A stretch of DNA of 64,000 bases from Methylovulum sp. (lineage in GTDB: Bacteria > Pseudomonadota > Gammaproteobacteria > Methylococcales > Methylomonadaceae). The position numbers and the translations under genes are program-made. The notes beneath the pieces were generated by a model that had not been told where the DNA came from, did not search any database, and saw only the letters and a list, made by a program, of their open reading frames with translations. Positions 1 to 64,000 of this stretch are shown here, piece by piece (the first letter of the stretch is position 1; each line of letters begins with the position of its first letter). The stretch is taken from assembly GCA_030653435.1 (NCBI GenBank), contig JAURZI010000123.1, positions 1-64,000 on the forward strand, in the 5' to 3' direction.

Positions 1-2312
1 GCGACGGTCAGGCTTTGCAGCTTGCCGCGCGGCGTGTAGTTCAGGTCGCTGATGACGCCGTTGGCGGCGACGATTTGGGTGGGGTGACCGTGGGCGTCGT
101 AGCTGTTGTAGGTGGTCACATGGCCTGCGCTATCGGTGACGGTCTTGAGCCGTTTACGGTTGTTTACCGTTTCCGCGTCGTCAGGGTAATAAGCGTAGTC
201 GGTCTGGTCGGTGACATCGGTGCTGTTGTCGCGCGGTCCGTCGCTGCTCAGTAGCTGGCCGCGACTGTTATAGCGGTAATGCCATTGGCGCGTGTCTATC
301 GGTTGCGCGGCGGTACCTTGTGTGCCGGCGTGGTCGTCGGTGGCTTGCTGGGTTTTGCTGCACAACACGCCAATCGCCCCGCATTGGCTGGCGCTGTCGC
401 CCCACTCCAGTGTGGTCAGGCGTTTGGGTTCGGCGATGCGGGTGCGTACCCGCCAGAGCGGATGCCATGCGCTGCTGATTTTGCGTTCGGCGCTGTTGGC
501 GGCGGGGGTGTAAGCGCCCAAATCCGCAGGACAGGCGGTTCCCGGCACCAGGCCTTCCAGGCGCACGGTTTCCAGGTTGCGCGTCAGGTCGTAGGCATAA
601 CAGGTGGTGTTGCCGTTGAAGTCGGTGCGGCGGGTGATGTTGCCGTTGGCATCGTAGCTGAGGTTGCGCGCGGCGGGGCCGCAGCCTGCGCCGGCGGGTT
701 GGCTTTGGCCGGTGAGTCTGGGCACGCCCTGGATGGTCTGGAAGTTGAGGGTGGAGACGCTGTTTAACGGGTCGGTAACGGTGGTGGCATTACCGGCAAA
801 GCTTAGGCTGTGCTTGTTGACGCCGCCGGCATGTTCGGTGCGGATGGCCCGGCCGTTGCTGTCATAACTGAACGTCGCATAGCGGACGCCGTTTTCATCG
901 ATGATGCCGGTCAGGGCATGCGGATACAGCGGGTTGGCAACGGTGGCGGAAACCGGCGGCAAATAGGCGGCTTCGTTGTAGACATAGGTTTTGCTGTGAC
1001 CGTCGGGGTAGGTAACCGACGTCAGGTTGTCGGGGGCGGACGCATCGTTATAGGCGTAACGGTAGAGGCCGCCGTCCGGGTCGGTCATGGTCGCCAATAG
1101 GCCATTGGCGTTGTAGGTGAAGTTAAGGCTGCGACCGTAAGCCGTGATGATCCGGATCATCAGGCCGGGGCGCGGTGCGATATTGCTTGGCGTGTTGGCG
1201 TCGGAATAGGCGTAACTGGTGGTTAAGGCCTCGCCCAGGCGCGGCCATTTGGCGACCAACCGCCCTTGGTTGTCGTAGCGCTCATGGCTGTCGTCTGCGC
1301 GGGTAACCTCCCAAAGCCAGACGCTCTGGGTTGCCGGGTCGGGATTTTTGACTACACTGACGTTGGTGCCGGTTTTGGCGACAGGCTGGCCGTTGCCGTC
1401 TTCGGTGAATTGCAGGCGTGTGCCGTCCGGGGTGTATAGGAAGTGGTTGGCCTCATTGACAGCGTTCGTCATGATCGGCAAATGGGCAAAAAACCATTTG
1501 CCGCTGGTTTGGTAGGTCCAGTTGTAAAACGTGCCGCTGCTGCCTAACGGGTTTTCCGGCGTGTTGGCGGCGCTCCAGCGGCTATCCAGGATGGATGAGA
1601 ATTGCCCGGTGGAGCTGCGGTAGGTGCGTTTGAATTCCAGGCCGTCCGGGCCGGTGTAGTCGGTTTCGGTTTGGATCTTAACGCCCGTGCTGGGGTCGAT
1701 GGGGTTGCCTATCAGGGGGCATTGTGGCGGATTTGGCGGGTCTTGGGGTGGGACTTTGGTGGTTGTGTTGGGGCGGCAGAATCGCCATTGGTTATCGTTG
1801 GTAACGTTAATATAGGGACTTACATTGCCAAGCATAGTTGAAGAACCTGTTGGACATGTAGCCACTAAATTTATGCTGTAAATAAAACCAATGAATCTTT
1901 GTCCCGAAGAGTGTTCGGTCTTATCCATTATCCCACAACGGCCTGGGTGGGGAGTCCCATTATAAGTTTTAAAACTAGGAGGATAAATGGTGGAGCATGG
2001 TGAATAGTTTTCACTGGGGAAAAAGGCATTTAAAGTGCAGCTAGGTTCTTTACAATTGTATTGTAATATCTTGGCGGTACAGGCCTGGACCAGCTCGTCT
2101 AATGAGCTGTAGTAAGTAGGGTTGGAACAACCCGCGTTATATCTCACTGTAGCCAAAAAATCCCCCGCCTGTGGCACGCCTGCCCAAGCCATATTGCCAA
2201 ACGCAAGTATCATGGCAACAGACAGCAACCCTAGCCGTAACCACCTGAAAACCAAGCGAGGCATTGCCAGGCCGGCAAGAAAATCATTGTGGCTAGCGGA
2301 GGGGTTATTCAT
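1..2312 (-). CDS. RHS/YD-repeat protein, N-terminal part (runs off the left edge)
   Basis: An uninterrupted minus-strand frame starts at an ATG at 2312-2310 and stays open to base 1, giving about 770 residues without reaching a stop. The N-terminus has a basic stretch and a hydrophobic segment (around residues 22-42) consistent with secretion. A short Cys-rich region follows, then a proline-rich linker and the motif GNPIDPSTG, which typically opens the repeat region of RHS proteins. From there to the edge come many YD-type repeats (for example SYDANGN, YAYDLTRN, YNSYDAHG). Such proteins form large shells that often carry a variable C-terminal toxin; that end, and any immunity gene, lies outside the window. 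The role in competition is family knowledge and cannot be shown here. Confidence 0.85.
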   Translation of the reverse strand, partial: MNNPSASHNDFLAGLAMPRLVFRWLRLGLLSVAMILAFGNMAWAGVPQAGDFLATVRYNAGCSNPTYYSSLDELVQACTAKILQYNCKEPSCTLNAFFPSENYSPCSTIYPPSFKTYNGTPHPGRCGIMDKTEHSSGQRFIGFIYSINLVATCPTGSSTMLGNVSPYINVTNDNQWRFCRPNTTTKVPPQDPPNPPQCPLIGNPIDPSTGVKIQTETDYTGPDGLEFKRTYRSSTGQFSSILDSRWSAANTPENPLGSSGTFYNWTYQTSGKWFFAHLPIMTNAVNEANHFLYTPDGTRLQFTEDGNGQPVAKTGTNVSVVKNPDPATQSVWLWEVTRADDSHERYDNQGRLVAKWPRLGEALTTSYAYSDANTPSNIAPRPGLMIRIITAYGRSLNFTYNANGLLATMTDPDGGLYRYAYNDASAPDNLTSVTYPDGHSKTYVYNEAAYLPPVSATVANPLYPHALTGIIDENGVRYATFSYDSNGRAIRTEHAGGVNKHSLSFAGNATTVTDPLNSVSTLNFQTIQGVPRLTGQSQPAGAGCGPAARNLSYDANGNITRRTDFNGNTTCYAYDLTRNLETVRLEGLVPGTACPADLGAYTPAANSAERKISSAWHPLWRVRTRIAEPKRLTTLEWGDSASQCGAIGVLCSKTQQATDDHAGTQGTAAQPIDTRQWHYRYNSRGQLLSSDGPRDNSTDVTDQTDYAYYPDDAETVNNRKRLKTVTDSAGHVTTYNSYDAHGHPTQIVAANGVISDLNYTPRGKLQSLTV

Positions 2313-2676
2313 GATGGGTATTCCTGATTCAGTCTAGGGAAAAACGCAATACGGCTAACGCTAATGTTTAGCGTTATTTTTAAAGGAATATAACTGCACT
2401 TTTTAAATACTGTCAAAGGCTATATGCCCTGATAACCTGTTTTTTACAAAAAATGCAAGCAATTAGGCACTAGTGTTGCCAGATTGATAGACATCAGTTT
2501 GATCGTCATCGTGGCTTTAGCCAGCCACCGTTCCGATGCGCGGGGCTTGGCGGCTATCGGACGGAGGGTGCTAGGTGCACATAAGCGATGGGAATTGTAC
2601 CGTTACGGTCTTTTGCGTCGAAATTGTTGGTTGGTCTACTATGAAGAAAGCGTGACATCCTTGTCGTTGGTATCCC
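2313..2676. other. Intergenic stretch between the RHS gene and gltA
   Basis: This 364-base stretch separates the RHS gene start from the 3' end of gltA. Bases 2340-2470 are AT-rich and are the likely promoter region of the RHS gene, but no clear -35/-10 pair stands out. I see no RNA gene and no strong terminator hairpin. An open frame on the plus strand here runs into the end of gltA and is treated as spurious. Confidence 0.5.
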
Positions 2677-3978
2677 CTAAACGGTTTTTTTATGTCCCGC
2701 AGGCACATCGCGTTGTACGGCCCCTGTATAGAGCTGTCTGGGCCTGCCTATTTTTTGTTCGGGGTCGGCGATCATCTCATCCCAATGGGCAATCCAGCCC
2801 ACCGTCCTGCCCATTGCGAACATCGCCGTGAACATATTGGTGGGTATGCCTAGTGCATGCAGCACGATACCGGAATAAAAGTCGACGTTAGGGTAGAGTT
2901 TTTTCTCAATAAAATAGTCATCCTCAAGGGCGATACGTTCCAGTTCCAGGGCCAGCTCAAACAGTTTGTTATCGTGCAGTCCCAGTTCATCGAGAACTTC
3001 ATAACAGGTCGTACGCATCAATTTGGCGCGTGGGTCATGGTTTTTATAGACCCTGTGGCCGAAGCCCATCAGTCGGAACGGGTCGTTTTTATCTTTGGCT
3101 TTATTGATATATTCAGGGATGTGCGAGACATCGCCGATTTTTTCCAGCATATTGAGTACGGCTTCATTGGCGCCGCCATGCGCCGCACCCCATAAGCAGG
3201 CTATTCCGGCAGTTATGCAGGCAAATGGATTTGCGCCGCTGGAACCGGCCAAGCGCACGGTTGAGGTCGAGGCATTTTGTTCATGGTCCGCATGCAGTAT
3301 GAGTATCCTGTCCAGTGCACGCACCAGCACGGGGCTGGCGGTATAGTCGTCGCACGGGGTTGCGTGCATCATACGCAGAAAGTTTTCCACATAGCTCAGC
3401 TTGTTCTGAGGATACATAAACGGCATGCCCGTACTGTATTTATGGCACATCGCAACGATAGTCGGCACTTTGGCGATCAGCCGTATCGCACACATTTCAC
3501 GGTCCTTCTTGGAGCGGATATCCAGCGCGTCATGGTAAAAAGCGGACAACGCACCGACCACGCCGACCATAATCGCCATAGGATGAGCGTCGCGGCGAAA
3601 GCCTTTGAAGAAGTTGGTCAACTGGTCATGCACCATCGTGTGCATGGTGATATTGTGCTCAAAGCTTGACAGTTGCGGGGCATCTGGCAGTTCGCCATTG
3701 AGTATCAAATAGCAGACTTCCAGGAAATTGCATTGCTCCGCCAGTTGTTCGATAGGGTAGCCCCGATACAGCAGGATGCCTTTTTCACCATCAATGAACG
3801 TTATTGTGGAACGGCAACTCGCGGTGGAGTTGAAGCCGGGGTCGTAAGTAAACAGGCCTGTATCTTTATACAAGGCTTGGACATCAATGACATTAGGCCC
3901 CGTGGATCCGGTTAAAACAGGTAACTCACATACAGGCTGGGCGTTCTCATTCAAGGTAAGACTGCGTAGATGGGTCAT
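2677..3978 (-). CDS. gltA: Citrate synthase
   Basis: Type II citrate synthase of 433 residues, which condenses acetyl-CoA with oxaloacetate in the cytoplasm. The catalytic residues are visible: His267 in AAHGGANE, His308 in GFGHRVYK and Asp366 in VDFYSG. The C-terminal signature [10 protein letters not shown] is typical of the hexameric Gram-negative enzyme, and the length matches the family (about 430). It is the last gene of a co-directional run zwf-edd-eda-gltA, 65 bases after eda, so it is probably cotranscribed. That places entry to the citric acid cycle directly behind the Entner-Doudoroff pathway. Confidence 0.95.
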
Positions 3979-4043
3979 GGAAATTCTCTCTATTTTAGGT
4001 CTCTCTGTTTTAGAAACGTTATGGTGCTGCCGTTACTGTTTGG

Positions 4044-4709
4044 CTAGTCGGCAACCACATTTTCAATGGCTAGTTTTGCCAGCTCGGTCACTTTAGCCCA
4101 GTTTTTGGTTTTTACGGCATCCGCTGGAACCAGCCACGATCCACCGACGCAAGCGACATTGCTTAAAGCCAGATAAGCGTTGTAATTGTCCGGTGAAATA
4201 CCGCCAGTGGGACAAAAGGTAACATAGGGTACGGGGCCCGCAATCGCTTTTAACATCGGGATGCCGCCTGCGGCTTCGGCGGGGAAAAACTTGAAGTGAT
4301 CCAGCCCGTATTCCATACCCATCATGAGTTCTGACAGCGTTGCTATGCCGGGGATTAGGGCAATCGTGCCGGTTTGGGCCGCTGCTAACAGCGCAGGGGT
4401 CAGGCCTGGACTGATTGCAAATACGGCACCGGCGGATTCAGCGGCGTTGAGCTGTTCCGGTGTGGTTATCGTACCGGCACCGACGATGGCATCTTTAACA
4501 TTTTCACTGATGAGCTTGATGGCTTCCAACGCAATCGGTGTGCGTAAGGTGATTTCCAATACTTTGATGCCGCCTGCGACCAGGGCTTGGGCCAGAGGCA
4601 CAGCATCATCCAGGTTCTGGATGACCATTACGGGCATGACAGGGCCAGCATTTAAAACGTCTTTCGGCTGGATTTTCCAGTTGTTTTGGGTCATTTGAGT
4701 TTGTTTCAT
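4044..4709 (-). CDS. eda: 2-dehydro-3-deoxyphosphogluconate (KDPG) aldolase
   Basis: Class I aldolase that splits KDPG into pyruvate and glyceraldehyde 3-phosphate, the last step of the Entner-Doudoroff pathway. The start ATG at 4709 is chosen because AGGTAA lies a suitable distance upstream. An upstream frame extension to 4766 would overlap edd and adds no conserved sequence. The resulting 221 residues agree with the family (about 210-215). The Schiff-base lysine is Lys140 in [11 protein letters not shown], and Glu52/Arg56 sit in LEITLRT. It lies 43 bases downstream of edd. Confidence 0.95.
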
Positions 4710-4752
4710 CGAGTTACCTGATGTTGTGTTTTTGAAGTTTAGCCAGTTACGC

Positions 4753-6573
4753 CTAATCGTTGACAAACAGATTGCTTGCGCCTGTTTCTGCCGTGGTCGC
4801 GCCTAGCCGGAAGCCGCCAAACATTTCCCGCCCCATGCCGAAATGATGGTTTTTAGCGGAGTTTTCTTCCGCGAGACGGCCGTTAAACTCGGTTTCGTCC
4901 ACCAATACATTCACTTCACCGGTTTTAATATTCAGATAAATCATGTCGCCGTTACGTACTTTAGCTAGCGGGCCGCCGTTAATACACTCAGGATACATGT
5001 GAATGGCAGACGGCACTTTGCCCGATGCGCCTGACATACGCCCGTCGGTCAACAGCGCGACCTTAAAGCCTTTGTCTTGCAATAATCCCAGGGCCGGGGT
5101 CAATTTATGCAGTTCCGGCATGCCGTTGGATTTAGGGCCTTGAAAGCGGATGACGGCAATGAAGTCTTTTTCCAGTTCGCCGCGTTTAAACGCCACCATC
5201 ATTTCATCCTGGTCGTCGAAGACAACGGCAGGCGCTTCGACGATTTGGTGGTCTTCCGATACCGCCGAAACCTTGGATATGCCGCGACCGAGATTGCCGC
5301 GTATTAAATGGATGCCGCCGCCGGCGGCAAACGGTTTTTCAACGGTGCTGATCACTTCAGGGTCCAGTGATGCAGACGGGCAAGCTTCCCATACCAGTTT
5401 GCCGTCAACGATCTTGGGCTCCTGCGTGTATTGGCCCATACCTTTGTTATCGGCGATGGTCAGAATGTCTTCGTGCATCAACCCGTGTTTTAACAGTTCG
5501 GCAATCAATACGCCCATACCGCCAGCCGCCTGGAAGTGATTAACATCGGCGGGGCCGTTGGGATAGATTTTGGCAATCAATGGTATGGCTTTGGACAGGT
5601 TGTCGAAATCATTCCAGTTGATGATGATGCCCGCCGTACGCGCTATCGCAACCAAGTGCATCGTGTGATTGGTGGAACCACCGGTTGCCAGTAAGCCGAC
5701 CAAGGCATTTAAAATGGCTTTTTCGTTGATGGCATGGCCGATAGGACGGAAGTCATTGCCTAATGCGGTAAATTTCAATACTTGCTGGGCGGCGGCTTTG
5801 GTCAGTTCATCGCGCAACGGTGTGTAAGGGTTGACGAATGAGCTGCCCGGCAAATGCAAGCCCATCATTTCCACCATCATTTGGTTGCTGTTGGCAGTGC
5901 CGTAAAACGTACAGGTTCCCGGACTATGATAGGATTTGGATTCGGATTCCAGCAGTTCCTCGCGGCCGATTTTGCCTTCGGCGTATTTTTGTCTGGCACG
6001 TGCTTTTTCTTTGTTGGTGATACCGCTGGGCATAGGCCCGGCCGGTATAAATGCGGCCGGTAAATGCCCGAAGCTTAAGGCCCCCATCAATAAGCCGGGG
6101 ACAATCTTGTCGCAAACGCCTAAATATAGCGCACCGTCAAACATGTTGTGGCTTAGGCCTATGGCGGTGGACATGGCGATCACATCGCGACTGAATAAGG
6201 ATAATTCCATGCCGGGTTGGCCTTGGGTAATGCCGTCGCACATGGCGGGCACGCCGCCGGCAAATTGGGCAACGCCGCCGACTTCCTTGATGGCCTGTTT
6301 AATCAACGCTGGTGCGTCTTTATAGGGCTCGTGAGCAGATAACATGTCGTTATACGATGAGATAATCGCGATATTGGCTTTTTTAGCGCCCGCCAAATCT
6401 GATTTTTCCATGGCACCACAGGCGGCAAAACCGTGCGCCAGATTGCCGCAACCCAGGCTGGAGCGATGCGGACCTTGGCCTATGGCACCGTCTATGCGTG
6501 CCAGATAGGCTTCTCGGGATTTATGGCTGCGGGCAATAACTTCGTTGGTTACTTTTTCTAATAGGGGGTGCAT
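4753..6573 (-). CDS. edd: Phosphogluconate dehydratase
   Basis: An IlvD/Edd-family iron-sulfur dehydratase of 606 residues (E. coli Edd has 603) that converts 6-phosphogluconate to KDPG. Conserved family blocks are present, including the early [12 protein letters not shown], the Cys-containing [31 protein letters not shown], and the late [20 protein letters not shown]. It sits between zwf (46 bases upstream) and eda, which is the usual Entner-Doudoroff arrangement. In methanotrophs this enzyme serves a ribulose monophosphate cycle variant that cleaves hexose phosphate through KDPG. Confidence 0.95.
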
Positions 6574-6619
6574 TTACAGTCCTTCCAGTTGCGATGACTT
6601 TAAGTTAATCGGATGGGGT

Positions 6620-8104
6620 TTATTCTTCCCAGGCGCGTCCGTCCCGGGCAATTAATGCGACAGAGGCGACCGGCCCCCAGGTACCTGCCGGGTAGGCTTT
6701 GGGTACGGCATTGAGGTGATACCAAGCATCCTGGATGGAATCAATCCAAGTCCAGGCCTGTTCAATTTCTTCGCGGCTAAGAAACAGGGTGGGGTTGCCG
6801 CGCATGGCTTCCAGCACCAGCTTTTCATAACCGCCAAAAATACGGCTTTTCTTGAAAGTCTCAGAAAAGCTCAAATCCAGCTTGGTCCTTTTCAGTTTGA
6901 TATGCTCATCTATGCCTGGGATTTTATTTAGGATTTCAATTTCGACACCTTCATTAGGCTGTAGGTGGATGATTAATTTGTTGGGTGGCAAATCACGGAA
7001 GCTGTCTTTAAAAATATTGTGCGGCAGTTGTTTAAAATACACGACAATTTCCGTGCGTTTGCCCTGCAGGCGTTTTCCGGTACGCAAGTAAAAAGGTACG
7101 CCCGCCCAACGCCAGTTGTCGATATCGACGCGTAGTGCAACAAAGCTTTCGGCTGTGCTTTCGGTATTGGCGCCTTCTTCTTCCAGATATCCGGGCACGG
7201 CCTGACCTTTCAGATAACCAGACGTGTATTGCCCGCGCACGGTTTTTTCTTCGACATTGCTAAGCGTGATCGGGCGCAACGCTTTCAGCACTTTTATTTT
7301 TTCATTGTGTATGCTTTCGGCTTCCAGGTTAACCGGGGGCTCCATCGCTATAAACGTCAGGATTTGCAACAAATGGTTCTGCACCATGTCACGCAATTGT
7401 CCGGTTTTGTCAAAATATTCCCAACGCCCTTCAATACCGACTTCTTCGGCGACGGTTATCTGGATATGGTCGATGGTATTGTGGTTCCAATTGGTCGTAA
7501 AAATGGAATTGGCGAAGCGTAGCGCCAATAAATTCAGCACCGTTTCTTTACCCAGATAATGGTCGATGCGGAAGACCTGTTTTTCGCTAAAGACGCTGGC
7601 GACTTCATCGTTAATATCTTTAGATGATTTAAGGTTATGGCCTATAGGTTTTTCCATAACCATGCGTGATTCTTCGGTCAAAACTCCCGATTGGTTGAGT
7701 CCCTGGCAAATGTTCTTAAATAAAAACGGCGATACGGCAAAATAATTAACCATCACCCGCGTTTTTGCGTCTGTGACGGTTTTCAATTGTTTATATTGGT
7801 CCAATTGGGTCAGATCAATTTTTAAATAAGATAGTCGCGCTGAGAAGCGCTGCCAAACACTTTCTTCTTTGAGGTTATTTAAAGTTTCTTCATGCAAAAA
7901 CTCCTGCAAGCTTTTGTGGGCAATTTCAACAAATTCTGACTGTTCGAGTGCGTGCCTGTCGATGCCGATGATACGCGTATCGGGTTCTATTAAATTGGCA
8001 TTTTCAAGTCGATAAAGGGAAATGAGCAGCTTGCGGCGGGATAAATCACCCAATGCACCAAAGATAACCAAGTCACAGGGTTTAAATGCTTTTTTGTCTT
8101 TCAT
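6620..8104 (-). CDS. zwf: Glucose-6-phosphate 1-dehydrogenase
   Basis: Oxidises glucose 6-phosphate to 6-phosphogluconolactone with NAD(P)+. The start is placed at the ATG at 8104, giving 494 residues (E. coli Zwf 491). A TTG 48 bases upstream only adds a non-conserved extension. The nucleotide-binding motif GALGDLSRRKL lies near residues 16-26, and the substrate-binding signature RIDHYLGKE is intact. It is the first gene of the zwf-edd-eda-gltA run. No 6-phosphogluconolactonase gene lies beside it, so that enzyme must be encoded elsewhere or the lactone hydrolyses spontaneously. Confidence 0.95.
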   Translation of the reverse strand: MKDKKAFKPCDLVIFGALGDLSRRKLLISLYRLENANLIEPDTRIIGIDRHALEQSEFVEIAHKSLQEFLHEETLNNLKEESVWQRFSARLSYLKIDLTQLDQYKQLKTVTDAKTRVMVNYFAVSPFLFKNICQGLNQSGVLTEESRMVMEKPIGHNLKSSKDINDEVASVFSEKQVFRIDHYLGKETVLNLLALRFANSIFTTNWNHNTIDHIQITVAEEVGIEGRWEYFDKTGQLRDMVQNHLLQILTFIAMEPPVNLEAESIHNEKIKVLKALRPITLSNVEEKTVRGQYTSGYLKGQAVPGYLEEEGANTESTAESFVALRVDIDNWRWAGVPFYLRTGKRLQGKRTEIVVYFKQLPHNIFKDSFRDLPPNKLIIHLQPNEGVEIEILNKIPGIDEHIKLKRTKLDLSFSETFKKSRIFGGYEKLVLEAMRGNPTLFLSREEIEQAWTWIDSIQDAWYHLNAVPKAYPAGTWGPVASVALIARDGRAWEE

Positions 8105-8269
8105 TACGTATCGCCGAATAAAAATGATAGGCCGGTTGTTGAAGTACAGCAATTAATATGCCGGAATATTAATGTCTTATTATCTCAGAATTTGCCCCAA
8201 CATGCTGTATTGATTGCAATGACTTAAATGAGAAGGCCGTTGATGCGAGCCATTGTGGAAGGCTTATTG

Positions 8270-8287
8270 TTGTGCAAGCTTGCACAA
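8270..8287. promoter_or_regulatory. 18-bp perfect palindrome, candidate operator
   Basis: TTGTGCAAGCTTGCACAA is a perfect 18-bp palindrome in the divergent zwf/thioredoxin-like spacer. It has the size and symmetry of a site for a dimeric helix-turn-helix regulator. Which protein binds it, and which of the two operons it controls, cannot be read from the sequence. Confidence 0.5.
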
Positions 8288-8340
8288 TTTAGGTGCAAGT
8301 ATTGATTATAAGAACAATCAGTTGGTCAATTATCGGGGTA

Positions 8341-8354
8341 TTAACAGATGTTAA
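8341..8354. promoter_or_regulatory. Inverted repeat upstream of a promoter, candidate operator
   Basis: TTAAC-AGAT-GTTAA is a 5-bp perfect inverted repeat with a 4-base spacer, ending 18 bases before the -35 element at 8373. Its position suits an activator or repressor site for the small operon. Short repeats of this size also arise by chance in AT-rich DNA. Confidence 0.3.
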
Positions 8355-8372
8355 CCCGTGCATGATAGGCAG

Positions 8373-8401
8373 TTGACAGACGTAGAAATTCGCCATATAG
8401 T
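8373..8401 (+). promoter_or_regulatory. Sigma-70 promoter of the small thioredoxin-like operon
   Basis: TTGACA at 8373-8378 is followed after exactly 17 bases by TATAGT at 8396-8401. This is a near-consensus housekeeping promoter about 30 bases before the start codon at 8432. The ribosome binding site AGGAG at 8421-8425 is correctly spaced. Confidence 0.8.
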
Positions 8402-8431
8402 ATCGATTCGAAACTATAAAAGGAGAGTGTT

Positions 8432-8665
8432 ATGAGTGTTGCGGTTTTTTATCATGCGGGTTGTCCTGTTTGTCTGGGTGCGGAGCAAATGGTTGCTGAT
8501 GCGATTGACCATGCCAAATATGATGTTGAGATTGTTCATTTGGGCGATCAATCGGAGCGAATAACCGAGGCCAAAACGGCTGGCGTTAAGTCAGTGCCGG
8601 CACTGGTTTTAAATGATCAGGTTTTTCATATTAATTTTGGTGCGTCTATAGATGATTTAGCATGA
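8432..8665 (+). CDS. Small thioredoxin/glutaredoxin-fold protein with a CPVC active site
   Basis: A 77-residue protein with a typical glutaredoxin-like start (VAVFYHAGCPVC). It has the redox pair Cys-Pro-Val-Cys near residues 11-14 and a cis-proline region, KSVPALVLNDQVFHINFG. It has no signal peptide, so it probably works in the cytoplasm as a disulfide reductase or metal/thiol carrier. It is preceded by a strong promoter and ribosome binding site and is the first of three small co-directional genes. The fold assignment is fairly safe; the partner is unknown. Confidence 0.8.
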   Translation: MSVAVFYHAGCPVCLGAEQMVADAIDHAKYDVEIVHLGDQSERITEAKTAGVKSVPALVLNDQVFHINFGASIDDLA

Positions 8666-8678
8666 GGAAGGTACAAAA

Positions 8679-8852
8679 ATGAACGAAGAAGAACAAAAAA
8701 AAGATAAGTTTTGGTTGTACGTGGGATTGACGGTGTTTGTCATAGTGACTGGCATTGTAATGGTCAAGCAAAGTGAGAACGAAAAGTTTGCGCCCATTAA
8801 AGAACAGGTCGATGCTGAAAATGCCGAGATGAATATCCGGGTATTGAACTGA
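8679..8852 (+). CDS. Small single-pass membrane protein
   Basis: A 57-residue reading frame starting at ATG 8679 and ending at TGA 8850-8852, with AGGAAGG upstream as ribosome binding site. A charged N-terminus (MNEEEQKKDKFW) precedes one hydrophobic helix at about residues 12-29 and a charged C-terminal tail rich in Glu and Lys. It lies 13 bases after the thioredoxin-like gene and 31 bases before the secreted Cys-rich gene, so it is probably in the same transcript. No family is recognised. Confidence 0.65.
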   Translation: MNEEEQKKDKFWLYVGLTVFVIVTGIVMVKQSENEKFAPIKEQVDAENAEMNIRVLN

Positions 8853-8883
8853 TGACAGCTTATCCTTAACAATCGGGAGAACG

Positions 8884-9261
8884 ATGATGAAATTAAAAAC
8901 AGCTTGGTTAGCGGGGTTAATGGTTATTTTTAGCGCCAGCTATGCTGGCACCAGCTTGGCGACAGAGTATATCCACAGGGATCTTATGGCGAATACGCTG
9001 TCGTCGCCGGGTTGCGCCGTGGAAGCGGAAGCTATAGCCAATGCGTCCAAGCCTTATAACCTTAATAAATACAGTAAAAAATTCTGCCAATCACAAGGCT
9101 ACGGCTGGCATGTGGAAGCTATAAAAGATAACGGCAAGTCCGTCTGCCAGGCATGCACGGGTACGAATAGCGGTAAAAAACAATGCCATCTGGAAGATGT
9201 CATTGTCACTTGTAAACGTATTAAACCCGGTTCAGTCGGCATGTTGCCGGGTAAAAGTTAA
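8884..9261 (+). CDS. Secreted six-cysteine protein of unknown function
   Basis: A 125-residue protein with a clear Sec signal peptide: Lys residues, then a hydrophobic run, with probable cleavage near residues 20-27. The mature part has six cysteines (in GCAVEAE, FCQSQG, VCQAC, QCHLED and VTCKR), which would suit three disulfides in the periplasm. CQAC could also bind metal. GGGAG precedes the start, and ATG at 8884 or 8887 are equally possible. It closes the operon begun by the CPVC thioredoxin-like gene and is followed by a terminator. I do not recognise the family. Confidence 0.75.
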   Translation: MMKLKTAWLAGLMVIFSASYAGTSLATEYIHRDLMANTLSSPGCAVEAEAIANASKPYNLNKYSKKFCQSQGYGWHVEAIKDNGKSVCQACTGTNSGKKQCHLEDVIVTCKRIKPGSVGMLPGKS

Positions 9262-9340
9262 TAAGCGATAAATTCGAGCCAGTCGCATAATCCGGGACTT
9301 GGTTTTGTACTGTAGATTGTTTCCTCCCCCCCCCCCTCTT

Positions 9341-9371
9341 AAGCCGAATGTGTGATAGTTCGGCTTTTTTT
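9341..9371 (+). terminator. Rho-independent terminator of the small Cys-protein operon
   Basis: AAGCCGAA (9341-9348) pairs with TTCGGCTT (9359-9366) across a 10-base loop and is followed by a run of T. It lies about 80 bases after the stop of the secreted Cys-rich gene. A run of 11 C at 9326-9336 sits just before it. Confidence 0.85.
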
Positions 9372-9706
9372 ATGCGAAGAGTGCCAATTCTTTCGTAACA
9401 CTGATTCTTTCAATGGAGTGAATCCCTTTGGAATGAAAACTACCGGATGACTACGCCATTGTTGCGGTCACCAACCGAGAAAAGGCCTTGGTGCTGATGG
9501 CGCGCATAGCTAGCCCGATAGATGGGGCTTTAATTGCCGTCCTATCAATCCGAGTTTGTAATATTTCGGCTTGTTTAGTTTGCAACGTTATCATCATTAC
9601 AGGCGACAAAATGGGTTTGATACCCATATAATTACCAAAACAACCGCATAATGCTAAAAGATGGCCGCAATGGCCTGTAAATGACGTGATATAAAGCAAA
9701 ACCACC
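9372..9706. other. Gap between the small operon and the FUN14-family gene
   Basis: No intact gene is seen in this 335-base stretch. On the minus strand, bases about 9451-9600 can be read as a broken fragment listed separately. No promoter for the FUN14-family gene was identified with confidence. Confidence 0.4.
9451..9600 (-). pseudogene. Possible fragment of an efflux periplasmic adaptor (HlyD/MFP) gene
   Basis: On the minus strand, a frame around 9600-9480 encodes a stretch containing ILQTRIDRTAIKAP, which resembles the hairpin-to-lipoyl junction of HlyD-type membrane fusion proteins (pattern TxIxAPxxG). After a frame change it is followed by SVGDRNNGVVIR and a stop. No start, no signal and no neighbouring transporter gene are present. 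If the resemblance is real this is a decayed remnant. It is short and could be chance. Confidence 0.25.
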
Positions 9707-10054
9707 ATGAAAAGCAATTTTACCGAAGCTTCAGCCTCTTCCGACCTTTTTTCGTCAGCGTTTTTAATCGGCAACGTTGGCGCGCCGTTTATTATTGGTA
9801 TGGCAGTCGGTTATTTTGCTAAAAAAATGCTGCGGACAGCATTGTTTCTAGGCGGGGCGGCAATTGTGCTGCTGTTTGTCAGTGAATATTATGGCGTTAT
9901 CGAAATCACCGATGCCGAACTTCGACAGGTTGCTGATTCGGCAACAGACGCTGCTAAAACGTCGGGGGATTTTTTGGTTAATCGCCTGTCTAGCATCACC
10001 AGTAAAGGTGTCAGCGGTGTTGCGGGTTTTTTTGCCGGCTTCAAGTTGGGTTGA
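9707..10054 (+). CDS. FUN14-family membrane protein
   Basis: A 115-residue protein with the FUN14 pattern: a glycine-rich hydrophobic segment (GAPFIIGMAVGYFAKKMLR), a second hydrophobic segment directly after it (ALFLGGAAIVLLFVSEYYG), an amphipathic middle region, and a C-terminal glycine-rich segment (GVSGVAGFFAGFKLG). In eukaryotes FUN14 proteins sit in the mitochondrial outer membrane; bacterial members are small inner-membrane proteins of unknown role. It stands alone, and no strong ribosome binding site precedes the ATG. Confidence 0.75.
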   Translation: MKSNFTEASASSDLFSSAFLIGNVGAPFIIGMAVGYFAKKMLRTALFLGGAAIVLLFVSEYYGVIEITDAELRQVADSATDAAKTSGDFLVNRLSSITSKGVSGVAGFFAGFKLG

Positions 10055-10530
10055 GCCATCAGGGGTTTATATTCTAACCTCAGGCTGGCGTGTTTAACAG
10101 TCCCTGACATCTCCATCGGCCGTAATTTTGGGGAGAATAAAGACGTTACTTCACTGTTCAAACAAGATAAAAATCACAGAAAGGTCAGGTTGCACAAATC
10201 TGGAGGCAATCTCGGACTGTTAAAACAAACACTATATGGTGCCCTGGTCACAGACGGCCAAAAGTAACGGATTGGCTGCATTTTCATCAGTGCTCCTGAT
10301 GTATAGAAAAGTTGGCAGATAAAGCCATTGTTCCATAGCAATGCGGTATTGCAGCCTTTTTGCCGAGCTAACGCGTTAAAATGGTATCTTTTGGACAAGG
10401 CGTAGGCATGATTTTAAGCGGCTGATGGTTGGGTAGCACCCAATAACGTTCGGCTCATTTTTTGCTTAAAGCCTCTTTTTGCCCCGATCTCGCCAAATAG
10501 CTGATCAATTCTTCCTCGGTCGCCCAACCG
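10055..10530. other. Non-coding remnant region before the IS110 pseudogene
   Basis: Several short overlapping frames occur on both strands, but none is a recognisable gene. The strip up to the recognisable IS110 sequence at about 10531 is probably decayed mobile DNA: the transposase fragment that follows has lost its N-terminal catalytic half, so an insertion or deletion junction must lie in this stretch. Confidence 0.4.
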
Positions 10531-11320
10531 CTTAAGTTGCGTTGTCAGTCGCAACATATCCAGCACATGCAAAAGGCTTTGATACTGATGAACTTGCTGC
10601 TCACAGAAGTGGTTTCCGATGTGGTGGGCAGCACCGGCCAAAAAATCATCCGCGCGATCTTGGCGGGAAGAACACTTGTTTACCTTGAAACAGGCAGGCG
10701 CCTGTTCGATGCCTATGCCGGACAACTGGCGGAATGTGACCAACGGCTGGGAGACATGCTCAAAGGCTTGGCCAGCAACAGCCGGATGCCCGAAAAATGC
10801 AAGCGCAACAGGGGTAAGTCACGGTATGCGCCGCAGTTTGATGCCCTAACATTATTGTTGCAGATGTGTGGCGTGGTTCTGACACGTATCGACGGATACG
10901 ACGTGACCACGGCGTTCAAGGTGCTATCTGAATTCGGCGCGGATTTTTCGCGCTTTAAGAGTGCCAAGCATTTCGCCTCATGGCTGGGGCTGAGCCACGG
11001 CACCAAAATATCCGGCGGCAAGATACTGTCGGCGAGTACGCGGCGGACACCCCATCGCGCGACGCAAGCCTTGAAGATGGCGGCGGTCAGTCTGCGTTCC
11101 AGTCAGTCGACCTTGAGCGCCTACTACCGCAGGCTTTGTGCCCGAATGGACAAGGCCGTCACGGCTTGCGCCCATAAGTTGCCTAGGCTGATGTATACGA
11201 TGATCGTCAAGGGCGAGGCCTAATGAGGAAAAATACCGCAAGCGGGTATTGATGAATTTGACTAAACGGGCGGAGCAATTGGGCTTTGAACTAGTTCCGG
11301 TCGTTCAAACACCTTTATGA
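10531..11320 (+). pseudogene. IS110-family transposase remnant (truncated and frameshifted)
   Basis: The fragment carries the C-terminal (transposase_20) half of an IS110 transposase: QHIQHMQKAL, then VVSDVVGSTGQKIIRAIL, LFDAYAGQLAECDQRL, SAKHFASWLGLSHGTKISGG and STRRTPHRATQALKMAA. The N-terminal RuvC-like half is missing. In the middle (about 10660-10710) the matching residues SWREEHLFTLKQA lie in another frame, which implies a deletion plus frameshift. Near 11219 the frame ends early, while the expected tail EEKYRKRVLMNLTKRA continues in another frame to a stop at about 11320. With at least three lesions it cannot make active transposase. Confidence 0.85.
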
Positions 11321-11679
11321 AAATATTTATGAATCAGAGTGTTATTTTAAGCTGCTTGAGAGACGCTTATAAAACAGCGATTTTATCTTGCCGGTATGCG
11401 CTGGAAACAACCAGGGGCAGCCGGCATTTTAAATTTACGGGCATTAGTTTTAACGGCTCAAAGATGGACACCGTTCTGGCAAAAAATAAATCTCTTTGGC
11501 GTTCCTTCTGTTGCGGCTGCACCCAATGAGAATTGCTGTGTGGCGATTTTATCGAGCTAATCAATCTCAACTCCCATTACCAGAATGAGTATATAAATAA
11601 ACCTGTTTAAAATATGTTGTAAAAGTGTTTTTTTTTCTTTACCCTTTTAAAATTAAGCTTAATAAAACCAGGAAAAATA
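11321..11679. other. Intergenic stretch upstream of the CBS-domain gene
   Basis: A 359-base stretch that becomes very AT-rich at 11570-11660, likely the promoter region of the CBS-domain gene. A 70-codon frame in it shows no family resemblance or ribosome binding site and was not accepted. No terminator or RNA is evident. Confidence 0.45.
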
Positions 11680-12144
11680 ATGCGTGTAAAAGAATTAATG
11701 ACTTGCAAAGTATTTACTGTCGAAGAACACGACCTAATTGATCGCGTCTTTTTTTTAATTCATTACGAAAAAATTCGCCATATCCCCGTTGTAGAAAAAG
11801 GCAAAGTCATCGGGATCGTATCCGATCGAGACTTATACAAAGCCTTAGGGCCCAAAAACAATTCTAATGCTATTGAAACTCCATCCACTAAAGGCGCAGC
11901 CGCGCTTCACGTTATTCCCCAAAAAGTTCAGCACATCATGCATCGGCAGGTATTAACGGTTAATCCTGACAGCTATGCATCTGAAGCTGCGGCAATTATG
12001 GCCAATAATAAAGTGGGTGCATTACCCGTGGTCGACAAGGACAACAAACTGGTTGGCATATTATCATCGACAGATATTCTAAGAGTTTTTTCAAAAATTG
12101 AAAAAGCAAGCGAAAAAAGGGAAAGAAGAATAGTGGAGGGATAA
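11680..12144 (+). CDS. Tandem CBS-domain protein
   Basis: A 154-residue protein made almost entirely of two CBS motifs. CBS1 covers about residues 4-60 (VKELMTCKVFTVEE, HIPVVEKGKVIGIVSDRDL) and CBS2 about 85-142 (VQHIMHRQVLTVNPDS, ALPVVDKDNKLVGILSSTDI). Such stand-alone Bateman modules bind adenine nucleotides and regulate other proteins. The tail is strongly charged. AGGA precedes the ATG. It is flanked by two decayed insertion sequences and has no obvious partner gene. Confidence 0.9.
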   Translation: MRVKELMTCKVFTVEEHDLIDRVFFLIHYEKIRHIPVVEKGKVIGIVSDRDLYKALGPKNNSNAIETPSTKGAAALHVIPQKVQHIMHRQVLTVNPDSYASEAAAIMANNKVGALPVVDKDNKLVGILSSTDILRVFSKIEKASEKRERRIVEG

Positions 12145-12260
12145 GGTATAGCCCTAATGCATTAACCAGAAGTATAAGGGAGACAGCATTTATTAAAATA
12201 CCGGTTCAGACTGAATGGTTAAATCCCACCAGCTTAAGGTGGACGAGCGGTCTAATTTTA

Positions 12261-12963
12261 GCTCCAGAGCTGTCTTTTCGTTACCGCAGACCTTACGGAT
12301 TCATTGCCCCCTGGAACATAATGCGCGAATTATCCGGGGTGCAACGCCAAACAAGCCCAAACTTCTTCTTGCATAAATATGCCAACATGAATACACCTGC
12401 GGTCTGCCAGGGTTTAGCGGACAATCATCATCGACACATAGCGCATTCTTATTTGCAGGATGTAAGCGATTGGGTGGGTGGCATTGCCCAAGTCAAAGAA
12501 GAGCTTTGGGAATATGCTGCTCCACCCTTGGCTGAAGCGATAACGACCCTTGTCGTTAGCCTGGATGGGGCTTATGTATAAATGGGTGAGAATGGTTACC
12601 GAGAAGCAATGGTGGGTAATATTTCGCTTTATGATGTTACCGGCAATCGTCAGCATACCGTTTTATATCGATGTAGCCCCGGAATGCCGGAAAAGCAGTT
12701 TTTTTCAGCGCTTGGTAAAAATTGTGCAACGGTCAAGAAACACTATCCCGATGCTCTTTATTTAGGTATCGCGGATGGTGCAAAAATAATGAGTCGTTTT
12801 TATAGCAACAAACCAGTCGTCAATTACTGGACTTTTTTCACGTCGCTGAATATCTGGCAAACGTCTCTTATGCCGCCTATCCAGGAAAAACGGACAAACC
12901 ATTTGTCTGGATGAACGCTGTAAACAGCTCAAACGTGCACCCGGTGCAGTCGAAACACCATGA
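12261..12963 (+). pseudogene. ISKra4-family transposase remnant (several frameshifts and a stop)
   Basis: ISKra4 transposase sequence can be followed through changing frames: LSFRYRRPYGF (about 12270), LEHNARIIRGATP, KYANMNTPAVCQGLADNH, LQDVSDWVGGIAQVKEELW, an in-frame TAA at 12579-12581, NGYREAMVGNISLYDVTGN, YPDALYLGIADGAK, then after a frame change FHVAEYLANVSYAAYPG and finally LDERCKQLKRAPGAVE. At least three frameshifts and one stop break the gene, and the expected C-terminal part is not recognisable. It is a dead copy. Confidence 0.85.
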
Positions 12964-13190
12964 TTCACATTATTTAAAGTCAACACCCGTTATAAACCAG
13001 AATCATCGGAATATTGGCCCACACGATGTACAGGCAGATTTCTGGGGCGTATGACATACTTGGCAGCATTGCCATATGCGCGGACTATGCCGCCAGAGCC
13101 CTTTTAAACCTTGCCCCCCGACTTCATAGGCTTAGACAGCCAATAACGACCTAATCTAAGGCGATTTCTTCATCAAACGGGAATTTAACA

Positions 13191-14102
13191 GTGCCTACCC
13201 TCACTACGGAAAAACATCACATTGGGCTAGGCTTTAGCCTAGTGCTGCTGGGAGCCTTCGGGTTTTCCGCGAAAGCCATTATCATCAAACTGGCTTACGC
13301 TTACGGCAGCCAAGTCGATGCGATTACCCTGATGGCTTTGCGTATGCTGTTTTCGTTGCCTATTTTTCTGCTGGTCGCATTCTGGCACTTAAAAAAAACC
13401 GACTCGAAACCTTTGGATAAACGGCAATGGCTGATTGTCGTGTTGCTCGGCCTGATTGGCTATTATGTGTCTAGCTACCTGGATTTTACCGGGCTGCATT
13501 ATATTTCCGCCGGACTGGAGCGCGTGATATTGTTCCTGTACCCAACATTTGTCGTACTGTTTTCAGCATGGCTCTATAAACGGAAGATCACAGGCCAACT
13601 CGGCCTAGCCTTAGCACTAAGTTATGCAGGCATGATCCTGATTTTTATCGAGCAGCTGTCGCTGACGGCATCGGCTATCTGGCTGGGTTCAGCGCTGGTA
13701 CTGGGCAGCGCTGTTATTTTTGCCTTTTTTACGATGGGCAGCGGCATTATGACGCACCATATCGGCTCAACCCGTTTTACCGCTTATACGATGACTGTCG
13801 CCAGTATCGCAACACTGGTGCATTTCACAGTCCAGCACGGTCTGGCACCCATCAGTTTACCGGTTGAGGTCTACGGACTGGCATTAATCATGGCGGTTTT
13901 TTCCACTGTTTTACCGGCATTTTTGATGAATGCGGGCATACGCAGGATCGGCGCAGGCAACGCATCGGTCATCAGCACTACCGGGCCGATCAGCACGCTG
14001 TTGCTGGCGTTCCTCGTGCTGCATGAAAGCGTCACGGTCAACCAAATGGCAGGGACTTGTTTGGTTTTGGTCGGCGTGTATGTGGTAAGCCGGGCAAAAT
14101 AA
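13191..14102 (+). CDS. EamA-domain permease of the drug/metabolite transporter (DMT) superfamily
   Basis: A 303-residue integral membrane protein with about ten hydrophobic segments arranged as two EamA repeats (about residues 12-145 and 160-300). The second ends with the typical SVISTTGPISTLLLAFLVLHE helix pair. DMT permeases move amino acids, nucleotide sugars or other small metabolites across the inner membrane; the substrate cannot be predicted. The start is the GTG at 13191, which agrees with the family N-terminus. It is transcribed toward the acetyltransferase gene, 110 bases away. Confidence 0.85.
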   Translation: MPTLTTEKHHIGLGFSLVLLGAFGFSAKAIIIKLAYAYGSQVDAITLMALRMLFSLPIFLLVAFWHLKKTDSKPLDKRQWLIVVLLGLIGYYVSSYLDFTGLHYISAGLERVILFLYPTFVVLFSAWLYKRKITGQLGLALALSYAGMILIFIEQLSLTASAIWLGSALVLGSAVIFAFFTMGSGIMTHHIGSTRFTAYTMTVASIATLVHFTVQHGLAPISLPVEVYGLALIMAVFSTVLPAFLMNAGIRRIGAGNASVISTTGPISTLLLAFLVLHESVTVNQMAGTCLVLVGVYVVSRAK

Positions 14103-14212
14103 CTGAAGCCCGCCCTAGCTAAGTTACACCGAAAGCCAATATTCATTAAAGTTTTACCCAGTCCTTACGTTAAAATACCTGCACATCATTGTCTTGTTCA
14201 CGGAGTAAAACT

Positions 14213-16942
14213 ATGGGCCCGCATTATCTCAACCGCTTTTTCACGCCACAGTCAGTGGCTATAGTCGGCGCGTCCGAACGCCCGGAAAGCGTGGGGTTCC
14301 GGCTATTGCTCAATATGCAGGAAGCCGGTTTTAAAGGAGGCTTGTATCCTGTCAATAACAAGCGCGCAGAGTTATCAGGTTTGAAAGCCTACCCTGATTT
14401 GAATGCCATCCCCAGTGACCTTGATTTGGTCGTCATTGCCACGCCTGCTCCGTCGGTGCCTGACATCATCCGCCAATGCGGCGAAAAAAACGTCACGGCG
14501 GTCATCATCATCACCGCCGGATTCGGCGAACTCGGTGACGAAGGCAAGCGCCTGCAACAAGAAGTGCTCGACATAGCCCACCGTTACAACATCCGTATCA
14601 TAGGCCCCAACTGCCTGGGTGTGATCCGGCCCAGCGGCTATTTGAACGCAACCTTTGGTGACGGAACCGTTAAAGACGGTAGCCTAGCCTTGTTATCGCA
14701 ATCCGGCGCGGTATGTACCGCCATTTTAGATTGGGCCAAATCCCAGGACATCGGTTTCTCCACAGTAGTTTCGATGGGAGGCGCTGCGGATATTGATTTT
14801 GGCGAGGTATTGGATTACCTGTCCACCGACTGTAAAACTACGGGTATCCTGATGTATGTCGAAGGCATACGCGACGCCCGCCGTTTTTTAAGCGGGCTAA
14901 AAGCCGCCGCGCGCTTAAAACCGGTTATCCTGATTAAATCGGGCCGCCATGAAGCCGGTTGCAAAGCCGCAATGTCGCATACCGGCGCGATGGTCGGCGG
15001 CGATAATGTGTTTGATGCCGCAATTGCCCGCGCCGGTGTCGTGCGGGCTTACAGCATCACTGAACTATTTTCGGCGGCGAGGGTGCTCGCCAATAATTAT
15101 GTCGTCACCGACAATCGTCTGGCGATTATCACCAATGCCGGCGGGCCCGGCGTGATGAGCACCGACCGTGCCGAAGATGTCGGGGTTAGCATGGCCGAAC
15201 TCAGCCCTGCCAGCATAGCGGCGTTAAACGCCGTGTTGCCGGTGCATTGGTCGCATGCCAATCCGGTGGATATACTCGGTGATGCAACATCGGACCGCTA
15301 CCAAAAGGCCTTGGCGGTTTGCCTGGATGATGACCAGATCGATGGCGTGCTGGTCATTTTGACCCCGCAAGCAATGACCAACCCGACCCAGGTTGCCGAA
15401 TGCATCATCGCCGGTGCTGCAGCAAGCAAAAAACCGGTGCTAGCGTCGTGGACCGGCGGCGCCAGAGTCCAGGAAGGCAGGAATCTGTTCGCAAACAGCA
15501 ATGTCGCGCATTTCAGCACCCCGGAAGTGGCTGTAGATGCCTTTTCCTTGTTGACGCACTACACGCAAAACCAAATTCTGCTCAAACAAATCCCGTTGCC
15601 CAGCAACGAACTGGCTACGCCCGACGTCACCGGCGCCCGTTTGATTATCGAACGCGTACTTTCCGAAGGCCGGCAGGTTTTGACGGCACAGGAAGCCAAA
15701 GCCATTCTTGCCGCCTTCCATATTCCAGTAACATCCACTATCAAGGTGTCTTCCGCCAAAGATGCGATGATTGCTGCTGAAACGATGGGGTTTCCGGTGG
15801 TATTGAAAGTCAATATGGCTGAGTTCAGCCATAAGTCCGATATTGGCGGGGTGCGTTTAAATATCAGCAGCGTCCAGGATATTTCCCGCAATTTTATCGA
15901 AATGGAAACCGCAATTAAGCAAAAATATCCCGACATCAAGGAAGTCGGCATGACCGTTGAACCGATGTTTAAATCACCTAGCGGCCGTGAGTTGATGATA
16001 GGCGTCGTCAGGGATCCGGTATTCGGCCCCGCCATCAGTTTCGGCTTGGGCGGCACGATGGTGGAGATACTTCAAGATAGCGCCGTATCGCTGCCTCCGC
16101 TTAATGCCTATATGGCCCAGCAAATGATCGCCAAAACCAAGGCCGCCAAGTATTTGCAAGCATTCCGGCAATTACCGGCGACCAATAAAAAAGCCCTGGT
16201 CGACACCCTGCTTAATGTATCGACGATGGTCAGCGAGTTGCCGGAAATTGTTGAACTGGACATTAACCCGTTGATTGTCGATGAGCACGGCGCAATAGCC
16301 GTTGATGCGCGGATCAAAGCCCAAGTCTCGCATCAGCTTAGCCCGTATTCGCACATGGCGATACATCCTTATCCCCACGAATTGACCCAGCATTACCAAT
16401 TGACCAACGGCGTCAATATCACGATCCGTCCGATACGGCCTGAGGACGCGATGCTGGAAAAAGATTTTGTCCACCGCTTGTCCGAACGCAGCAAATATTT
16501 CCGCTTTAGGCAGGCCTTGCAGGAACTGACTCCTGAAATGGTCGTGCGTTTTACGCAAATCGACTATGACCGGGAAATGGCTTTTATCGCGATCAGCGAC
16601 GATGAAAACATGCCAAATGAATTAGGAGTAGGTCGTTATATGAGAAACCCGGACGGCCATTCGGTGGAATTTGCCTTAGTGGTTGCCGATGATTGCCAAT
16701 GCTTGGGCATAGGTTCCAGAATTATGAAAACCTTGATGCAAACCGCGAAAAACAAGGGCATTTCATTTTTTGAAGCCGAAATCCTGAGCACTAACACCGC
16801 GATGCTGGGGCTCGTTAAAAAACTGGGCTTCAGCATCGAAACACTAGCCAGTGACCGCACGGGCGCAACCGATGCAGCCCTGGACAGTGCCATTGCCGGG
16901 GATAATGCCATCATCCATGTTGTTAAAGATTTGCGGCAGTGA
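14213..16942 (+). CDS. pat: Protein lysine acetyltransferase of the Pat/PatZ type
   Basis: A 909-residue multidomain protein. It has an N-terminal CoA-binding/NDP-forming acyl-CoA synthetase-like domain (FFTPQSVAIVGASERPESVG, GPNCLGVIRP, LLSQSGAVCTAILDWA), an ATP-grasp domain around residues 480-710 (FPVVLKVNMAEFSHKSDIGG) and a C-terminal GNAT acetyltransferase domain from about 735 (ITIRPIRPEDAMLEKDFV, and GIGSRIMKTLMQ as acetyl-CoA loop). This is the architecture of E. coli PatZ (886 residues), which acetylates lysines of enzymes such as acetyl-CoA synthetase. The ATG at 14213 has CGGAG upstream; the TTG at 14189 is not needed. Confidence 0.88.
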   Translation: MGPHYLNRFFTPQSVAIVGASERPESVGFRLLLNMQEAGFKGGLYPVNNKRAELSGLKAYPDLNAIPSDLDLVVIATPAPSVPDIIRQCGEKNVTAVIIITAGFGELGDEGKRLQQEVLDIAHRYNIRIIGPNCLGVIRPSGYLNATFGDGTVKDGSLALLSQSGAVCTAILDWAKSQDIGFSTVVSMGGAADIDFGEVLDYLSTDCKTTGILMYVEGIRDARRFLSGLKAAARLKPVILIKSGRHEAGCKAAMSHTGAMVGGDNVFDAAIARAGVVRAYSITELFSAARVLANNYVVTDNRLAIITNAGGPGVMSTDRAEDVGVSMAELSPASIAALNAVLPVHWSHANPVDILGDATSDRYQKALAVCLDDDQIDGVLVILTPQAMTNPTQVAECIIAGAAASKKPVLASWTGGARVQEGRNLFANSNVAHFSTPEVAVDAFSLLTHYTQNQILLKQIPLPSNELATPDVTGARLIIERVLSEGRQVLTAQEAKAILAAFHIPVTSTIKVSSAKDAMIAAETMGFPVVLKVNMAEFSHKSDIGGVRLNISSVQDISRNFIEMETAIKQKYPDIKEVGMTVEPMFKSPSGRELMIGVVRDPVFGPAISFGLGGTMVEILQDSAVSLPPLNAYMAQQMIAKTKAAKYLQAFRQLPATNKKALVDTLLNVSTMVSELPEIVELDINPLIVDEHGAIAVDARIKAQVSHQLSPYSHMAIHPYPHELTQHYQLTNGVNITIRPIRPEDAMLEKDFVHRLSERSKYFRFRQALQELTPEMVVRFTQIDYDREMAFIAISDDENMPNELGVGRYMRNPDGHSVEFALVVADDCQCLGIGSRIMKTLMQTAKNKGISFFEAEILSTNTAMLGLVKKLGFSIETLASDRTGATDAALDSAIAGDNAIIHVVKDLRQ

Positions 16943-17224
16943 CCATAGGCCCGATATTTATAGCACGCCGTAAGGCATAGCGTTTTCGGAATGCTTGTGA
17001 ACCGCCACAAAGGCGCGAAGGAAAATAACACGCAGTGTCCTTCGTGGCGCTAAAGTTTTACCGATAACGCATATCCAAGCCACGGTGTTACAGGTGCATA
17101 AATCCTGTTTTAGTGTCAAACTAAACCCAGATAGCCAAAATGAACACCGCCTATCGAACACCCTATCAGGATGTCGTTTCATGTATCAGCATTCTTTTCA
17201 TCACTTTATGCCAATAATGAATAA
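16943..17224. other. Intergenic stretch with a REP-like inverted repeat
   Basis: 282 bases between the acetyltransferase gene and dapF. The only structure seen is an imperfect inverted repeat, CGCCACAAAGG (17003-17013) with CCTTCGTGGCG (17039-17049), one mismatch, separated by 25 bases. It has no T-run and resembles extragenic palindromic repeats rather than a terminator. Confidence 0.45.
17003..17049. repeat. REP-like imperfect inverted repeat
   Basis: CGCCACAAAGG at 17003-17013 pairs with CCTTCGTGGCG at 17039-17049 with a single mismatch. It lies in an intergenic region and lacks the T-tract of a terminator. Only one copy was noticed in the window, so whether it is a dispersed repeat is unknown. 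Confidence 0.4.
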
Positions 17225-18736
17225 ATGATTAACTTCACTAAAATGCACGGTTTAGGTAACGATTTTGTTGTGATTGACGCCATCAGCCAACCCATAGACT
17301 TATCGCCCGAACAAATCCGTTTCATGTCCGACCGCCATTTCGGCATAGGGTTTGACCAGCTATTGCTGGTGGAGAAGCCCACTAGCGACAATGCCGATTT
17401 CAAGTATCGCATTTTTAATGCCGACGGCGGTGAAGTCGCACAGTGCGGCAATGGCGCACGCTGCTTTGCCCGCTTTGTTCGTGACCAGGGTTTGTCGGAA
17501 AAAAACCAAATATGCGTCGACACCGGATCCGGCCAGTTGGTGCTGCATTTTGATGACGACAGGCTGATCACCGTCAATATGGGCATCCCTAAGCATACGC
17601 CCGCTGAAATTCCGTTGCTTGCAGAACAGGAATCAAAGTTTTATACCGTCTCCATTAACGACACTGAAAAAGCCTTTGGCGCCGTTTCGATAGGCAATCC
17701 GCATGCCGTCATCCAAGTCAATGACTTAAAAACCGCACAAGTGACCGACCTGGGCAGGATACTTGAAAATCATCCTATTTTTCCAGAACGCGCTAATATC
17801 GGCTTTATGCAAATCCTGGACCGCCAACACATCAAGCTTCGCGTTTATGAACGCGGCGCCGCAGAAACATTGGCCTGCGGCAGCGGCGCTTGTGCGGCCG
17901 TAGTAATAGGCATTGAGCAGCATTTGCTGGATGATGAGGTTTATGTCGAATTACCGGGCGGTGAATTAAAAATAAGCTGGTCGGGCCGGGGAGAGCCGGT
18001 TTTTATGACCGGTCCAGCCGTTGCTGTGTTCGATGGCAAAATTAATCTGGGGCATGGGCAACAAGCCGTAGATCTGTCCGCACTACAGGTTGAAACTTAT
18101 CTGCAGAAACATCCTGAGTTTTTTAATGAGCATCTCAATTTACTGGAACAGATAAAAATCCCCCATCCCAGCGGCAATGCCGTCTCACTGATTTCGAAAC
18201 AACTGGAAATATTCAGGAGCCGACATCACGAAATGGAAAACCAGCTCACGGCGCTGATAGAAATCGCCAGGGAAAACGACGCATCGTTCATGCGTATGCA
18301 CAAGCTAACGCTGGCATTGCTTGATGCTTCAACTTTACAAGAAGCCATCGCCAATCTGGATATTGTGTTGTCGGACTATTTTTTCACTGATTTTGCCGCC
18401 GTCCGCATCATTAAAGCAAACCCCACTGTTACCATTAACGACTTGTTTATAGACCCGGACAGCGAAACCTTGAAGCCATTCATCAAGGAATTATCCAGCA
18501 ATATACCGTCCTGTGGCCGCCCTACCCTGGCCCAAGCCAGAGTGTTATTCGGCGACGCCGCTGTGGAAGTCAAATCCTGCGCCATTATCCCAATGACCTT
18601 CACCGAGCTGGATGGCCTGCTTGCCATAGGCAGCCGCGAAGAAGGCCGTTTCCATTACAGCATGGGCAATTTATTTTTAACGCAGATGAGCGAGCTCATC
18701 GGCACCCGCTTAATTTCATTATTACAGCAGCAATAA
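17225..18736 (+). CDS. dapF: Diaminopimelate epimerase fused to a DUF484 (GAF-like) domain
   Basis: One open frame of 503 residues. Residues 1-275 are a complete DapF, which interconverts LL- and meso-diaminopimelate for lysine and peptidoglycan. The two catalytic cysteines are Cys74 ([14 protein letters not shown]) and Cys218 ([12 protein letters not shown]). From about 280 to the end follows a DUF484 domain: [21 protein letters not shown], a coiled region, then a GAF-like domain ending in [17 protein letters not shown]. In most gammaproteobacteria these are two adjacent genes, dapF and a DUF484 gene, upstream of xerC. Here no stop or start separates them (joint near base 18050). xerC follows after one base. 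See findings. Confidence 0.9.
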
Positions 18737-18737
18737 T

Positions 18738-19649
18738 ATGCATGCCGATGCCGACCAACAGCTGGCCGAGTTCCTGAGCGCACTGGTCTATGAAAAACGG
18801 GCGTCGGCACACACGGCAAGCAACTACCAACGGGATCTTAAGCATTTAAACCGCTATTGCACGAATAAACTCATAGACCACTGGCATAGTGTGCAGCAAC
18901 ACGATATACGCACGCACATAGCAGGCCGCCACCGCGCCGGCTTAAGCAGTAAAAGCCTGCAACGCGAACTGTCGGCTATCCGCAGTTTTTATGATTTCCT
19001 GCTCAAACAGCAAAAAGCCGACGTCAACCCCGCACAGCACATCAAAGCCCCCAAGCAACCGAGGAAACTGCCAAAAACACTGGACGTGGATCAAGTGACA
19101 GGCTTGCTGGAAGCAGGCACCAGCTCCGTACTGGAAATACGTGATCTGGCTATGTTTGAATTGTTTTATTCATCCGGGTTGCGCCTTAGCGAATTATCAG
19201 CCCTGGACTTACCAGACCTAGACTTAGCCAATCAATCATTGATGGTACGTTCGGGTAAAGGGGGGAAATCCAGGGTTTTACCTATCGGCAGTAAAGCGGT
19301 TACAGCAATTGAAAGCTGGTTGCTGCAACGCCATAACATGGCTAACGTCTTGGAGGAAGCTGCCGTGTTTATTTCCTCGCGCGGGAAACGCATTGGTCAG
19401 CGAAATATCGAATTAAGGCTGGCGCAATGGTGCAAAAAAAAAGGTATTGCAGAAAAGATACACCCACACATGTTAAGGCATTGCTTCGCCAGCCATTTAC
19501 TGGAATCCAGCCAGGATTTGCGGGCCGTCCAGGAGCTGCTCGGACATAGCAACATTAGTACGACTCAAATCTATACCCATCTTGATTTCCAGCATCTTGC
19601 TGATGTATATGACAAAACGCACCCAAGGGCCAAAAAAAAACCGGCATAA
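18738..19649 (+). CDS. xerC: Tyrosine recombinase XerC
   Basis: A 303-residue tyrosine recombinase that, with XerD, resolves chromosome dimers at dif. An N-terminal SAM-like domain (LSALVYEKRASAHTASNYQRDL) precedes the catalytic domain. The catalytic set is visible: Arg in SSGLRLSEL, Lys in VRSGKGGKSR, His-x-x-Arg in HPHMLRHCFASHLL, His in LGHSNISTTQ and the nucleophile Tyr in QIYTHLDF. It starts one base after the dapF-DUF484 stop and is certainly coupled to it, as in the usual dapF-DUF484-xerC order. Confidence 0.93.
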   Translation: MHADADQQLAEFLSALVYEKRASAHTASNYQRDLKHLNRYCTNKLIDHWHSVQQHDIRTHIAGRHRAGLSSKSLQRELSAIRSFYDFLLKQQKADVNPAQHIKAPKQPRKLPKTLDVDQVTGLLEAGTSSVLEIRDLAMFELFYSSGLRLSELSALDLPDLDLANQSLMVRSGKGGKSRVLPIGSKAVTAIESWLLQRHNMANVLEEAAVFISSRGKRIGQRNIELRLAQWCKKKGIAEKIHPHMLRHCFASHLLESSQDLRAVQELLGHSNISTTQIYTHLDFQHLADVYDKTHPRAKKKPA

Positions 19650-19787
19650 CGACTTGCCCCATAAGCAAAAATCCAAAAAACCTGCTACTATGTCATGATT
19701 TTTTAATATAAACAGTTTCATGCAAATAGTTTCATACCAAAGCAATTTGTTTTTCACGCACACTCACTTCTTTAAAGGATAACTGAA

Positions 19788-20813
19788 ATGGCGGCAAACG
19801 AAACAATGCAGGATATAAAATCTAAAGGGATACTCTGGGGGTTTGGTGTTTTTGCCGTCATTGTATTGGTTGTCCTGACGATTTTAGGTGCATGGTGGGG
19901 CAGTGAACCCGGTCAATTTAACATCATGGATGAAGCAGAAAAGCGCGCAAAAGAAACCCATGACACTGAAAATAAGCCTATCGGCTATGTTTACACCAAT
20001 ACGTTGGCTCATATCGCAGAAGTCCTGCTGCATAAGCCAGGCGGCTATATTACCAACGACGTGGGGCCTCCTGGCGTATTTTTGGATAACGTCCCTAACT
20101 GGGAGTTTGGCGCTTTGGTCATGTTGCGTGACGCGACTTCAGCGCTCAGAAACCATTTTGCCAGAGATCAGTCACAATCAGCCGAAGACCCTGATTTAGC
20201 GGTCGCAGAGCCCTATTTTTATTTTGAAAACGATTCCTGGGCCTTACCCTCCACCGAAGCCGAATATCAAAAAGGTGTCGAGGCTTTGCATAAATACATG
20301 GAACGCCTGCAGCATTACGGCGGCAATATCAAACAGGCGCAATTTTATTCCAGGGCGGACAATCTCTGGCAATATACTGAAGTTGTCATTAAACGCCTGG
20401 GTGGTCTGTCTACACGGCTAACCGCAAACAGTTCGGGCTCGAACTACGGCCCCGGCCTGACTGAGCTGGAAAGAGAAGAGGCCGATAAACAAGGAACGCC
20501 TATCGCCAAAGTCACATGGCTGGAAATAGACGATGTTTTCTACGAAGCACGCGGTGCCAGCTGGGCCTTATTACATATACTCAGGGCCATTAAGCATGAT
20601 TTCAAAGATATTTTGCTAGACAAGCGGGCCATGCGTACCGTTGACATCATGATTAAGGCACTGGAAAACTCATTGGAACCTATTTTTAGCCCGATGATTT
20701 TGAACGGTGACGGCTACGGCCTGTTCGCCAACTACTCCCTGACAATGGCAAATTACATCGCCAGGGCCAATGCCGCAGCACTAGACTTGCGCGACATCAT
20801 GAACCGAGGTTAA
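19788..20813 (+). CDS. DUF2333 family membrane-anchored protein
   Basis: A 341-residue protein with one N-terminal transmembrane helix at about residues 15-37 and a large periplasmic-facing domain that matches the DUF2333 family (IGYVYTNTLAHIAEVLLHKPGGY, NVPNWEFGALVMLRDATSALRN). Its molecular role is unknown. AAAGGA precedes the ATG at a good distance. The DUF4389 gene follows after three bases, so the two are an operon, and the pair may act together at the inner membrane. Confidence 0.85.
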   Translation: MAANETMQDIKSKGILWGFGVFAVIVLVVLTILGAWWGSEPGQFNIMDEAEKRAKETHDTENKPIGYVYTNTLAHIAEVLLHKPGGYITNDVGPPGVFLDNVPNWEFGALVMLRDATSALRNHFARDQSQSAEDPDLAVAEPYFYFENDSWALPSTEAEYQKGVEALHKYMERLQHYGGNIKQAQFYSRADNLWQYTEVVIKRLGGLSTRLTANSSGSNYGPGLTELEREEADKQGTPIAKVTWLEIDDVFYEARGASWALLHILRAIKHDFKDILLDKRAMRTVDIMIKALENSLEPIFSPMILNGDGYGLFANYSLTMANYIARANAAALDLRDIMNRG

Positions 20814-20816
20814 CCT

Positions 20817-21134
20817 ATGGACGAGCAAATAAATTTTAATCTAACGCAAGCCAGCACCTGGAAACGAATTTTTTTCATGCTGATTTTTTCCGTGATTGGT
20901 GAATTGGTCAGATTGCTGCTTTGGGCGGTGATTATCCTGCAAATTGCATCATCGCTGTTAACAGGCAAGCCTAATGAAAACATTCTTAACTTCGGGCGTA
21001 GCCTGTCCCTGTATACCTACCATATCCTGTTGTTCATGACCTTTAACACCGAAACCTTGCCTTTTCCGTTCTCAGACTGGAATCTGACCGCAGAACTGCA
21101 ATTGCCTGAAACCAACACACCCCCAAAAGAATAG
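20817..21134 (+). CDS. DUF4389 family membrane protein
   Basis: A 105-residue protein with two hydrophobic helices (about residues 19-48, and the YTYHILLFMTF region at 75-88) and the pattern of DUF4389 proteins, including RLLLWAVIILQIASSLLTG and NFGRSLSLYTYHIL. Members are small inner-membrane proteins without known function, commonly found beside DUF2333. It is three bases downstream of the DUF2333 gene. Confidence 0.8.
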   Translation: MDEQINFNLTQASTWKRIFFMLIFSVIGELVRLLLWAVIILQIASSLLTGKPNENILNFGRSLSLYTYHILLFMTFNTETLPFPFSDWNLTAELQLPETNTPPKE

Positions 21135-21189
21135 GCGGTCAATCGAGTACAAGCTAAAAAAGCCGCTCAGCTTGTACTTTTCCGGCTCT

Positions 21190-21768
21190 TCAATACTCTG
21201 ATTCCGCGTCCAGACCATCAATCCCATCCTCCAAGTCTTCTTCAAATTTAAACAAGACCTTAAGATAACGGTACAGCAATCGCGAAGATTTTGGTGGCTT
21301 GCCTGTCTCCGCCTCTTTTTGTGCATTACGTAATAATTGCCTTAAGTGCTGCCGATCTGCATCAGGATATTCATCAAGCAATGCAGTAAGTGCATTATTG
21401 TCTGCGCCCAACAACCGCTCCCGCCAACGTTCCACAATATGGTGCTCCCTCACTGCATGCGCGCTTTTATTTTCCAATCGCGCCAATTTTTCTACGATAG
21501 GTTCCACATCTATCTTATGGAGCTGACCGGCGATAAATTTTAGCAAGCGTTTACGGGCGCTTTTATGCGGCATCCCTGCCACTTCGGCAACCGCCTTATG
21601 GATAATTTCGGGAAGCTCCAGCGTATTTAATTGCGCCGCAGCCAGCCCGGACATTTTTTCAGCCAATACAAAAAGTGCTGCGATATCTCTTTTTAACTGG
21701 GTTTTATTCGGCCGGACAGCGTAATACTCCACGCCTTCTTCATCATCGTATTCATATTCTTCAATCAT
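21190..21768 (-). CDS. darP: Ribosome-associated protein DarP (YjgA/DUF615)
   Basis: A 192-residue cytoplasmic protein of the DUF615 family. E. coli DarP/YjgA (183 residues) takes part in maturation of the 50S subunit. Family blocks are visible: VRPNKTQLKRDIAALFVLAEK, GMPHKSARKRLLKFIAGQLHK, HIVERWRERLL and SSRLLYRYLKVLF. The ATG at 21768 begins the acidic leader seen in the family; a TTG 30 bases upstream is not needed. It is convergent with the DUF4389 gene. Confidence 0.85.
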   Translation of the reverse strand: MIEEYEYDDEEGVEYYAVRPNKTQLKRDIAALFVLAEKMSGLAAAQLNTLELPEIIHKAVAEVAGMPHKSARKRLLKFIAGQLHKIDVEPIVEKLARLENKSAHAVREHHIVERWRERLLGADNNALTALLDEYPDADRQHLRQLLRNAQKEAETGKPPKSSRLLYRYLKVLFKFEEDLEDGIDGLDAESEY

Positions 21769-21829
21769 ATCAAAACCATCGTGCGTAAAATACAGCAAAA
21801 TTTGTTAGCCATCTTGCCAGAAAAACCAG

Positions 21830-22360
21830 TCAGTCTACCATAGACGCCTTAATCACCCGCCATGATTCTATCTTTTGCTCTAAGCTTAATGACGCATGGG
21901 CAGGGCTTGTTGATGGCAACCGCCTGTATTGAAGATAAGGGAAACGATCTTGCAACGCTGGCTGCAGATGGGTCCGATACATTTTTTCAGCTGCCGCACC
22001 ATTAAAAAACACTTGGGTAATCAATGGGTAACGGATAAAAAAAACGCCAAAATCATTGACTTTTACTGAAGCGATATCGATATTGGCATCCAAACTTCCC
22101 AGTCGGCGGCAATGCTGTATCACATCCCAAACCGCTATGCCGTTGTTGCTTAACATCTCTGCACGTAACGGGTAATCCAGCCCGGCCCCAATACCAAACA
22201 ACGCCGTCATAATAGGCCAGAACGCATTTCTGGGATGCCCATAATATTGTTGTTTAAGTAATGAAGTCGTGCCAGGCATCGTACCTAGTATCAGTACCTT
22301 TGCTTGCTCCGAAACAATCGGCGCAAACCCATCATTGCCTGATAATTCGTCCATCATCAT
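21830..22360 (-). CDS. Uracil-DNA glycosylase superfamily protein, deoxyinosine (hypoxanthine)-DNA glycosylase type
   Basis: A 176-residue base-excision-repair enzyme. The N-terminal motif LILGTMPGTTSLLKQQYYGHPRN and the later segments VFFNGAAAE and LPSTSPAHAS are those of the hypoxanthine-DNA glycosylase branch (family 6) of the uracil-DNA glycosylase superfamily, which removes deaminated adenine from DNA. Substrate choice within the superfamily is inferred from these motifs only. It stands 61 bases upstream of darP on the same strand. Confidence 0.8.
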   Translation of the reverse strand: MMMDELSGNDGFAPIVSEQAKVLILGTMPGTTSLLKQQYYGHPRNAFWPIMTALFGIGAGLDYPLRAEMLSNNGIAVWDVIQHCRRLGSLDANIDIASVKVNDFGVFFIRYPLITQVFFNGAAAEKMYRTHLQPALQDRFPYLQYRRLPSTSPAHASLSLEQKIESWRVIKASMVD

Positions 22361-22431
22361 AATACTTTATTTATCCGCCATTAAATTTGCGATAATACTT
22401 AGCCATTATTTTTACAGGATATTCATGCACC

Positions 22432-23334
22432 ATGTGGTTTAAAAATCTCAGTATTTTTCGTCTTACCGAAGCCTTCACTCTAACACCGGAAGAACTGGAG
22501 CAAAAACTTGAAGCTATGTCTTTCCGCCCCTGTGGCGCCCATGAAGAATCTACGTTTGGCTGGGCCTCACCGATAGGGAAGTCAGCGCCAGCATTCGTCC
22601 ACAGTTGCAATGGTTTTATGATGCTGTGCGGCAAAAAAGAAGAACGCGTACTACCTGCATCCGTCGTTAACGAACTGGTCCAGGAAAAAATCCTCGAAAC
22701 TGAAGAACAGCAAGGACGTAAATTATCCAAAAAAGAACGGACTTCTATCAAGGATGAAACAATTTTTGAGCTATTACCTAAAGCTTTTACCTTCTCGCGG
22801 AAAATCTACGCGTATATTGATCCCAAAGGCGGCTGGCTAATCGTCGATGCCGCATCGGCAAAAAGCGCCGAAGATTTGCTCAGCCTGTTACGCAAATGCT
22901 TGGGTTCGCTACCCGCCTCACCGCTGAACACCGCCGAAAAACCTGTGTCAACGATGACACAATGGCTGACCCATAATCAGGCGCCTGACGGCATCACTAT
23001 AGAAGATGAATGCGAATTGCGTTCGCCTGAAGAAGCAGGAGGCATTATTCGTTGTAAACGCCATGATTTGGCGTTGCCCGAAATCAAAAATCATCTGGAT
23101 AGCGGCAAAGAAGTCATCAAGCTCGCCATTAACTGGGAAGACCGTATTTCTTTCATTCTGGATGAACACCTTGCTGTCAAGCGCCTACGCTTTCTTGAAT
23201 TGTGCCAAGACCAAGCCTCTGATATCGAAACAGAGAATGAGGCTGAAAAATTCGATGCAGACTTTTCTATCATGTCTTTAGAGCTGGCAAACTTTTTGCC
23301 ACGCTTACTGGAATTGTTCGGCGGCGAACACTAA
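22432..23334 (+). CDS. rdgC: Recombination-associated protein RdgC
   Basis: A 300-residue protein (E. coli RdgC 303) that forms a DNA-encircling dimeric ring and restrains RecA. The conserved N-terminus MWFKNLSIFRL is intact, as are FRPCGAHEESTFGWASPIG, LPASVVNELVQEK and LAINWEDRISFILDE. It is a single gene, divergent from the glycosylase gene and closed by a strong bidirectional terminator. Confidence 0.93.
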   Translation: MWFKNLSIFRLTEAFTLTPEELEQKLEAMSFRPCGAHEESTFGWASPIGKSAPAFVHSCNGFMMLCGKKEERVLPASVVNELVQEKILETEEQQGRKLSKKERTSIKDETIFELLPKAFTFSRKIYAYIDPKGGWLIVDAASAKSAEDLLSLLRKCLGSLPASPLNTAEKPVSTMTQWLTHNQAPDGITIEDECELRSPEEAGGIIRCKRHDLALPEIKNHLDSGKEVIKLAINWEDRISFILDEHLAVKRLRFLELCQDQASDIETENEAEKFDADFSIMSLELANFLPRLLELFGGEH

Positions 23335-23341
23335 GGCATAA

Positions 23342-23373
23342 AAAAGCCCGATGGGTTTCCCCATCGGGCTTTT
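23342..23373. terminator. Bidirectional rho-independent terminator between rdgC and lpp
   Basis: A perfect 14-bp stem, AAAAGCCCGATGGG (23342-23355) with its complement (23360-23373), around a 4-base loop. It has A-runs on the left and T-runs on the right, so it can stop rdgC (plus) and the lipoprotein gene (minus). Confidence 0.92.
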
Positions 23374-23396
23374 AATCGCTCAAAAGCAGTGATGAT

Positions 23397-23675
23397 TTAT
23401 TTCATCATTGATTTTTTGAACATGTTATCCAATTTGCTGTTAGTGTCTTGTGCATATTGTGCGGCACGGTTAGCAGCAGATTCTGCAGCAGCAGCTCTTG
23501 AAGCGGCATCGTTTGCAGCACTTTGTGCGCTAGCAGCATCAGAAGATGCTTGTGCAACAGAAGTTTTCAAACCATCAATTTGTGATTGTAAGTTTTCAAT
23601 ATCTGAAGTGCTTGCACAACCGGCAATTAAGCTAACAGCCAGGGCAATCATTGATAATTTCACTACTTTTTTCAT
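23397..23675 (-). CDS. lpp: Lpp-like alanine-zipper outer membrane lipoprotein
   Basis: A 92-residue lipoprotein precursor: lipobox LIAGC with Cys20 as the lipidated residue, followed by a 73-residue mature part. The mature part has the Lpp plan of an N-terminal linker (STSDIENLQSQIDGLK), an alanine-rich coiled coil (repeated Ala at heptad positions) and a C-terminal lysine, the residue that is attached to peptidoglycan in Braun lipoprotein. AGGA precedes the ATG. An L,D-transpeptidase gene lies directly upstream on the same strand; enzymes of that class make the Lpp-peptidoglycan bond. Confidence 0.85.
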   Translation of the reverse strand: MKKVVKLSMIALAVSLIAGCASTSDIENLQSQIDGLKTSVAQASSDAASAQSAANDAASRAAAAESAANRAAQYAQDTNSKLDNMFKKSMMK

Positions 23676-23759
23676 ATCATTTTCCTATCATAAAGTTATT
23701 ACTACAAAAAATCGTACACCTGCGCGTAATTTTATCATCGTTTCTTACATTTTCCAGCT

Positions 23760-26038
<2,279 letters not shown>

Positions 26039-26072
26039 CCTGGCACCAATAAACCATAACTGCCTGCAAGTA

Positions 26073-26104
26073 AGGACGAACCCAATGCCATTCGGTTTCG
26101 TCCT
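26073..26104. terminator. Hairpin between pgm and the ZIP gene (weak terminator candidate)
   Basis: AGGACGAA (26073-26080) pairs with TTCGTCCT (26097-26104) between two convergent genes. There is no clear T-tract on either side, so termination is only suggested by position. Confidence 0.4.
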
Positions 26105-26137
26105 CTACGCTAACAAGCTGACGGCTTCATGATAACG

Positions 26138-26947
26138 TCATATGTCAATATCGTGGACAAGGGTGTGCAACAGGCCAATCAGCAAGACACCTGATGCAAT
26201 GAGCGCAATTTGCTGCAAAGAAGTCTTCATATCTGTTTTTTTATGCAATGACGGAATCAAATCGGCAACCGCTATATAAATAAAACTAGAGGCGGCCAAC
26301 GCCAAAAAATACGGCAAATAATCTTGTAAATCCTCCAGGCTGAAATATGCCAGCACCCCACCAAAAACCGTTGATAAGCTGGCGAGAATATTGTAGAAAA
26401 GCGCCTTACTTTTGCTATAGCCGCTAGCCAATAAAATAGCAAAATCACCCACTTCCTGTGGAATTTCATGTGCAGCAACTGCCAAGCTGGTCACGATACC
26501 CAATTGCACATCGGTTAAAAATGCGGCGGCTATCAAGATACCGTCAACAAAATTATGGATGCCATCCCCCACGATAATTAATGTCCCGGCTGATTTTGCA
26601 CCATGCCCATGATTGTGACCATGCTCATGCTCATCACCGTGAGCTTCACAACTGCCGGAGTGGCAATGCCTCCAGATCAGCAATTTTTCGAGCACAAAAA
26701 ACAATAGGATTCCCACTAAAATAGTGCCTGATAGCGATTGAAACAGCTCCGGCTTCACATCGATAAATGCCTGCGGAATCAACCCCCAAAACGCAACGGT
26801 CAGCAAGGCCCCGATTGCAAAACTAACACCATGCGGCAGTGCGGCATTTCTCTGTTTGTCAGGCAATAATAAAAACATCGCCGCCGCTACAACGCTTAAC
26901 ACCCCCCCAACGGCGCTAAAGATGATAATCAAAATCAATAAATTCAC
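26138..26947 (-). CDS. ZIP family divalent metal transporter
   Basis: A 269-residue inner-membrane protein with eight predicted hydrophobic segments and the ZIP metal path. The signature helices carry GDGIHNFVDG (TM4) and AVAAHEIPQEVGD (TM5). The loop between TM3 and TM4 is His-rich (HGDEHEHGHNHGHG), a usual cytoplasmic metal-binding loop. It probably imports zinc or another divalent metal. It is 4 bases downstream of pgeF, so it may be the third gene of an rluD-pgeF-zip transcript. Confidence 0.87.
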   Translation of the reverse strand: MNLLILIIIFSAVGGVLSVVAAAMFLLLPDKQRNAALPHGVSFAIGALLTVAFWGLIPQAFIDVKPELFQSLSGTILVGILLFFVLEKLLIWRHCHSGSCEAHGDEHEHGHNHGHGAKSAGTLIIVGDGIHNFVDGILIAAAFLTDVQLGIVTSLAVAAHEIPQEVGDFAILLASGYSKSKALFYNILASLSTVFGGVLAYFSLEDLQDYLPYFLALAASSFIYIAVADLIPSLHKKTDMKTSLQQIALIASGVLLIGLLHTLVHDIDI

Positions 26948-26951
26948 TCGG

Positions 26952-27683
26952 TCAATCTCTCCAGATTAGTGTCACCATACGCCCTGTCACTTGGTCACGG
27001 CGATAAGAATAAAAGCGTTCGTGATCGGTGACCGTGCAAAAATCGCCGCCATAAATTTTATTTATGCCTAGCGCTGCCAATTCTATCCGGGCAAGCTGGT
27101 AAATATCCGCCAACCATTTGCCCTTGCTTTTCGACGTAAATGCAACGGTAAAGCCCGCCGCCTTATGCAAAAAAGCATCACGCACATCATCACCAACTTC
27201 AAAGCAGTCGGGACCGATTGCCGGCCCCAGCCATACCAACACATCGTGCCCCGCCATTGCCGACAACGTATTGCCGATCACACCTGACAATAAACCCCGC
27301 CATCCCGCATGGATAGCCGCAACTTGATCACCTCCAGCCATACAAACCAGCACAGGCAAACAGTCTGCCGTCATCACCGCACAGACCACTCCAGATTTAG
27401 TTGTGAAACTGGCATCAGCTTGTCGCTGTAAACCAATAGTTGCCGCATCGACCACCTGATTACCGTGCATTTGCTCCAGCCATATCGGCTCATCTGGCAA
27501 GCCCAGCATGGATTTAATAATCGCCCTATTGGTTATGACAAATTCGGCATGATCTCCGACATGCAATGCGATATTAAGGGCATCAAAAGCACCCACGCTG
27601 ACACCACCGGTACGCAACGTTGTTACGGCATGCACCGATGCAGGCACCGGCCAATCGGGAGTAAGCCAGTGTTTAGGCTTCAT
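26952..27683 (-). CDS. pgeF: PgeF/YfiH family protein (multicopper-oxidase-like fold)
   Basis: A 243-residue protein, the same length as E. coli YfiH/PgeF, which edits peptidoglycan precursors by removing L-Ser from UDP-MurNAc; relatives have purine nucleoside phosphorylase activity. Signature motifs are LEQMHGNQVV, MTADCLPVLV and AIHAGWRGLLSG. The start ATG at 27683 overlaps the end of rluD by 11 bases; the longer frame further upstream is an artefact inside rluD. The rluD-pgeF order is the usual one. Confidence 0.9.
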   Translation of the reverse strand: MKPKHWLTPDWPVPASVHAVTTLRTGGVSVGAFDALNIALHVGDHAEFVITNRAIIKSMLGLPDEPIWLEQMHGNQVVDAATIGLQRQADASFTTKSGVVCAVMTADCLPVLVCMAGGDQVAAIHAGWRGLLSGVIGNTLSAMAGHDVLVWLGPAIGPDCFEVGDDVRDAFLHKAAGFTVAFTSKSKGKWLADIYQLARIELAALGINKIYGGDFCTVTDHERFYSYRRDQVTGRMVTLIWRD

Positions 27684-28614
27684 TGTCATCCAGCGCTTCC
27701 AGCAAGCGGGCCATATCATCAGGCATAGGCCGCTCCCATTCCAAATACTCGTCGGTAACAGGATGCTGTAACCCCAGCTTTGCAGCATGCAGCGCTTGAC
27801 GTTTAAAACTGCGTAATTCTTTTTCCAAGCGTTCGCCACATGCCGGTGGCATTTGAAATCGCCCACCATAAACCTGATCACCTAATAAAGGATAACGGAT
27901 ATGCGCCATATGCACCCTGATCTGATGCGTGCGCCCTGTTTCAAGCTTCACTTGCACCAGTGTATGCCTCACAAACCGCTGCACTACCCGATAATGGGTG
28001 ACCGCTGGCTTACCTGACTCCCTTACTGTGTAACGTTTCCTATCTGTTGGATGTCTGCCTATAGGTTCGTCAATAGTACCACCCGACGTCATTCGTCCCC
28101 TGCTAATCGCAAGATACTCGCGATGGATACTCCTTTCCTGTAACTGTTGAGTGAGGTTGTTATGTGCTTGTAAAGTTTTTGCGACCATTAGCAAGCCACT
28201 GGTTTCTTTATCAATTCTGTGCACTATCCCGGCTCTCGGTAATGTTTCAAGGCTGGCATCATGATTTAGCAACGCATTCAATAACGTGCCGTTCCAGTTT
28301 CCCACTGCCGGATGCACGACCAAACCGGCCGGCTTGTTGACGATAAGCAAGCTTTCGTCTTCATAAACAATATCCAAAGGAATTGCTTCTGGCTCCGATG
28401 TAATCACGATTTCTGCTTCTGCATCCAAAGCAATCATTTCGCCGCCGTCCAGTTTATCTTTTGCTTTTAGCGTCAAACCATTAACCTGGACACGCCCAGA
28501 TTTGACCCATGTTTGTAATTTACTGCGCGAATAATCGCTAAACAATTCCGCCAGCACTTGATCTAAACGCATCCCCGCCATATCAAAGGGCACTTTCTTC
28601 TGTATGTTTGTCAT
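27673..28614 (-). CDS. rluD: 23S rRNA pseudouridine synthase RluD
   Basis: A 313-residue enzyme that makes pseudouridines in helix 69 of 23S rRNA. An N-terminal S4 RNA-binding domain (MRLDQVLAELFSDYSRSKLQ) is followed by the synthase domain, with catalytic Asp135 in VHRIDKETSGLLMVAK and the downstream LETGRTHQIRVHMAHI. It is divergent from bamD, the classical gammaproteobacterial bamD/rluD arrangement. Confidence 0.93.
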   Translation of the reverse strand: MTNIQKKVPFDMAGMRLDQVLAELFSDYSRSKLQTWVKSGRVQVNGLTLKAKDKLDGGEMIALDAEAEIVITSEPEAIPLDIVYEDESLLIVNKPAGLVVHPAVGNWNGTLLNALLNHDASLETLPRAGIVHRIDKETSGLLMVAKTLQAHNNLTQQLQERSIHREYLAISRGRMTSGGTIDEPIGRHPTDRKRYTVRESGKPAVTHYRVVQRFVRHTLVQVKLETGRTHQIRVHMAHIRYPLLGDQVYGGRFQMPPACGERLEKELRSFKRQALHAAKLGLQHPVTDEYLEWERPMPDDMARLLEALDDNEA

Positions 28615-28728
28615 AACAAATTTTCTGAATAACTATTGTTAAGTTATACTCACCGGTCACTAGCCACTTTGACGTATCCAGTTAATCCTGCGAGAAAACC
28701 TCTAATATTACAACGTGTCGTTAAAACT

Positions 28729-29577
28729 ATGCGATTAATTTTAATAAAAATTATTTTTATCTGCTTTTTAGGAGCTGCCCTGCAAGGCTGCGGGGCACTA
28801 GGCGACTGGTTTTCCAAGGATTCTGATTCATCCGATAGCGAGGAGGAGTATGGCGGCTGGAACTCCGAAAAGTTCCGCTCAGAGGCTAAAAAAGCCGTAG
28901 ACAGCGGTAATTACGAGAAGGCTATCAAACTCTACGAAGCACTTGAATCCCGCTATCCTTTTGGCGAATTTTCAGCACAGACACAGCTTGATATTGCCTA
29001 TGCTTATTACAAAAACAGCGATCCCGAGTCCGCCATAGCCGCAGCTGACCGTTTTATTAAAATTAATCCGCGCAGTCCCAGCGTCGATTACGCTTATTAT
29101 TTAAAGGGCTTGGTAAATTATAATCGTGATATTGGGTTTATTGACCGTTTTCTGCCCACAGACACGTCACAACGTGACCCTGGCAGTGCACGCGACGCCT
29201 ACAATAACTTTGATGAACTGATACGCCGGTTTCCAGGCAGCAAATATGTACCCGACGCACGGCTACGCATGATCGCGCTAAGAAGCAACTTAGCCATGTA
29301 TGAGGTACATGTTGCACGCTACTATTTGAAACGCAAAGCCTATATCGCAGCCGCCAACAGGGCTTCGGGAGTTATTGAAAAATACCAGCGGACCCCTGCC
29401 GTGCCATATGCCTTACAGGTCATGCAAGAAGCTTATACGCAACTGGGCCTGAAAGATCTTGCCCATGATGCTCATAGGATTTATGAACAAAACTACCCTG
29501 ATGGCCCGCCCGTCCCTGAACATAAAAACTCAACCGTATCCCATCGGATTTGGGATTTCATTGGACTGGAGAAATAG
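28729..29577 (+). CDS. bamD: Outer membrane assembly lipoprotein BamD
   Basis: A 282-residue lipoprotein of the BAM complex that folds outer membrane proteins. The start ATG at 28729 gives a canonical signal peptide with lipobox LQGC; an earlier in-frame start would bury it. TPR-like repeats follow (YEKAIKLYEALESRYPFG, QLDIAYAYYKNSDPESAI, and FPGSKYVPDARLRMIALR). A bidirectional terminator closes the gene. Confidence 0.94.
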   Translation: MRLILIKIIFICFLGAALQGCGALGDWFSKDSDSSDSEEEYGGWNSEKFRSEAKKAVDSGNYEKAIKLYEALESRYPFGEFSAQTQLDIAYAYYKNSDPESAIAAADRFIKINPRSPSVDYAYYLKGLVNYNRDIGFIDRFLPTDTSQRDPGSARDAYNNFDELIRRFPGSKYVPDARLRMIALRSNLAMYEVHVARYYLKRKAYIAAANRASGVIEKYQRTPAVPYALQVMQEAYTQLGLKDLAHDAHRIYEQNYPDGPPVPEHKNSTVSHRIWDFIGLEK

Positions 29578-29599
29578 CACTGATTTCTTACTGCATAAA

Positions 29600-29632
29600 A
29601 AAAGGCGAGTATCCAAAGATAACTCGCCTTTT
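29600..29632. terminator. Bidirectional terminator between bamD and phoU
   Basis: AAAAGGCGAGT (29600-29610) pairs perfectly with ACTCGCCTTTT (29622-29632) over an 11-base loop, with A-rich sequence before and T-rich after. It separates two convergent operons. Confidence 0.9.
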
Positions 29633-29647
29633 GTATCTTAAAAACCA

Positions 29648-30361
29648 TTACTCTTTCATTTTTTCTTCTTGTTCTTGCTGCGATAAATGGCGAACATCTT
29701 CACCCTTAATCATATAAACCATGTGTTCACAGATATAACAGGCATGATCGCCTATCCTTTCCAATGCACGAATCGTCCAAAGCACATCTAAAGACCGGGT
29801 AATATTTCTCGGATCTTCCATCATTCGGGTAATCAACTGCCTAAGCAAGTTGTCGTACTCGCGATCAACATTATCATCCCGTCCGGTTATTGCGGACAAG
29901 CCCTCTAGGCTCATTCTGGCAAAAGCATCCAGTGCATCGTGCAACATCCCCTTAACCACTTCAGCCATGTGTTCCAATTCATAGTGAGGAAAATGGCTTC
30001 CGACTTTTTCAAGTTTTATAGCCATTTCAGCAACCCGCTCAGCCTTGTCGCCGACCCTTTCAATCTCATGAATGATTTTAATCACCGAAACCAACAACCT
30101 TAGATCAAATGCAGTAGGTTGCCTCCGCGCTAAAATTTGCGTGCATTCCAGATCGATAGCCACTTCCATTGCATCAACCTGATTATCCTGCTTAATAACC
30201 AGCTCAGCGAGCTCTATATCACCTGTCGTGTATGCCTGTACTGCCAGCTCTATTTGCCGCTCAACCAAACCGCCCATGGTCAAAACTTTATCGCGTATAT
30301 CTTCCAGTTCTTTATTAAACTGGCCCGATATATGTTGCCCTATTTTGCTGTTTTCCATCAT
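29648..30361 (-). CDS. phoU: Phosphate-specific transport accessory protein PhoU
   Basis: A 237-residue cytoplasmic protein that links the Pst transporter to PhoR signalling. Two PhoU three-helix repeats are visible (about residues 20-110 and 120-215), with GGLVERQIELAVQAYTTGD, LEIERVGDKAERVAEM-like and RALERIGDHACYICEHMVY segments. It is the last gene of the pst operon, 10 bases after pstB, with GAGGAA before the start. Confidence 0.93.
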   Translation of the reverse strand: MMENSKIGQHISGQFNKELEDIRDKVLTMGGLVERQIELAVQAYTTGDIELAELVIKQDNQVDAMEVAIDLECTQILARRQPTAFDLRLLVSVIKIIHEIERVGDKAERVAEMAIKLEKVGSHFPHYELEHMAEVVKGMLHDALDAFARMSLEGLSAITGRDDNVDREYDNLLRQLITRMMEDPRNITRSLDVLWTIRALERIGDHACYICEHMVYMIKGEDVRHLSQQEQEEKMKE

Positions 30362-30371
30362 TTATTCCTCA

Positions 30372-31205
30372 TTATCCATACCGGCCAGTAATATAATCTT
30401 CCGTCTGCTTTTTTCTGGGGTTGGTGAATAACTCACTGGTCGTCCCCATCTCAATCAACTCACCTATATACATAAACGCCGTATAATCAGAAACACGTGC
30501 CGCTTGCTGCATATTATGCGTAACAATGACTATCGTGTACTTTTCTTTCAACTCGTTGATCAGCTCTTCAATTTTTAATGTGGAAATGGGATCCAGTGCT
30601 GATGCTGGCTCGTCCAACAACAAGACTTCAGGCTCTATTGCGATAGCCCTGGCGATAACTAAACGTTGCTGCTGCCCGCCTGAAATGCCCAAGGCATTAT
30701 CATTGAGGCGGTCTTTCATTTCATCCCAGAGCGCAGCACCCCGTAGTGCATTTTCGACGGCGTCCTGCAATATCCGCTTATCATTAATACCTTGAATCCT
30801 AAGACCGTAAGCGACATTCTCAAAGATAGACTTGGGAAAAGGATTGGGTTTTTGAAATACCATCCCGACACGTCTACGCAAATCCGCAACATTGACCGAC
30901 TTATCATAGATGTTTTCATTATCCAGTAAGATCTTGCCATCAATAGTGGTGTTATCAACCAGATCATTCATCCGGTTAATGCAACGCAACAAGGTTGATT
31001 TGCCGCAGCCGCTGGGACCAATATAGGCAGTCACTTTTTTCTTAGGAATATCCATATTAATGTCATGCAAAGCCTGTTTTGTCCCGTAAAAAAGGTTTAA
31101 GTTTTCCACCTTAATACTAATTTCATTTGACTCTTCGCGGCTTACGCGGTTGTTAAGAACAGAATTCATATCAATTGCGTGTGTGCGTACTTCTTGTGCT
31201 GTCAT
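30372..31205 (-). CDS. pstB: Phosphate ABC transporter ATP-binding protein PstB
   Basis: A 277-residue ATPase of the high-affinity phosphate importer. Walker [10 protein letters not shown], signature [18 protein letters not shown] and Walker [13 protein letters not shown] are complete. The N-terminus has about 25 residues ahead of the core, a common PstB extension. It lies between pstA (81 bases upstream) and phoU. Confidence 0.95.
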
Positions 31206-31286
31206 TTATTTAACCTTCCAATGCTCGGTATTTCCTGCAATGCCTTTGATAAACACGGCTGTTGACGCAGTCTGTGCCCAATTCGC

Positions 31287-32957
31287 TTAACCTTCAAGCG
31301 CCCGATATTTTTCCCGCAAATGATTCCTGATAATAATTGCCGTCAGATTAAGACCTAAAATAACGACCACTAATAACAACGATGTCGCATAAACAAGCGG
31401 TCTGGCCGCCTCAACATTCGGGCTTTGAAAACCCACATCATAAATATGAAAACCAAGGTGCATAAATTTTCTATCTAAGTGCAAAAATGGAAAGTTTCCA
31501 TCCAATGGCAAAGTAGGCGCCAATTTGACAACCCCAACCAACATTAACGGGGCAACCTCACCTGCCGCACGCGCTACGGCAAGGATCAACCCCGTCATCA
31601 TAGCCGGGCTTGCCATCGGCAATACCGTTAGCCACAAGGTTTCAAGCTTAGTGGCGCCTAATGCCAAACTGCCTTCGCGTATGGATTTAGGAATACGCGC
31701 CAAACCCTCTTCTGTTGACACAATGACAACCGGTAAGGTTAACAGCGCCAACGTGATTGAGGCCCATAATAGACCGGGCGTGCCATATACAGGAGCAGGC
31801 GCGGCTTCGGGGAAAAACAACTGGTCAATGTTGCCACCCAGTATGTAAACAAAAAAGCCTAGGCCAAATACGCCATAAACTATAGAAGGTACACCAGCCA
31901 AATTGTTGACGGCAATTCTGATCAATCGTGTGATAAATCCCTGTTTTGCGTATTCCCTCAGGTACACCGCAGCAATCACACCAAATGGCGTCACAATAAT
32001 CGACATCATGATTACCATCATGATTGTTCCGAAAATTGCAGGAAAAATCCCACCTTCAGTATTGGCCTCACGTGGATCATCTGCTAAAAACTCTATAAAC
32101 TTACTCCCATAATGGGCTATCTTGTCGAATAGACCCATGCTATTGGGCTGGTAAATTCTGACGATTTTAGACAAAGAAATTTCCAGCTCACTGCCACTAT
32201 CTATTTTGGCAACCAGACTGTCGCGCCGTACTTTTTGGTACAACTCGCCCAACTGCGCCTGATACTGCTTGTATTGCCCTTCATATGCGGCTTTTTCCAA
32301 AGCATTCTCTTTTTCAGCCTCTGCATCCCAACGGTTTTTCAGCTGTAAACTTTTCTGTTTGAGCCTTAATCGCTCCAATCCATAGTTCACTGCGCCAATT
32401 TCTTTTTTTTCTAAATGCCCTATTTCGGCAAAAACCGCCAAGGCCGCATCCAGCTTTTCCAGAGCGACAGGCCAAGCACCATCACCTTCAGCAATAATTT
32501 TGCCATTTTCTTTAACGGCCACTAATTTGCCATAAAAATTACCCCATTCACGTCGCTCGACGACCATCAGATTATCAGGGTAATTACGCTGTTTGACATT
32601 GCGCTCCTCTATCCAGCGAAAATCTGCTCCAGTCACATCGCGATTGCCGGTTTTGATTAAATACTGCACTAACGTGTCTTCATCATCAGCCATCTTATGG
32701 CCTGAGGCCTTAGCCATTAACGCAGGTGTTATGGTTTTGTCGACCAGCTCACCGATTATCGTTTTTAGCTTGCCACTATCTTCCTGATAATTGAATTGCA
32801 CAACCTGGGACGGCCAAAAATGGGCGACTCCCCGCACTGCCACCAAACCAAGAACCGTAATGACCATGATCAAGCATAGGCTAACCGCTGCCGCATTAAA
32901 CCATATCCAGGGGACGCCACTTTTAAACCACGATTTAATCATATTAAGCTGTATCAT
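31287..32957 (-). CDS. pstA: Phosphate ABC transporter permease PstA, long form
   Basis: A 556-residue permease, against about 300 for E. coli PstA. One N-terminal helix (about residues 18-45) is followed by a soluble insert of roughly 250 residues with coiled-coil character (rich in Lys, Glu and Gln around 170-240), and then by the membrane domain with the EAA-type loop EGLARIPKSIREGSLALGAT. Long PstA and PstC pairs occur in several gammaproteobacteria. The start overlaps the pstC stop as ATGA, so the two are translationally coupled. Confidence 0.92.
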   Translation of the reverse strand: MIQLNMIKSWFKSGVPWIWFNAAAVSLCLIMVITVLGLVAVRGVAHFWPSQVVQFNYQEDSGKLKTIIGELVDKTITPALMAKASGHKMADDEDTLVQYLIKTGNRDVTGADFRWIEERNVKQRNYPDNLMVVERREWGNFYGKLVAVKENGKIIAEGDGAWPVALEKLDAALAVFAEIGHLEKKEIGAVNYGLERLRLKQKSLQLKNRWDAEAEKENALEKAAYEGQYKQYQAQLGELYQKVRRDSLVAKIDSGSELEISLSKIVRIYQPNSMGLFDKIAHYGSKFIEFLADDPREANTEGGIFPAIFGTIMMVIMMSIIVTPFGVIAAVYLREYAKQGFITRLIRIAVNNLAGVPSIVYGVFGLGFFVYILGGNIDQLFFPEAAPAPVYGTPGLLWASITLALLTLPVVIVSTEEGLARIPKSIREGSLALGATKLETLWLTVLPMASPAMMTGLILAVARAAGEVAPLMLVGVVKLAPTLPLDGNFPFLHLDRKFMHLGFHIYDVGFQSPNVEAARPLVYATSLLLVVVILGLNLTAIIIRNHLREKYRALEG

Positions 32958-35230
32958 AATGAGCTGTATTTTTCGCGTAAGCGCTGACGAATAACTTCGG
33001 CTAGTGTGTTAAAAACAAAAGTAAATGCAAACAATACCAAAGCCGCCAGAAACAACACCCTGTAGTGTGTGCTATCAACTTCCGATTCGGGCATTTCAAC
33101 AGCGATATTCGCAGCTAGTGTACGCATACCCTGGAAAAGGCTTAAATCCATCACTGGTGTGTTACCTGTTGCCATTAACACGATCATGGTTTCACCTACA
33201 GCCCTTCCAAAACCAATCATTACCGCAGAAAATATCCCCGGACTCGCTGTTAACAGTACAATTTTAGACATCGTCTGCCACGGCGTAGCGCCTAATGCCA
33301 ACGAACCGACAGTCAAATGTTTGGGCACACTAAAAATGGCATCTTCAGCAATCGAAAAAATAGTCGGAATCACCGCAAAGCCCATAGCTACGCCAACCAC
33401 CAACGCATTGCGCTGGTCATAACCTATGCCTAATTCACTTTTAAACCAATCGCGCAAGGTGCCATGAAACATCCAGGCTTCCAACGGCACACTCACAGAA
33501 AAAGCAAACCAGCCACCCAAAATAATCACCGGTATCAATAATGCGGCATCGCAACCTTCAGGCACTTTTTCCAGCATTGCTTTAGGTAAAAACTGCCAAC
33601 AGTATGCAAATAACATGACAGCTATAGGCACTATCAACAGAAATGCAAACAATCCGGCCAAATGTTCTTCCATAAAAGGAGCCAACCATAGCCCCGCCAG
33701 AAAACCCAAAATAACCGTCGGCAAGGCTCCCATAATTTCAATCGTGGGCTTTACATACTGCCGCATAGTGGGTGCCATAAAGTAAGCCGTGTAAATCGCC
33801 CCCATCAACGCTAACGGCATAGCCACCAGCATCGCATAAAATGCGGCTTTTAACGTGCCAAAAACCAACGGTACCAGACTGTATTTAGGCTCAAAGTCGT
33901 TGTTAGATGCAGACGACTGCCAGATGTAATCGGGTTTTGGATAGCTTTCATACCAAACGCTTTGCCAGAGTGATTTAAACGACACTTCAGGATGTTCATT
34001 CGCCACTCGCCAAAAGTGCATTTTGCCATCACCAGATTGCATCAATAACCCGTTAGCTCGCGGCACTAAGGCAACAGAAACCAATGAATCGTCAACATGT
34101 TCTTCGATAAGTTTCTTTTCAGATGTTGAATGGTAGATGCCGATATTACCGGCAGCATCAACCGTCAAAAAACCTTTACGCCGCTGTTCACCTTTTATCG
34201 CAATAATCGCTTTATCAGAAACCTTAAAGGCCCTTATTTTTTGCAAAGCAGGCCGGTTCAAGCTGTCCCTAACCATAGTCCATTGAGAGACCAAGCCACT
34301 TGAATCGCCAATCATAAGGGAAAGGTCGCCGTTTAAAAAAGAAACACTTGTGATTTTTTGTCCTGCTTCAACTACATTTTGAGCCTGTTTTAGGGCTGGG
34401 GCACTTTTGTCACTGATGTCATAAAAAGCCAAGCGGCCGCTGCCACTGACGATGTAAAGGTTACGCCCTTCCTTATCAACCAACATATCAGCGACGCCTT
34501 CAACGGGCAGGTTCAAGGCCGCATCAGTCCGTTTTAAGCTGGATTCTTCTGCAAACAGTGACTGCTCCTTTTCAAAACTGGTCAGTAGGATTTTACTGGC
34601 TGTTTTGGCAACAATTGTAGTCACATCGTCGCCAACTTGAGCGGCAATGAGCTCTACAGGCGCACCGGAATCGTCCAACACCAAAGCTTGCTCACCCAAT
34701 GGATACTCAAGTGAAGGCGTGATGAGGCGGACATTGTCTGGATAAGTCACTTTATATTGATGTTTGACGATAACTGCCCGGCCATCGGAAAGCCCGTAAA
34801 TTACCGCCCCTTCATTGATGGGGCTACCCTGGGAAAAACTGACAACACGTGCACCTTCAGGTATCGCAACAGATTTGCTTAGAATAGTTTTACCTGTGGT
34901 AGCCTCAAAAAAAACTACTTGCCCGCTATCGGTAAACCGGGCACCGACTTCATTTTGCTCTTCCATTTCCAGCAACAAGGTTTTGCCCAAAGCTTGTTCG
35001 GGTACGTTATAAACGCTTACAGGTTCAGCGTTTGCTGGCAAAAACAAAGGGAAAACAACATATAGCAAATAAAAGAAAATCATAACTACAGCAACGATCA
35101 CGCCCATACCGCCCGCCACCACACCGTAGCGTGCTATTGAATCTTTGATTAAGCGCCATTGTTGAAAATATTTACTAGACGATTTTTCCATAACTGAAGG
35201 ATATTTTGTGTGCTTGTTGATTTCAGACAT
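32954..35230 (-). CDS. pstC: Phosphate ABC transporter permease PstC, long form
   Basis: A 758-residue permease subunit, more than twice the E. coli length. After a helix at about residues 38-60 comes a soluble region of some 380 residues with repeated beta-strand patterns (for example GRNLYIVSGSGRLAFYDISD, DAAGNIGIYHSTSEKK) that looks like a beta-propeller facing the periplasm. The permease domain follows from about 455 (FGTLKAAFYAMLVAMPLALM) with the ABC loop KHLTVGSLALGATPWQTMSK. The extra domain may sense or bind something, but nothing in the sequence says what. Confidence 0.92.
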   Translation of the reverse strand: MSEINKHTKYPSVMEKSSSKYFQQWRLIKDSIARYGVVAGGMGVIVAVVMIFFYLLYVVFPLFLPANAEPVSVYNVPEQALGKTLLLEMEEQNEVGARFTDSGQVVFFEATTGKTILSKSVAIPEGARVVSFSQGSPINEGAVIYGLSDGRAVIVKHQYKVTYPDNVRLITPSLEYPLGEQALVLDDSGAPVELIAAQVGDDVTTIVAKTASKILLTSFEKEQSLFAEESSLKRTDAALNLPVEGVADMLVDKEGRNLYIVSGSGRLAFYDISDKSAPALKQAQNVVEAGQKITSVSFLNGDLSLMIGDSSGLVSQWTMVRDSLNRPALQKIRAFKVSDKAIIAIKGEQRRKGFLTVDAAGNIGIYHSTSEKKLIEEHVDDSLVSVALVPRANGLLMQSGDGKMHFWRVANEHPEVSFKSLWQSVWYESYPKPDYIWQSSASNNDFEPKYSLVPLVFGTLKAAFYAMLVAMPLALMGAIYTAYFMAPTMRQYVKPTIEIMGALPTVILGFLAGLWLAPFMEEHLAGLFAFLLIVPIAVMLFAYCWQFLPKAMLEKVPEGCDAALLIPVIILGGWFAFSVSVPLEAWMFHGTLRDWFKSELGIGYDQRNALVVGVAMGFAVIPTIFSIAEDAIFSVPKHLTVGSLALGATPWQTMSKIVLLTASPGIFSAVMIGFGRAVGETMIVLMATGNTPVMDLSLFQGMRTLAANIAVEMPESEVDSTHYRVLFLAALVLFAFTFVFNTLAEVIRQRLREKYSSL

Positions 35231-35273
35231 TTGCAGATTATAAAAACAAAATATGACAATGGTATAACAAAAA

Positions 35274-35316
35274 CAGAAAAGAAAACGGCCAAGACTGCTT
35301 AAACCAATCTTGACCG
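35274..35316 (-). terminator. Terminator-like hairpin between pstS and pstC (attenuator)
   Basis: Read on the minus strand, CGGTCAAGA (35316-35308) can pair with TCTTGGCCG (35294-35286), with one G-U pair, and is followed by TTTTCTTTT. Partial termination here would give more pstS than pstCAB-phoU transcript, as is usual for binding-protein genes. Confidence 0.6.
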
Positions 35317-35390
35317 CCTCAACTTGCGCTTAAATTTTCAGCTCTGCCGATAAATACCGCACATAAACCTATATCGTGGCCCTATCTGTT

Positions 35391-35585
35391 ACTCCCATCT
35401 GATCGGGAAAACGTCTAAGTTTTGAACACCGGCAACACCTACCGTCATACAAAACGTAGGGCGTGCCCCGCGCGCCTTTTCCGGTACCGAACCGCCGATG
35501 GCGCGCGCAGCGCGCCCTACGGTGGGAAAGGGCTGAATAATGACCTCTGGCAAAATCTTCAACGCTTTTTGACTCAGATGGGAGT
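35391..35585 (-). mobile_element. MITE-like palindromic repeat, copy 1
   Basis: A 195-bp element bounded by perfect 12-bp terminal inverted repeats (ACTCCCATCTGA and its complement). Inside is a GC-rich palindromic core with GTAGGGCG...GCGCGCCCTAC. A second copy in the opposite orientation lies at 55998-56184 and aligns along its full length with modest differences. No open frame is present, so it would depend on a transposase made elsewhere. No clear target-site duplication was seen. Confidence 0.75.
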
Positions 35586-35601
35586 CATGTAGGCTTATCC
35601 G

Positions 35602-36591
35602 CTATTTAATTATTTTTAGAACCTTTTCAACTATTTTTGCAGGTAACGGAATGTAACCATCTTTTACAACCACTTGCTGACCTGATTTGGACAACACCAT
35701 TTTTATAAACTCATTTTCGAGCGGCGCTAACGGTTGGTTGGGCTTTTTGTTAACATAAACATACAAATAACGTGCTAAAGGATATTTACCTGCCAGGGCA
35801 TTTTCAGGCGTTGCCTCAACAAAGTCCTTGCCGCCTTTTTTTGCCAAAGAAACCGCTTTAATTCCTGACGTCACATAACCCAACCCGGCATAACCTATGC
35901 CATTCAATGACGAAGTCACTGATTGCACAACTGAAGCGGAACCGGGTTGTTCATTGACATTGTTTTTGAAATCCCCTTTACACAACGCATGCTCCTTAAA
36001 GTAACCATAAGTCCCGGAAACAGAATTACGTCCATATAACTGGATGCTCTTGCCTTTCCATGCGTCAACACCGGCATCACCCCAAGTTTCAATATCCTTC
36101 TCGTAACCGCATTTGCGTGTGGAAGAGAAAATGGCGTCCACTTGATCAATAGACAGGCCTTTTAACGGGTTGTCTTTATTGACAAAAACAGCCAGCGCAT
36201 CAACGGCTACAGGAATGGCTGTGGGTTTATAGCCAAATTTATTTTCAAACGCCTCAAGCTCATCATCTTTCATTTCACGACTCATAGGGCCGAGATTCGA
36301 CGTGCCTTCTGTTAACGCAGGCGGTGCAGTGGAAGATCCTGCCGCTTGGATCTGAATATTTACGTTAGGATAAATACGGTTAAATTCTTCAGCCCACAGT
36401 GTCATTTGGTTGGCCAGCGTATCAGAGCCTACACTGGATAAATTACCAGAGATACCGCTGGCTTTTTGATATTCGGGAACACCAGCATCAACTTGTTGTA
36501 CTGCATCAGCAACACTGCTGACCAATATGGCTGAAGCAAAACCCATCGCAGCCATTAGCGATTTTGTCTTAAAAGATAATTTCATTATCAA
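35602..36591 (-). CDS. pstS: Phosphate-binding protein PstS
   Basis: A 329-residue periplasmic binding protein with signal peptide (cleavage near AVADA, residues 25-30). The phosphate-binding segments are seen in [32 protein letters not shown] and [15 protein letters not shown]. It heads the pst operon, carries a Pho box upstream and captures phosphate for PstCAB. A spacer with an attenuator-like hairpin separates it from pstC. Confidence 0.93.
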
Positions 36592-36655
36592 CTCTCAATA
36601 GTAATTAGTAGGAAGACGCTGGTTTACAGATAAGCAGCAAGCATATTGTCTCAAG

Positions 36656-36673
36656 ATGACAAGATTATGACAC
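36656..36673 (-). promoter_or_regulatory. Pho box (PhoB binding site) upstream of pstS
   Basis: On the minus strand the site reads GTGTCATAATCTTGTCAT: two TGTCAT half-repeats 11 bases apart, which is the spacing of the Pho box consensus (CTGTCATAAATCTGTCAC). It lies about 65 bases upstream of the pstS start codon, with an AT-rich -10-like CAATAT downstream. It indicates phosphate-starvation control by PhoB. Confidence 0.85.
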
Positions 36674-36738
36674 CCGGTATTTTCCATCACCGCCCAAACA
36701 TGCCATAAACCTGACCATCCACACAATTTATTATGGCC

Positions 36739-37851
36739 TTAACGACATTTATTGAGCCGTTTGCCCATTGCCATACAAGGCAATTCTAACCACTGATAGG
36801 AACATAGCGACAACAACAATGACAAAACTATAGTCGCGAGCCAGCCGCCCAACCACAAACCAAAGCGGTTGCTGGTCAGCTGTTCCAGAATTTGCAGCAG
36901 GTAAGGCGTCAGGCACATCAGCACCGCCATATGCAACAGATAAATGCTGTACGACACTTTGCCGATATGCCGCAAACCAGGCAGCGACAATACGGTCTGG
37001 GCATGTGCCGAGCCTAACACAAACATTAACATCATGGTCGCCCCTAGCCCGGAAACCAACCATAACCCAGTGTCATTCAACACCCGGTAAAGGCTGTCCG
37101 CTGCGGTATAAAAAAACAGGCCTATGATCAGTATCAACAAGCGTAGCCAGCGACGTCCCGTCAGGATAGCCACAACTGTCCGATAATATTTGGCAAGCAA
37201 TAAACCGAACAAAAAGTGCACTAAAAAAATGGACACGCCTAGCAAGGCGACCGCAACCAACCCAAAGAACAGCAGCCAGCCAGTTCCCCGTTGTGCAAGC
37301 AACAGGCCTACGGGCAATAATAGCGACAGCACCAGCTCGATTGTCAGCGTCCAAGACTGCGGTATCAATACGATTAATGGCGGCAAATACAATAAAAATG
37401 CCTCGCGCAGCATGTCCGTTACACTTAAAGGATGGCTGCGCCACATTTGCGTGATCCACTCGCTGGCAGGCAAGGCTGTTGATAAGGGCGGTGTACTGAC
37501 TGTCACCCCATACAAGCAGGCACTAATGGCAAGGACCGCGCAATAGGGCAACCAAATCCTTAACATACGATTGACGGTATAACCGAGCAACGCAAATTCC
37601 GCCACAGCCGGTTCGGTCCCTGTGCGAAAATATTTAAGGGACAGCACCAAGCCGCTCAATACAAAAAACATCGAGACCGCCGCAATCCCATCCCACCAGA
37701 TATGCAATGGGGAATAATCAAGCAAACGTCTGCATAAATCACCTTCGCAAGGCAGGCCGTAAGCGATCACAAAATGCTCACTGACCACAGTCAGTGCCGC
37801 CAAGCCGCGAATGGTGTCCAGGTAGGCAATATGCGCCTTTTCTCTATACAT
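36739..37851 (-). CDS. Acyltransferase 3 family membrane protein (OafA/NodX-like)
   Basis: A 370-residue integral membrane acyltransferase with about ten hydrophobic helices. The N-terminal motif YLDTIRGLAALTVVSEHF carries the Arg and His expected of the family, and RMLRIWLPYCAVL matches the conserved R-x-x-R-(I/L)-x-P loop. Such enzymes O-acetylate sugars of lipopolysaccharide, exopolysaccharide or other envelope glycans. No partner SGNH domain and no glycan cluster are adjacent, so the substrate is open. Confidence 0.85.
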   Translation of the reverse strand: MYREKAHIAYLDTIRGLAALTVVSEHFVIAYGLPCEGDLCRRLLDYSPLHIWWDGIAAVSMFFVLSGLVLSLKYFRTGTEPAVAEFALLGYTVNRMLRIWLPYCAVLAISACLYGVTVSTPPLSTALPASEWITQMWRSHPLSVTDMLREAFLLYLPPLIVLIPQSWTLTIELVLSLLLPVGLLLAQRGTGWLLFFGLVAVALLGVSIFLVHFLFGLLLAKYYRTVVAILTGRRWLRLLILIIGLFFYTAADSLYRVLNDTGLWLVSGLGATMMLMFVLGSAHAQTVLSLPGLRHIGKVSYSIYLLHMAVLMCLTPYLLQILEQLTSNRFGLWLGGWLATIVLSLLLSLCSYQWLELPCMAMGKRLNKCR

Positions 37852-37908
37852 GGTATGTCAGCTGTCGTACAGATGGCCTATGCAGCCTACAAATGGCAAC
37901 GTGCCCAC

Positions 37909-37941
37909 AGGCTGATCAGGCTTTAACAACATGATCAGCCT
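37909..37941. terminator. Inverted repeat downstream of sixA (weak terminator candidate)
   Basis: AGGCTGATCA (37909-37918) and TGATCAGCCT (37932-37941) form a 10-bp perfect stem just past the sixA stop on the minus strand. No T-tract follows, so it may slow or protect transcript ends rather than terminate. Confidence 0.45.
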
Positions 37942-37960
37942 GAAAGTACAAAACCATTCC

Positions 37961-38470
37961 CTAACCGGGCAAAGCCTTCTCATAAGTCATTGATAACAAC
38001 TGGGCGCACCCCGCATCAAGCCTGCTCCAATCATCGGGCATTGCAAGCCGCGCCAAGGCGGCCGTCGGCAAGAGCTTGTCGACATCAGGCACATTGCCGA
38101 GGCCCACCAAATGAATCAATAACTCTTCAAAATCAGGATTATGTCCCACCAATAATACACGCCGGTAATGTGCGGTACATTCAGCCAGAACCGTCTTTAT
38201 CTCGTTAATCCCCTGAAAATACAGCCGCTGCTCTAACTGAACATCCCGCTCACTGACACCGATAGCCGCACAAACCCGTTGCGCCGTATCGCAAGCCCTT
38301 TTAGCCGGGGAGCTGATGACGATATCCGGGATATGGTCATGCTGTTTCATCCAGGCACCAACGCGTTGGGCCGCTTGTTTGCCACGTTTTTTTAAAGGCC
38401 TGTCAAAATCGGCCATATCCACATCTCGCTGGGATTTGCCATGCCGAAGCAACCATAATTCCCTACCCAT
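37961..38470 (-). CDS. sixA: Phosphohistidine phosphatase SixA
   Basis: A 169-residue histidine-phosphatase-superfamily protein. The RHG catalytic motif is in ELWLLRHGKSQRD, and the second histidine is in VLLVGHNPDFEELL. SixA removes phosphate from histidines of phosphorelay or PTS proteins. The start ATG at 38470 is preceded by AGGTGA at good spacing; the longer frame overlaps the CHAD gene start and is not used. It is divergent from the CHAD gene, a frequent pairing. Confidence 0.88.
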   Translation of the reverse strand: MGRELWLLRHGKSQRDVDMADFDRPLKKRGKQAAQRVGAWMKQHDHIPDIVISSPAKRACDTAQRVCAAIGVSERDVQLEQRLYFQGINEIKTVLAECTAHYRRVLLVGHNPDFEELLIHLVGLGNVPDVDKLLPTAALARLAMPDDWSRLDAGCAQLLSMTYEKALPG

Positions 38471-38630
38471 AATTTTCACCTGCTGATTGATTTTTAGTTC
38501 ACAATGACTGATAGTGTTTACCACGTTGCGTTGCTCTTTGGTGCTGCATGCAAAGTCATTATAGCCGCGATGGCTACGCAACTTGCCTATACGCCAGCGC
38601 CAACCCTTAATATTCATTTATCTTAAGATC

Positions 38631-40178
38631 ATGGCAAAATCCAACACCATCTTCAGCTACCCGCCCTTAGAGTTTGAATTGCCGGCATCACTCCTTGCAG
38701 AAAAATTGATCGCCCAATTACAGGCTTATGTCGAGATTCAGCCGCTTACCAGACAGCATATCATCAAAACATACTACGACAGTTTTGACTGGCGTTTATA
38801 TTCAAACGATATTATTTGTGATTTTACCCGTTCAAAAACAGCGTCGACATTAACATTAAGCGGTCTTGGGGACGGACGCATCATTGCCAGCGCCGAGCAG
38901 GAGGACATACCCGCATTCAGCAAACAATTCCAGGCACCGGCAATACGCCGCATACTGGAACCTATCCTCGAAATGCGCGCGTTATTAAGCCTATGCCGTT
39001 TGGAATATGACGCTTATGCACTCAACATCCTTAACCATGACAAAAAAACCGTAGTGCGGCTGCTTATCCAAGCCCATCAACAGATCAATAGCCGAGTTTC
39101 CGTGCAACCCATAAAAGGCTACGACAAAAATGCCGAACATATTATTGATCTGCTGACGACCAAACTGGGTTTGACACCCGCCGATAACTCCTTGCTGATA
39201 TCCGCATTAAAACTGTTGGGGCATAAGCCTAAAGACTACAGCTCCAAGTTGAACATCAATCTGGATCCCAATATGCGCGCCGATATTGCCAGCAAATATA
39301 TTTACAGCCATTTGCTGAAAACCATCAAAGACAATGAGCAAGGGGTTATTAATGACACTGACAGCGAATTTCTGCACGATTTCAGGGTCGCCGTTCGCAG
39401 AACCCGAGCAGGGCTTAGCCAAATTAAAGGCGTCTTGCCTGAACCTATCACCGCTTACTATGCCGATTTTTTTTCCTGGTTGGGACAAATCACCAGCCCA
39501 ACACGTGACCTGGACGTTTACTTGCTCAATTTTGAAGACTACAAAAACAGCTTGCCGGTTACCATCCGCGAAGACCTGAATCCCTTGCATGACTTCCTGG
39601 TATTCAAACAACAAAAATCGCAGCAAGAACTCGCCAAAAAATTGCAGTCGAGCAAATTCTCATCGACTATGGCTGAATGGGAACACTGCCTTAAAGCAGA
39701 AGCACCTCAAAAACCGCTTGCCGTCCATGCAAACCTGACCATTAAACAGCTGGCAGACTTAAGGATATGGAAAGTTTTTAATCGGGTTTTGCAAGAAGGC
39801 GATGCCATAAGCGGGGAATCAAAGCCCGAAACCCTGCACGACTTAAGAAAAACCTGTAAAAAACTGCGCTACCTAATGGAATTTTTTCAAAACATTTATC
39901 CCGATAGCGCTATCAAGCCATTGATAAAATACCTGAAAGAACTGCAAGACGTGTTAGGGGATTTTCAGGATTATCAAACACAGGAACACCAGTTAAAGCT
40001 TTTTAGTGAGGAAATGGCCGTTTATCAACTACCCGCCAATACCCTGCTGGCAATAGATGCGTTAATACAAAACCTCGACATCAATAAGTGCAGGGCCAGA
40101 AACAACTTCAGCGAAAAATATGCCGCATTTAAACAAAACGAAAATCAGGCTGCTTTCAAAAAACTGTTCGCGAAATGA
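38631..40178 (+). CDS. CHAD domain protein with N-terminal CYTH-like region
   Basis: A 515-residue protein. The N-terminal 200 residues look like a diverged CYTH (triphosphate tunnel) domain: strand-rich, with YYDSFDWRLYSNDIICDF and RIIASAEQEDIPAF. The C-terminal half is a CHAD helical domain rich in conserved basic residues and histidines (LHDFRVAVRRTRAGLSQIKG, LHDLRKTCKKLRYLMEFFQ). CHAD domains bind inorganic polyphosphate and associate with polyphosphate granules. The divergent sixA gene is a common neighbour. The upstream frame extension is not supported. Confidence 0.85.
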   Translation: MAKSNTIFSYPPLEFELPASLLAEKLIAQLQAYVEIQPLTRQHIIKTYYDSFDWRLYSNDIICDFTRSKTASTLTLSGLGDGRIIASAEQEDIPAFSKQFQAPAIRRILEPILEMRALLSLCRLEYDAYALNILNHDKKTVVRLLIQAHQQINSRVSVQPIKGYDKNAEHIIDLLTTKLGLTPADNSLLISALKLLGHKPKDYSSKLNINLDPNMRADIASKYIYSHLLKTIKDNEQGVINDTDSEFLHDFRVAVRRTRAGLSQIKGVLPEPITAYYADFFSWLGQITSPTRDLDVYLLNFEDYKNSLPVTIREDLNPLHDFLVFKQQKSQQELAKKLQSSKFSSTMAEWEHCLKAEAPQKPLAVHANLTIKQLADLRIWKVFNRVLQEGDAISGESKPETLHDLRKTCKKLRYLMEFFQNIYPDSAIKPLIKYLKELQDVLGDFQDYQTQEHQLKLFSEEMAVYQLPANTLLAIDALIQNLDINKCRARNNFSEKYAAFKQNENQAAFKKLFAK

Positions 40179-40312
40179 TCTATACACCAAACCATTTGTT
40201 TGCTTTTCATGACCTGGGCTAACTGTTAATTGCATAATGACTCCAAGTCAATGCGTTAAAAACAAAGCCAGCCTAAGTATTTTTTCACTTTTTCGTCCCT
40301 TAACAACACCAT

Positions 40313-42718
40313 TCATTCCGAACGCAAGCGCAACTCGAACACCTCGGCAGACTCAGCGTGGCCATAGTAATAACCCTGCCCCAGCTCACAGCCCATCGCC
40401 AGCAAGATGTCGGCCTGAGCGGCATTTTCGATGCCCTCGGCAATGACGAGCAAGTCCAGCGATTGCGCCATAGCAATGATGGTCTGTACGATCAAGCGGT
40501 CTTGACCACCCTGTAATAAATTACTCACGAATGCGGCGTCTATTTTGAGTTTTTGTACCGGAAAACGGGTGAGATAACTCAGCGATGAATACCCGGTGCC
40601 AAAATCATCAATGGCTAGCGAAAATTGATACCCGCGCAGAATCCGCAACGTATCAAGCACAGCGCTGTCATTGCTGACCAAACAACCTTCAGTCAGCTCC
40701 AACTCAAGCTGCGGCGCTTCAATAAACGCATCCTGCAAGCGTTCGTGGAAATTGATGCTTTCAATTTCCTGTGTCGATACATTGATAGCCAAACGCCCTG
40801 GCAACGCCAAGCCAGCTGCACGCCAAGCGCGTAGCTGCATGAGGGCGGCACGTAAAACCCAGGCGCCCAACTTGTGCATCAAGCCGCGTTCTTCGGCAAT
40901 CGGTATGAAACGGGCAGGACTAACCCAGCCTAAAAGTTCATCATGCCAGCGCAGCAAAGCTTCGGCACCGATTAGCTCACCGCTGGACAAATTGACCTGC
41001 GGTTGAAAATAAAGCAGCAAGGTATTGCCGGCCAACGCCAGGGTCAGGCGATCCGCGATAAGCACTCGTTCGACCAGTCCTGCACTCATGTCGCTGTGAT
41101 AAAAGAAATAGCCGCCACCCTTCTTCTTGGCGCGATACATCGCAATATCAGCGTATTTGAGCAAATCCTCACACGTACAGCCATCCAGCGGACACATGGC
41201 AATACCTGCACTCAGTCCAACCATTAAGGGTATAGCATTGATCAAGATAGGCCGTTCGGTTAAGGACTGCTGTAATCTTTCAGCCACAATAGCCAATTTT
41301 GTAGCGTCATCCGTTTCAACGATCACGACAAATTCATCGCCCCCCAAACGCGCCAATGTTTCCCCCTGTCTCAAGGATGACTGGAAACGGCGCGCGCTTT
41401 CAATCAATACCTCATCACCGGCATCGTGGCCATGAATATCGTTGATCTCCTTAAAGCGGTTGAGATCAATAAAAATCACCCCGACACCTTGGTGATTACG
41501 TTCCGCATTCGCCAGCGCGAGTTTCATCCGATCCATCAGCAAAGCGCGATTAGGCAAACTCGTCAGCGGGTCAAAGAAAGCCAATTGGGTAATATGGGCT
41601 TCCTGCTGTTTGCGCTCGGTAATGTCGGAAAAAATGCCCACATAGTTTACGATGCCGCCGTTTTCATCACGTACCGTGGAGATCGATAGCCATTCCGGAT
41701 AAACCTCCCCGGATTTGCGGCGGTTCCAAATTTCGCCTTGCCAATGTCCGCATTCGTTAATTTGTTGCCACATGGCGCGATAAAACGCCTTATCTTGACG
41801 CCCAGACCTGATGATACGCGGCGTCTTGCCCATCACCTCATAGGCAGTATAGCCGGTCACTTCCGTAAATGAACGGTTGACGCTGACAATGCGTTCTTGG
41901 GTATCCAGAATAATGACGGCTTCGACGCTTTGCTCGAATACGACAGAAGCAAGGCGTCGGGCATTCTCGTTAGCTTGACGCTCGCTAATATCGGTATAGA
42001 TGAGGACATAATGCGAAGTAATGCCCGAACCATCGCGCACGATGACCGCTGACAACCAACCGGGGAAACTCCGTCCATCCTTGGCATGACATTGCACTTC
42101 ACCCTGCCAGCGCCCGCGATTAATCAGGGCAGTACGAAACATCTGCTGAAAGCAAAGCGTACCCTGCTGGTCAGCCCATAACGCACTAGGTTCATTACCG
42201 ATGAGTTCTTCCGGCAAAAAACCGGTCATTTGCGTAAATGACCGGTTGCCGGACAACAACTTCATGCGCGCATCCAGGATGATAATGGCTTCGGAACTGT
42301 TTTCGAAGACTTTGGCCGCCAGCCGTAAACTTTCTTCCATCTGCTTGCGCTGGGTGATGTCACGCAACTGGGCCAAATACGCCTGCTGCCCATCCCATTC
42401 GGTTTCGGTGACACGCATTTCCACCACCATGGTTTGGCCTACAGGCAGAGGAATATCTAACTCGGCGCGATCAGCGCCGATAACAGGGAAGCCAAAGGGC
42501 GCACCTTGCAAATCTTCTTTCTCCCGACCAAACAGTGTAGCGGCTGCGGGATTGGAAAACAGGATATCGCCGTCATCGCCAACAATGAGAATGCCATCCA
42601 GACTGTTGTTGATGATGTTTTTAAAGCGTAACTCGGAGAGATGGTAGTTATGCCGGTATTTTTGCAGGGCATGAAATTTATGCCGGTGTCTTTGCAGTGG
42701 GGGACGTATGCCGGACAT
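40313..42718 (-). CDS. PAS-PAS-PAS-GGDEF-EAL cyclic-di-GMP enzyme, kaiBC-linked
   Basis: An 801-residue cytoplasmic protein without membrane segments. Three PAS domains (about residues 27-130, 137-260 and 262-385) each end in a DIT/DIS-ERK-type linker. A GGDEF domain follows with intact RLGGDEF (459-463), then an EAL domain with intact EALLRW and IDDFGTGYSSLSYL. Both synthesis and hydrolysis of cyclic-di-GMP are therefore possible. The start lies 8 bases after the kaiC stop, so it is coupled to kaiC. The first 30 residues contain a small tandem duplication (LQRHRHKFH / LQKYRHNYH). The clock-like KaiC partner suggests timed or redox-timed c-di-GMP control; that link is inference. Confidence 0.9.
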   Translation of the reverse strand: MSGIRPPLQRHRHKFHALQKYRHNYHLSELRFKNIINNSLDGILIVGDDGDILFSNPAAATLFGREKEDLQGAPFGFPVIGADRAELDIPLPVGQTMVVEMRVTETEWDGQQAYLAQLRDITQRKQMEESLRLAAKVFENSSEAIIILDARMKLLSGNRSFTQMTGFLPEELIGNEPSALWADQQGTLCFQQMFRTALINRGRWQGEVQCHAKDGRSFPGWLSAVIVRDGSGITSHYVLIYTDISERQANENARRLASVVFEQSVEAVIILDTQERIVSVNRSFTEVTGYTAYEVMGKTPRIIRSGRQDKAFYRAMWQQINECGHWQGEIWNRRKSGEVYPEWLSISTVRDENGGIVNYVGIFSDITERKQQEAHITQLAFFDPLTSLPNRALLMDRMKLALANAERNHQGVGVIFIDLNRFKEINDIHGHDAGDEVLIESARRFQSSLRQGETLARLGGDEFVVIVETDDATKLAIVAERLQQSLTERPILINAIPLMVGLSAGIAMCPLDGCTCEDLLKYADIAMYRAKKKGGGYFFYHSDMSAGLVERVLIADRLTLALAGNTLLLYFQPQVNLSSGELIGAEALLRWHDELLGWVSPARFIPIAEERGLMHKLGAWVLRAALMQLRAWRAAGLALPGRLAINVSTQEIESINFHERLQDAFIEAPQLELELTEGCLVSNDSAVLDTLRILRGYQFSLAIDDFGTGYSSLSYLTRFPVQKLKIDAAFVSNLLQGGQDRLIVQTIIAMAQSLDLLVIAEGIENAAQADILLAMGCELGQGYYYGHAESAEVFELRLRSE

Positions 42719-42726
42719 CGGGTAAC

Positions 42727-44265
42727 CTATATCGTCGTGGTTTTCTTGGATTGCCAGTTCACACAGTCGGTATTGCCGGCATGAGCCGGTGTGACACCGC
42801 CGCCGGTCAATAAATTGACATGACCTCCGAAGGGTTCGCCGATGTGCATGCCTTGACCATCAATAAAATATTCGCGAATCAGTTTTTCGTGCATGGAACC
42901 GCGCATTTTCAGCACAGTAATCGCTCGGCGGATCTGCCCTTCTGACTCGACATAGCGGAGCAGGACGATGGAATCGGTCAACGTCGAGATATGGGCGTCC
43001 GTTACCGATTTACCGCCAATCAGGTCGGGCGTAGTCGCGGTGAACAAGGCCGCCAATTGATGACCTTTGACAAACGAAGCAATGCCAATCACGAACTCGC
43101 GAAAGCCTTTGGCCGACGTGATGCGCTCCAGTGCGGAAATGCTGTCCAGTGCCAAACGATCCGGTTTAAAACGTTCGATCTGGCTCTTGATGGTGGCCAA
43201 ATGATCTTCAAGCGTAGCGTTCTCTGGATAAGCCGAAATGATTTTCAGGGAACCGGATTCCTCCATTTGCTGATAGTCGACGCCCCAACCCTTGGCATTG
43301 CGATAAAGTTGTTCCCTGCTTTCTTCAAAAGCCAACAGCAAACACCGTTCACCGCTATTCACACCACCTGCGGTGAATTCCGTTACCATCAGCGTTTTTC
43401 CGGTACCGGTGGCGCCCGAAACCAGAATGATCGAATCGCGAAAAATGCCTCCGCCGCACATGGTGTCCAGCATGGTATTACCCGAACTGACGCGCACATC
43501 CGTAGATTGTTGGTTAAGTTTAATAGCGGACAGGGGGACGACAATAAGCCCCTCTTCAGGCACCACGGTAAAGGGATATTCCCCTTTATGATGGTAAGTG
43601 CCGCGAAATTTAAGGATTTCGATAGTGCGATGGCGAATTTGCTCGTCCAGGCCATTACGCAGAATAACAACGTTGTCGGCGACGAACTCCTCGACGCCGA
43701 AGCGGGCAATATTGCCGTACTCCTGTTCGCGCTCCGAAGTCATCACCGTAGTAACCTGCATTTGCTTCATAACGGTTGCGATACGCAAGAGCTCCAGGCG
43801 AATGGCGCGGGTTTCCTGGAATTGCGTAAAAATAGCCCCTAATGAATCGATGGCAACCCGCACCGCCTGTACTTTCCCTATGGCATACTGCAAGCGCAAC
43901 AAAAAAGCACCCAGATCATAAGCGCCAGTTACCACCATATCGTCTTCGTAGTGGGGCGAGGCATCCACGAACACCCACTTCCCGGCCGCTTCCCAAGCCG
44001 GAATATCCCATCCCAACGAAGCCATATTACGACGAATATCTTCGGGTGGTTCCTCAAAGGTCACGAAAACACCGGAATGCCCCCATTGCCGGATGCCTTC
44101 CGCCAGAAATTGCGCGGCGAATACGCTTTTGCCGCTACCCGCAGTGCCTGACACTAATGTGGCTCGGTGAATAGGCAGGCCGCCGACGGCAATCAGATCA
44201 AAACCTGGGATACCCGTAGTCAGTTTTTCCACGGCGCCAGCAATAGAGTAATCGTTCATAGTCAT
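42727..44265 (-). CDS. kaiC: KaiC-type circadian-clock ATPase/autokinase
   Basis: A 512-residue double-RecA protein (cyanobacterial KaiC 519). Walker A motifs are GTAGSGKS (residues 40-47, CI) and GATGTGKT (284-291, CII). Glu pairs occur in FEEPPEDI (71-72) and FEESREQL (314-315). The CII phosphorylation segment reads VTDAHIST, so the equivalents of cyanobacterial Thr426, Ser431 and Thr432 are present as Thr422, Ser427 and Thr428. Autokinase activity is thus plausible. kaiB lies 18 bases upstream and a GGDEF-EAL gene 8 bases downstream; no kaiA is in the window. Confidence 0.93.
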   Translation of the reverse strand: MTMNDYSIAGAVEKLTTGIPGFDLIAVGGLPIHRATLVSGTAGSGKSVFAAQFLAEGIRQWGHSGVFVTFEEPPEDIRRNMASLGWDIPAWEAAGKWVFVDASPHYEDDMVVTGAYDLGAFLLRLQYAIGKVQAVRVAIDSLGAIFTQFQETRAIRLELLRIATVMKQMQVTTVMTSEREQEYGNIARFGVEEFVADNVVILRNGLDEQIRHRTIEILKFRGTYHHKGEYPFTVVPEEGLIVVPLSAIKLNQQSTDVRVSSGNTMLDTMCGGGIFRDSIILVSGATGTGKTLMVTEFTAGGVNSGERCLLLAFEESREQLYRNAKGWGVDYQQMEESGSLKIISAYPENATLEDHLATIKSQIERFKPDRLALDSISALERITSAKGFREFVIGIASFVKGHQLAALFTATTPDLIGGKSVTDAHISTLTDSIVLLRYVESEGQIRRAITVLKMRGSMHEKLIREYFIDGQGMHIGEPFGGHVNLLTGGGVTPAHAGNTDCVNWQSKKTTTI

Positions 44266-44283
44266 TATTAGGATGCTTCGGTT

Positions 44284-44580
44284 TTAGTTGGGGTTAACCG
44301 GTGATAGGTCTTGGCGAATATCCAACCCCAGCAAGACTTTTTCCGTTTCCGACAAATCGCCGATCAAACGACGCAACGGTGGCGGCAATATTTTAATCAG
44401 CGTCGGTGTGGCAAGGATGCGCTCATCCTCCGCCAATTGAGGATGTTCGAGAATGTCGATAATTTCAATCTCATATTGCTTATCAAGATTTTCTTCGCAG
44501 ATTTGGCGCAGATTACGGATGGCGTTTTCCGAGCGTGGCGTTTTGCCGGTTATATAGAGTTTTAGCTGAAATTTGCTCAT
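44284..44580 (-). CDS. kaiB: KaiB-type clock protein
   Basis: A 98-residue thioredoxin-like KaiB protein (cyanobacterial KaiB about 102). The conserved pattern LKLYITGKTPRSENAIRNL, YEIEIIDILEHPQLAEDERI and LATPTLIKILPPPLRRLIGD is complete. KaiB binds the CI ring of KaiC and resets its phosphorylation. It is the first gene of the kaiB-kaiC-GGDEF/EAL operon. Confidence 0.93.
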   Translation of the reverse strand: MSKFQLKLYITGKTPRSENAIRNLRQICEENLDKQYEIEIIDILEHPQLAEDERILATPTLIKILPPPLRRLIGDLSETEKVLLGLDIRQDLSPVNPN

Positions 44581-44911
44581 ATTAATTCCACGTTGTTACC
44601 TTAATATGCCTTATTTAAGGGTAATGGGACGTATCAAGGTAATCGGACTTAGAACGGCTTGAAAAGTTAAGCGGGCTATTATGTCATTGTTTTATATTCA
44701 AGGTATAACAATCCTTAGAACACAATGATAAAGTTTTGGCTTATTCTGGGTTACCCGCGAAAGCCGTTGCGGCTTGACTGTCAAAATTCACCCGCTGCTA
44801 GGGATACGGGCTTATATTGAAAAGGTTTATTTGCTATGATCTTTGAAAAGCCGCTGATACCCTCCCTAAAAGGCTTTTAAATCAGACACACAACTTCCTT
44901 AAGGAAAAACC
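44581..44911. other. Divergent promoter region between kaiB and the DHH gene
   Basis: 331 AT-rich bases between divergent genes. Promoters for both directions must lie here, but no unambiguous -35/-10 pair was identified. AAGGAAAAA (44899-44907) is the ribosome binding site of the DHH gene. No RNA gene or hairpin terminator is apparent. Confidence 0.5.
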
Positions 44912-45841
44912 ATGAGTGAAAAAAAATTTAGGCTGGTAACCCGCAGTGATTTTGACGGCTTGATCTGTGCTGTTTTATTGAAGGAAATTGATCTGATTGA
45001 CGACATTTTGTTCGTACATCCTAAAGATATGCAAGACGGCAAAATAGCCATTAGCGATAATGACATTACGACCAACCTGCCTTATGTTCATGGCGTACAT
45101 CTCGCTTTTGACCATCACTTGAGCGAAACCATACGTAATGCCAAACAGGACAACCACATCATTGACCCGGATGCCCCGTCAGCGGCCCGTGTTGTTTATG
45201 ATTATTATGGTGGCGACAAACGATTTCCTGCCAGTTGGAATGACATGATGGCGGCGGTGGATAAAGGCGATGCCGCACAATTCAGCAGGGAAGAAATCCT
45301 AAACCCTGACGGATGGGTGTTGATGAATTTCCTGATGGATGCCAGGACCGGCTTAGGGCGGTTTAGGGAGTTCAGCATTTCCAATTATCAATTAATGATG
45401 AATTTAATTGATTATTGCAAAAACCATCATATCGATGACGTGTTAAAGCTGCCCGATGTCATCGAGCGGATTAGCTTATACCGGGAGCATGAGACTGCGG
45501 CGAAAGAGCAAATACAGCGCTGTGCGACGATCCATGGCAATCTGCTGGTGTTGGATTTACGCAATGAAGAGCTCATCTACGCGGTCAATCGCTTTATGGT
45601 TTACGCACTATTCCCCGACTGTAACATTTCCATCCATGTCATGTGGGGATTAAAACAGCAGAACACCGTTTTTGCGATAGGTAAATCAATACTTAACCGT
45701 AGCTCCAACACCAATATTGGCGAGTTATGCTTACGCTACAACGGCGGCGGCCATTTAAATGCGGGCACTTGCCAAGTGGATAATGAGCAAAGCGAACAGA
45801 TCCTGCAGGAAATTATCCTGGCTATCAATACCGATGGCTAG
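44912..45841 (+). CDS. DHH-family phosphoesterase (exopolyphosphatase/oligoribonuclease-like)
   Basis: A 309-residue cytoplasmic protein with the DHH superfamily metal motifs: TRSDFDG near residues 11-16, FDHHLSE near 67-72 and the DHHA1 glycine motif NGGGHLNAG near 285. Members hydrolyse short RNA or DNA fragments, cyclic dinucleotides or polyphosphate. Which substrate this one uses cannot be decided. Because it faces a c-di-GMP/Kai operon across a shared spacer, a nucleotide-second-messenger role is possible but not shown. Confidence 0.83.
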   Translation: MSEKKFRLVTRSDFDGLICAVLLKEIDLIDDILFVHPKDMQDGKIAISDNDITTNLPYVHGVHLAFDHHLSETIRNAKQDNHIIDPDAPSAARVVYDYYGGDKRFPASWNDMMAAVDKGDAAQFSREEILNPDGWVLMNFLMDARTGLGRFREFSISNYQLMMNLIDYCKNHHIDDVLKLPDVIERISLYREHETAAKEQIQRCATIHGNLLVLDLRNEELIYAVNRFMVYALFPDCNISIHVMWGLKQQNTVFAIGKSILNRSSNTNIGELCLRYNGGGHLNAGTCQVDNEQSEQILQEIILAINTDG

Positions 45842-46248
45842 CGGCTGAGGGCAACCGGCGTTTCCGGCAACAGCACGAGTACCGGAAACGCTTATCCCCA
45901 CTCATTTACGAACAACCACCCGCCACAGTTATGCTATCGTGCCTTCTTAATGACGAATAGCCTCGCCGACCACGCCCGCTCCAGCTTGCCATCATTTTCC
46001 CCACTGTTTTAAACCCTCCCTAAAAAACCAGCGCCTTAAATATATTTTTGAACCTTTCCCGGTCGCCACGGAAATAACACGGCAAGGGCAAGGTAACACA
46101 TTGCCCTGTCAACTTCCGGCGCTTTGCCCGGAGAGCTCACGCGCGCCCACATTGCCGCTGGAGCCATTATTAACTTTGCAGTTTTGCGCTGTCGTGAGGG
46201 CATGCCAAGACTTGCTTGACATCCGCTAACCTGGAGGAGAACAACTGT
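45842..46248. other. Intergenic stretch upstream of the di-haem protein gene
   Basis: 407 bases. Near the left end GCGTTTCCGG (45858-45867) and CCGGAAACGC (45882-45891) form a 10-bp stem that may terminate the DHH transcript, although the T-tract is poor. Near the right end GGAGGAGA (46232-46239) is a strong ribosome binding site. Nothing else is recognised. Confidence 0.5.
45858..45891 (+). terminator. Candidate terminator of the DHH gene
   Basis: Perfect 10-bp stem GCGTTTCCGG/CCGGAAACGC with a 14-base loop, 17 bases after the DHH stop codon. The following sequence has few T, so efficiency is doubtful. Confidence 0.5.
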
Positions 46249-48624
46249 ATGAACCAGAAAATAACATCGGCTAGCCCTGAGCTGCGGGGCATCTTTAACC
46301 TAGCGAAGCTGGCTGCAACGCTGGCGCTGGCTTTGGCAACAGGGGCTGCGGACGCAGAATCCAGCCATTCAAGCACTATCGCAATGACTAAAGATGAAAG
46401 CCACCTGATCAATCTGAATCAAGATAACCATTCCATCACCGTATTTAAAGTTAACGCCGCCGGCAACGCTGGCAATGCGCTGAAAAAAGTGGCTGAAATC
46501 GCCGTGGGCTTTGAGCCCCAGTGCGTCGCTATTAAGCCGGATGACAGCGAGGCTTATATCACCACAGCCGACGGCTCGGTCGTCGTGGTTGCCCTTGCAG
46601 CAGGGGATACGCCTTTTTCAATCCTCAAGCGCATTGCGGTAGGCACAGAACCACGCGGCTGTGCGTTGACACCTACCGGCAATGTGCTTTATGTCGCCAA
46701 CCATACTTCGGGTACGGTTTCTATTATCGACACCGCGCAACGTTCGGTGATTAAAACCGTGGCTGGTTTTAACCGTCCTTATGCGGTTGCCATTTCTGAT
46801 GATGGTGATACCGAAGACACCGATGAAACCATTTTTGTCAGCGACTTCCTGGCCGAAGTGATTCCTAATGGCCCTGGCGAACCTTTTGATAACGGCAAAC
46901 GCGGGGTGATTCGCGCATTCCCATTCGGGCTGGCGGTGTTTTTGAAAAAAATCATCTTGTCACCGCTGACAGATGCCGGCTTTACTGCGGATCGCAGCGC
47001 ACTATGCCCCATACCCAACCCCAATGTCCACGATACGGTTTATTGCCCTGATGTCACCGGCGCTGTGGGCGACCCTGATCTGGTCAATGCCCCGCAAGGC
47101 GCTTTCCCGAACCAACTGCATGCCTTGCTGTTCCATGACAATAAACTATACGTGCCCAGCATAGGCGCCGCGCCCGCACCGCCCGTCAAATTCAATGTCA
47201 ACGTCCAGGCGCTGGTGCATGTCGTCAACCCTGCTGCATTGGCGGAAATCAAAGCGGGCACCGTCAACCTCAACGCCCAGATCAAAACCGAAATAGCGCC
47301 CGCCGACCCGTTCAGCAGTCTCGGCAAGCTGTTCGCTAACGACATCGTCGCGATGGATGCCAAAGCCAATAAGTTCGCACTGGTCAGCCGGGGCGGCAAC
47401 TATGTTTTGCGTGCCGGGCTGACCGGTGGCAAACTCGACATCGGCGCGCCGGATAAGGTCGTGCGTTTACAAACCGGCCATATACCCACCGGCATAGTCA
47501 TCAGCGGTAACGGCAGTCGTGCCTATACCAACAACTCGGTCGGACGCTCCGTGTCCGTGCTTAATCTGGATAACAACACGGTCGTTGCCCGCGATATTGA
47601 ATCAACGGTGTTGCCGCTAATCGGCAGTTTCGAGCACAACTTGCTAATGGGTAAGCTGGCGTTTTTTACCGCATTGGGGCTACCGGACAATGGCTTGTCC
47701 AAACTCGCCATACGCAGCATTGACCCGCTGGCATTTCGCGGCAAGCAATCAGATAATGCCTGGAGCAGTTGCGCGTCCTGTCACCCGGCCGGCCTTGCCG
47801 ACGGCGTCACCTGGATATTTGCCGACGGCCCGCGCCAGACCATTCCGCTGGACAGCACCTACTCCAAACGCAGCGCCGCACACGATACGCGGATCTTAAA
47901 CTGGAGCGCGGTGCGCGGCAGCAACACCGATTTCAATAATAATTCCCGTGGCGTACAAGGCGGCATCGGTTTTGCCAGTACCGCACCGTTTACCGCAGCG
48001 ACACCCAACCCCAATATTTTTAACCACGGCATCACCCAAGGCGCCAGCGAAGCGCTGGACGACGAAACCTTATGGATACAAAGCATACGTCCGCTGCAAA
48101 TGCCGCAACAAACCAATGTCAGTGCAGGCAGGGCGGTGTTTGACAGTAACTGCGCCTCATGTCACGGCGGCGCAAAATGGACCAAAAGCCAAATCCTCTA
48201 CCGCGATAACCCGGCACTGGTTGCAGGCGCACCGCGCGATCCTGGCGTGACGCTTGCGGCTAGCGGCGGCGGGCAAATCCAGTCTTACACCCTGGATGGC
48301 AACACCCTCAACTATCTCGAAAAAATAGATACATTCCTGGCTGACAATCCTCTTGAAATCAGGGCCAACGGCCTGACGGCGTTGGGTACGGATGGGTTTA
48401 ATGTGCCGTCCTTGCTGGGTGTGCGTTATCATGCGCCATATCTTCATAACGGCTCGGCCACGCAATTGGGTGACGTGTTCAAAACCCATAAACTGAACGG
48501 CAGCACGATTGCCGACGCGCTGAATGCCGCGCAAGAAGCCGATCTGCTGAAGTTCCTGAACACGATAGATGCGCGTACAGAACCCTTCCGCTCTGAGGGC
48601 GACGACTTCAGGGATCCCTTTTAA
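46249..48624 (+). CDS. Beta-propeller (YVTN-type) di-haem cytochrome c peroxidase-like protein
   Basis: A 791-residue exported protein. The start ATG at 46249 has GGAGGAGA upstream and gives a clear signal peptide (LAATLALALATGAADA). Residues about 40-470 are propeller repeats (YVANHTSGTVSIIDTAQRSV, GNGSRAYTNNSVGRSVSVLN). The C-terminal third carries two c-type haem sites, Cys508-x-x-CysHis512 and Cys635-x-x-CysHis639, in a MauG/bacterial cytochrome c peroxidase-like context (HAPYLHNGSATQLGDVF). It is probably periplasmic or surface-bound and handles peroxide or another oxidant, or electron transfer. Methanotrophs are known for surface-associated cytochrome c peroxidases; closeness to those is not tested here. 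Confidence 0.85.
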   Translation: MNQKITSASPELRGIFNLAKLAATLALALATGAADAESSHSSTIAMTKDESHLINLNQDNHSITVFKVNAAGNAGNALKKVAEIAVGFEPQCVAIKPDDSEAYITTADGSVVVVALAAGDTPFSILKRIAVGTEPRGCALTPTGNVLYVANHTSGTVSIIDTAQRSVIKTVAGFNRPYAVAISDDGDTEDTDETIFVSDFLAEVIPNGPGEPFDNGKRGVIRAFPFGLAVFLKKIILSPLTDAGFTADRSALCPIPNPNVHDTVYCPDVTGAVGDPDLVNAPQGAFPNQLHALLFHDNKLYVPSIGAAPAPPVKFNVNVQALVHVVNPAALAEIKAGTVNLNAQIKTEIAPADPFSSLGKLFANDIVAMDAKANKFALVSRGGNYVLRAGLTGGKLDIGAPDKVVRLQTGHIPTGIVISGNGSRAYTNNSVGRSVSVLNLDNNTVVARDIESTVLPLIGSFEHNLLMGKLAFFTALGLPDNGLSKLAIRSIDPLAFRGKQSDNAWSSCASCHPAGLADGVTWIFADGPRQTIPLDSTYSKRSAAHDTRILNWSAVRGSNTDFNNNSRGVQGGIGFASTAPFTAATPNPNIFNHGITQGASEALDDETLWIQSIRPLQMPQQTNVSAGRAVFDSNCASCHGGAKWTKSQILYRDNPALVAGAPRDPGVTLAASGGGQIQSYTLDGNTLNYLEKIDTFLADNPLEIRANGLTALGTDGFNVPSLLGVRYHAPYLHNGSATQLGDVFKTHKLNGSTIADALNAAQEADLLKFLNTIDARTEPFRSEGDDFRDPF

Positions 48625-48683
48625 ACCCCGGACCCGCTTGCCGGATTGCCTCACCATCCCAGGCCGGCTAAGCACTAAACAAC

Positions 48684-48731
48684 AGCCGGGCGATACACTG
48701 CCGTATGCAGTTATCGCCCGGCTTATTTTAT
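48684..48731 (+). terminator. Strong terminator after the di-haem protein gene
   Basis: AGCCGGGCGATA (48684-48695) pairs with TATCGCCCGGCT (48712-48723), and inside it ACTGC pairs with GCAGT, followed by TATTTTATT. The hairpin ends only some 12 bases before the ribosome binding site of the next gene, so it separates the haem gene from the porin gene or attenuates readthrough into it. Confidence 0.88.
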
Positions 48732-48749
48732 TGGGGAGAACCACTATTC

Positions 48750-50051
48750 ATGTTGCAGTACCGGCCATATGTTAAAACCGCCCTGATATTGGCGGCCAGC
48801 TGTTCTGTTTGCCCTGCATCCGCCGAACCCGGACTCTTTTCAGCACTCACATCCGGCCGCTTCGACCTGTTCCTGCGCTATCGTTTTGAAACTGCCGACG
48901 ACGCCGCACCGGCACTGGCAACCGCTTACGCGTCCACCTTACGTTCCGCAATAGGCTACCAATCCGCACCGTTCCACGATGCCGATGTCTATGTGCAGCT
49001 GGAAGATGTGCAGGTAGTCGGCGACGGCCAAAGCTACAACGATGGCGGCGCCAATGACGTCACTGACCGTGCGGTGATAGCCGACCCGGAAGGCCTGGAA
49101 TTGCAGCAGGCCTTTTTTCGTTACGGCGGTTTGCCGCGTAGCGTATTGACGGTAGGCCGCCAGGACATCACCCATCGGCAAGCGCCGCTACACCGCTATA
49201 TCGGCAATGTGTTATGGCGGCAAAACTGGCAAAGCTACGATGCGGTGCGTCTCATCAACCTGTCCTTGCCGCAAACCACACTGGATTATGCCTATGTTTG
49301 GCAAGTAAACCGGATATTCGGCGAGCATAACCCGCACCCCGATGCCGGCCAGTTTGCCATGGACAGCCAGTTGCTGAACATCCAATACAGCGGCCTGCCC
49401 TTCACCAGGCTTGAGGCTTACAGTTATTTGCTGGATTTTACCACCCCTACGTCCGCGTATTTATCGACGGCAACGGTTGGGCTGCGCCTGCAAGGTGAGC
49501 AATCGCTTGCCGCTAAAACCAAACTGCTATACACCGGCGAATATGCCCATCAAAACGATTACGGCAATAATCCCCATACGATCAGCGCCGGATATCTGTT
49601 GGCTGAATTCGGCCTCAGCCACACGCTAGATCTTATACTGCACAGTGCCGCGCTCAAATTCAGCTACGAAATGCTGACCGGTGACGGCGGTGCCAACGCC
49701 TTTCAAACACCGTTGGGCACTAACCATGCCTTCCAGGGATTCGCCGACCGTTTTCTGGTCACCCCAGGTGATGGTATACAGGATTTTTTCGGCACCTTGA
49801 CCCTCAAGTTATCGGACCACACCCAGTTCATTACGATTTACCACCGATTTGTTTCCGACCGGGACTCATACGATTACGGCACTGAACTGAATGTGGTGCT
49901 GGAACGCTCCTTCGGCGAGCACCTGTTGGCCGGTATCCAATACGCCAGTTACCGCGCCGACGGCAATCCCGACAATAGGCTGCGAAATACCCAGAGCGGA
50001 CAGGCTTTTGATCTATCCAAATGTTGGCTTTATGTGCAGTTTTCCTATTAA
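48750..50051 (+). CDS. Alginate-export-type outer membrane beta-barrel porin
   Basis: A 433-residue outer membrane protein with a signal peptide (LILAASCSVCPASA). Its alternating beta-strand pattern matches the alginate export (AlgE-like) barrel family: GRFDLFLRYRFETADD near the start, RQDITHRQAPLHRYIGNVLW and VGRQDI-type strands, and a final aromatic residue (Tyr). The start ATG at 48750 follows GGGGAGAA; the frame extension upstream lies in the terminator. Family members transport polysaccharides or diverse solutes, so alginate is not implied. Confidence 0.8.
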   Translation: MLQYRPYVKTALILAASCSVCPASAEPGLFSALTSGRFDLFLRYRFETADDAAPALATAYASTLRSAIGYQSAPFHDADVYVQLEDVQVVGDGQSYNDGGANDVTDRAVIADPEGLELQQAFFRYGGLPRSVLTVGRQDITHRQAPLHRYIGNVLWRQNWQSYDAVRLINLSLPQTTLDYAYVWQVNRIFGEHNPHPDAGQFAMDSQLLNIQYSGLPFTRLEAYSYLLDFTTPTSAYLSTATVGLRLQGEQSLAAKTKLLYTGEYAHQNDYGNNPHTISAGYLLAEFGLSHTLDLILHSAALKFSYEMLTGDGGANAFQTPLGTNHAFQGFADRFLVTPGDGIQDFFGTLTLKLSDHTQFITIYHRFVSDRDSYDYGTELNVVLERSFGEHLLAGIQYASYRADGNPDNRLRNTQSGQAFDLSKCWLYVQFSY

Positions 50052-50200
50052 ACCTAATCGCCGGGCTTTGTGCTCAACCCGCAGCTTATTTTTCAGTTGT
50101 TTGAACTTTCAATGAATGGCAAAGGAACAAGAGTAAGAAAGGTTTTTCGTTTTGTTTTAGGTAGAATAGCCGGACTTAATAGCCAGTGCCGGGAGTAGCG

Positions 50201-50848
50201 ATGATGGGTATCGCCGAACAAACGCAAGACCCAAGTATTGATGTCGCGGGCAATGGACACGAGGATCTGATGCTGATGCGGCGTATCGCAGACCGGGATA
50301 CCCAGGCCTTTGAAACTTTGTATTATGGCTATGCCCCGCGTATCGGGAAATTTCTGATGGCCTTGCTGAAATACCGGGAATTGGCCGATGAAGCGATGAA
50401 CGATACCATGCTGACCGTATGGCAAAATGCCGGACGCTTCGACCCCGGGCAAGGCCGGCTCGCCAGCTGGCTATTCGGGATAGCCCATAATAAAGGCCTT
50501 AAATTATTGGAACGTCAGCGGCGGCATCAGCGGGAAGAAACCTTAGACACAGTATCCGGCGACTACGGGCAGCATGAGGCTGAGGCCTTTTCCGCGCACG
50601 TCGATGTGGACAATCCCGAACGCATCGTACTGGGTTGGGAACTAGGCGACAACCTGTTGTGGGCGCTGGAACAACTGACTTGCGAACACCGCGCCGTGCT
50701 TGAACTGACCTTTACCGAGCACTGCACCTATCAGGAAATCGCGCTAATTACCGGCTGTCCGGTCAATACCGTCAAGACACGCATGTTCCATGCCCGCAAA
50801 AAATTGACCGAATTGCTGGCACTGCGCGGATATGCTGTCGGCAGTTGA
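50201..50848 (+). CDS. ECF-type RNA polymerase sigma factor
   Basis: A 215-residue sigma-70 family factor with only regions 2 and 4. Region 2 spans about residues 30-100 (DTQAFETLYYGYAPRIGKFL, RFDPGQGRLASWLFGIAHN); region 4 spans about 150-205 (LTCEHRAVLELTFTEHCTYQ, and NTVKTRMFHARKKL as recognition helix). The start is the ATG at 50201, with GGGAG upstream. Downstream come an anti-sigma factor and a subtilase, forming a regulatory cassette. Its target promoters are not identified. Confidence 0.88.
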   Translation: MMGIAEQTQDPSIDVAGNGHEDLMLMRRIADRDTQAFETLYYGYAPRIGKFLMALLKYRELADEAMNDTMLTVWQNAGRFDPGQGRLASWLFGIAHNKGLKLLERQRRHQREETLDTVSGDYGQHEAEAFSAHVDVDNPERIVLGWELGDNLLWALEQLTCEHRAVLELTFTEHCTYQEIALITGCPVNTVKTRMFHARKKLTELLALRGYAVGS

Positions 50849-51074
50849 CGGCTGGCAGGATTAACAGGCTATCGTGAACGTTGCGGGGACACGGAAGTCA
50901 CTTGGGCTGCATCCGGGCCTGTTTCCGAGCTATAAGTTTTCGGAGAGACTAACCGTCCAGAATATACGGAATTTATTTTTAACCCCCCCACACTGATTAC
51001 AAACAGAACCACAAACGGCTAGTCCCGGCAATCACCCGACCCCGTTGTTTTTAAAAACAAGCCCGCACATTGAA

Positions 51075-51824
51075 ATGACAGAAATATCCCTCCCTACAGC
51101 ACCCTGCTCCCAGCCTACACCAGACAAAGAGCAAAAAGCACCGATAAGCAAGCAACCGGTTAGCGGGCATGACCCTATTGCCGAATTGCTGCCGTGGTAC
51201 GCAAACGGCACACTGACGCCTGCCGAACTAGCCCTGGTCGAGCACCACCTGTCCGACTGCCTAGTTTGCCGCCAGGAACTTGAACAATACCGTACACTCG
51301 ACGCGGCCTGCCCGACACTCGCTAAGCAACGCGACTGGCAAGCATCGTCTGCCCATTTCGCGCGGATTCTACAGCAATTGCAAGCGCATGAAGCCGTCTC
51401 GACACCGCCGCCGACTAGGCGCCATCTGCTGGAAACGGTCTCCAATTGGCTGCAATACACGCCCAAACCGATAGCCTGGGCGCTGGCGTTGGAGACCATC
51501 ACGCTGGCCACCCTGCTGTTAACGCTAGCTATCACCACACATCCAACTGCCATGCCCACGTTCGAAACCTTGTCGGACAGCCCTAAACCCGCCATAGCGG
51601 GGTTAAGCCGCGTGCATATCGTATTTGCTGAAGACATCACCGAGCGGGACCTACGGGCGCTGCTGACAGCCGTGCATGGGCGTCTGGTAGACGGCCCATC
51701 CCTGCTGGGCGTTTATACCCTGGCGCTACCGGCAGGCCACGGCAATACGCCGGTCGCGCTAGCCACATTACGCGCCCATGCCAGGGTCAGGCTGGCTGAG
51801 CCGGTTGCCGCAGACGCGCAACCG
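51075..51824 (+). CDS. Zinc-finger transmembrane anti-sigma factor
   Basis: A protein of about 250 residues. The cytoplasmic zf-HC2 zinc-binding anti-sigma motif is His58-x3-Cys62-x2-Cys65 (VEHHLSDCLVCRQEL). One transmembrane helix follows at about 132-154, and a periplasmic domain of some 90 residues (about 175-245). The stop TGA occupies 51825-51827 and overlaps the GTG start of the protease gene. It should bind and hold the upstream ECF factor. The periplasmic end (VHIVFAEDITERDLRALL, LRAHARVRLAEPV) resembles the propeptide-like N-terminal domain of the neighbouring protease. The upstream gap from the sigma gene is 226 bases, with no gene seen in it. Confidence 0.83.
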
Positions 51825-53059
51825 TGATCCATAACCGCCGTTACAGGTGGCTCCTGTTAGCGCTGGTCTGGCTATTATCGGCCACGGGTTGCTGGCGGCT
51901 GCCTTTAGGGGCCGATGACCTGGGCAACAGGCCCAAACAGTTGCAAGCGCGCCAGATCATCGTCACGCTACCGGCAGCCAGACGCGCCCAGTGGCTGGCG
52001 ATAGACCATGACATCCGCACCCGTTACGCGCTGCAAGCGGCAGGCGAGTTTCCGCTGGCCTCGATACAAGTCAACTGCCTGGTCTACCGCGTCCCTGAAA
52101 CTGTGGCCATGGATGAGATCATCAGCCAGCTACGCACCGACCCGCGCATACAACTGGTGCAAACCAATCAGGTTTTTGCCGGATTAAAAGCCGGAGAAAA
52201 CGATGCCTATGCCACCCTCTCGTACGGCCCGAAAATGATACATGCGGATATGGCGCACCGTATTGCAACCGGCAAAGGCGTATCCATAACCGTTATCGAC
52301 ACCGGCGCCGACCAAAACCACCCCGACCTGAAAGGCCGCGTGGCTACAACCCGTAACTTTGTTGAAGGCGGGGAACGGTCGTTTACAGAAGACCGGCACG
52401 GCACGGCGGTAGTCGGCATCATCGGCGCCCGCGCCAACGACGGCATCGGCATATACGGCGTTGCGCCTGAAGCTAAGATCGCTGTATTTAAGGCCTGCTG
52501 GTACACAGACACTCCCGACGGCAAGGCGCTGTGCAGCAGTTGGACGCTAGCCAAAGCCCTGGATGCGGCTATTGTATCGGGCAGCCGCATTATCAATCTC
52601 AGCCTTAACGGTCCTGACGACACGCTGCTCACGCAATTGCTGGATAGCGCCCACCGCCATCATATCGTGCTGGTCGCCGCCGCGCAGGACATAGGCGAAC
52701 ACCCCGGCTTTCCGGCCTCGCTCGATCATGTCATACCCGTTATGTCATCCGGCCCGAATGGCGACACCGCTCATCCAGGCTGGGCCGCAACGCGGGATGC
52801 GTTAGCGGCGCCCGGTGTCGAGATCCTCACAACCGCACCACGGGAAAGCTACGCTTTTCTGTCCGGTAGTTCATTGGCAACCGCGCATGTCAGCGGGGTC
52901 ATCGCGCTGTTGCTGCAATATCAGGCACGACTCGAACCGGCAGACATCCTCGCGGTGCTGAAGCGAACAGGCTGGGCCAAAGCGCCCAGCCGAGCACCTG
53001 TTATAGTTGATGCCTGCCGAGCCCTAACCGGGCTCGGCGCAGTGCTTGAATGCCCATAA
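51824..53059 (+). CDS. Subtilase (S8) family lipoprotein, oxyanion-hole Asn replaced
   Basis: A 411-residue protein. Lipobox LSATGC (Cys23) predicts a membrane-anchored periplasmic lipoprotein. Residues about 40-118 resemble an I9-type propeptide, and the S8 domain follows with Asp159 (VIDTGAD), His192 (DRHGTAV) and Ser350 (SGSSLATAHVSG). The oxyanion-hole Asn, normally in an AAGN motif, is replaced: the segment reads LVAAAQDIGE with Gln288. Activity may be reduced or altered. It starts with GTG overlapping the anti-sigma stop, so translation is coupled. It may cleave or sense the anti-sigma factor (inference). Confidence 0.83.
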   Translation: MIHNRRYRWLLLALVWLLSATGCWRLPLGADDLGNRPKQLQARQIIVTLPAARRAQWLAIDHDIRTRYALQAAGEFPLASIQVNCLVYRVPETVAMDEIISQLRTDPRIQLVQTNQVFAGLKAGENDAYATLSYGPKMIHADMAHRIATGKGVSITVIDTGADQNHPDLKGRVATTRNFVEGGERSFTEDRHGTAVVGIIGARANDGIGIYGVAPEAKIAVFKACWYTDTPDGKALCSSWTLAKALDAAIVSGSRIINLSLNGPDDTLLTQLLDSAHRHHIVLVAAAQDIGEHPGFPASLDHVIPVMSSGPNGDTAHPGWAATRDALAAPGVEILTTAPRESYAFLSGSSLATAHVSGVIALLLQYQARLEPADILAVLKRTGWAKAPSRAPVIVDACRALTGLGAVLECP

Positions 53060-53082
53060 CCACGACAAACCACCGGCACGTT

Positions 53083-53907
53083 CTAAACATCTAACCCGGC
53101 CTGTTTAATCGCCCAAGCAACATCAGCCGCTTGGCGGTTTTCCTTGACATCATGCACGCGAAAAATCCGCACCCCTGCCATGACGCCTATAGCAGTGGTC
53201 ACCGCCGTTGCCGTGACCAGCTCCGACGGCCCGGCGACGGCGCAAATACTGCCCATAAAGCGTTTGCGGCTGGCCCCCAATAAGACCGGGAAGCCTAAGG
53301 CAACCAAGCTATCGAGATGCGCCAATAAATCCAGATTATCCTGCTTGCGTTTGCCAAAGCCGATGCCGGGATCCAACGCTATCTGTTCCGGCTTAATGCC
53401 TGCGTCCAAAGCCGCATTTACCCGTTCTTGCAAATCGGCAAGCACTTCTTGCACGACATACGCATAATAAGGGTTATCCTGCATGTTTTTCGGCGTCCCC
53501 CGGCTGTGCATCAATATGATAGGCACACCGGTTTCAGCCGCCAAGGCCAATATCGCCGCATCATCACGGCCTGCCGAGACATCATTGATGATATCGGCCC
53601 CCGCTGCCAATGCGGCTTTAGCAACGACGGCAGACGTGGTGTCGATACTGATCATGCGGGCCGTCTCGCGCCTTAGCGCGGCAATAACCGGCACAACCCG
53701 CCGGATTTGTTCTTCGGCCGATACAGGCTCGGCACCGGGGCGGGTTGATTCACCGCCGATATCGATAATATCCGCGCCTTCGGACTGCATGCGCCGGACT
53801 TGCTGTACGGCGGCATCCACACAGGTAAATTGGCCGCCGTCGGAGAAACTATCGGGGGTGACATTTAAAATGCCCATGATGAGCGGTTTATCATGATGGT
53901 CGAACAT
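53083..53907 (-). CDS. folP: Dihydropteroate synthase
   Basis: A 274-residue enzyme that joins p-aminobenzoate to dihydropterin pyrophosphate in folate synthesis. Signatures are intact: GILNVTPDSFSDGG, GADIIDIGGESTRPGAEP, and LALDPGIGFGKRKQDNLDLL. AGGAA precedes the ATG. In many gammaproteobacteria folP sits between ftsH and glmM; here it is alone, convergent with the subtilase gene. This is the true folate enzyme, distinct from the pterin-synthase-like gene at 57.2 kb. Confidence 0.94.
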   Translation of the reverse strand: MFDHHDKPLIMGILNVTPDSFSDGGQFTCVDAAVQQVRRMQSEGADIIDIGGESTRPGAEPVSAEEQIRRVVPVIAALRRETARMISIDTTSAVVAKAALAAGADIINDVSAGRDDAAILALAAETGVPIILMHSRGTPKNMQDNPYYAYVVQEVLADLQERVNAALDAGIKPEQIALDPGIGFGKRKQDNLDLLAHLDSLVALGFPVLLGASRKRFMGSICAVAGPSELVTATAVTTAIGVMAGVRIFRVHDVKENRQAADVAWAIKQAGLDV

Positions 53908-53977
53908 GCGTGGATTCCTGTGTTTGAGTTAAAGTGCGTTAATGCAAAGCAAGCCTGGGCATAATGTTTCCCCGCCA

Positions 53978-55945
53978 TTACTCCACCATAAATGGCGCGG
54001 CTGTGCACAGGCAATTGCGGCCTTCATCCTTGGCCTTATACATCGCCTGATCCGCCCTTTTTAACAAATTTTCAATACTGTCCTTGGCATCCGTCAAGGT
54101 TGCAACGCCGGCGCTGACGGTCATGCTGATTTCCACGCCCTGCCCTGCATCCACCCGTAGCGCAGCAATGCCCAGCCGGATCCTTTCCGCCACATTGACG
54201 GCCTCGCCACTGTCCGTCTCCGGCAACAACACCACAAACTCCTCGCCGCCGAAGCGCGCCAGAATATCGCTAGGGCGCATCGTTGCCTGCACGGAAAGCA
54301 CCAGTTCGATCAGCACCTTGTCGCCTGCGGCATGTCCATAGACATCATTAATGCGTTTGAAAAAATCTATATCCAGCGCCACCAGGCTTACCGGATGGGC
54401 ATAGCGTATGCCGCGTTTGACTTCAACACCGGCGCGCATAAAAAAGTAACGCCTATTGTATGCGCCCGTTAAAGGATCAGTCGCGGCCAATATTTCCAGC
54501 TGCCGGTTAGCCTCTTCAAGTTTGCGGGTGCGGGTGCGGACGCGGAGCTCCAAACGCCTATTGGCTTGGTCAAGCTGGTCATGCGCCAGGCGCAGTTCTT
54601 CTTCCGCTTGTTTCATACTGGTGACATCATGCTCAATGCCAATAAAATGGGTCAATTCGCCCTTAGCGTTCCTGACCGGCGAAACCGTCAAGCTATTCCA
54701 GAATAATGAGCCGTCCTTGCGGTAATTTCGCAATAGGGCGCGGACCGTTTCGCCTTTAGTGATAGCCTTACGCAGTCGAGCCATTTCGAAAGGTTGTTTG
54801 TCGGTACCTTGTAAAATACGGGGGTTTTTACCTTGCATTTCGGCAAAACTGAAACCGGTCATCCGTTCCAGCGCAGGATTGGCATAGATAATAGGATTAT
54901 CGGGTAATCTGGCATCAGTAAACATAATACCTTCATCTATCGCTTCGATGCACAGATATAAAATCTGCTTCTGTTCGCTGTGATAGCGCAGTTCCTGCAA
55001 AAATGCAGCCAAACCCAATGACGAAAACGCCACAATAGCAAGATACAGTTGCAGATCAAGCGTGGCTTCCAAATCATCTCTAAGCGAAAAGGGGCCGACG
55101 TGGCTAACCGTAAAGTAAACCGCGATACCGCCTATAATCAAATTGGCGCTGCCGGCGCCCCTGATACCAAACTGTATCGCGGCGCAAACCGTTAACGGCA
55201 ACAGCACAAACGGGCTAATCATGACAGGGGCTTCCCCGGCATTCTGGCGCGAAAAAACCCATACGCAGATGGCAATAATCGCAGCAAACAGCGCGGCAAG
55301 CTCAAATAACTGTCGCATGGAACCCTGCCCGAAAGGTTTATCCCCATGACTCAACCAAGCGTGTATAACCGGCGTAACGATAAGCAGGCCCAACCCGTCG
55401 CCAAACCACCAAATCCTCCATAACGACCAATAAGCAACCTTATCCCCTACGGTAAGCGCATAAACCGCAGCGCCCAACAATGACGCCATGCCGGCAGCGA
55501 CAATAACCGCCAGCAACCCGAATAACGCCACATTACGCAAGCGCGCAAATGAAAACTCGGCCCCCGCCGTTGCCCGGAGCAATGCGGCGGCAAACACCGC
55601 TTCAGTTATATTGACCCCACCAAACCATAAGGCCTGGGTAAAACTGAAGGTCGGCATATCGGCGCACAGTTCCGCAGGCACAATAGCCGCGGCGAGGCAC
55701 CACCACTCGCGGGCTGGCCGTAACAATAACGCCGCCAGCAATACGGCGTTTGCCGGCCAAAACAAGGCAATACCAACTGGCATTACCGATGCGGCGACGC
55801 CAATTTTCGCAGCAATGAAAAAGCCCAGCGCCGTAGCAAAACTATACAGCGCCATAGCATAAGGCTCGGCTGTCACTTGTCGGCCCAACTGGCCGGTAGC
55901 CTGGGAGATAAACTTAATTTTCACTTGTTGCCCATCCTCTTTCAT
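53978..55945 (-). CDS. MASE1-PAS-GGDEF diguanylate cyclase
   Basis: A 655-residue inner-membrane signalling protein. The MASE1 sensor (about residues 25-315) has eight or so helices and family features such as IALFWPANAVLLAALLLRP and WWFGDGLGLLIVTPV. A PAS domain follows (about 335-440, FSFAEMQGKNPRILQGTD), then a coiled coil (LELRVRTRTRKLEEANRQLE), and a GGDEF domain with an active GGEEF (RFGGEEFVVLLPE). It should synthesise cyclic-di-GMP. The start is the ATG at 55945; the TTG 15 bases upstream is not needed. Confidence 0.9.
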   Translation of the reverse strand: MKEDGQQVKIKFISQATGQLGRQVTAEPYAMALYSFATALGFFIAAKIGVAASVMPVGIALFWPANAVLLAALLLRPAREWWCLAAAIVPAELCADMPTFSFTQALWFGGVNITEAVFAAALLRATAGAEFSFARLRNVALFGLLAVIVAAGMASLLGAAVYALTVGDKVAYWSLWRIWWFGDGLGLLIVTPVIHAWLSHGDKPFGQGSMRQLFELAALFAAIIAICVWVFSRQNAGEAPVMISPFVLLPLTVCAAIQFGIRGAGSANLIIGGIAVYFTVSHVGPFSLRDDLEATLDLQLYLAIVAFSSLGLAAFLQELRYHSEQKQILYLCIEAIDEGIMFTDARLPDNPIIYANPALERMTGFSFAEMQGKNPRILQGTDKQPFEMARLRKAITKGETVRALLRNYRKDGSLFWNSLTVSPVRNAKGELTHFIGIEHDVTSMKQAEEELRLAHDQLDQANRRLELRVRTRTRKLEEANRQLEILAATDPLTGAYNRRYFFMRAGVEVKRGIRYAHPVSLVALDIDFFKRINDVYGHAAGDKVLIELVLSVQATMRPSDILARFGGEEFVVLLPETDSGEAVNVAERIRLGIAALRVDAGQGVEISMTVSAGVATLTDAKDSIENLLKRADQAMYKAKDEGRNCLCTAAPFMVE

Positions 55946-56683
55946 GGCGGATACCCACAACCCATGGAGTTACCCAGATCAGTGCCGCCTGATAATTACT
56001 CCCATCTAACTCAAAAAGTGTTGAAGTTTTTGCAAGAGGTCATTATTCAGCTTTTTTCCACCGTAGGGCGCGCTGCGCGCGCCATCGGCGACTCGGTACC
56101 GGAAAAGGCGCGCGCGGCGCGCCCTACGTTTCGCGTGACGGTAGGTGTTGCGGGTTTTAGACGTTTTCTCGATCAAATGGGAGTAGCTGCTGCGTCGTGA
56201 TCAACAAACTGGTGAGCGCAACTTCTCTATCAGAGCCACGCCATGTCACCAGCAAAACATCACTGTACCTGGTTACACCCATACGCTTTCGGCACGCACG
56301 ATGTGCCTTGTGTTGATTTTTGTCATCATGCCATAACGGTACACGATGCGTAGCCCACATAAAACTCAAACCCCGACCGTTCATGGATAGCCCATCCCAT
56401 GTTATACCCAAGGTACGAACACTTTTTTAAAAAACTGCGAAATGTTGTGCCGTATCACGTTAATGCTGCGCCTATGCCCAACACGGCTATCCGATATTGT
56501 TGCACATAAACACTGGTTTAAGCCCAGCAACCCTCAGCGGGTCGAAAACAAACTTGTTTGTTATTGCCGCTTTGCATAACATGTTACCCGATACCTGAAG
56601 GGCAACACAGTTTAAACCGCCCCGCCCGCATGCCTGTCGTGTTGACCGGTGAGCAACCCAACTACCCTAACCCCAACATATTG
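55946..56683. other. Long non-coding stretch with MITE-like repeat
   Basis: 738 bases between the cyclase gene and the cofactor cluster. Bases 55998-56184 are copy 2 of the MITE-like repeat. The rest (56185-56683) holds several short frames without recognised similarity, ribosome binding site or stable hairpin. The promoter of the cofactor cluster should lie at its right end but was not identified. Confidence 0.6.
55998..56184 (+). mobile_element. MITE-like palindromic repeat, copy 2
   Basis: A 187-bp element with terminal inverted repeats (ACTCCCATCT at the left; AAATGGGAGT at the right). Its complement aligns over the whole length with copy 1 at 35391-35585, including GTAGGGCG, TTTTCCGGTACCGA and GCTGAATAATGACCTCT. 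The core is a GC-rich palindrome. It carries no open frame. It lies just upstream of the MASE1 cyclase gene start. Confidence 0.75.
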
Positions 56684-57220
56684 ATGGACAAACCTCGCTT
56701 AGCCTGGGCAATTACCGGATCCGGCCACTATATACAAGAATGTCTGGCTTTTTTGCTGACCCTGGATGCGGTGGATTTATACATCAGCCCGGCCGGTGAA
56801 GAAGTATTAAGAATGTACGGCATCGACCTCAAGGACATTCGTGAAAAAATGCCGGTATACCGTGACAAAGCCGCCTCAGCGCCGCCCGTAGGGCATTTTT
56901 ATAAGGGCTATTACCACACCTTTGTGATGGCGCCAACAACATCAAACACCGTTGCCAAATGCGTGCTCGGCATCGCCGACACGCTGGTGACCAATCTGTA
57001 TTCCCAGGCAGGAAAGTGCCGCGTGCCCAGTATTGTTTATCCCTGCGATATTGCGCCGGAAATGGAAACCACCGCGCCGGGGGGCAAAGTCATGGTCTAT
57101 CCACGTAAAATCGACCTGGAAGGCACGCATAAATTACGCGGTTTTGAATACACGACCGTCGTCGAGAGTGTGGATGAACTTATCCATCAGGTTAACGCAC
57201 GACTAGCCGCGCTGACATGA
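56684..57220 (+). CDS. Flavoprotein of the DmrB/AfpA type, methanopterin cluster
   Basis: A 178-residue flavoprotein-family protein (AWAITGSGHYIQECL nucleotide-binding start, then MAPTTSNTVAKCVLGIADTL and VPSIVYPCDIAPEMETTAPG). Close relatives in methylotrophs reduce dihydromethanopterin to tetrahydromethanopterin or are archaeoflavoprotein-like. The start is uncertain because no good ribosome binding site is seen; ATG 56684 fits the family N-terminus. The stop overlaps the next start by four bases, so the gene is firmly part of the cofactor operon. Confidence 0.8.
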   Translation: MDKPRLAWAITGSGHYIQECLAFLLTLDAVDLYISPAGEEVLRMYGIDLKDIREKMPVYRDKAASAPPVGHFYKGYYHTFVMAPTTSNTVAKCVLGIADTLVTNLYSQAGKCRVPSIVYPCDIAPEMETTAPGGKVMVYPRKIDLEGTHKLRGFEYTTVVESVDELIHQVNARLAALT

Positions 57221-58605
57221 GCGAGCACATCCTTTTTCTTACCGGCAAACTGGCAGAAAAGCAACTGCATGCGATACTCGAAAAAATGCAGCCGGAATTC
57301 ACCTATACCGTGCACCAATTGGGCCTTAAAGTCGCGGCGTTAATGACCACCGATATGATCGCGCGGCGTTTGCATGACACCTTCGGCGCGGATCGGATGA
57401 TCTTGCCTGGGCGTTGCCGGGGCGATGTGGACGCCTTGTCCAAAACCTTCAATATGCCGATAGTGCGCGGCCCCGAAGAACTCAAGGATCTGCCGCAATA
57501 TTTCGGCCGGAAAGCCCACGCCTACGACTTGAGCAGCTACCGCGTCAAAATTTTCGCCGAGATTACCGATGCGCCCAACATCAGCATTGATGAGGTGCTT
57601 AAACGTGCGGAGTACTACCGCAGCAATGGCGCCGATGTCATTGACATCGGCTGTTTGCCCAGTACGCCGTTCCCGCACCTGGAAGACACCATCCAGGCGT
57701 TAAAACAGCAAGGCTTCAGGGTCAGCATTGATTCCCTGGACGAGCAGGACTTGCTCAGGGGCGGCAAAGCCGGCGTCGATTATTTACTCAGCCTGCACGA
57801 AAGCAGTTTGTGGATTGCCGACGAAGTCGCCGCCACGCCGATAATCATCCCTGAAAAACACGAAGATCTGGCCTCTCTGGATCGGGCTATCGGCGTGATG
57901 CAGGCCAAAAACCGGGCGTTTATCGTCGACCCGATTTTAGACCCGCTGCATTTCGGCTTCACACAGTCCATCGTGCGTTACCATGAGGTCAGGAAAAACC
58001 ACCCCGATGTTGAGATGATGATGGGCGTCGGCAATATCACCGAATTGACGCATGCCGACACGACCGGCATCAATGCGTTGCTGCTGGGAATTTGCTCAGA
58101 ACTTGACATTAACCATATTTTGGCGACCGAAGTCAGCCGCCATGCCTGCCGCGCCATCCGCGAGGCGGATTTGTCCAGGCGCATCATGCTGGCGGCAAAA
58201 CAGCATAACACCTTGCCCAAGCATATTCATCCAGGCTTGATGGCCTTGCATGAGATTGCGCCGTTCCCTTATACACTGGCAGAAATCAAGGAGCTGGCGG
58301 AGCAAATCAAAGACCCCAGCTTCCGCATCCAAACCAGCGCCGAAGGCCTGCATATTTTTAACCGCGACGGCTTCCACAGCGCCACCGACCCGTTTGATTT
58401 ATACCCCAAACTGCACGTGGGACAGGATGGCGGCCATGCCTTTTATCTGGGCGTGGAACTGGCGCGCGCAGAAATAGCCTGGCAACTGGGCAAACGTTTT
58501 ACGCAGGACCAGGCGCTGGCCTGGGGTTGCGCTAGCGACCAGGCCGAAGCCAGGGTCGACCTGCACACCTTTAAGCCTGCCGGCACCACTTTACAAAAGT
58601 CCTAA
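57217..58605 (+). CDS. Dihydropteroate synthase-like protein with DUF6513 domain
   Basis: A 462-residue protein. The N-terminal part (about residues 1-110) corresponds to DUF6513 (HILFLTGKLAEKQLHAILE), and the rest is a pterin-binding TIM barrel related to dihydropteroate synthase (GADVIDIGCLPSTPFPHLED, FRVSIDSLDEQDLLRGGKAG, MMGVGNITELTHADTTGIN). The family is found in methanogens and in methylotrophs with tetrahydromethanopterin and is assigned to synthesis of that cofactor. Its reaction is not settled. It overlaps the flavoprotein gene (ATGA) and precedes DUF447 by 11 bases. Confidence 0.87.
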   Translation: MSEHILFLTGKLAEKQLHAILEKMQPEFTYTVHQLGLKVAALMTTDMIARRLHDTFGADRMILPGRCRGDVDALSKTFNMPIVRGPEELKDLPQYFGRKAHAYDLSSYRVKIFAEITDAPNISIDEVLKRAEYYRSNGADVIDIGCLPSTPFPHLEDTIQALKQQGFRVSIDSLDEQDLLRGGKAGVDYLLSLHESSLWIADEVAATPIIIPEKHEDLASLDRAIGVMQAKNRAFIVDPILDPLHFGFTQSIVRYHEVRKNHPDVEMMMGVGNITELTHADTTGINALLLGICSELDINHILATEVSRHACRAIREADLSRRIMLAAKQHNTLPKHIHPGLMALHEIAPFPYTLAEIKELAEQIKDPSFRIQTSAEGLHIFNRDGFHSATDPFDLYPKLHVGQDGGHAFYLGVELARAEIAWQLGKRFTQDQALAWGCASDQAEARVDLHTFKPAGTTLQKS

Positions 58606-58616
58606 AACCAGAAAGC

Positions 58617-59177
58617 ATGATCCAAGAAACCATAGTCACGACCATCAGCCCGGACGGCCTAGTCCATATCGCCCCTATGGGCATCCATATCAACGGCGAT
58701 GAATATATTATCCTGCCATTCCGCCCATCGACCACGCTGGTCAATGTGTTGCATAGCCAGACCGCCGTGCTTAATTACTGCGATGATGTGCGGGTGTTTG
58801 CCGGATGTTTGACCGGACGGCGCGACTGGCCGCTACGCGCCGCCGAAAAAATCAGCGCGCCCGTGCTGGCCTGTGCGCTAGCGCATACCGAGGTGCAAGT
58901 GATACGCATAGAAGACGACCCCGTACGACCCAAATTATTCTGCACAGCCGTGCACAGCGCCCATCATGCACCGTTTACAGGCTTTAACCGCGCCCAATTT
59001 GCAGTATTGGAGGCTGCTATCCTGGTCAGCCGCCTGACGATGTTGTCGCAGGAAAAAATCGCATCGGAACTGGCTTATCTGCGTATCGGCTTTGACAAAA
59101 CCGCCGGGGATCGCGAGCGTGTAGCCTGGGATTGGCTAATGGCCGCTATCGACGAGCACAACGGGGCGCAGCCATGA
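58617..59177 (+). CDS. DUF447 family protein of the C1-cofactor cluster
   Basis: A 186-residue protein of DUF447, a flavin-reductase-like split-barrel family shared by methanogens and H4MPT-using methylotrophs (PDGLVHIAPMGIHINGDEYI, and RPSTTLVNVL near residue 40). Its exact step is unknown, but the genomic company places it in methanopterin or methanofuran synthesis. The stop overlaps the mfnB start by four bases. Confidence 0.83.
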   Translation: MIQETIVTTISPDGLVHIAPMGIHINGDEYIILPFRPSTTLVNVLHSQTAVLNYCDDVRVFAGCLTGRRDWPLRAAEKISAPVLACALAHTEVQVIRIEDDPVRPKLFCTAVHSAHHAPFTGFNRAQFAVLEAAILVSRLTMLSQEKIASELAYLRIGFDKTAGDRERVAWDWLMAAIDEHNGAQP

Positions 59178-59857
59178 CCGGCATGCTCGCCAGCGTCAGC
59201 AGCGTAAGCGAAGCCTTGCTGGTGCTGGATGCACAGGTTGACATCATCGACTTAAAACAACCGGCTGCGGGTGCGTTAGGCGCGTTGGATATTGACGTTA
59301 TCAGAAAGATCGTCGAGCACTGTCAAGGCCTGCGGCCTGTCAGCGCGACTATCGGCGACTTGCCCATGCACCCGGAGCTCATCTTTAATGCTGTATCCAG
59401 CACCGCAGCAACCGGCGTGGATTATATCAAAATCGGCATTTTCCCTGATGGCGACGCCTTAAGCACGATAGAAAAACTGGCCGTATTGACCCAACAGCCG
59501 CTTGCCCTGGTCGCCGTACTGTTTGCCGATCAACAACCGGATTTTACGCTGATCGACGCGCTAAAACATGCCGGTTTTAAAGGCGTTATGCTCGATACGA
59601 TGGACAAAGCCAAAGGCCCGTTAACGCAAATCATGCCCCAAACAGACATCGCCCGGTTTGTCAGGCATGCTAAGGAGCGGCAATTGCTTTGCGGTCTGGC
59701 GGGTTCGTTAAGACTGGAAGATATTGCCGGACTGCTACCCTATCAGCCTGACTATCTGGGCTTCAGGGGGGCGCTATGTGCCCGGCACGAGCGTGTTGGG
59801 CTATTGGACAAAGCCGCTGTTATGCGGATAAAACAGGCGATAGGTTCCCGTTGCTAA
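59174..59857 (+). CDS. mfnB: (5-Formylfuran-3-yl)methyl phosphate synthase MfnB
   Basis: A 227-residue TIM-barrel enzyme that makes the furan ring of methanofuran from two glyceraldehyde 3-phosphates. The Schiff-base lysine is Lys28 in DIIDLKQPAAGALGA, and a second conserved lysine lies in DYIKIG. The start ATG at 59174 overlaps the DUF447 stop as ATGA; a frame extension to 59132 is not used. It confirms that this organism makes a methanofuran-type cofactor for formaldehyde oxidation. Confidence 0.9.
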   Translation: MTGMLASVSSVSEALLVLDAQVDIIDLKQPAAGALGALDIDVIRKIVEHCQGLRPVSATIGDLPMHPELIFNAVSSTAATGVDYIKIGIFPDGDALSTIEKLAVLTQQPLALVAVLFADQQPDFTLIDALKHAGFKGVMLDTMDKAKGPLTQIMPQTDIARFVRHAKERQLLCGLAGSLRLEDIAGLLPYQPDYLGFRGALCARHERVGLLDKAAVMRIKQAIGSRC

Positions 59858-59883
59858 CTTCACCGCGCCCCAAGGCTTCCGAC

Positions 59884-59926
59884 GTAGAGCTGTCTGGCCG
59901 TATAAGGCGCGCACGGCGCGCCCTAC
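59884..59926. repeat. Short GC-rich palindromic repeat related to the MITE core
   Basis: Between mfnB and pdxA, a 43-base segment bounded by GTAG and CTAC contains GGCGCGCACGGCGCGCCCTAC. Its complement matches the inner arm of the MITE-like copies (GTAGGGCGCGCCG...GCGCGCC). The terminal ACTCCCATCT repeats are absent, so it is a solo core or a related extragenic palindrome. Confidence 0.5.
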
Positions 59927-59977
59927 ATGGGCACATGGCGATCCCACATCATTATTAAAATCTTGTTATTTAAAACC

Positions 59978-60982
59978 ATGACACACGCACCCCACCCCAT
60001 ACCGCGCCTTGCCCTGACACCCGGCGAACCGGCGGGCATAGGTCCTGACCTTTGCATCCAGCTAGCCCAACTGGATCTGCCTTATGAGCCGGTTATTATC
60101 GCCAGCCCTGAATTACTGGAACAACGCGCCAAAATCTTAGGCTTACCTCTGCACATCAAGCTGTTTGACAGTCTGCTACCGGCCCGCCGCCAACAAGCGG
60201 GCAGCCTGACGGTATTACCCGTTGAGCTGGTGGAACCGGTGCAATGCGGCCGGTTGAATCCGGCAAACAGCCGTTATGTATTAAAAACCATCACAAAGGC
60301 CGGCAAAGGCTGTATGGACGGCGTGTTTGCCGCCATGGTCACGGGCCCAGCACACAAAGGCGTCATCAACGATGCCGGCTTCCCGTTCAGCGGCCATACC
60401 GAATTCATTGCCGACATCACCGGCGGCCATCCGGTCATGATGCTGGCAACGCCGGGTCTGCGCGTCGCATTGGTCACCAACCACCTGCCGCTGTCCGAAG
60501 TCAGCCTGGCCATCACGCATACCCGATTGCGTACCGTGATCCGTATACTGGATCACGACCTGCGTGTGCGCTTTCATCTGGAAAATCCGAAAATACTGGT
60601 GTGCGGCCTTAACCCCCATGCCGGGGAAGGCGGCCATCTGGGCCGGGAAGAAATCGACGTGATAGAACCGGTACTCGACAGTTTTCGCGCCCAAGGCTTA
60701 AACATTGTAGGCCCGTTACCGGCAGACACCTTATTTACGCCTAAATACCTGGACTCGGCCGATGCCGTATTGGCGATGTACCATGACCAGGGTTTGCCGG
60801 TGCTTAAACACAAAGGTTTTGGCCAGGCCGTGAATATCACGCTGGGCCTGCCGATTATCCGCACCTCGGTTGACCACGGCACAGCCTTAGATCTGGCGGG
60901 CAGCGGCAAGGCCGATCCCGGCAGCCTGTTTGTCGCGCTGCAAACGGCATTAGCCATGACCTCCCAACAGGACCAACCATGA
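59978..60982 (+). CDS. pdxA: 4-Hydroxythreonine-4-phosphate dehydrogenase PdxA
   Basis: A 334-residue enzyme of pyridoxal phosphate synthesis (E. coli PdxA 329). The N-terminal [13 protein letters not shown], the metal-binding histidines in [14 protein letters not shown] and [20 protein letters not shown], and the C-terminal [18 protein letters not shown] are intact. The start ATG at 59978 fits the family; the frame upstream is not used. The stop overlaps the rsmA start (ATGA), the standard pdxA-rsmA order. surA and apaGH, its usual neighbours, are absent. Confidence 0.93.
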
Positions 60983-61752
60983 TCCATATCCCCCGCAAAC
61001 GCTTTGGCCAGAATTTTTTACATGACCGCTCCATCATCGACAACATCCTCGGCAGCATACAGGCTAGTCCGGGTGAACACTGGGTGGAAATAGGCCCAGG
61101 CATGGGCGCACTGACCAAGCCTTTATTAGCGAAAGGCATACGACTCGATGTCGTCGAACTGGACAGGGATCTCGTGGTATTGCTCAAGGACAAGTTCGGG
61201 CAGCACGATAATCTTCAGATACATAGCGGCGATGCGTTACGCTTTGATTTTGCCGCGCTTGCCGACACTAACGAAAAACTGCGCGTTATCGGCAACCTGC
61301 CCTATAACATTTCGACACCGTTAATGTTCCATTTGCTGGACAGCGCCGCTTGCATCCAGGACATGCACTTTATGTTGCAAAAAGAAGTGGTCGACAGGAT
61401 TTGCGCCGCGCCGGGCAACAAGCAATACGGCAGGCTCAGCGTCATGATGCAGTATTATTGCGCCACCGAGTTGCTGTTCGAGGTGCCGCCGGAAAGCTTC
61501 GAGCCCGCGCCTAAAGTGATCTCGGCGATAGTGCGCCTGATACCGCATCGTGAGCCGCCGGTTGTCGTCAAGGATATAGCCCGACTCAACACCGTCGTGA
61601 CCGCAGCCTTCTCGCAGCGCCGTAAAACCCTGCGTAATGCCTTGAAAAAAATCATCACCGAAGAACAGATTGCCACATTGGATATAGACCCCACCTTAAG
61701 GGCGGAAACCATCCCGCTCAGCGATTTTGCCAAATTGAGCCATCTGTTGTAA
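60979..61752 (+). CDS. rsmA: 16S rRNA dimethyladenosine transferase RsmA (KsgA)
   Basis: A 257-residue methyltransferase that dimethylates two adjacent adenosines in the 3' end of 16S rRNA. The SAM-binding motif [15 protein letters not shown], the early RFGQNFLHD and the catalytic NLPYNIST are all present. It is translationally coupled to pdxA. Confidence 0.94.
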
Positions 61753-61759
61753 GGGGTAC

Positions 61760-61779
61760 CGGCCCCAATACTTGGGCCG
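61760..61779. terminator. Hairpin after rsmA (weak terminator candidate)
   Basis: CGGCCC (61760-61765) pairs with GGGCCG (61774-61779) directly after the rsmA stop, between convergent operons. No adjacent T-tract is present. Confidence 0.4.
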
Positions 61780-61800
61780 ATTACCCGTCCTCTGTTATTT

Positions 61801-62157
61801 TTACCGCATTCCCGACAGTGCCCGATTGAATTCAGCATCCCTGTCATAAACCGCCACGCCCACGCGGTCGATATGCTCAATTAAGTCGCTATTACTAAGC
61901 AAAGCGTATTGCGACACATCCACGGTATAAGGCAGAAACAAATCATCAATCTGATCTTCTATTTGCATTAACTCGGCGAATTCAAGCACGCGGCCTTTAA
62001 TGGTCAAGTCTATGTCGGAACCTGGGCGATAGTTGCCCTTGGCGCGGGAACCGTAAACCAGCACCGAGCCTATGGCGTTGTGCCGTTTGAAAACGCTGTT
62101 GAGTTTATCAAGCGTGGCTGCTGATAAGCCGAGTTTGGCTGCTATAGCCGCATTCAT
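61801..62157 (-). CDS. mntA: MntA-type nucleotidyltransferase antitoxin
   Basis: A 118-residue minimal nucleotidyltransferase with the motif GS-x10-D-x-D, seen as Gly36-Ser37 to Asp48/Asp50 in GSRAKGNYRPGSDIDL. In HEPN/MNT modules the enzyme AMPylates a tyrosine of the HepT toxin and so silences it. It starts on the stop of the hepT gene (ATGA), so both are coupled. Confidence 0.85.
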   Translation of the reverse strand: MNAAIAAKLGLSAATLDKLNSVFKRHNAIGSVLVYGSRAKGNYRPGSDIDLTIKGRVLEFAELMQIEDQIDDLFLPYTVDVSQYALLSNSDLIEHIDRVGVAVYDRDAEFNRALSGMR

Positions 62158-62567
62158 GATAGGTATTTTTCCATTTCGGCTTGCAAGACCTCAAATAAAG
62201 GGAAGTAATCCTGAATGATCGCGGTTACCAAGTGTTGGGCAGTCTGTTCATCATAGGTATGCGAAGACACATTCCTGCTCTGGATCATCGCCATCCACTG
62301 TTCGCCATCAGCGATCAGTTCCACCTTAAAAGCTTCGCGGGTGGCATCTTTTGAGCCTTTAATCATTGAGTTGCCCTGATCCGTCAGATAGTCCTTCAGG
62401 ACGTTCCAGGCCAATTCATGGGTGAACTCAAAAGCCTGAATAACACCTTGTTTCTCCAGTAAAGACAAGGGGCGTTGTCTGCTGAGTTCTACGGCATTTT
62501 TAAGCTGCGCCAAGGCTTTTTTATAGTTGGCAAAGCGTTGTTGCCAACGGACATCAGGGGTATACAT
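62154..62567 (-). CDS. hepT: HepT-like HEPN-domain toxin
   Basis: A 137-residue all-helical protein of the HI0074/HepT type. The HEPN ribonuclease motif R-x4-H-x-Y is intact as Arg98, His103 and Tyr105 (RNVSSHTY), and the tyrosine is the expected AMPylation target. Older annotation calls this family nucleotidyltransferase substrate-binding protein. With mntA it forms a type VII toxin-antitoxin pair. Confidence 0.85.
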   Translation of the reverse strand: MYTPDVRWQQRFANYKKALAQLKNAVELSRQRPLSLLEKQGVIQAFEFTHELAWNVLKDYLTDQGNSMIKGSKDATREAFKVELIADGEQWMAMIQSRNVSSHTYDEQTAQHLVTAIIQDYFPLFEVLQAEMEKYLS

Positions 62568-62658
62568 AATGGCTACTCGCTAACAAAAAAATCGTTTTAT
62601 CATCCACACCCAGTTTTTTCCCCAACGTCTGTCTTATCGCAAAACCAGGGCATTACCT

Positions 62659-62688
62659 GCGACAATCTGCCACGCGACAATCTGCCAC
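62659..62688. repeat. 15-bp tandem duplication
   Basis: GCGACAATCTGCCAC occurs twice in direct succession (62659-62673 and 62674-62688), upstream of the small-RNA candidate. It is probably a simple slippage duplication. Confidence 0.8.
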
Positions 62689-62719
62689 ATTTCTATTGGC
62701 CACGCCTATCGGTATGATA

Positions 62720-62809
62720 ATGACAACTCTTGAGATGCAAGCTCCTCCTCGGACACTTAGAGTTTTTATATCCTTCTCTTCAGCGGCTCATTGAGCCGCT
62801 TTTTTTTGC
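62720..62809 (+). ncRNA. Candidate small RNA with anti-Shine-Dalgarno motif
   Basis: A strong plus-strand terminator at 62784-62809 ends a region without any plus-strand gene. Upstream, TATGATAAT (62713-62721) could be a -10 element, which would give a transcript of about 90 nt. The presumed RNA contains CTCCTCCTC (62742-62750), complementary to GGAGG-type ribosome binding sites, between two weak stems. This is a prediction from sequence layout only; the -35 element is poor. Confidence 0.4.
62784..62809 (+). terminator. Rho-independent terminator on the plus strand
   Basis: AGCGGCTC (62784-62791) pairs with GAGCCGCT (62795-62802) over a 3-base loop and is followed by eight T. The T-run is only on the plus strand, so it does not serve the convergent minus-strand gene. 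No protein gene ends before it. Confidence 0.85.
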
Positions 62810-62839
62810 CTGCCGTTTAGGCCGGCCAAGCCTTACCCA

Positions 62840-64000
62840 TCAAGACCCGGTTTTCGCGTCGTCAATGGCGGCCAGCGGCACTGCTTTTTTGTGCCATAAA
62901 CCGTTCGTTGCAAAACAGCCCCAGCCCCATTTCAGCCAATCCAGCAACGCAATAGCCAGCCATAATGACCAGGCGAGCATCAGCAACCGGTATACGATTA
63001 ACGGCACCGACACCAGTGTTGCGGTAGGCAAAACCGATAGACTCCTGTCCTGGTACCAGTTTAAGTTGAAAGCCGACGATTCGTTGCCAGTGATCCGCAT
63101 ATCCGGGGTATCCAGCAAACCTTCGGCGACGGCAAAAAACAACACCCCTAGCGCTGCCAGCGTCAGTACACCGACAGCGACCTGGAGCGGGTTAAAATAT
63201 CGCTGTCCAGGCGGGCGCTGCTTGCGCCAACCCAGTACGACCAACCAGACGACAACAATACCCGCCATCTCCAGTGGGATTTGGCTAAGCCCCACCAGCA
63301 ACAAAAACCATTGCCAGCTTTTTAACGGCGTTAGACGAATCCTGCCCAAGCCCAATGACAGCAGAAAAATCACGATCAACATGCCCCAAAACAACACGGC
63401 CGGTCCTAAACGCGGCCCCCACGCAAACAATACCCAACGATCCTCGCCCAAGCGGACATTGACGTGGCTATTGACGCTGTTTTGCCCTAAATCGACTGTC
63501 GGCGTGGTCATGACCGTAGCCACTGGCACGGTTTCCTGCCAATTGATGGACAGTTCTTGCGAGCCTGGATTAATCGGCAAGCTCAGCTTCCTGCCTTGTA
63601 GCCTAATGGGTTGGCTTTGTCCGTCGATAGCCACCGATTGCAACACGGCATGCTCCGGTAATGTCAGCGTGTGTTGCGTACCTTGAGAACTGCGTAGGCT
63701 GAATGTCAATTCGGCGTCGCGGATACGCTGTCCGGGTTTGATGGTTAATGCGCTGTTGTCGATGGTCAGGGTTTGACCTGGCACCGCTTCAGGACGGGTT
63801 ATCTGCAACACGACTTCCTCGCCGGGCCAGGGATGCCATTCGGGCAGCCACTGCGCGGTATTGTCCAAACGTATCATCGCTATGCCTGTCGTCTCAAGAT
63901 GCCAGACCGGACTGATGTCCGCGCGCCAAACCTCTATCCAGTGTTCGGTTTGCGCGGCTGTCAACGCCAGTGTTTCTGTTTTGGCCAGCACCGACTCCCA
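62840..64000 (-). CDS. Unidentified membrane protein, C-terminal part (runs off the right edge)
   Basis: The minus-strand frame is open from the right edge to a stop at 62840, giving at least 386 residues; the true start lies outside. Residues up to about 190 from the edge are beta-rich and soluble (IRLQGRKLSLPINPGSQELS, RIRDAELTFSLRSSQGTQHT). Five hydrophobic helices follow, and the C-terminus is short and charged. The layout suggests a periplasmic sensing or binding domain in front of a membrane domain. I do not recognise a family. Confidence 0.75.
   Translation of the reverse strand, partial: WESVLAKTETLALTAAQTEHWIEVWRADISPVWHLETTGIAMIRLDNTAQWLPEWHPWPGEEVVLQITRPEAVPGQTLTIDNSALTIKPGQRIRDAELTFSLRSSQGTQHTLTLPEHAVLQSVAIDGQSQPIRLQGRKLSLPINPGSQELSINWQETVPVATVMTTPTVDLGQNSVNSHVNVRLGEDRWVLFAWGPRLGPAVLFWGMLIVIFLLSLGLGRIRLTPLKSWQWFLLLVGLSQIPLEMAGIVVVWLVVLGWRKQRPPGQRYFNPLQVAVGVLTLAALGVLFFAVAEGLLDTPDMRITGNESSAFNLNWYQDRSLSVLPTATLVSVPLIVYRLLMLAWSLWLAIALLDWLKWGWGCFATNGLWHKKAVPLAAIDDAKTGS

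Follow-up and report, generated by a model that had tools for sequence, protein, structure and literature searches.

The kai operon and its proteins

The window, a stretch of 64,000 nucleotides from a Methylovulum genome of 99.95% completeness, carries on its minus strand three genes in a row: kaiB (44284..44580, 98 aa), kaiC (42727..44265, 512 aa) and a gene for an output protein with the domain order PAS-PAS-PAS-GGDEF-EAL (40313..42718, 801 aa), the last identified from the ORF call, domain matches and motifs. All features given below with coordinates lie on the same strand. The intergenic gaps are 18 and 8 bases, and the ORF coordinates reproduce the gene row, strand and gaps reported in the initial annotation. 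The three genes would share one transcript. No sigma-70-like pattern was found upstream of kaiB on the minus strand, and the promoter and terminator patterns of the region number 7 and 3, compared with 6.9 and 6.4 expected by chance. A second kai locus of the same genome, kaiC-kaiB-PAS-GAF-GGDEF-EAL, is located on contig C67; its kaiC is long-tailed.

KaiB matches PF07689 (E 8.5e-31; 106 bits, cut-off 27) and PRK09301 (111.4 bits, cut-off 110); the stricter TIGR02654 is not reached (106.9 vs 145.3 bits). KaiC is matched by NCBIfam PRK09302 (679.8 bits, cut-off 408) and TIGR02655 (598.1 bits, cut-off 546.25), and twice by PF06745, which corresponds to two KaiC ATPase domains. Alignment with the solved Thermosynechococcus KaiC locates the Walker A motifs of CI (GTAGSGKS, residues 40-47, 44125..44148) and CII (GATGTGKT, residues 284-291, 43393..43416), both catalytic EE pairs and, within the CII phosphorylation segment VTDAHIST (residues 421-428, 42982..43005), the residues T422, S427 and T428. 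The Walker A motifs and phosphorylation residues claimed earlier were thus all found. We take T422, S427 and T428 to be the counterparts, in numbering and role, of cyanobacterial Thr426, Ser431 and Thr432. In the KaiC tree, which includes five KaiC2-type loci, L062 and L072 and leaves out the broken second kaiC copies of L109 and L119, the window KaiC falls with cyanobacterial KaiC and apart from the KaiC2 type with a support of 100/100; the tree holds no KaiC3 reference, and the protein is not assigned between KaiC1 and KaiC3. The C-terminal extension of the KaiC2 type, about 50 residues long, is absent and the tail of the window KaiC is short.

The search for related loci covered 311 genomes of the order, six of which constitute the window clade; the contigs L004-L008, which judging by their length belong to G184, G076, G176, G034 and G634, were each counted once. 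The kaiB-kaiC-output order, which the annotation had proposed to check in related genomes, is kept in all six members of the clade. Both relatives at 61% have the same order, placed behind a KaiA-like gene. The output gene of G198 breaks off near the contig end. Beyond the operon, five flanking window proteins had no match at E<=1e-5 in the eight loci compared, which lie on short contigs. The host had been called a probable methanotroph, which agrees with the presence of the AMO/pMMO family PF02461 in seven of the eight genomes tested, its own among them.

Absence of KaiA and the KaiC tail

Neither KaiA nor the KaiC C-tail of KaiA-bearing relatives, both of which belong to a KaiABC oscillator, was found at this locus. 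The best PF07688 match in the whole genome reaches 11.8 bits, below the cut-off of 22.2, and a KaiA-like C-domain profile built here from eight sequences, which may miss remote forms, gave no match at E<=10; the reported lack of kaiA thus extends, within the reach of these two profiles, to the entire genome. The KaiA-like profile matches 0/6 genomes of the clade, 2/2 relatives (whose own proteins are in the profile) and 2/311 genomes of the order. Most related loci have a KaiA-like gene beside kaiB. It is mostly a REC-KaiA, and a protoglobin-KaiA fusion in two; in the two relatives of the window clade within the family, protoglobin rather than REC precedes the KaiA-like domain.

The assignment of the globin protein is based on several comparisons. 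Its C-domain belongs to no Pfam family (0 families for the L056 domain) and aligns with the REC-KaiA domains with an hhalign E of 1.8e-26. Pfam KaiA itself matches 4 of the 31 members of the REC-KaiA alignment, with a best value of 1.7e-4, and one full-length protein scores 19.9 bits, below the cut-off of 22.2. The 31-row profile aligns with three cyanobacterial KaiA domains over 87 columns with an E of 0.001 and a probability of only 21%, the best of 40 column-shuffled controls being 0.058; when just the two globin rows are used, the match shrinks to 34 columns (E 0.0038). Among PDB profiles, alignment A2 matches KaiA (0.012) and RsbU (0.017), and alignment A3, which contains 31 of the 32 profile matches (a short L109 fragment was left out), matches RsbU (0.029) and KaiA (0.043). 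The position of the globin gene ahead of kaiB was also counted toward the assignment. Because RsbU-N has the same fold, KaiA-like is the safe wording.

The lack of KaiA in the window clade is probably a secondary loss, in which the lineage lost a KaiA-type activator ahead of kaiB. The KaiC tail differs as well. A [ML]F tail is present in 31/31 tree rows with a KaiA-like gene in the locus (30 were caught by a regular expression and the remaining one, L101b, ends in ELESMFGVE) and in 0/14 rows without such a gene, one of which, L070, is incomplete. It is replaced in the window KaiC by the clade-specific motif CVNWQ (residues 501-505, 42751..42765), which has the form C-[VS]-N-W-Q in all six clade members. 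No report of KaiA loss with tail exchange, and no paper treating kaiC and protoglobin together, was found in the literature searched, the scope of which excluded most subscription papers.

The residues flanking C-[VS]-N-W-Q vary while the motif itself is kept in 6/6 members, which suggests a binding partner. This observation favors an unrecognized KaiA activity, exerted by a different protein or by the output protein acting on the changed tail. We consider such an activity unlikely, since the eight-sequence profile, which remote forms may escape, found no KaiA-like domain in any of the six genomes and since KaiBC systems that work without KaiA exist (PMC10076222).

The output protein and its first PAS domain

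The output protein consists of PAS1 (residues 28-132, 42323..42637), PAS2 (residues 133-253, 41960..42322), PAS3, which is of a common PAS type (residues 255-375, 41594..41956), a GGDEF domain (residues 380-534, 41117..41581; PF00990, 1.6e-44) and an EAL domain (residues 557-787, 40358..41050; PF00563, 5.1e-68). The initial annotation described both catalytic domains as intact, and the two motif sets are indeed whole: LGGDEF in the former, and EAL, ELTE, DDFGTGYSS, LKID and GQG in the latter. Presumably these motifs have their usual catalytic roles, and the protein is predicted from them to make and break c-di-GMP. GGDEF is kept in all six clade members and EAL is gone in two, a combination of which no report was found in the literature searched; an EAL domain can be retained for binding rather than catalysis.

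A single origin for the GGDEF domains found across kai loci was considered and rejected, as the window clade and the globin-KaiA pair have GGDEF domains that fail to group in a single clade (weak support). Some other proteins of the same genome are at least as similar to the PAS3, GGDEF and EAL domains of the window protein as the globin-KaiA pair is. Together, these two findings suggest that outputs may have been swapped.

PAS1 belongs to a subtype that occurs mainly in kai loci, whether the protein is a histidine kinase or a GGDEF protein; the scan recovered it in hybrid histidine kinases as well as in GGDEF proteins. It is found at 33 bits or more in 37 of 41 stretches with the window type of KaiC (36/40 and the window itself) and in none of 26 loci with KaiC2-type or other distant KaiC, where the best score is 11.4 bits and most loci offer no more than about 1.5 kb of flank. 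Among 72,556 plasmid records it occurs in two, both kai plasmids, compared with 92 for PAS2 and 1,489 for PAS3. Alignment A4 of this domain comprises the window and 35 of 55 domain matches at 33 bits or more. The subtype is enriched in kai loci and not exclusive to them: eight of 56 places scoring at least 75 bits have no kaiB or kaiC within 10 kb in the DNA fetched, and other PAS1 queries also match non-kai plasmids, with lower scores. Ten such places lie in genomes from which the profile took no sequence; five of them are beside kai genes and five are not. No report of a PAS subtype shared across kai loci was found in the literature searched. An AlphaFold2 model of PAS1, made from six sequences, was discarded (mean pLDDT 40.5).

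The PAS domains might instead sense a ligand of their own, so that the output protein would have only a promoter in common with kaiBC and no physical coupling to it. PAS2 and PAS3 are wider-spread types, found in 92 and 1,489 of the plasmid records, and GGDEF is matched 38 times in the genome, often within a long open frame, both of which would fit such an arrangement. PAS1, however, is common to the histidine kinases of other kai loci without GGDEF or EAL; we regard a purely transcriptional link as quite improbable. PAS1 is a candidate Kai-coupling domain, through which Kai and c-di-GMP may be connected.

A proposed link from KaiC state to c-di-GMP

The reading to which we give about even chances is that of a KaiA-free KaiB-KaiC module, the state of which would be turned into a c-di-GMP level by the neighboring PAS-GGDEF-EAL protein. 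KaiC would autophosphorylate with no KaiA to drive it, and its A-loop and tail would be arranged differently than in KaiA-driven KaiC. KaiB would bind KaiC and reset it, and the pair would work either as a timer of the hourglass kind or as a gauge of ATP/ADP. PAS1 would dock on KaiC or KaiB and shift the balance of diguanylate cyclase and phosphodiesterase. The conserved gene order, the missing KaiA-like domain, the changed KaiC tail, the kept GGDEF and the concentration of the PAS1 subtype in kai loci favor this reading; the PAS1 places away from kai genes, the possible swapping of outputs and the many GGDEF matches of the genome weigh against it.

Loza-Correa et al. are said to have described in 2014 a Legionella pneumophila kaiB-kaiC operon that lacks kaiA and includes a PAS/GGDEF/EAL gene. 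KaiB/KaiC homologues of Legionella and Pseudomonas are reported to regulate stress or energy state, and it has an appreciable but less than even probability that KaiBC is here likewise such a regulator rather than a timer, with the GGDEF-EAL protein as its effector. Stress roles of non-cyanobacterial KaiB and KaiC are cited in PMC11372060 and PMC5520375, in Rhodobacter sphaeroides it is the ATP-to-ADP ratio that resets the KaiBC hourglass (PMC10076222), and no sequence feature requires a period of 24 h. All six clade members, however, keep the three phosphorylation residues and the two EE pairs as in cyanobacterial KaiC, which counts against this reading but alone is no proof of timing.

The arrangement itself is of a known type. 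The annotation expected a Kai timer wired directly to c-di-GMP in a probable methanotroph to be new, but De Luca et al. (2011, PMC3164672) already placed histidine kinase or GGDEF/EAL genes directly downstream of non-cyanobacterial kaiBC. Their clusters resemble the window in the clustering of kaiB and kaiC, the GGDEF/EAL protein directly downstream and the retained phosphorylatable residues; the available part of that paper was not found to describe KaiA loss, tail exchange or a common PAS subtype. The same text proposes RtaNt, which resembles a receiver domain, SasA and KaiB, as a KaiC-interacting module in loci without kaiB. The KaiA3-KaiB3-KaiC3 system (2024, PMC11372060) has a REC-KaiA chimera ahead of kaiB, as in most relatives of the operon, and KaiA3 is reported there from 15 species of cyanobacteria and from five genera outside them; the window clade, in contrast, has no KaiA. 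The R. sphaeroides hourglass (2023, PMC10076222) functions without KaiA, as is proposed for the window system, but its KaiC belongs to the KaiC2 type and ends in a long coiled-coil C-tail, whereas the window KaiC falls outside that type and its tail is short. The L. pneumophila KaiC, also unlike that of the window, is listed among KaiC2 homologues in PMC5520375. The probable KaiA loss with a changed KaiC tail and the kai-associated PAS subtype go beyond the known arrangement.

A broader reading, which we hold only tentatively, extends the KaiA-free module. PAS1 would be a dedicated Kai-docking output adaptor common to histidine kinases and diguanylate cyclases in Pseudomonadota (and Aquisphaera), and would take the role that the KaiB-like domain has in SasA. 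With the KaiA arm lost in the window clade and the KaiC tail rebuilt as C-[VS]-N-W-Q, which would bind the output protein or sense redox, the oscillator would have been reduced to a gauge of two proteins with direct control of c-di-GMP. A related lineage retains a globin-KaiA, a possible sensor of oxygen or some other gas, and in these methanotrophs the phase of the Kai system may then depend on how much gas is supplied.

For the question of how Kai proteins relay their signal outside cyanobacteria, a PAS subtype recurring beside kai genes, ahead of unrelated effectors, is a concrete and testable candidate coupling module. The absence of KaiA together with an altered KaiC tail is a natural experiment on KaiA-independent KaiC, and the protoglobin-KaiA fusion would connect a clock activator with oxygen, or with some other gas, in bacteria that oxidize methane.

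The kai operon and its spread

The operon lies on the reverse strand of the window and is comprised of kaiB (44284-44580), kaiC (42727-44265) and the gene of an output protein with three PAS domains, PAS1 to PAS3, followed by GGDEF and EAL (40313-42718). The genes were located where the initial annotation had placed them, and its assignments are borne out by Pfam and NCBIfam. The top solved relative of the window KaiC is 8zn5 (645.8 bits), and the next matches are other KaiCs. As claimed, the Walker A motifs and the three phosphorylation residues are intact, and the alignment shows that the catalytic EE pairs are intact as well. The proposed conservation of gene order was also found: kaiB, kaiC and the output gene follow each other on one strand in 6/6 genomes of the window clade (G000, the window's own genome, and G176, G184, G034, G076 and G634). 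By predicted gene starts, the gaps are 10 to 21 and -16 to 15 bases, and we infer that the genes are cotranscribed.

With a threshold of E<=1e-120, KaiC matches occur in 8 genomes out of 311 for the order, 7 out of 369 for the class and 23 out of 398 for the phylum, own genome counted each time. Those of the order comprise the window clade, at 86-90% identity to the window KaiC, and the globin pair, G144 and G198 (61%); in the window's own genus the protein is present in 3 of 20 genomes. None of five proteins flanking the operon in the window recurs near it at the 8 loci examined, which lie on short contigs, and the operon may therefore travel as a cassette. The window assembly (4.66 Mb, 99.95% complete) encodes a pMMO/AMO-family subunit, so that the description "probable methanotroph" stands; the subunit is present in 7 of 8 genomes tested, with none in G176, a 2.9 Mb draft. 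Also in the window, an 802-aa ORF with two CxxCH haem motifs (46216-48624, forward strand) lies downstream of a 309-aa ORF (44912-45841).

A second kai locus is present on contig C67 of the own genome (L062:4094-8900), with kaiC (28% identity to the window copy), kaiB (35%) and, behind them, the gene of a 926-aa PAS-GAF-GGDEF-EAL protein. Its KaiC (580 aa) has a long tail and, in the alignment, is without the CII EE pair and the Thr426 counterpart.

KaiA and the KaiC tail

The absence of kaiA was upheld. PF07688 gave nothing near the cut-off in the own genome, and A2, a KaiA-like C-domain profile built here, is without a match at E<=10 in all six window-clade genomes, G076 being 73% and G176 92% complete. 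A2 matches are found in G144 and G198 (9.8e-44 and 1.3e-43; both proteins are profile members), and a similar profile of 31 rows, A3, matches only these 2 of 311 genomes across the order. In this same-family pair, the gene before kaiB, overlapping it by 4 bases, encodes a protoglobin (PF11563; 1.6e-33, 4.2e-33) fused to a KaiA-like C-terminal domain (L056:2815-3909 and L057:3051-4109, both forward strand). Receiver (REC) proteins encoded next to kaiB in other relatives end in a domain that can be aligned with it (hhalign E 1.8e-26).

The REC-protein domains resemble KaiA at the level of sequence profiles. Against cyanobacterial KaiA, the profile gives an hhalign E of 0.001 over the whole domain, with a probability of only 21% and a best value of 0.058 among 40 shuffled controls. 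Pfam KaiA is matched by 4 of 31 KaiA-like domains, and RsbU-N, which shares the fold, does about as well as KaiA against the profiles. Such REC-KaiA (KaiA3-like) genes stand beside kaiB/kaiC in Pseudomonadota at L054, L055, L058, L061, L100-L115 and L118-L122, with none in L116 and L117. Cyanobacterial KaiC is bound by KaiA at its tail. Tails were compared among rows of the KaiC tree, which are kin to each other, leaving aside the KaiC2 type and the cyanobacterial row. Short tails that carry [ML]F close to the end occur in 31/31 rows with a KaiA-like gene at the locus (30 by regular expression) and in 0/14 rows without one (L070, one of the 14, is cut short); all six window-clade KaiCs have C-[VS]-N-W-Q in place of [ML]F. 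Given the role of the tail in cyanobacteria, KaiA absence and a different docking tail go together.

PMC11372060 reports the REC-KaiA arrangement, that of KaiA3, in 15 species of cyanobacteria and in five genera besides. "Evolution of kaiA" 2021 (PMC8113500) gives OmpR, REC, AtoC or PHA02030 as KaiA N-termini and reports KaiA in other bacteria, two of them named; "globin" is absent from its main text. No description of a globin-KaiA protein was found in the literature searched.

In the KaiC tree (53 rows, one KaiC1 as sole cyanobacterial row, KaiC3 left out), the window clade has a support of 100/100 and a long stem of 0.74 changes per column. It groups with the globin pair and 18 REC-KaiA rows (92/81), being their sister (91/54). 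Since deeper branches also hold loci with KaiA-like genes, the simplest reading of the tree is that the gene was lost in the window clade. Immediately outside branch two further groups whose retrieved DNA also lacks such a gene, and the gene may instead have been lost earlier and then regained.

Association of PAS1 with kai loci

The five domains of the output protein were each searched separately. The next matches of PAS2, PAS3, GGDEF and EAL include other proteins of the own genome, unlike those of PAS1, which after the clade and the globin pair matches solely genes of kai loci (34-87 bits); the best domain in the other own-genome GGDEF loci examined reaches 20.9. Of 41 stretches that hold a KaiC of the window type, which groups with cyanobacterial KaiC, 37 have at least one PAS1 at >=33 bits (missing: L055, L058, L061, L108); of 26 loci of KaiC2 type or distant KaiC, most with short flanks, none has. 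The carriers are hybrid histidine kinases and GGDEF proteins.

Because these stretches had been picked for kai loci, PAS1 was also searched in plasmids and genomes. Among 72,556 plasmid records, the window PAS1 has 2 matches, each within 2 kb of a kaiC of this type (PAS2, 92 records; PAS3, 1,489). PAS1 of L106 has 5, led by these same two kai plasmids, with three others at 50-59 bits. That of L057 has 28; among the best 10, the same two lead again (96, 92 bits), the third kai plasmid of this type (Aquisphaera) has 54 bits and the others at most 64. A4, a profile of the window PAS1 and 35 further domains, marks 56 places at >=75 bits in 386 genomes, 48 of them within 10 kb of kaiB or kaiC. Of the other eight, those in G839, G776 and G835 are at the edge of a contig or on one shorter than 7 kb, and that in G689 has kaiC 49 kb away on the same contig. 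Most of the 56 places fed the profile; of the 10 in genomes that did not, 5 are beside kai genes (G843 twice, G758, G852, G855) and 5 are not (G677, G689, G721, G1028, G1039). No kai gene was seen at five inspected places below 75 bits (G720, G890, G679, G879, own-genome contig C49). We read these searches as pointing to a PAS subtype associated with kai genes, of which some copies stand free. At L200:7089-7394 (G855) and L201:6734-7039 (G852), a KaiB-like gene directly precedes a PAS1-type gene, with no kaiC in 13 kb.

Cyclic-di-GMP as the proposed output

GGDEF is intact in 6/6 clade members. In G034 the frame ends just past it, at an in-frame stop (L066:9055, forward strand) with a short EAL remnant beyond; in G076 the stop comes earlier, and the little DNA left on the contig shows no EAL remnant. 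That EAL has gone in two members while GGDEF remains in all suggests that the function under constraint in the output protein is synthesis. The inhibitory I-site is RxxD. The motif ahead of GGDEF is RQGE (5) or RHGE (1) in the clade, and product feedback may therefore be weakened there; the globin pair has RDGD/REGD. At the start of the window protein (42632-42694, reverse strand) an imperfect His/Arg-rich repeat, QRHRHKFHALQKYRHNYH, is found, partial in G176 and absent in the other four.

The initial annotation held that a Kai timer coupled directly to c-di-GMP in a probable methanotroph would be new. The link as such is not, as histidine kinase or GGDEF/EAL neighbours were first seen by De Luca et al. 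2011 (PMC3164672). A GGDEF gene is present in 25 of the 41 stretches (6.4 to 16 kb each, with 18 kb taken from the window). In a GGDEF tree made by a quick method, 14 domains of REC-KaiA loci form one clade (100), separate from both the globin pair (99) and the window clade (100). Kai loci thus seem to have acquired different cyclases, PAS1 being what these have in common. In Synechococcus elongatus, c-di-GMP alters the period and phase of the clock (PMC13001216).

We infer binding, timing and the direction of regulation in a proposed mechanism: KaiB-KaiC, running without KaiA, would serve as an hourglass or an energy gauge, and PAS1 would read it and steer c-di-GMP.
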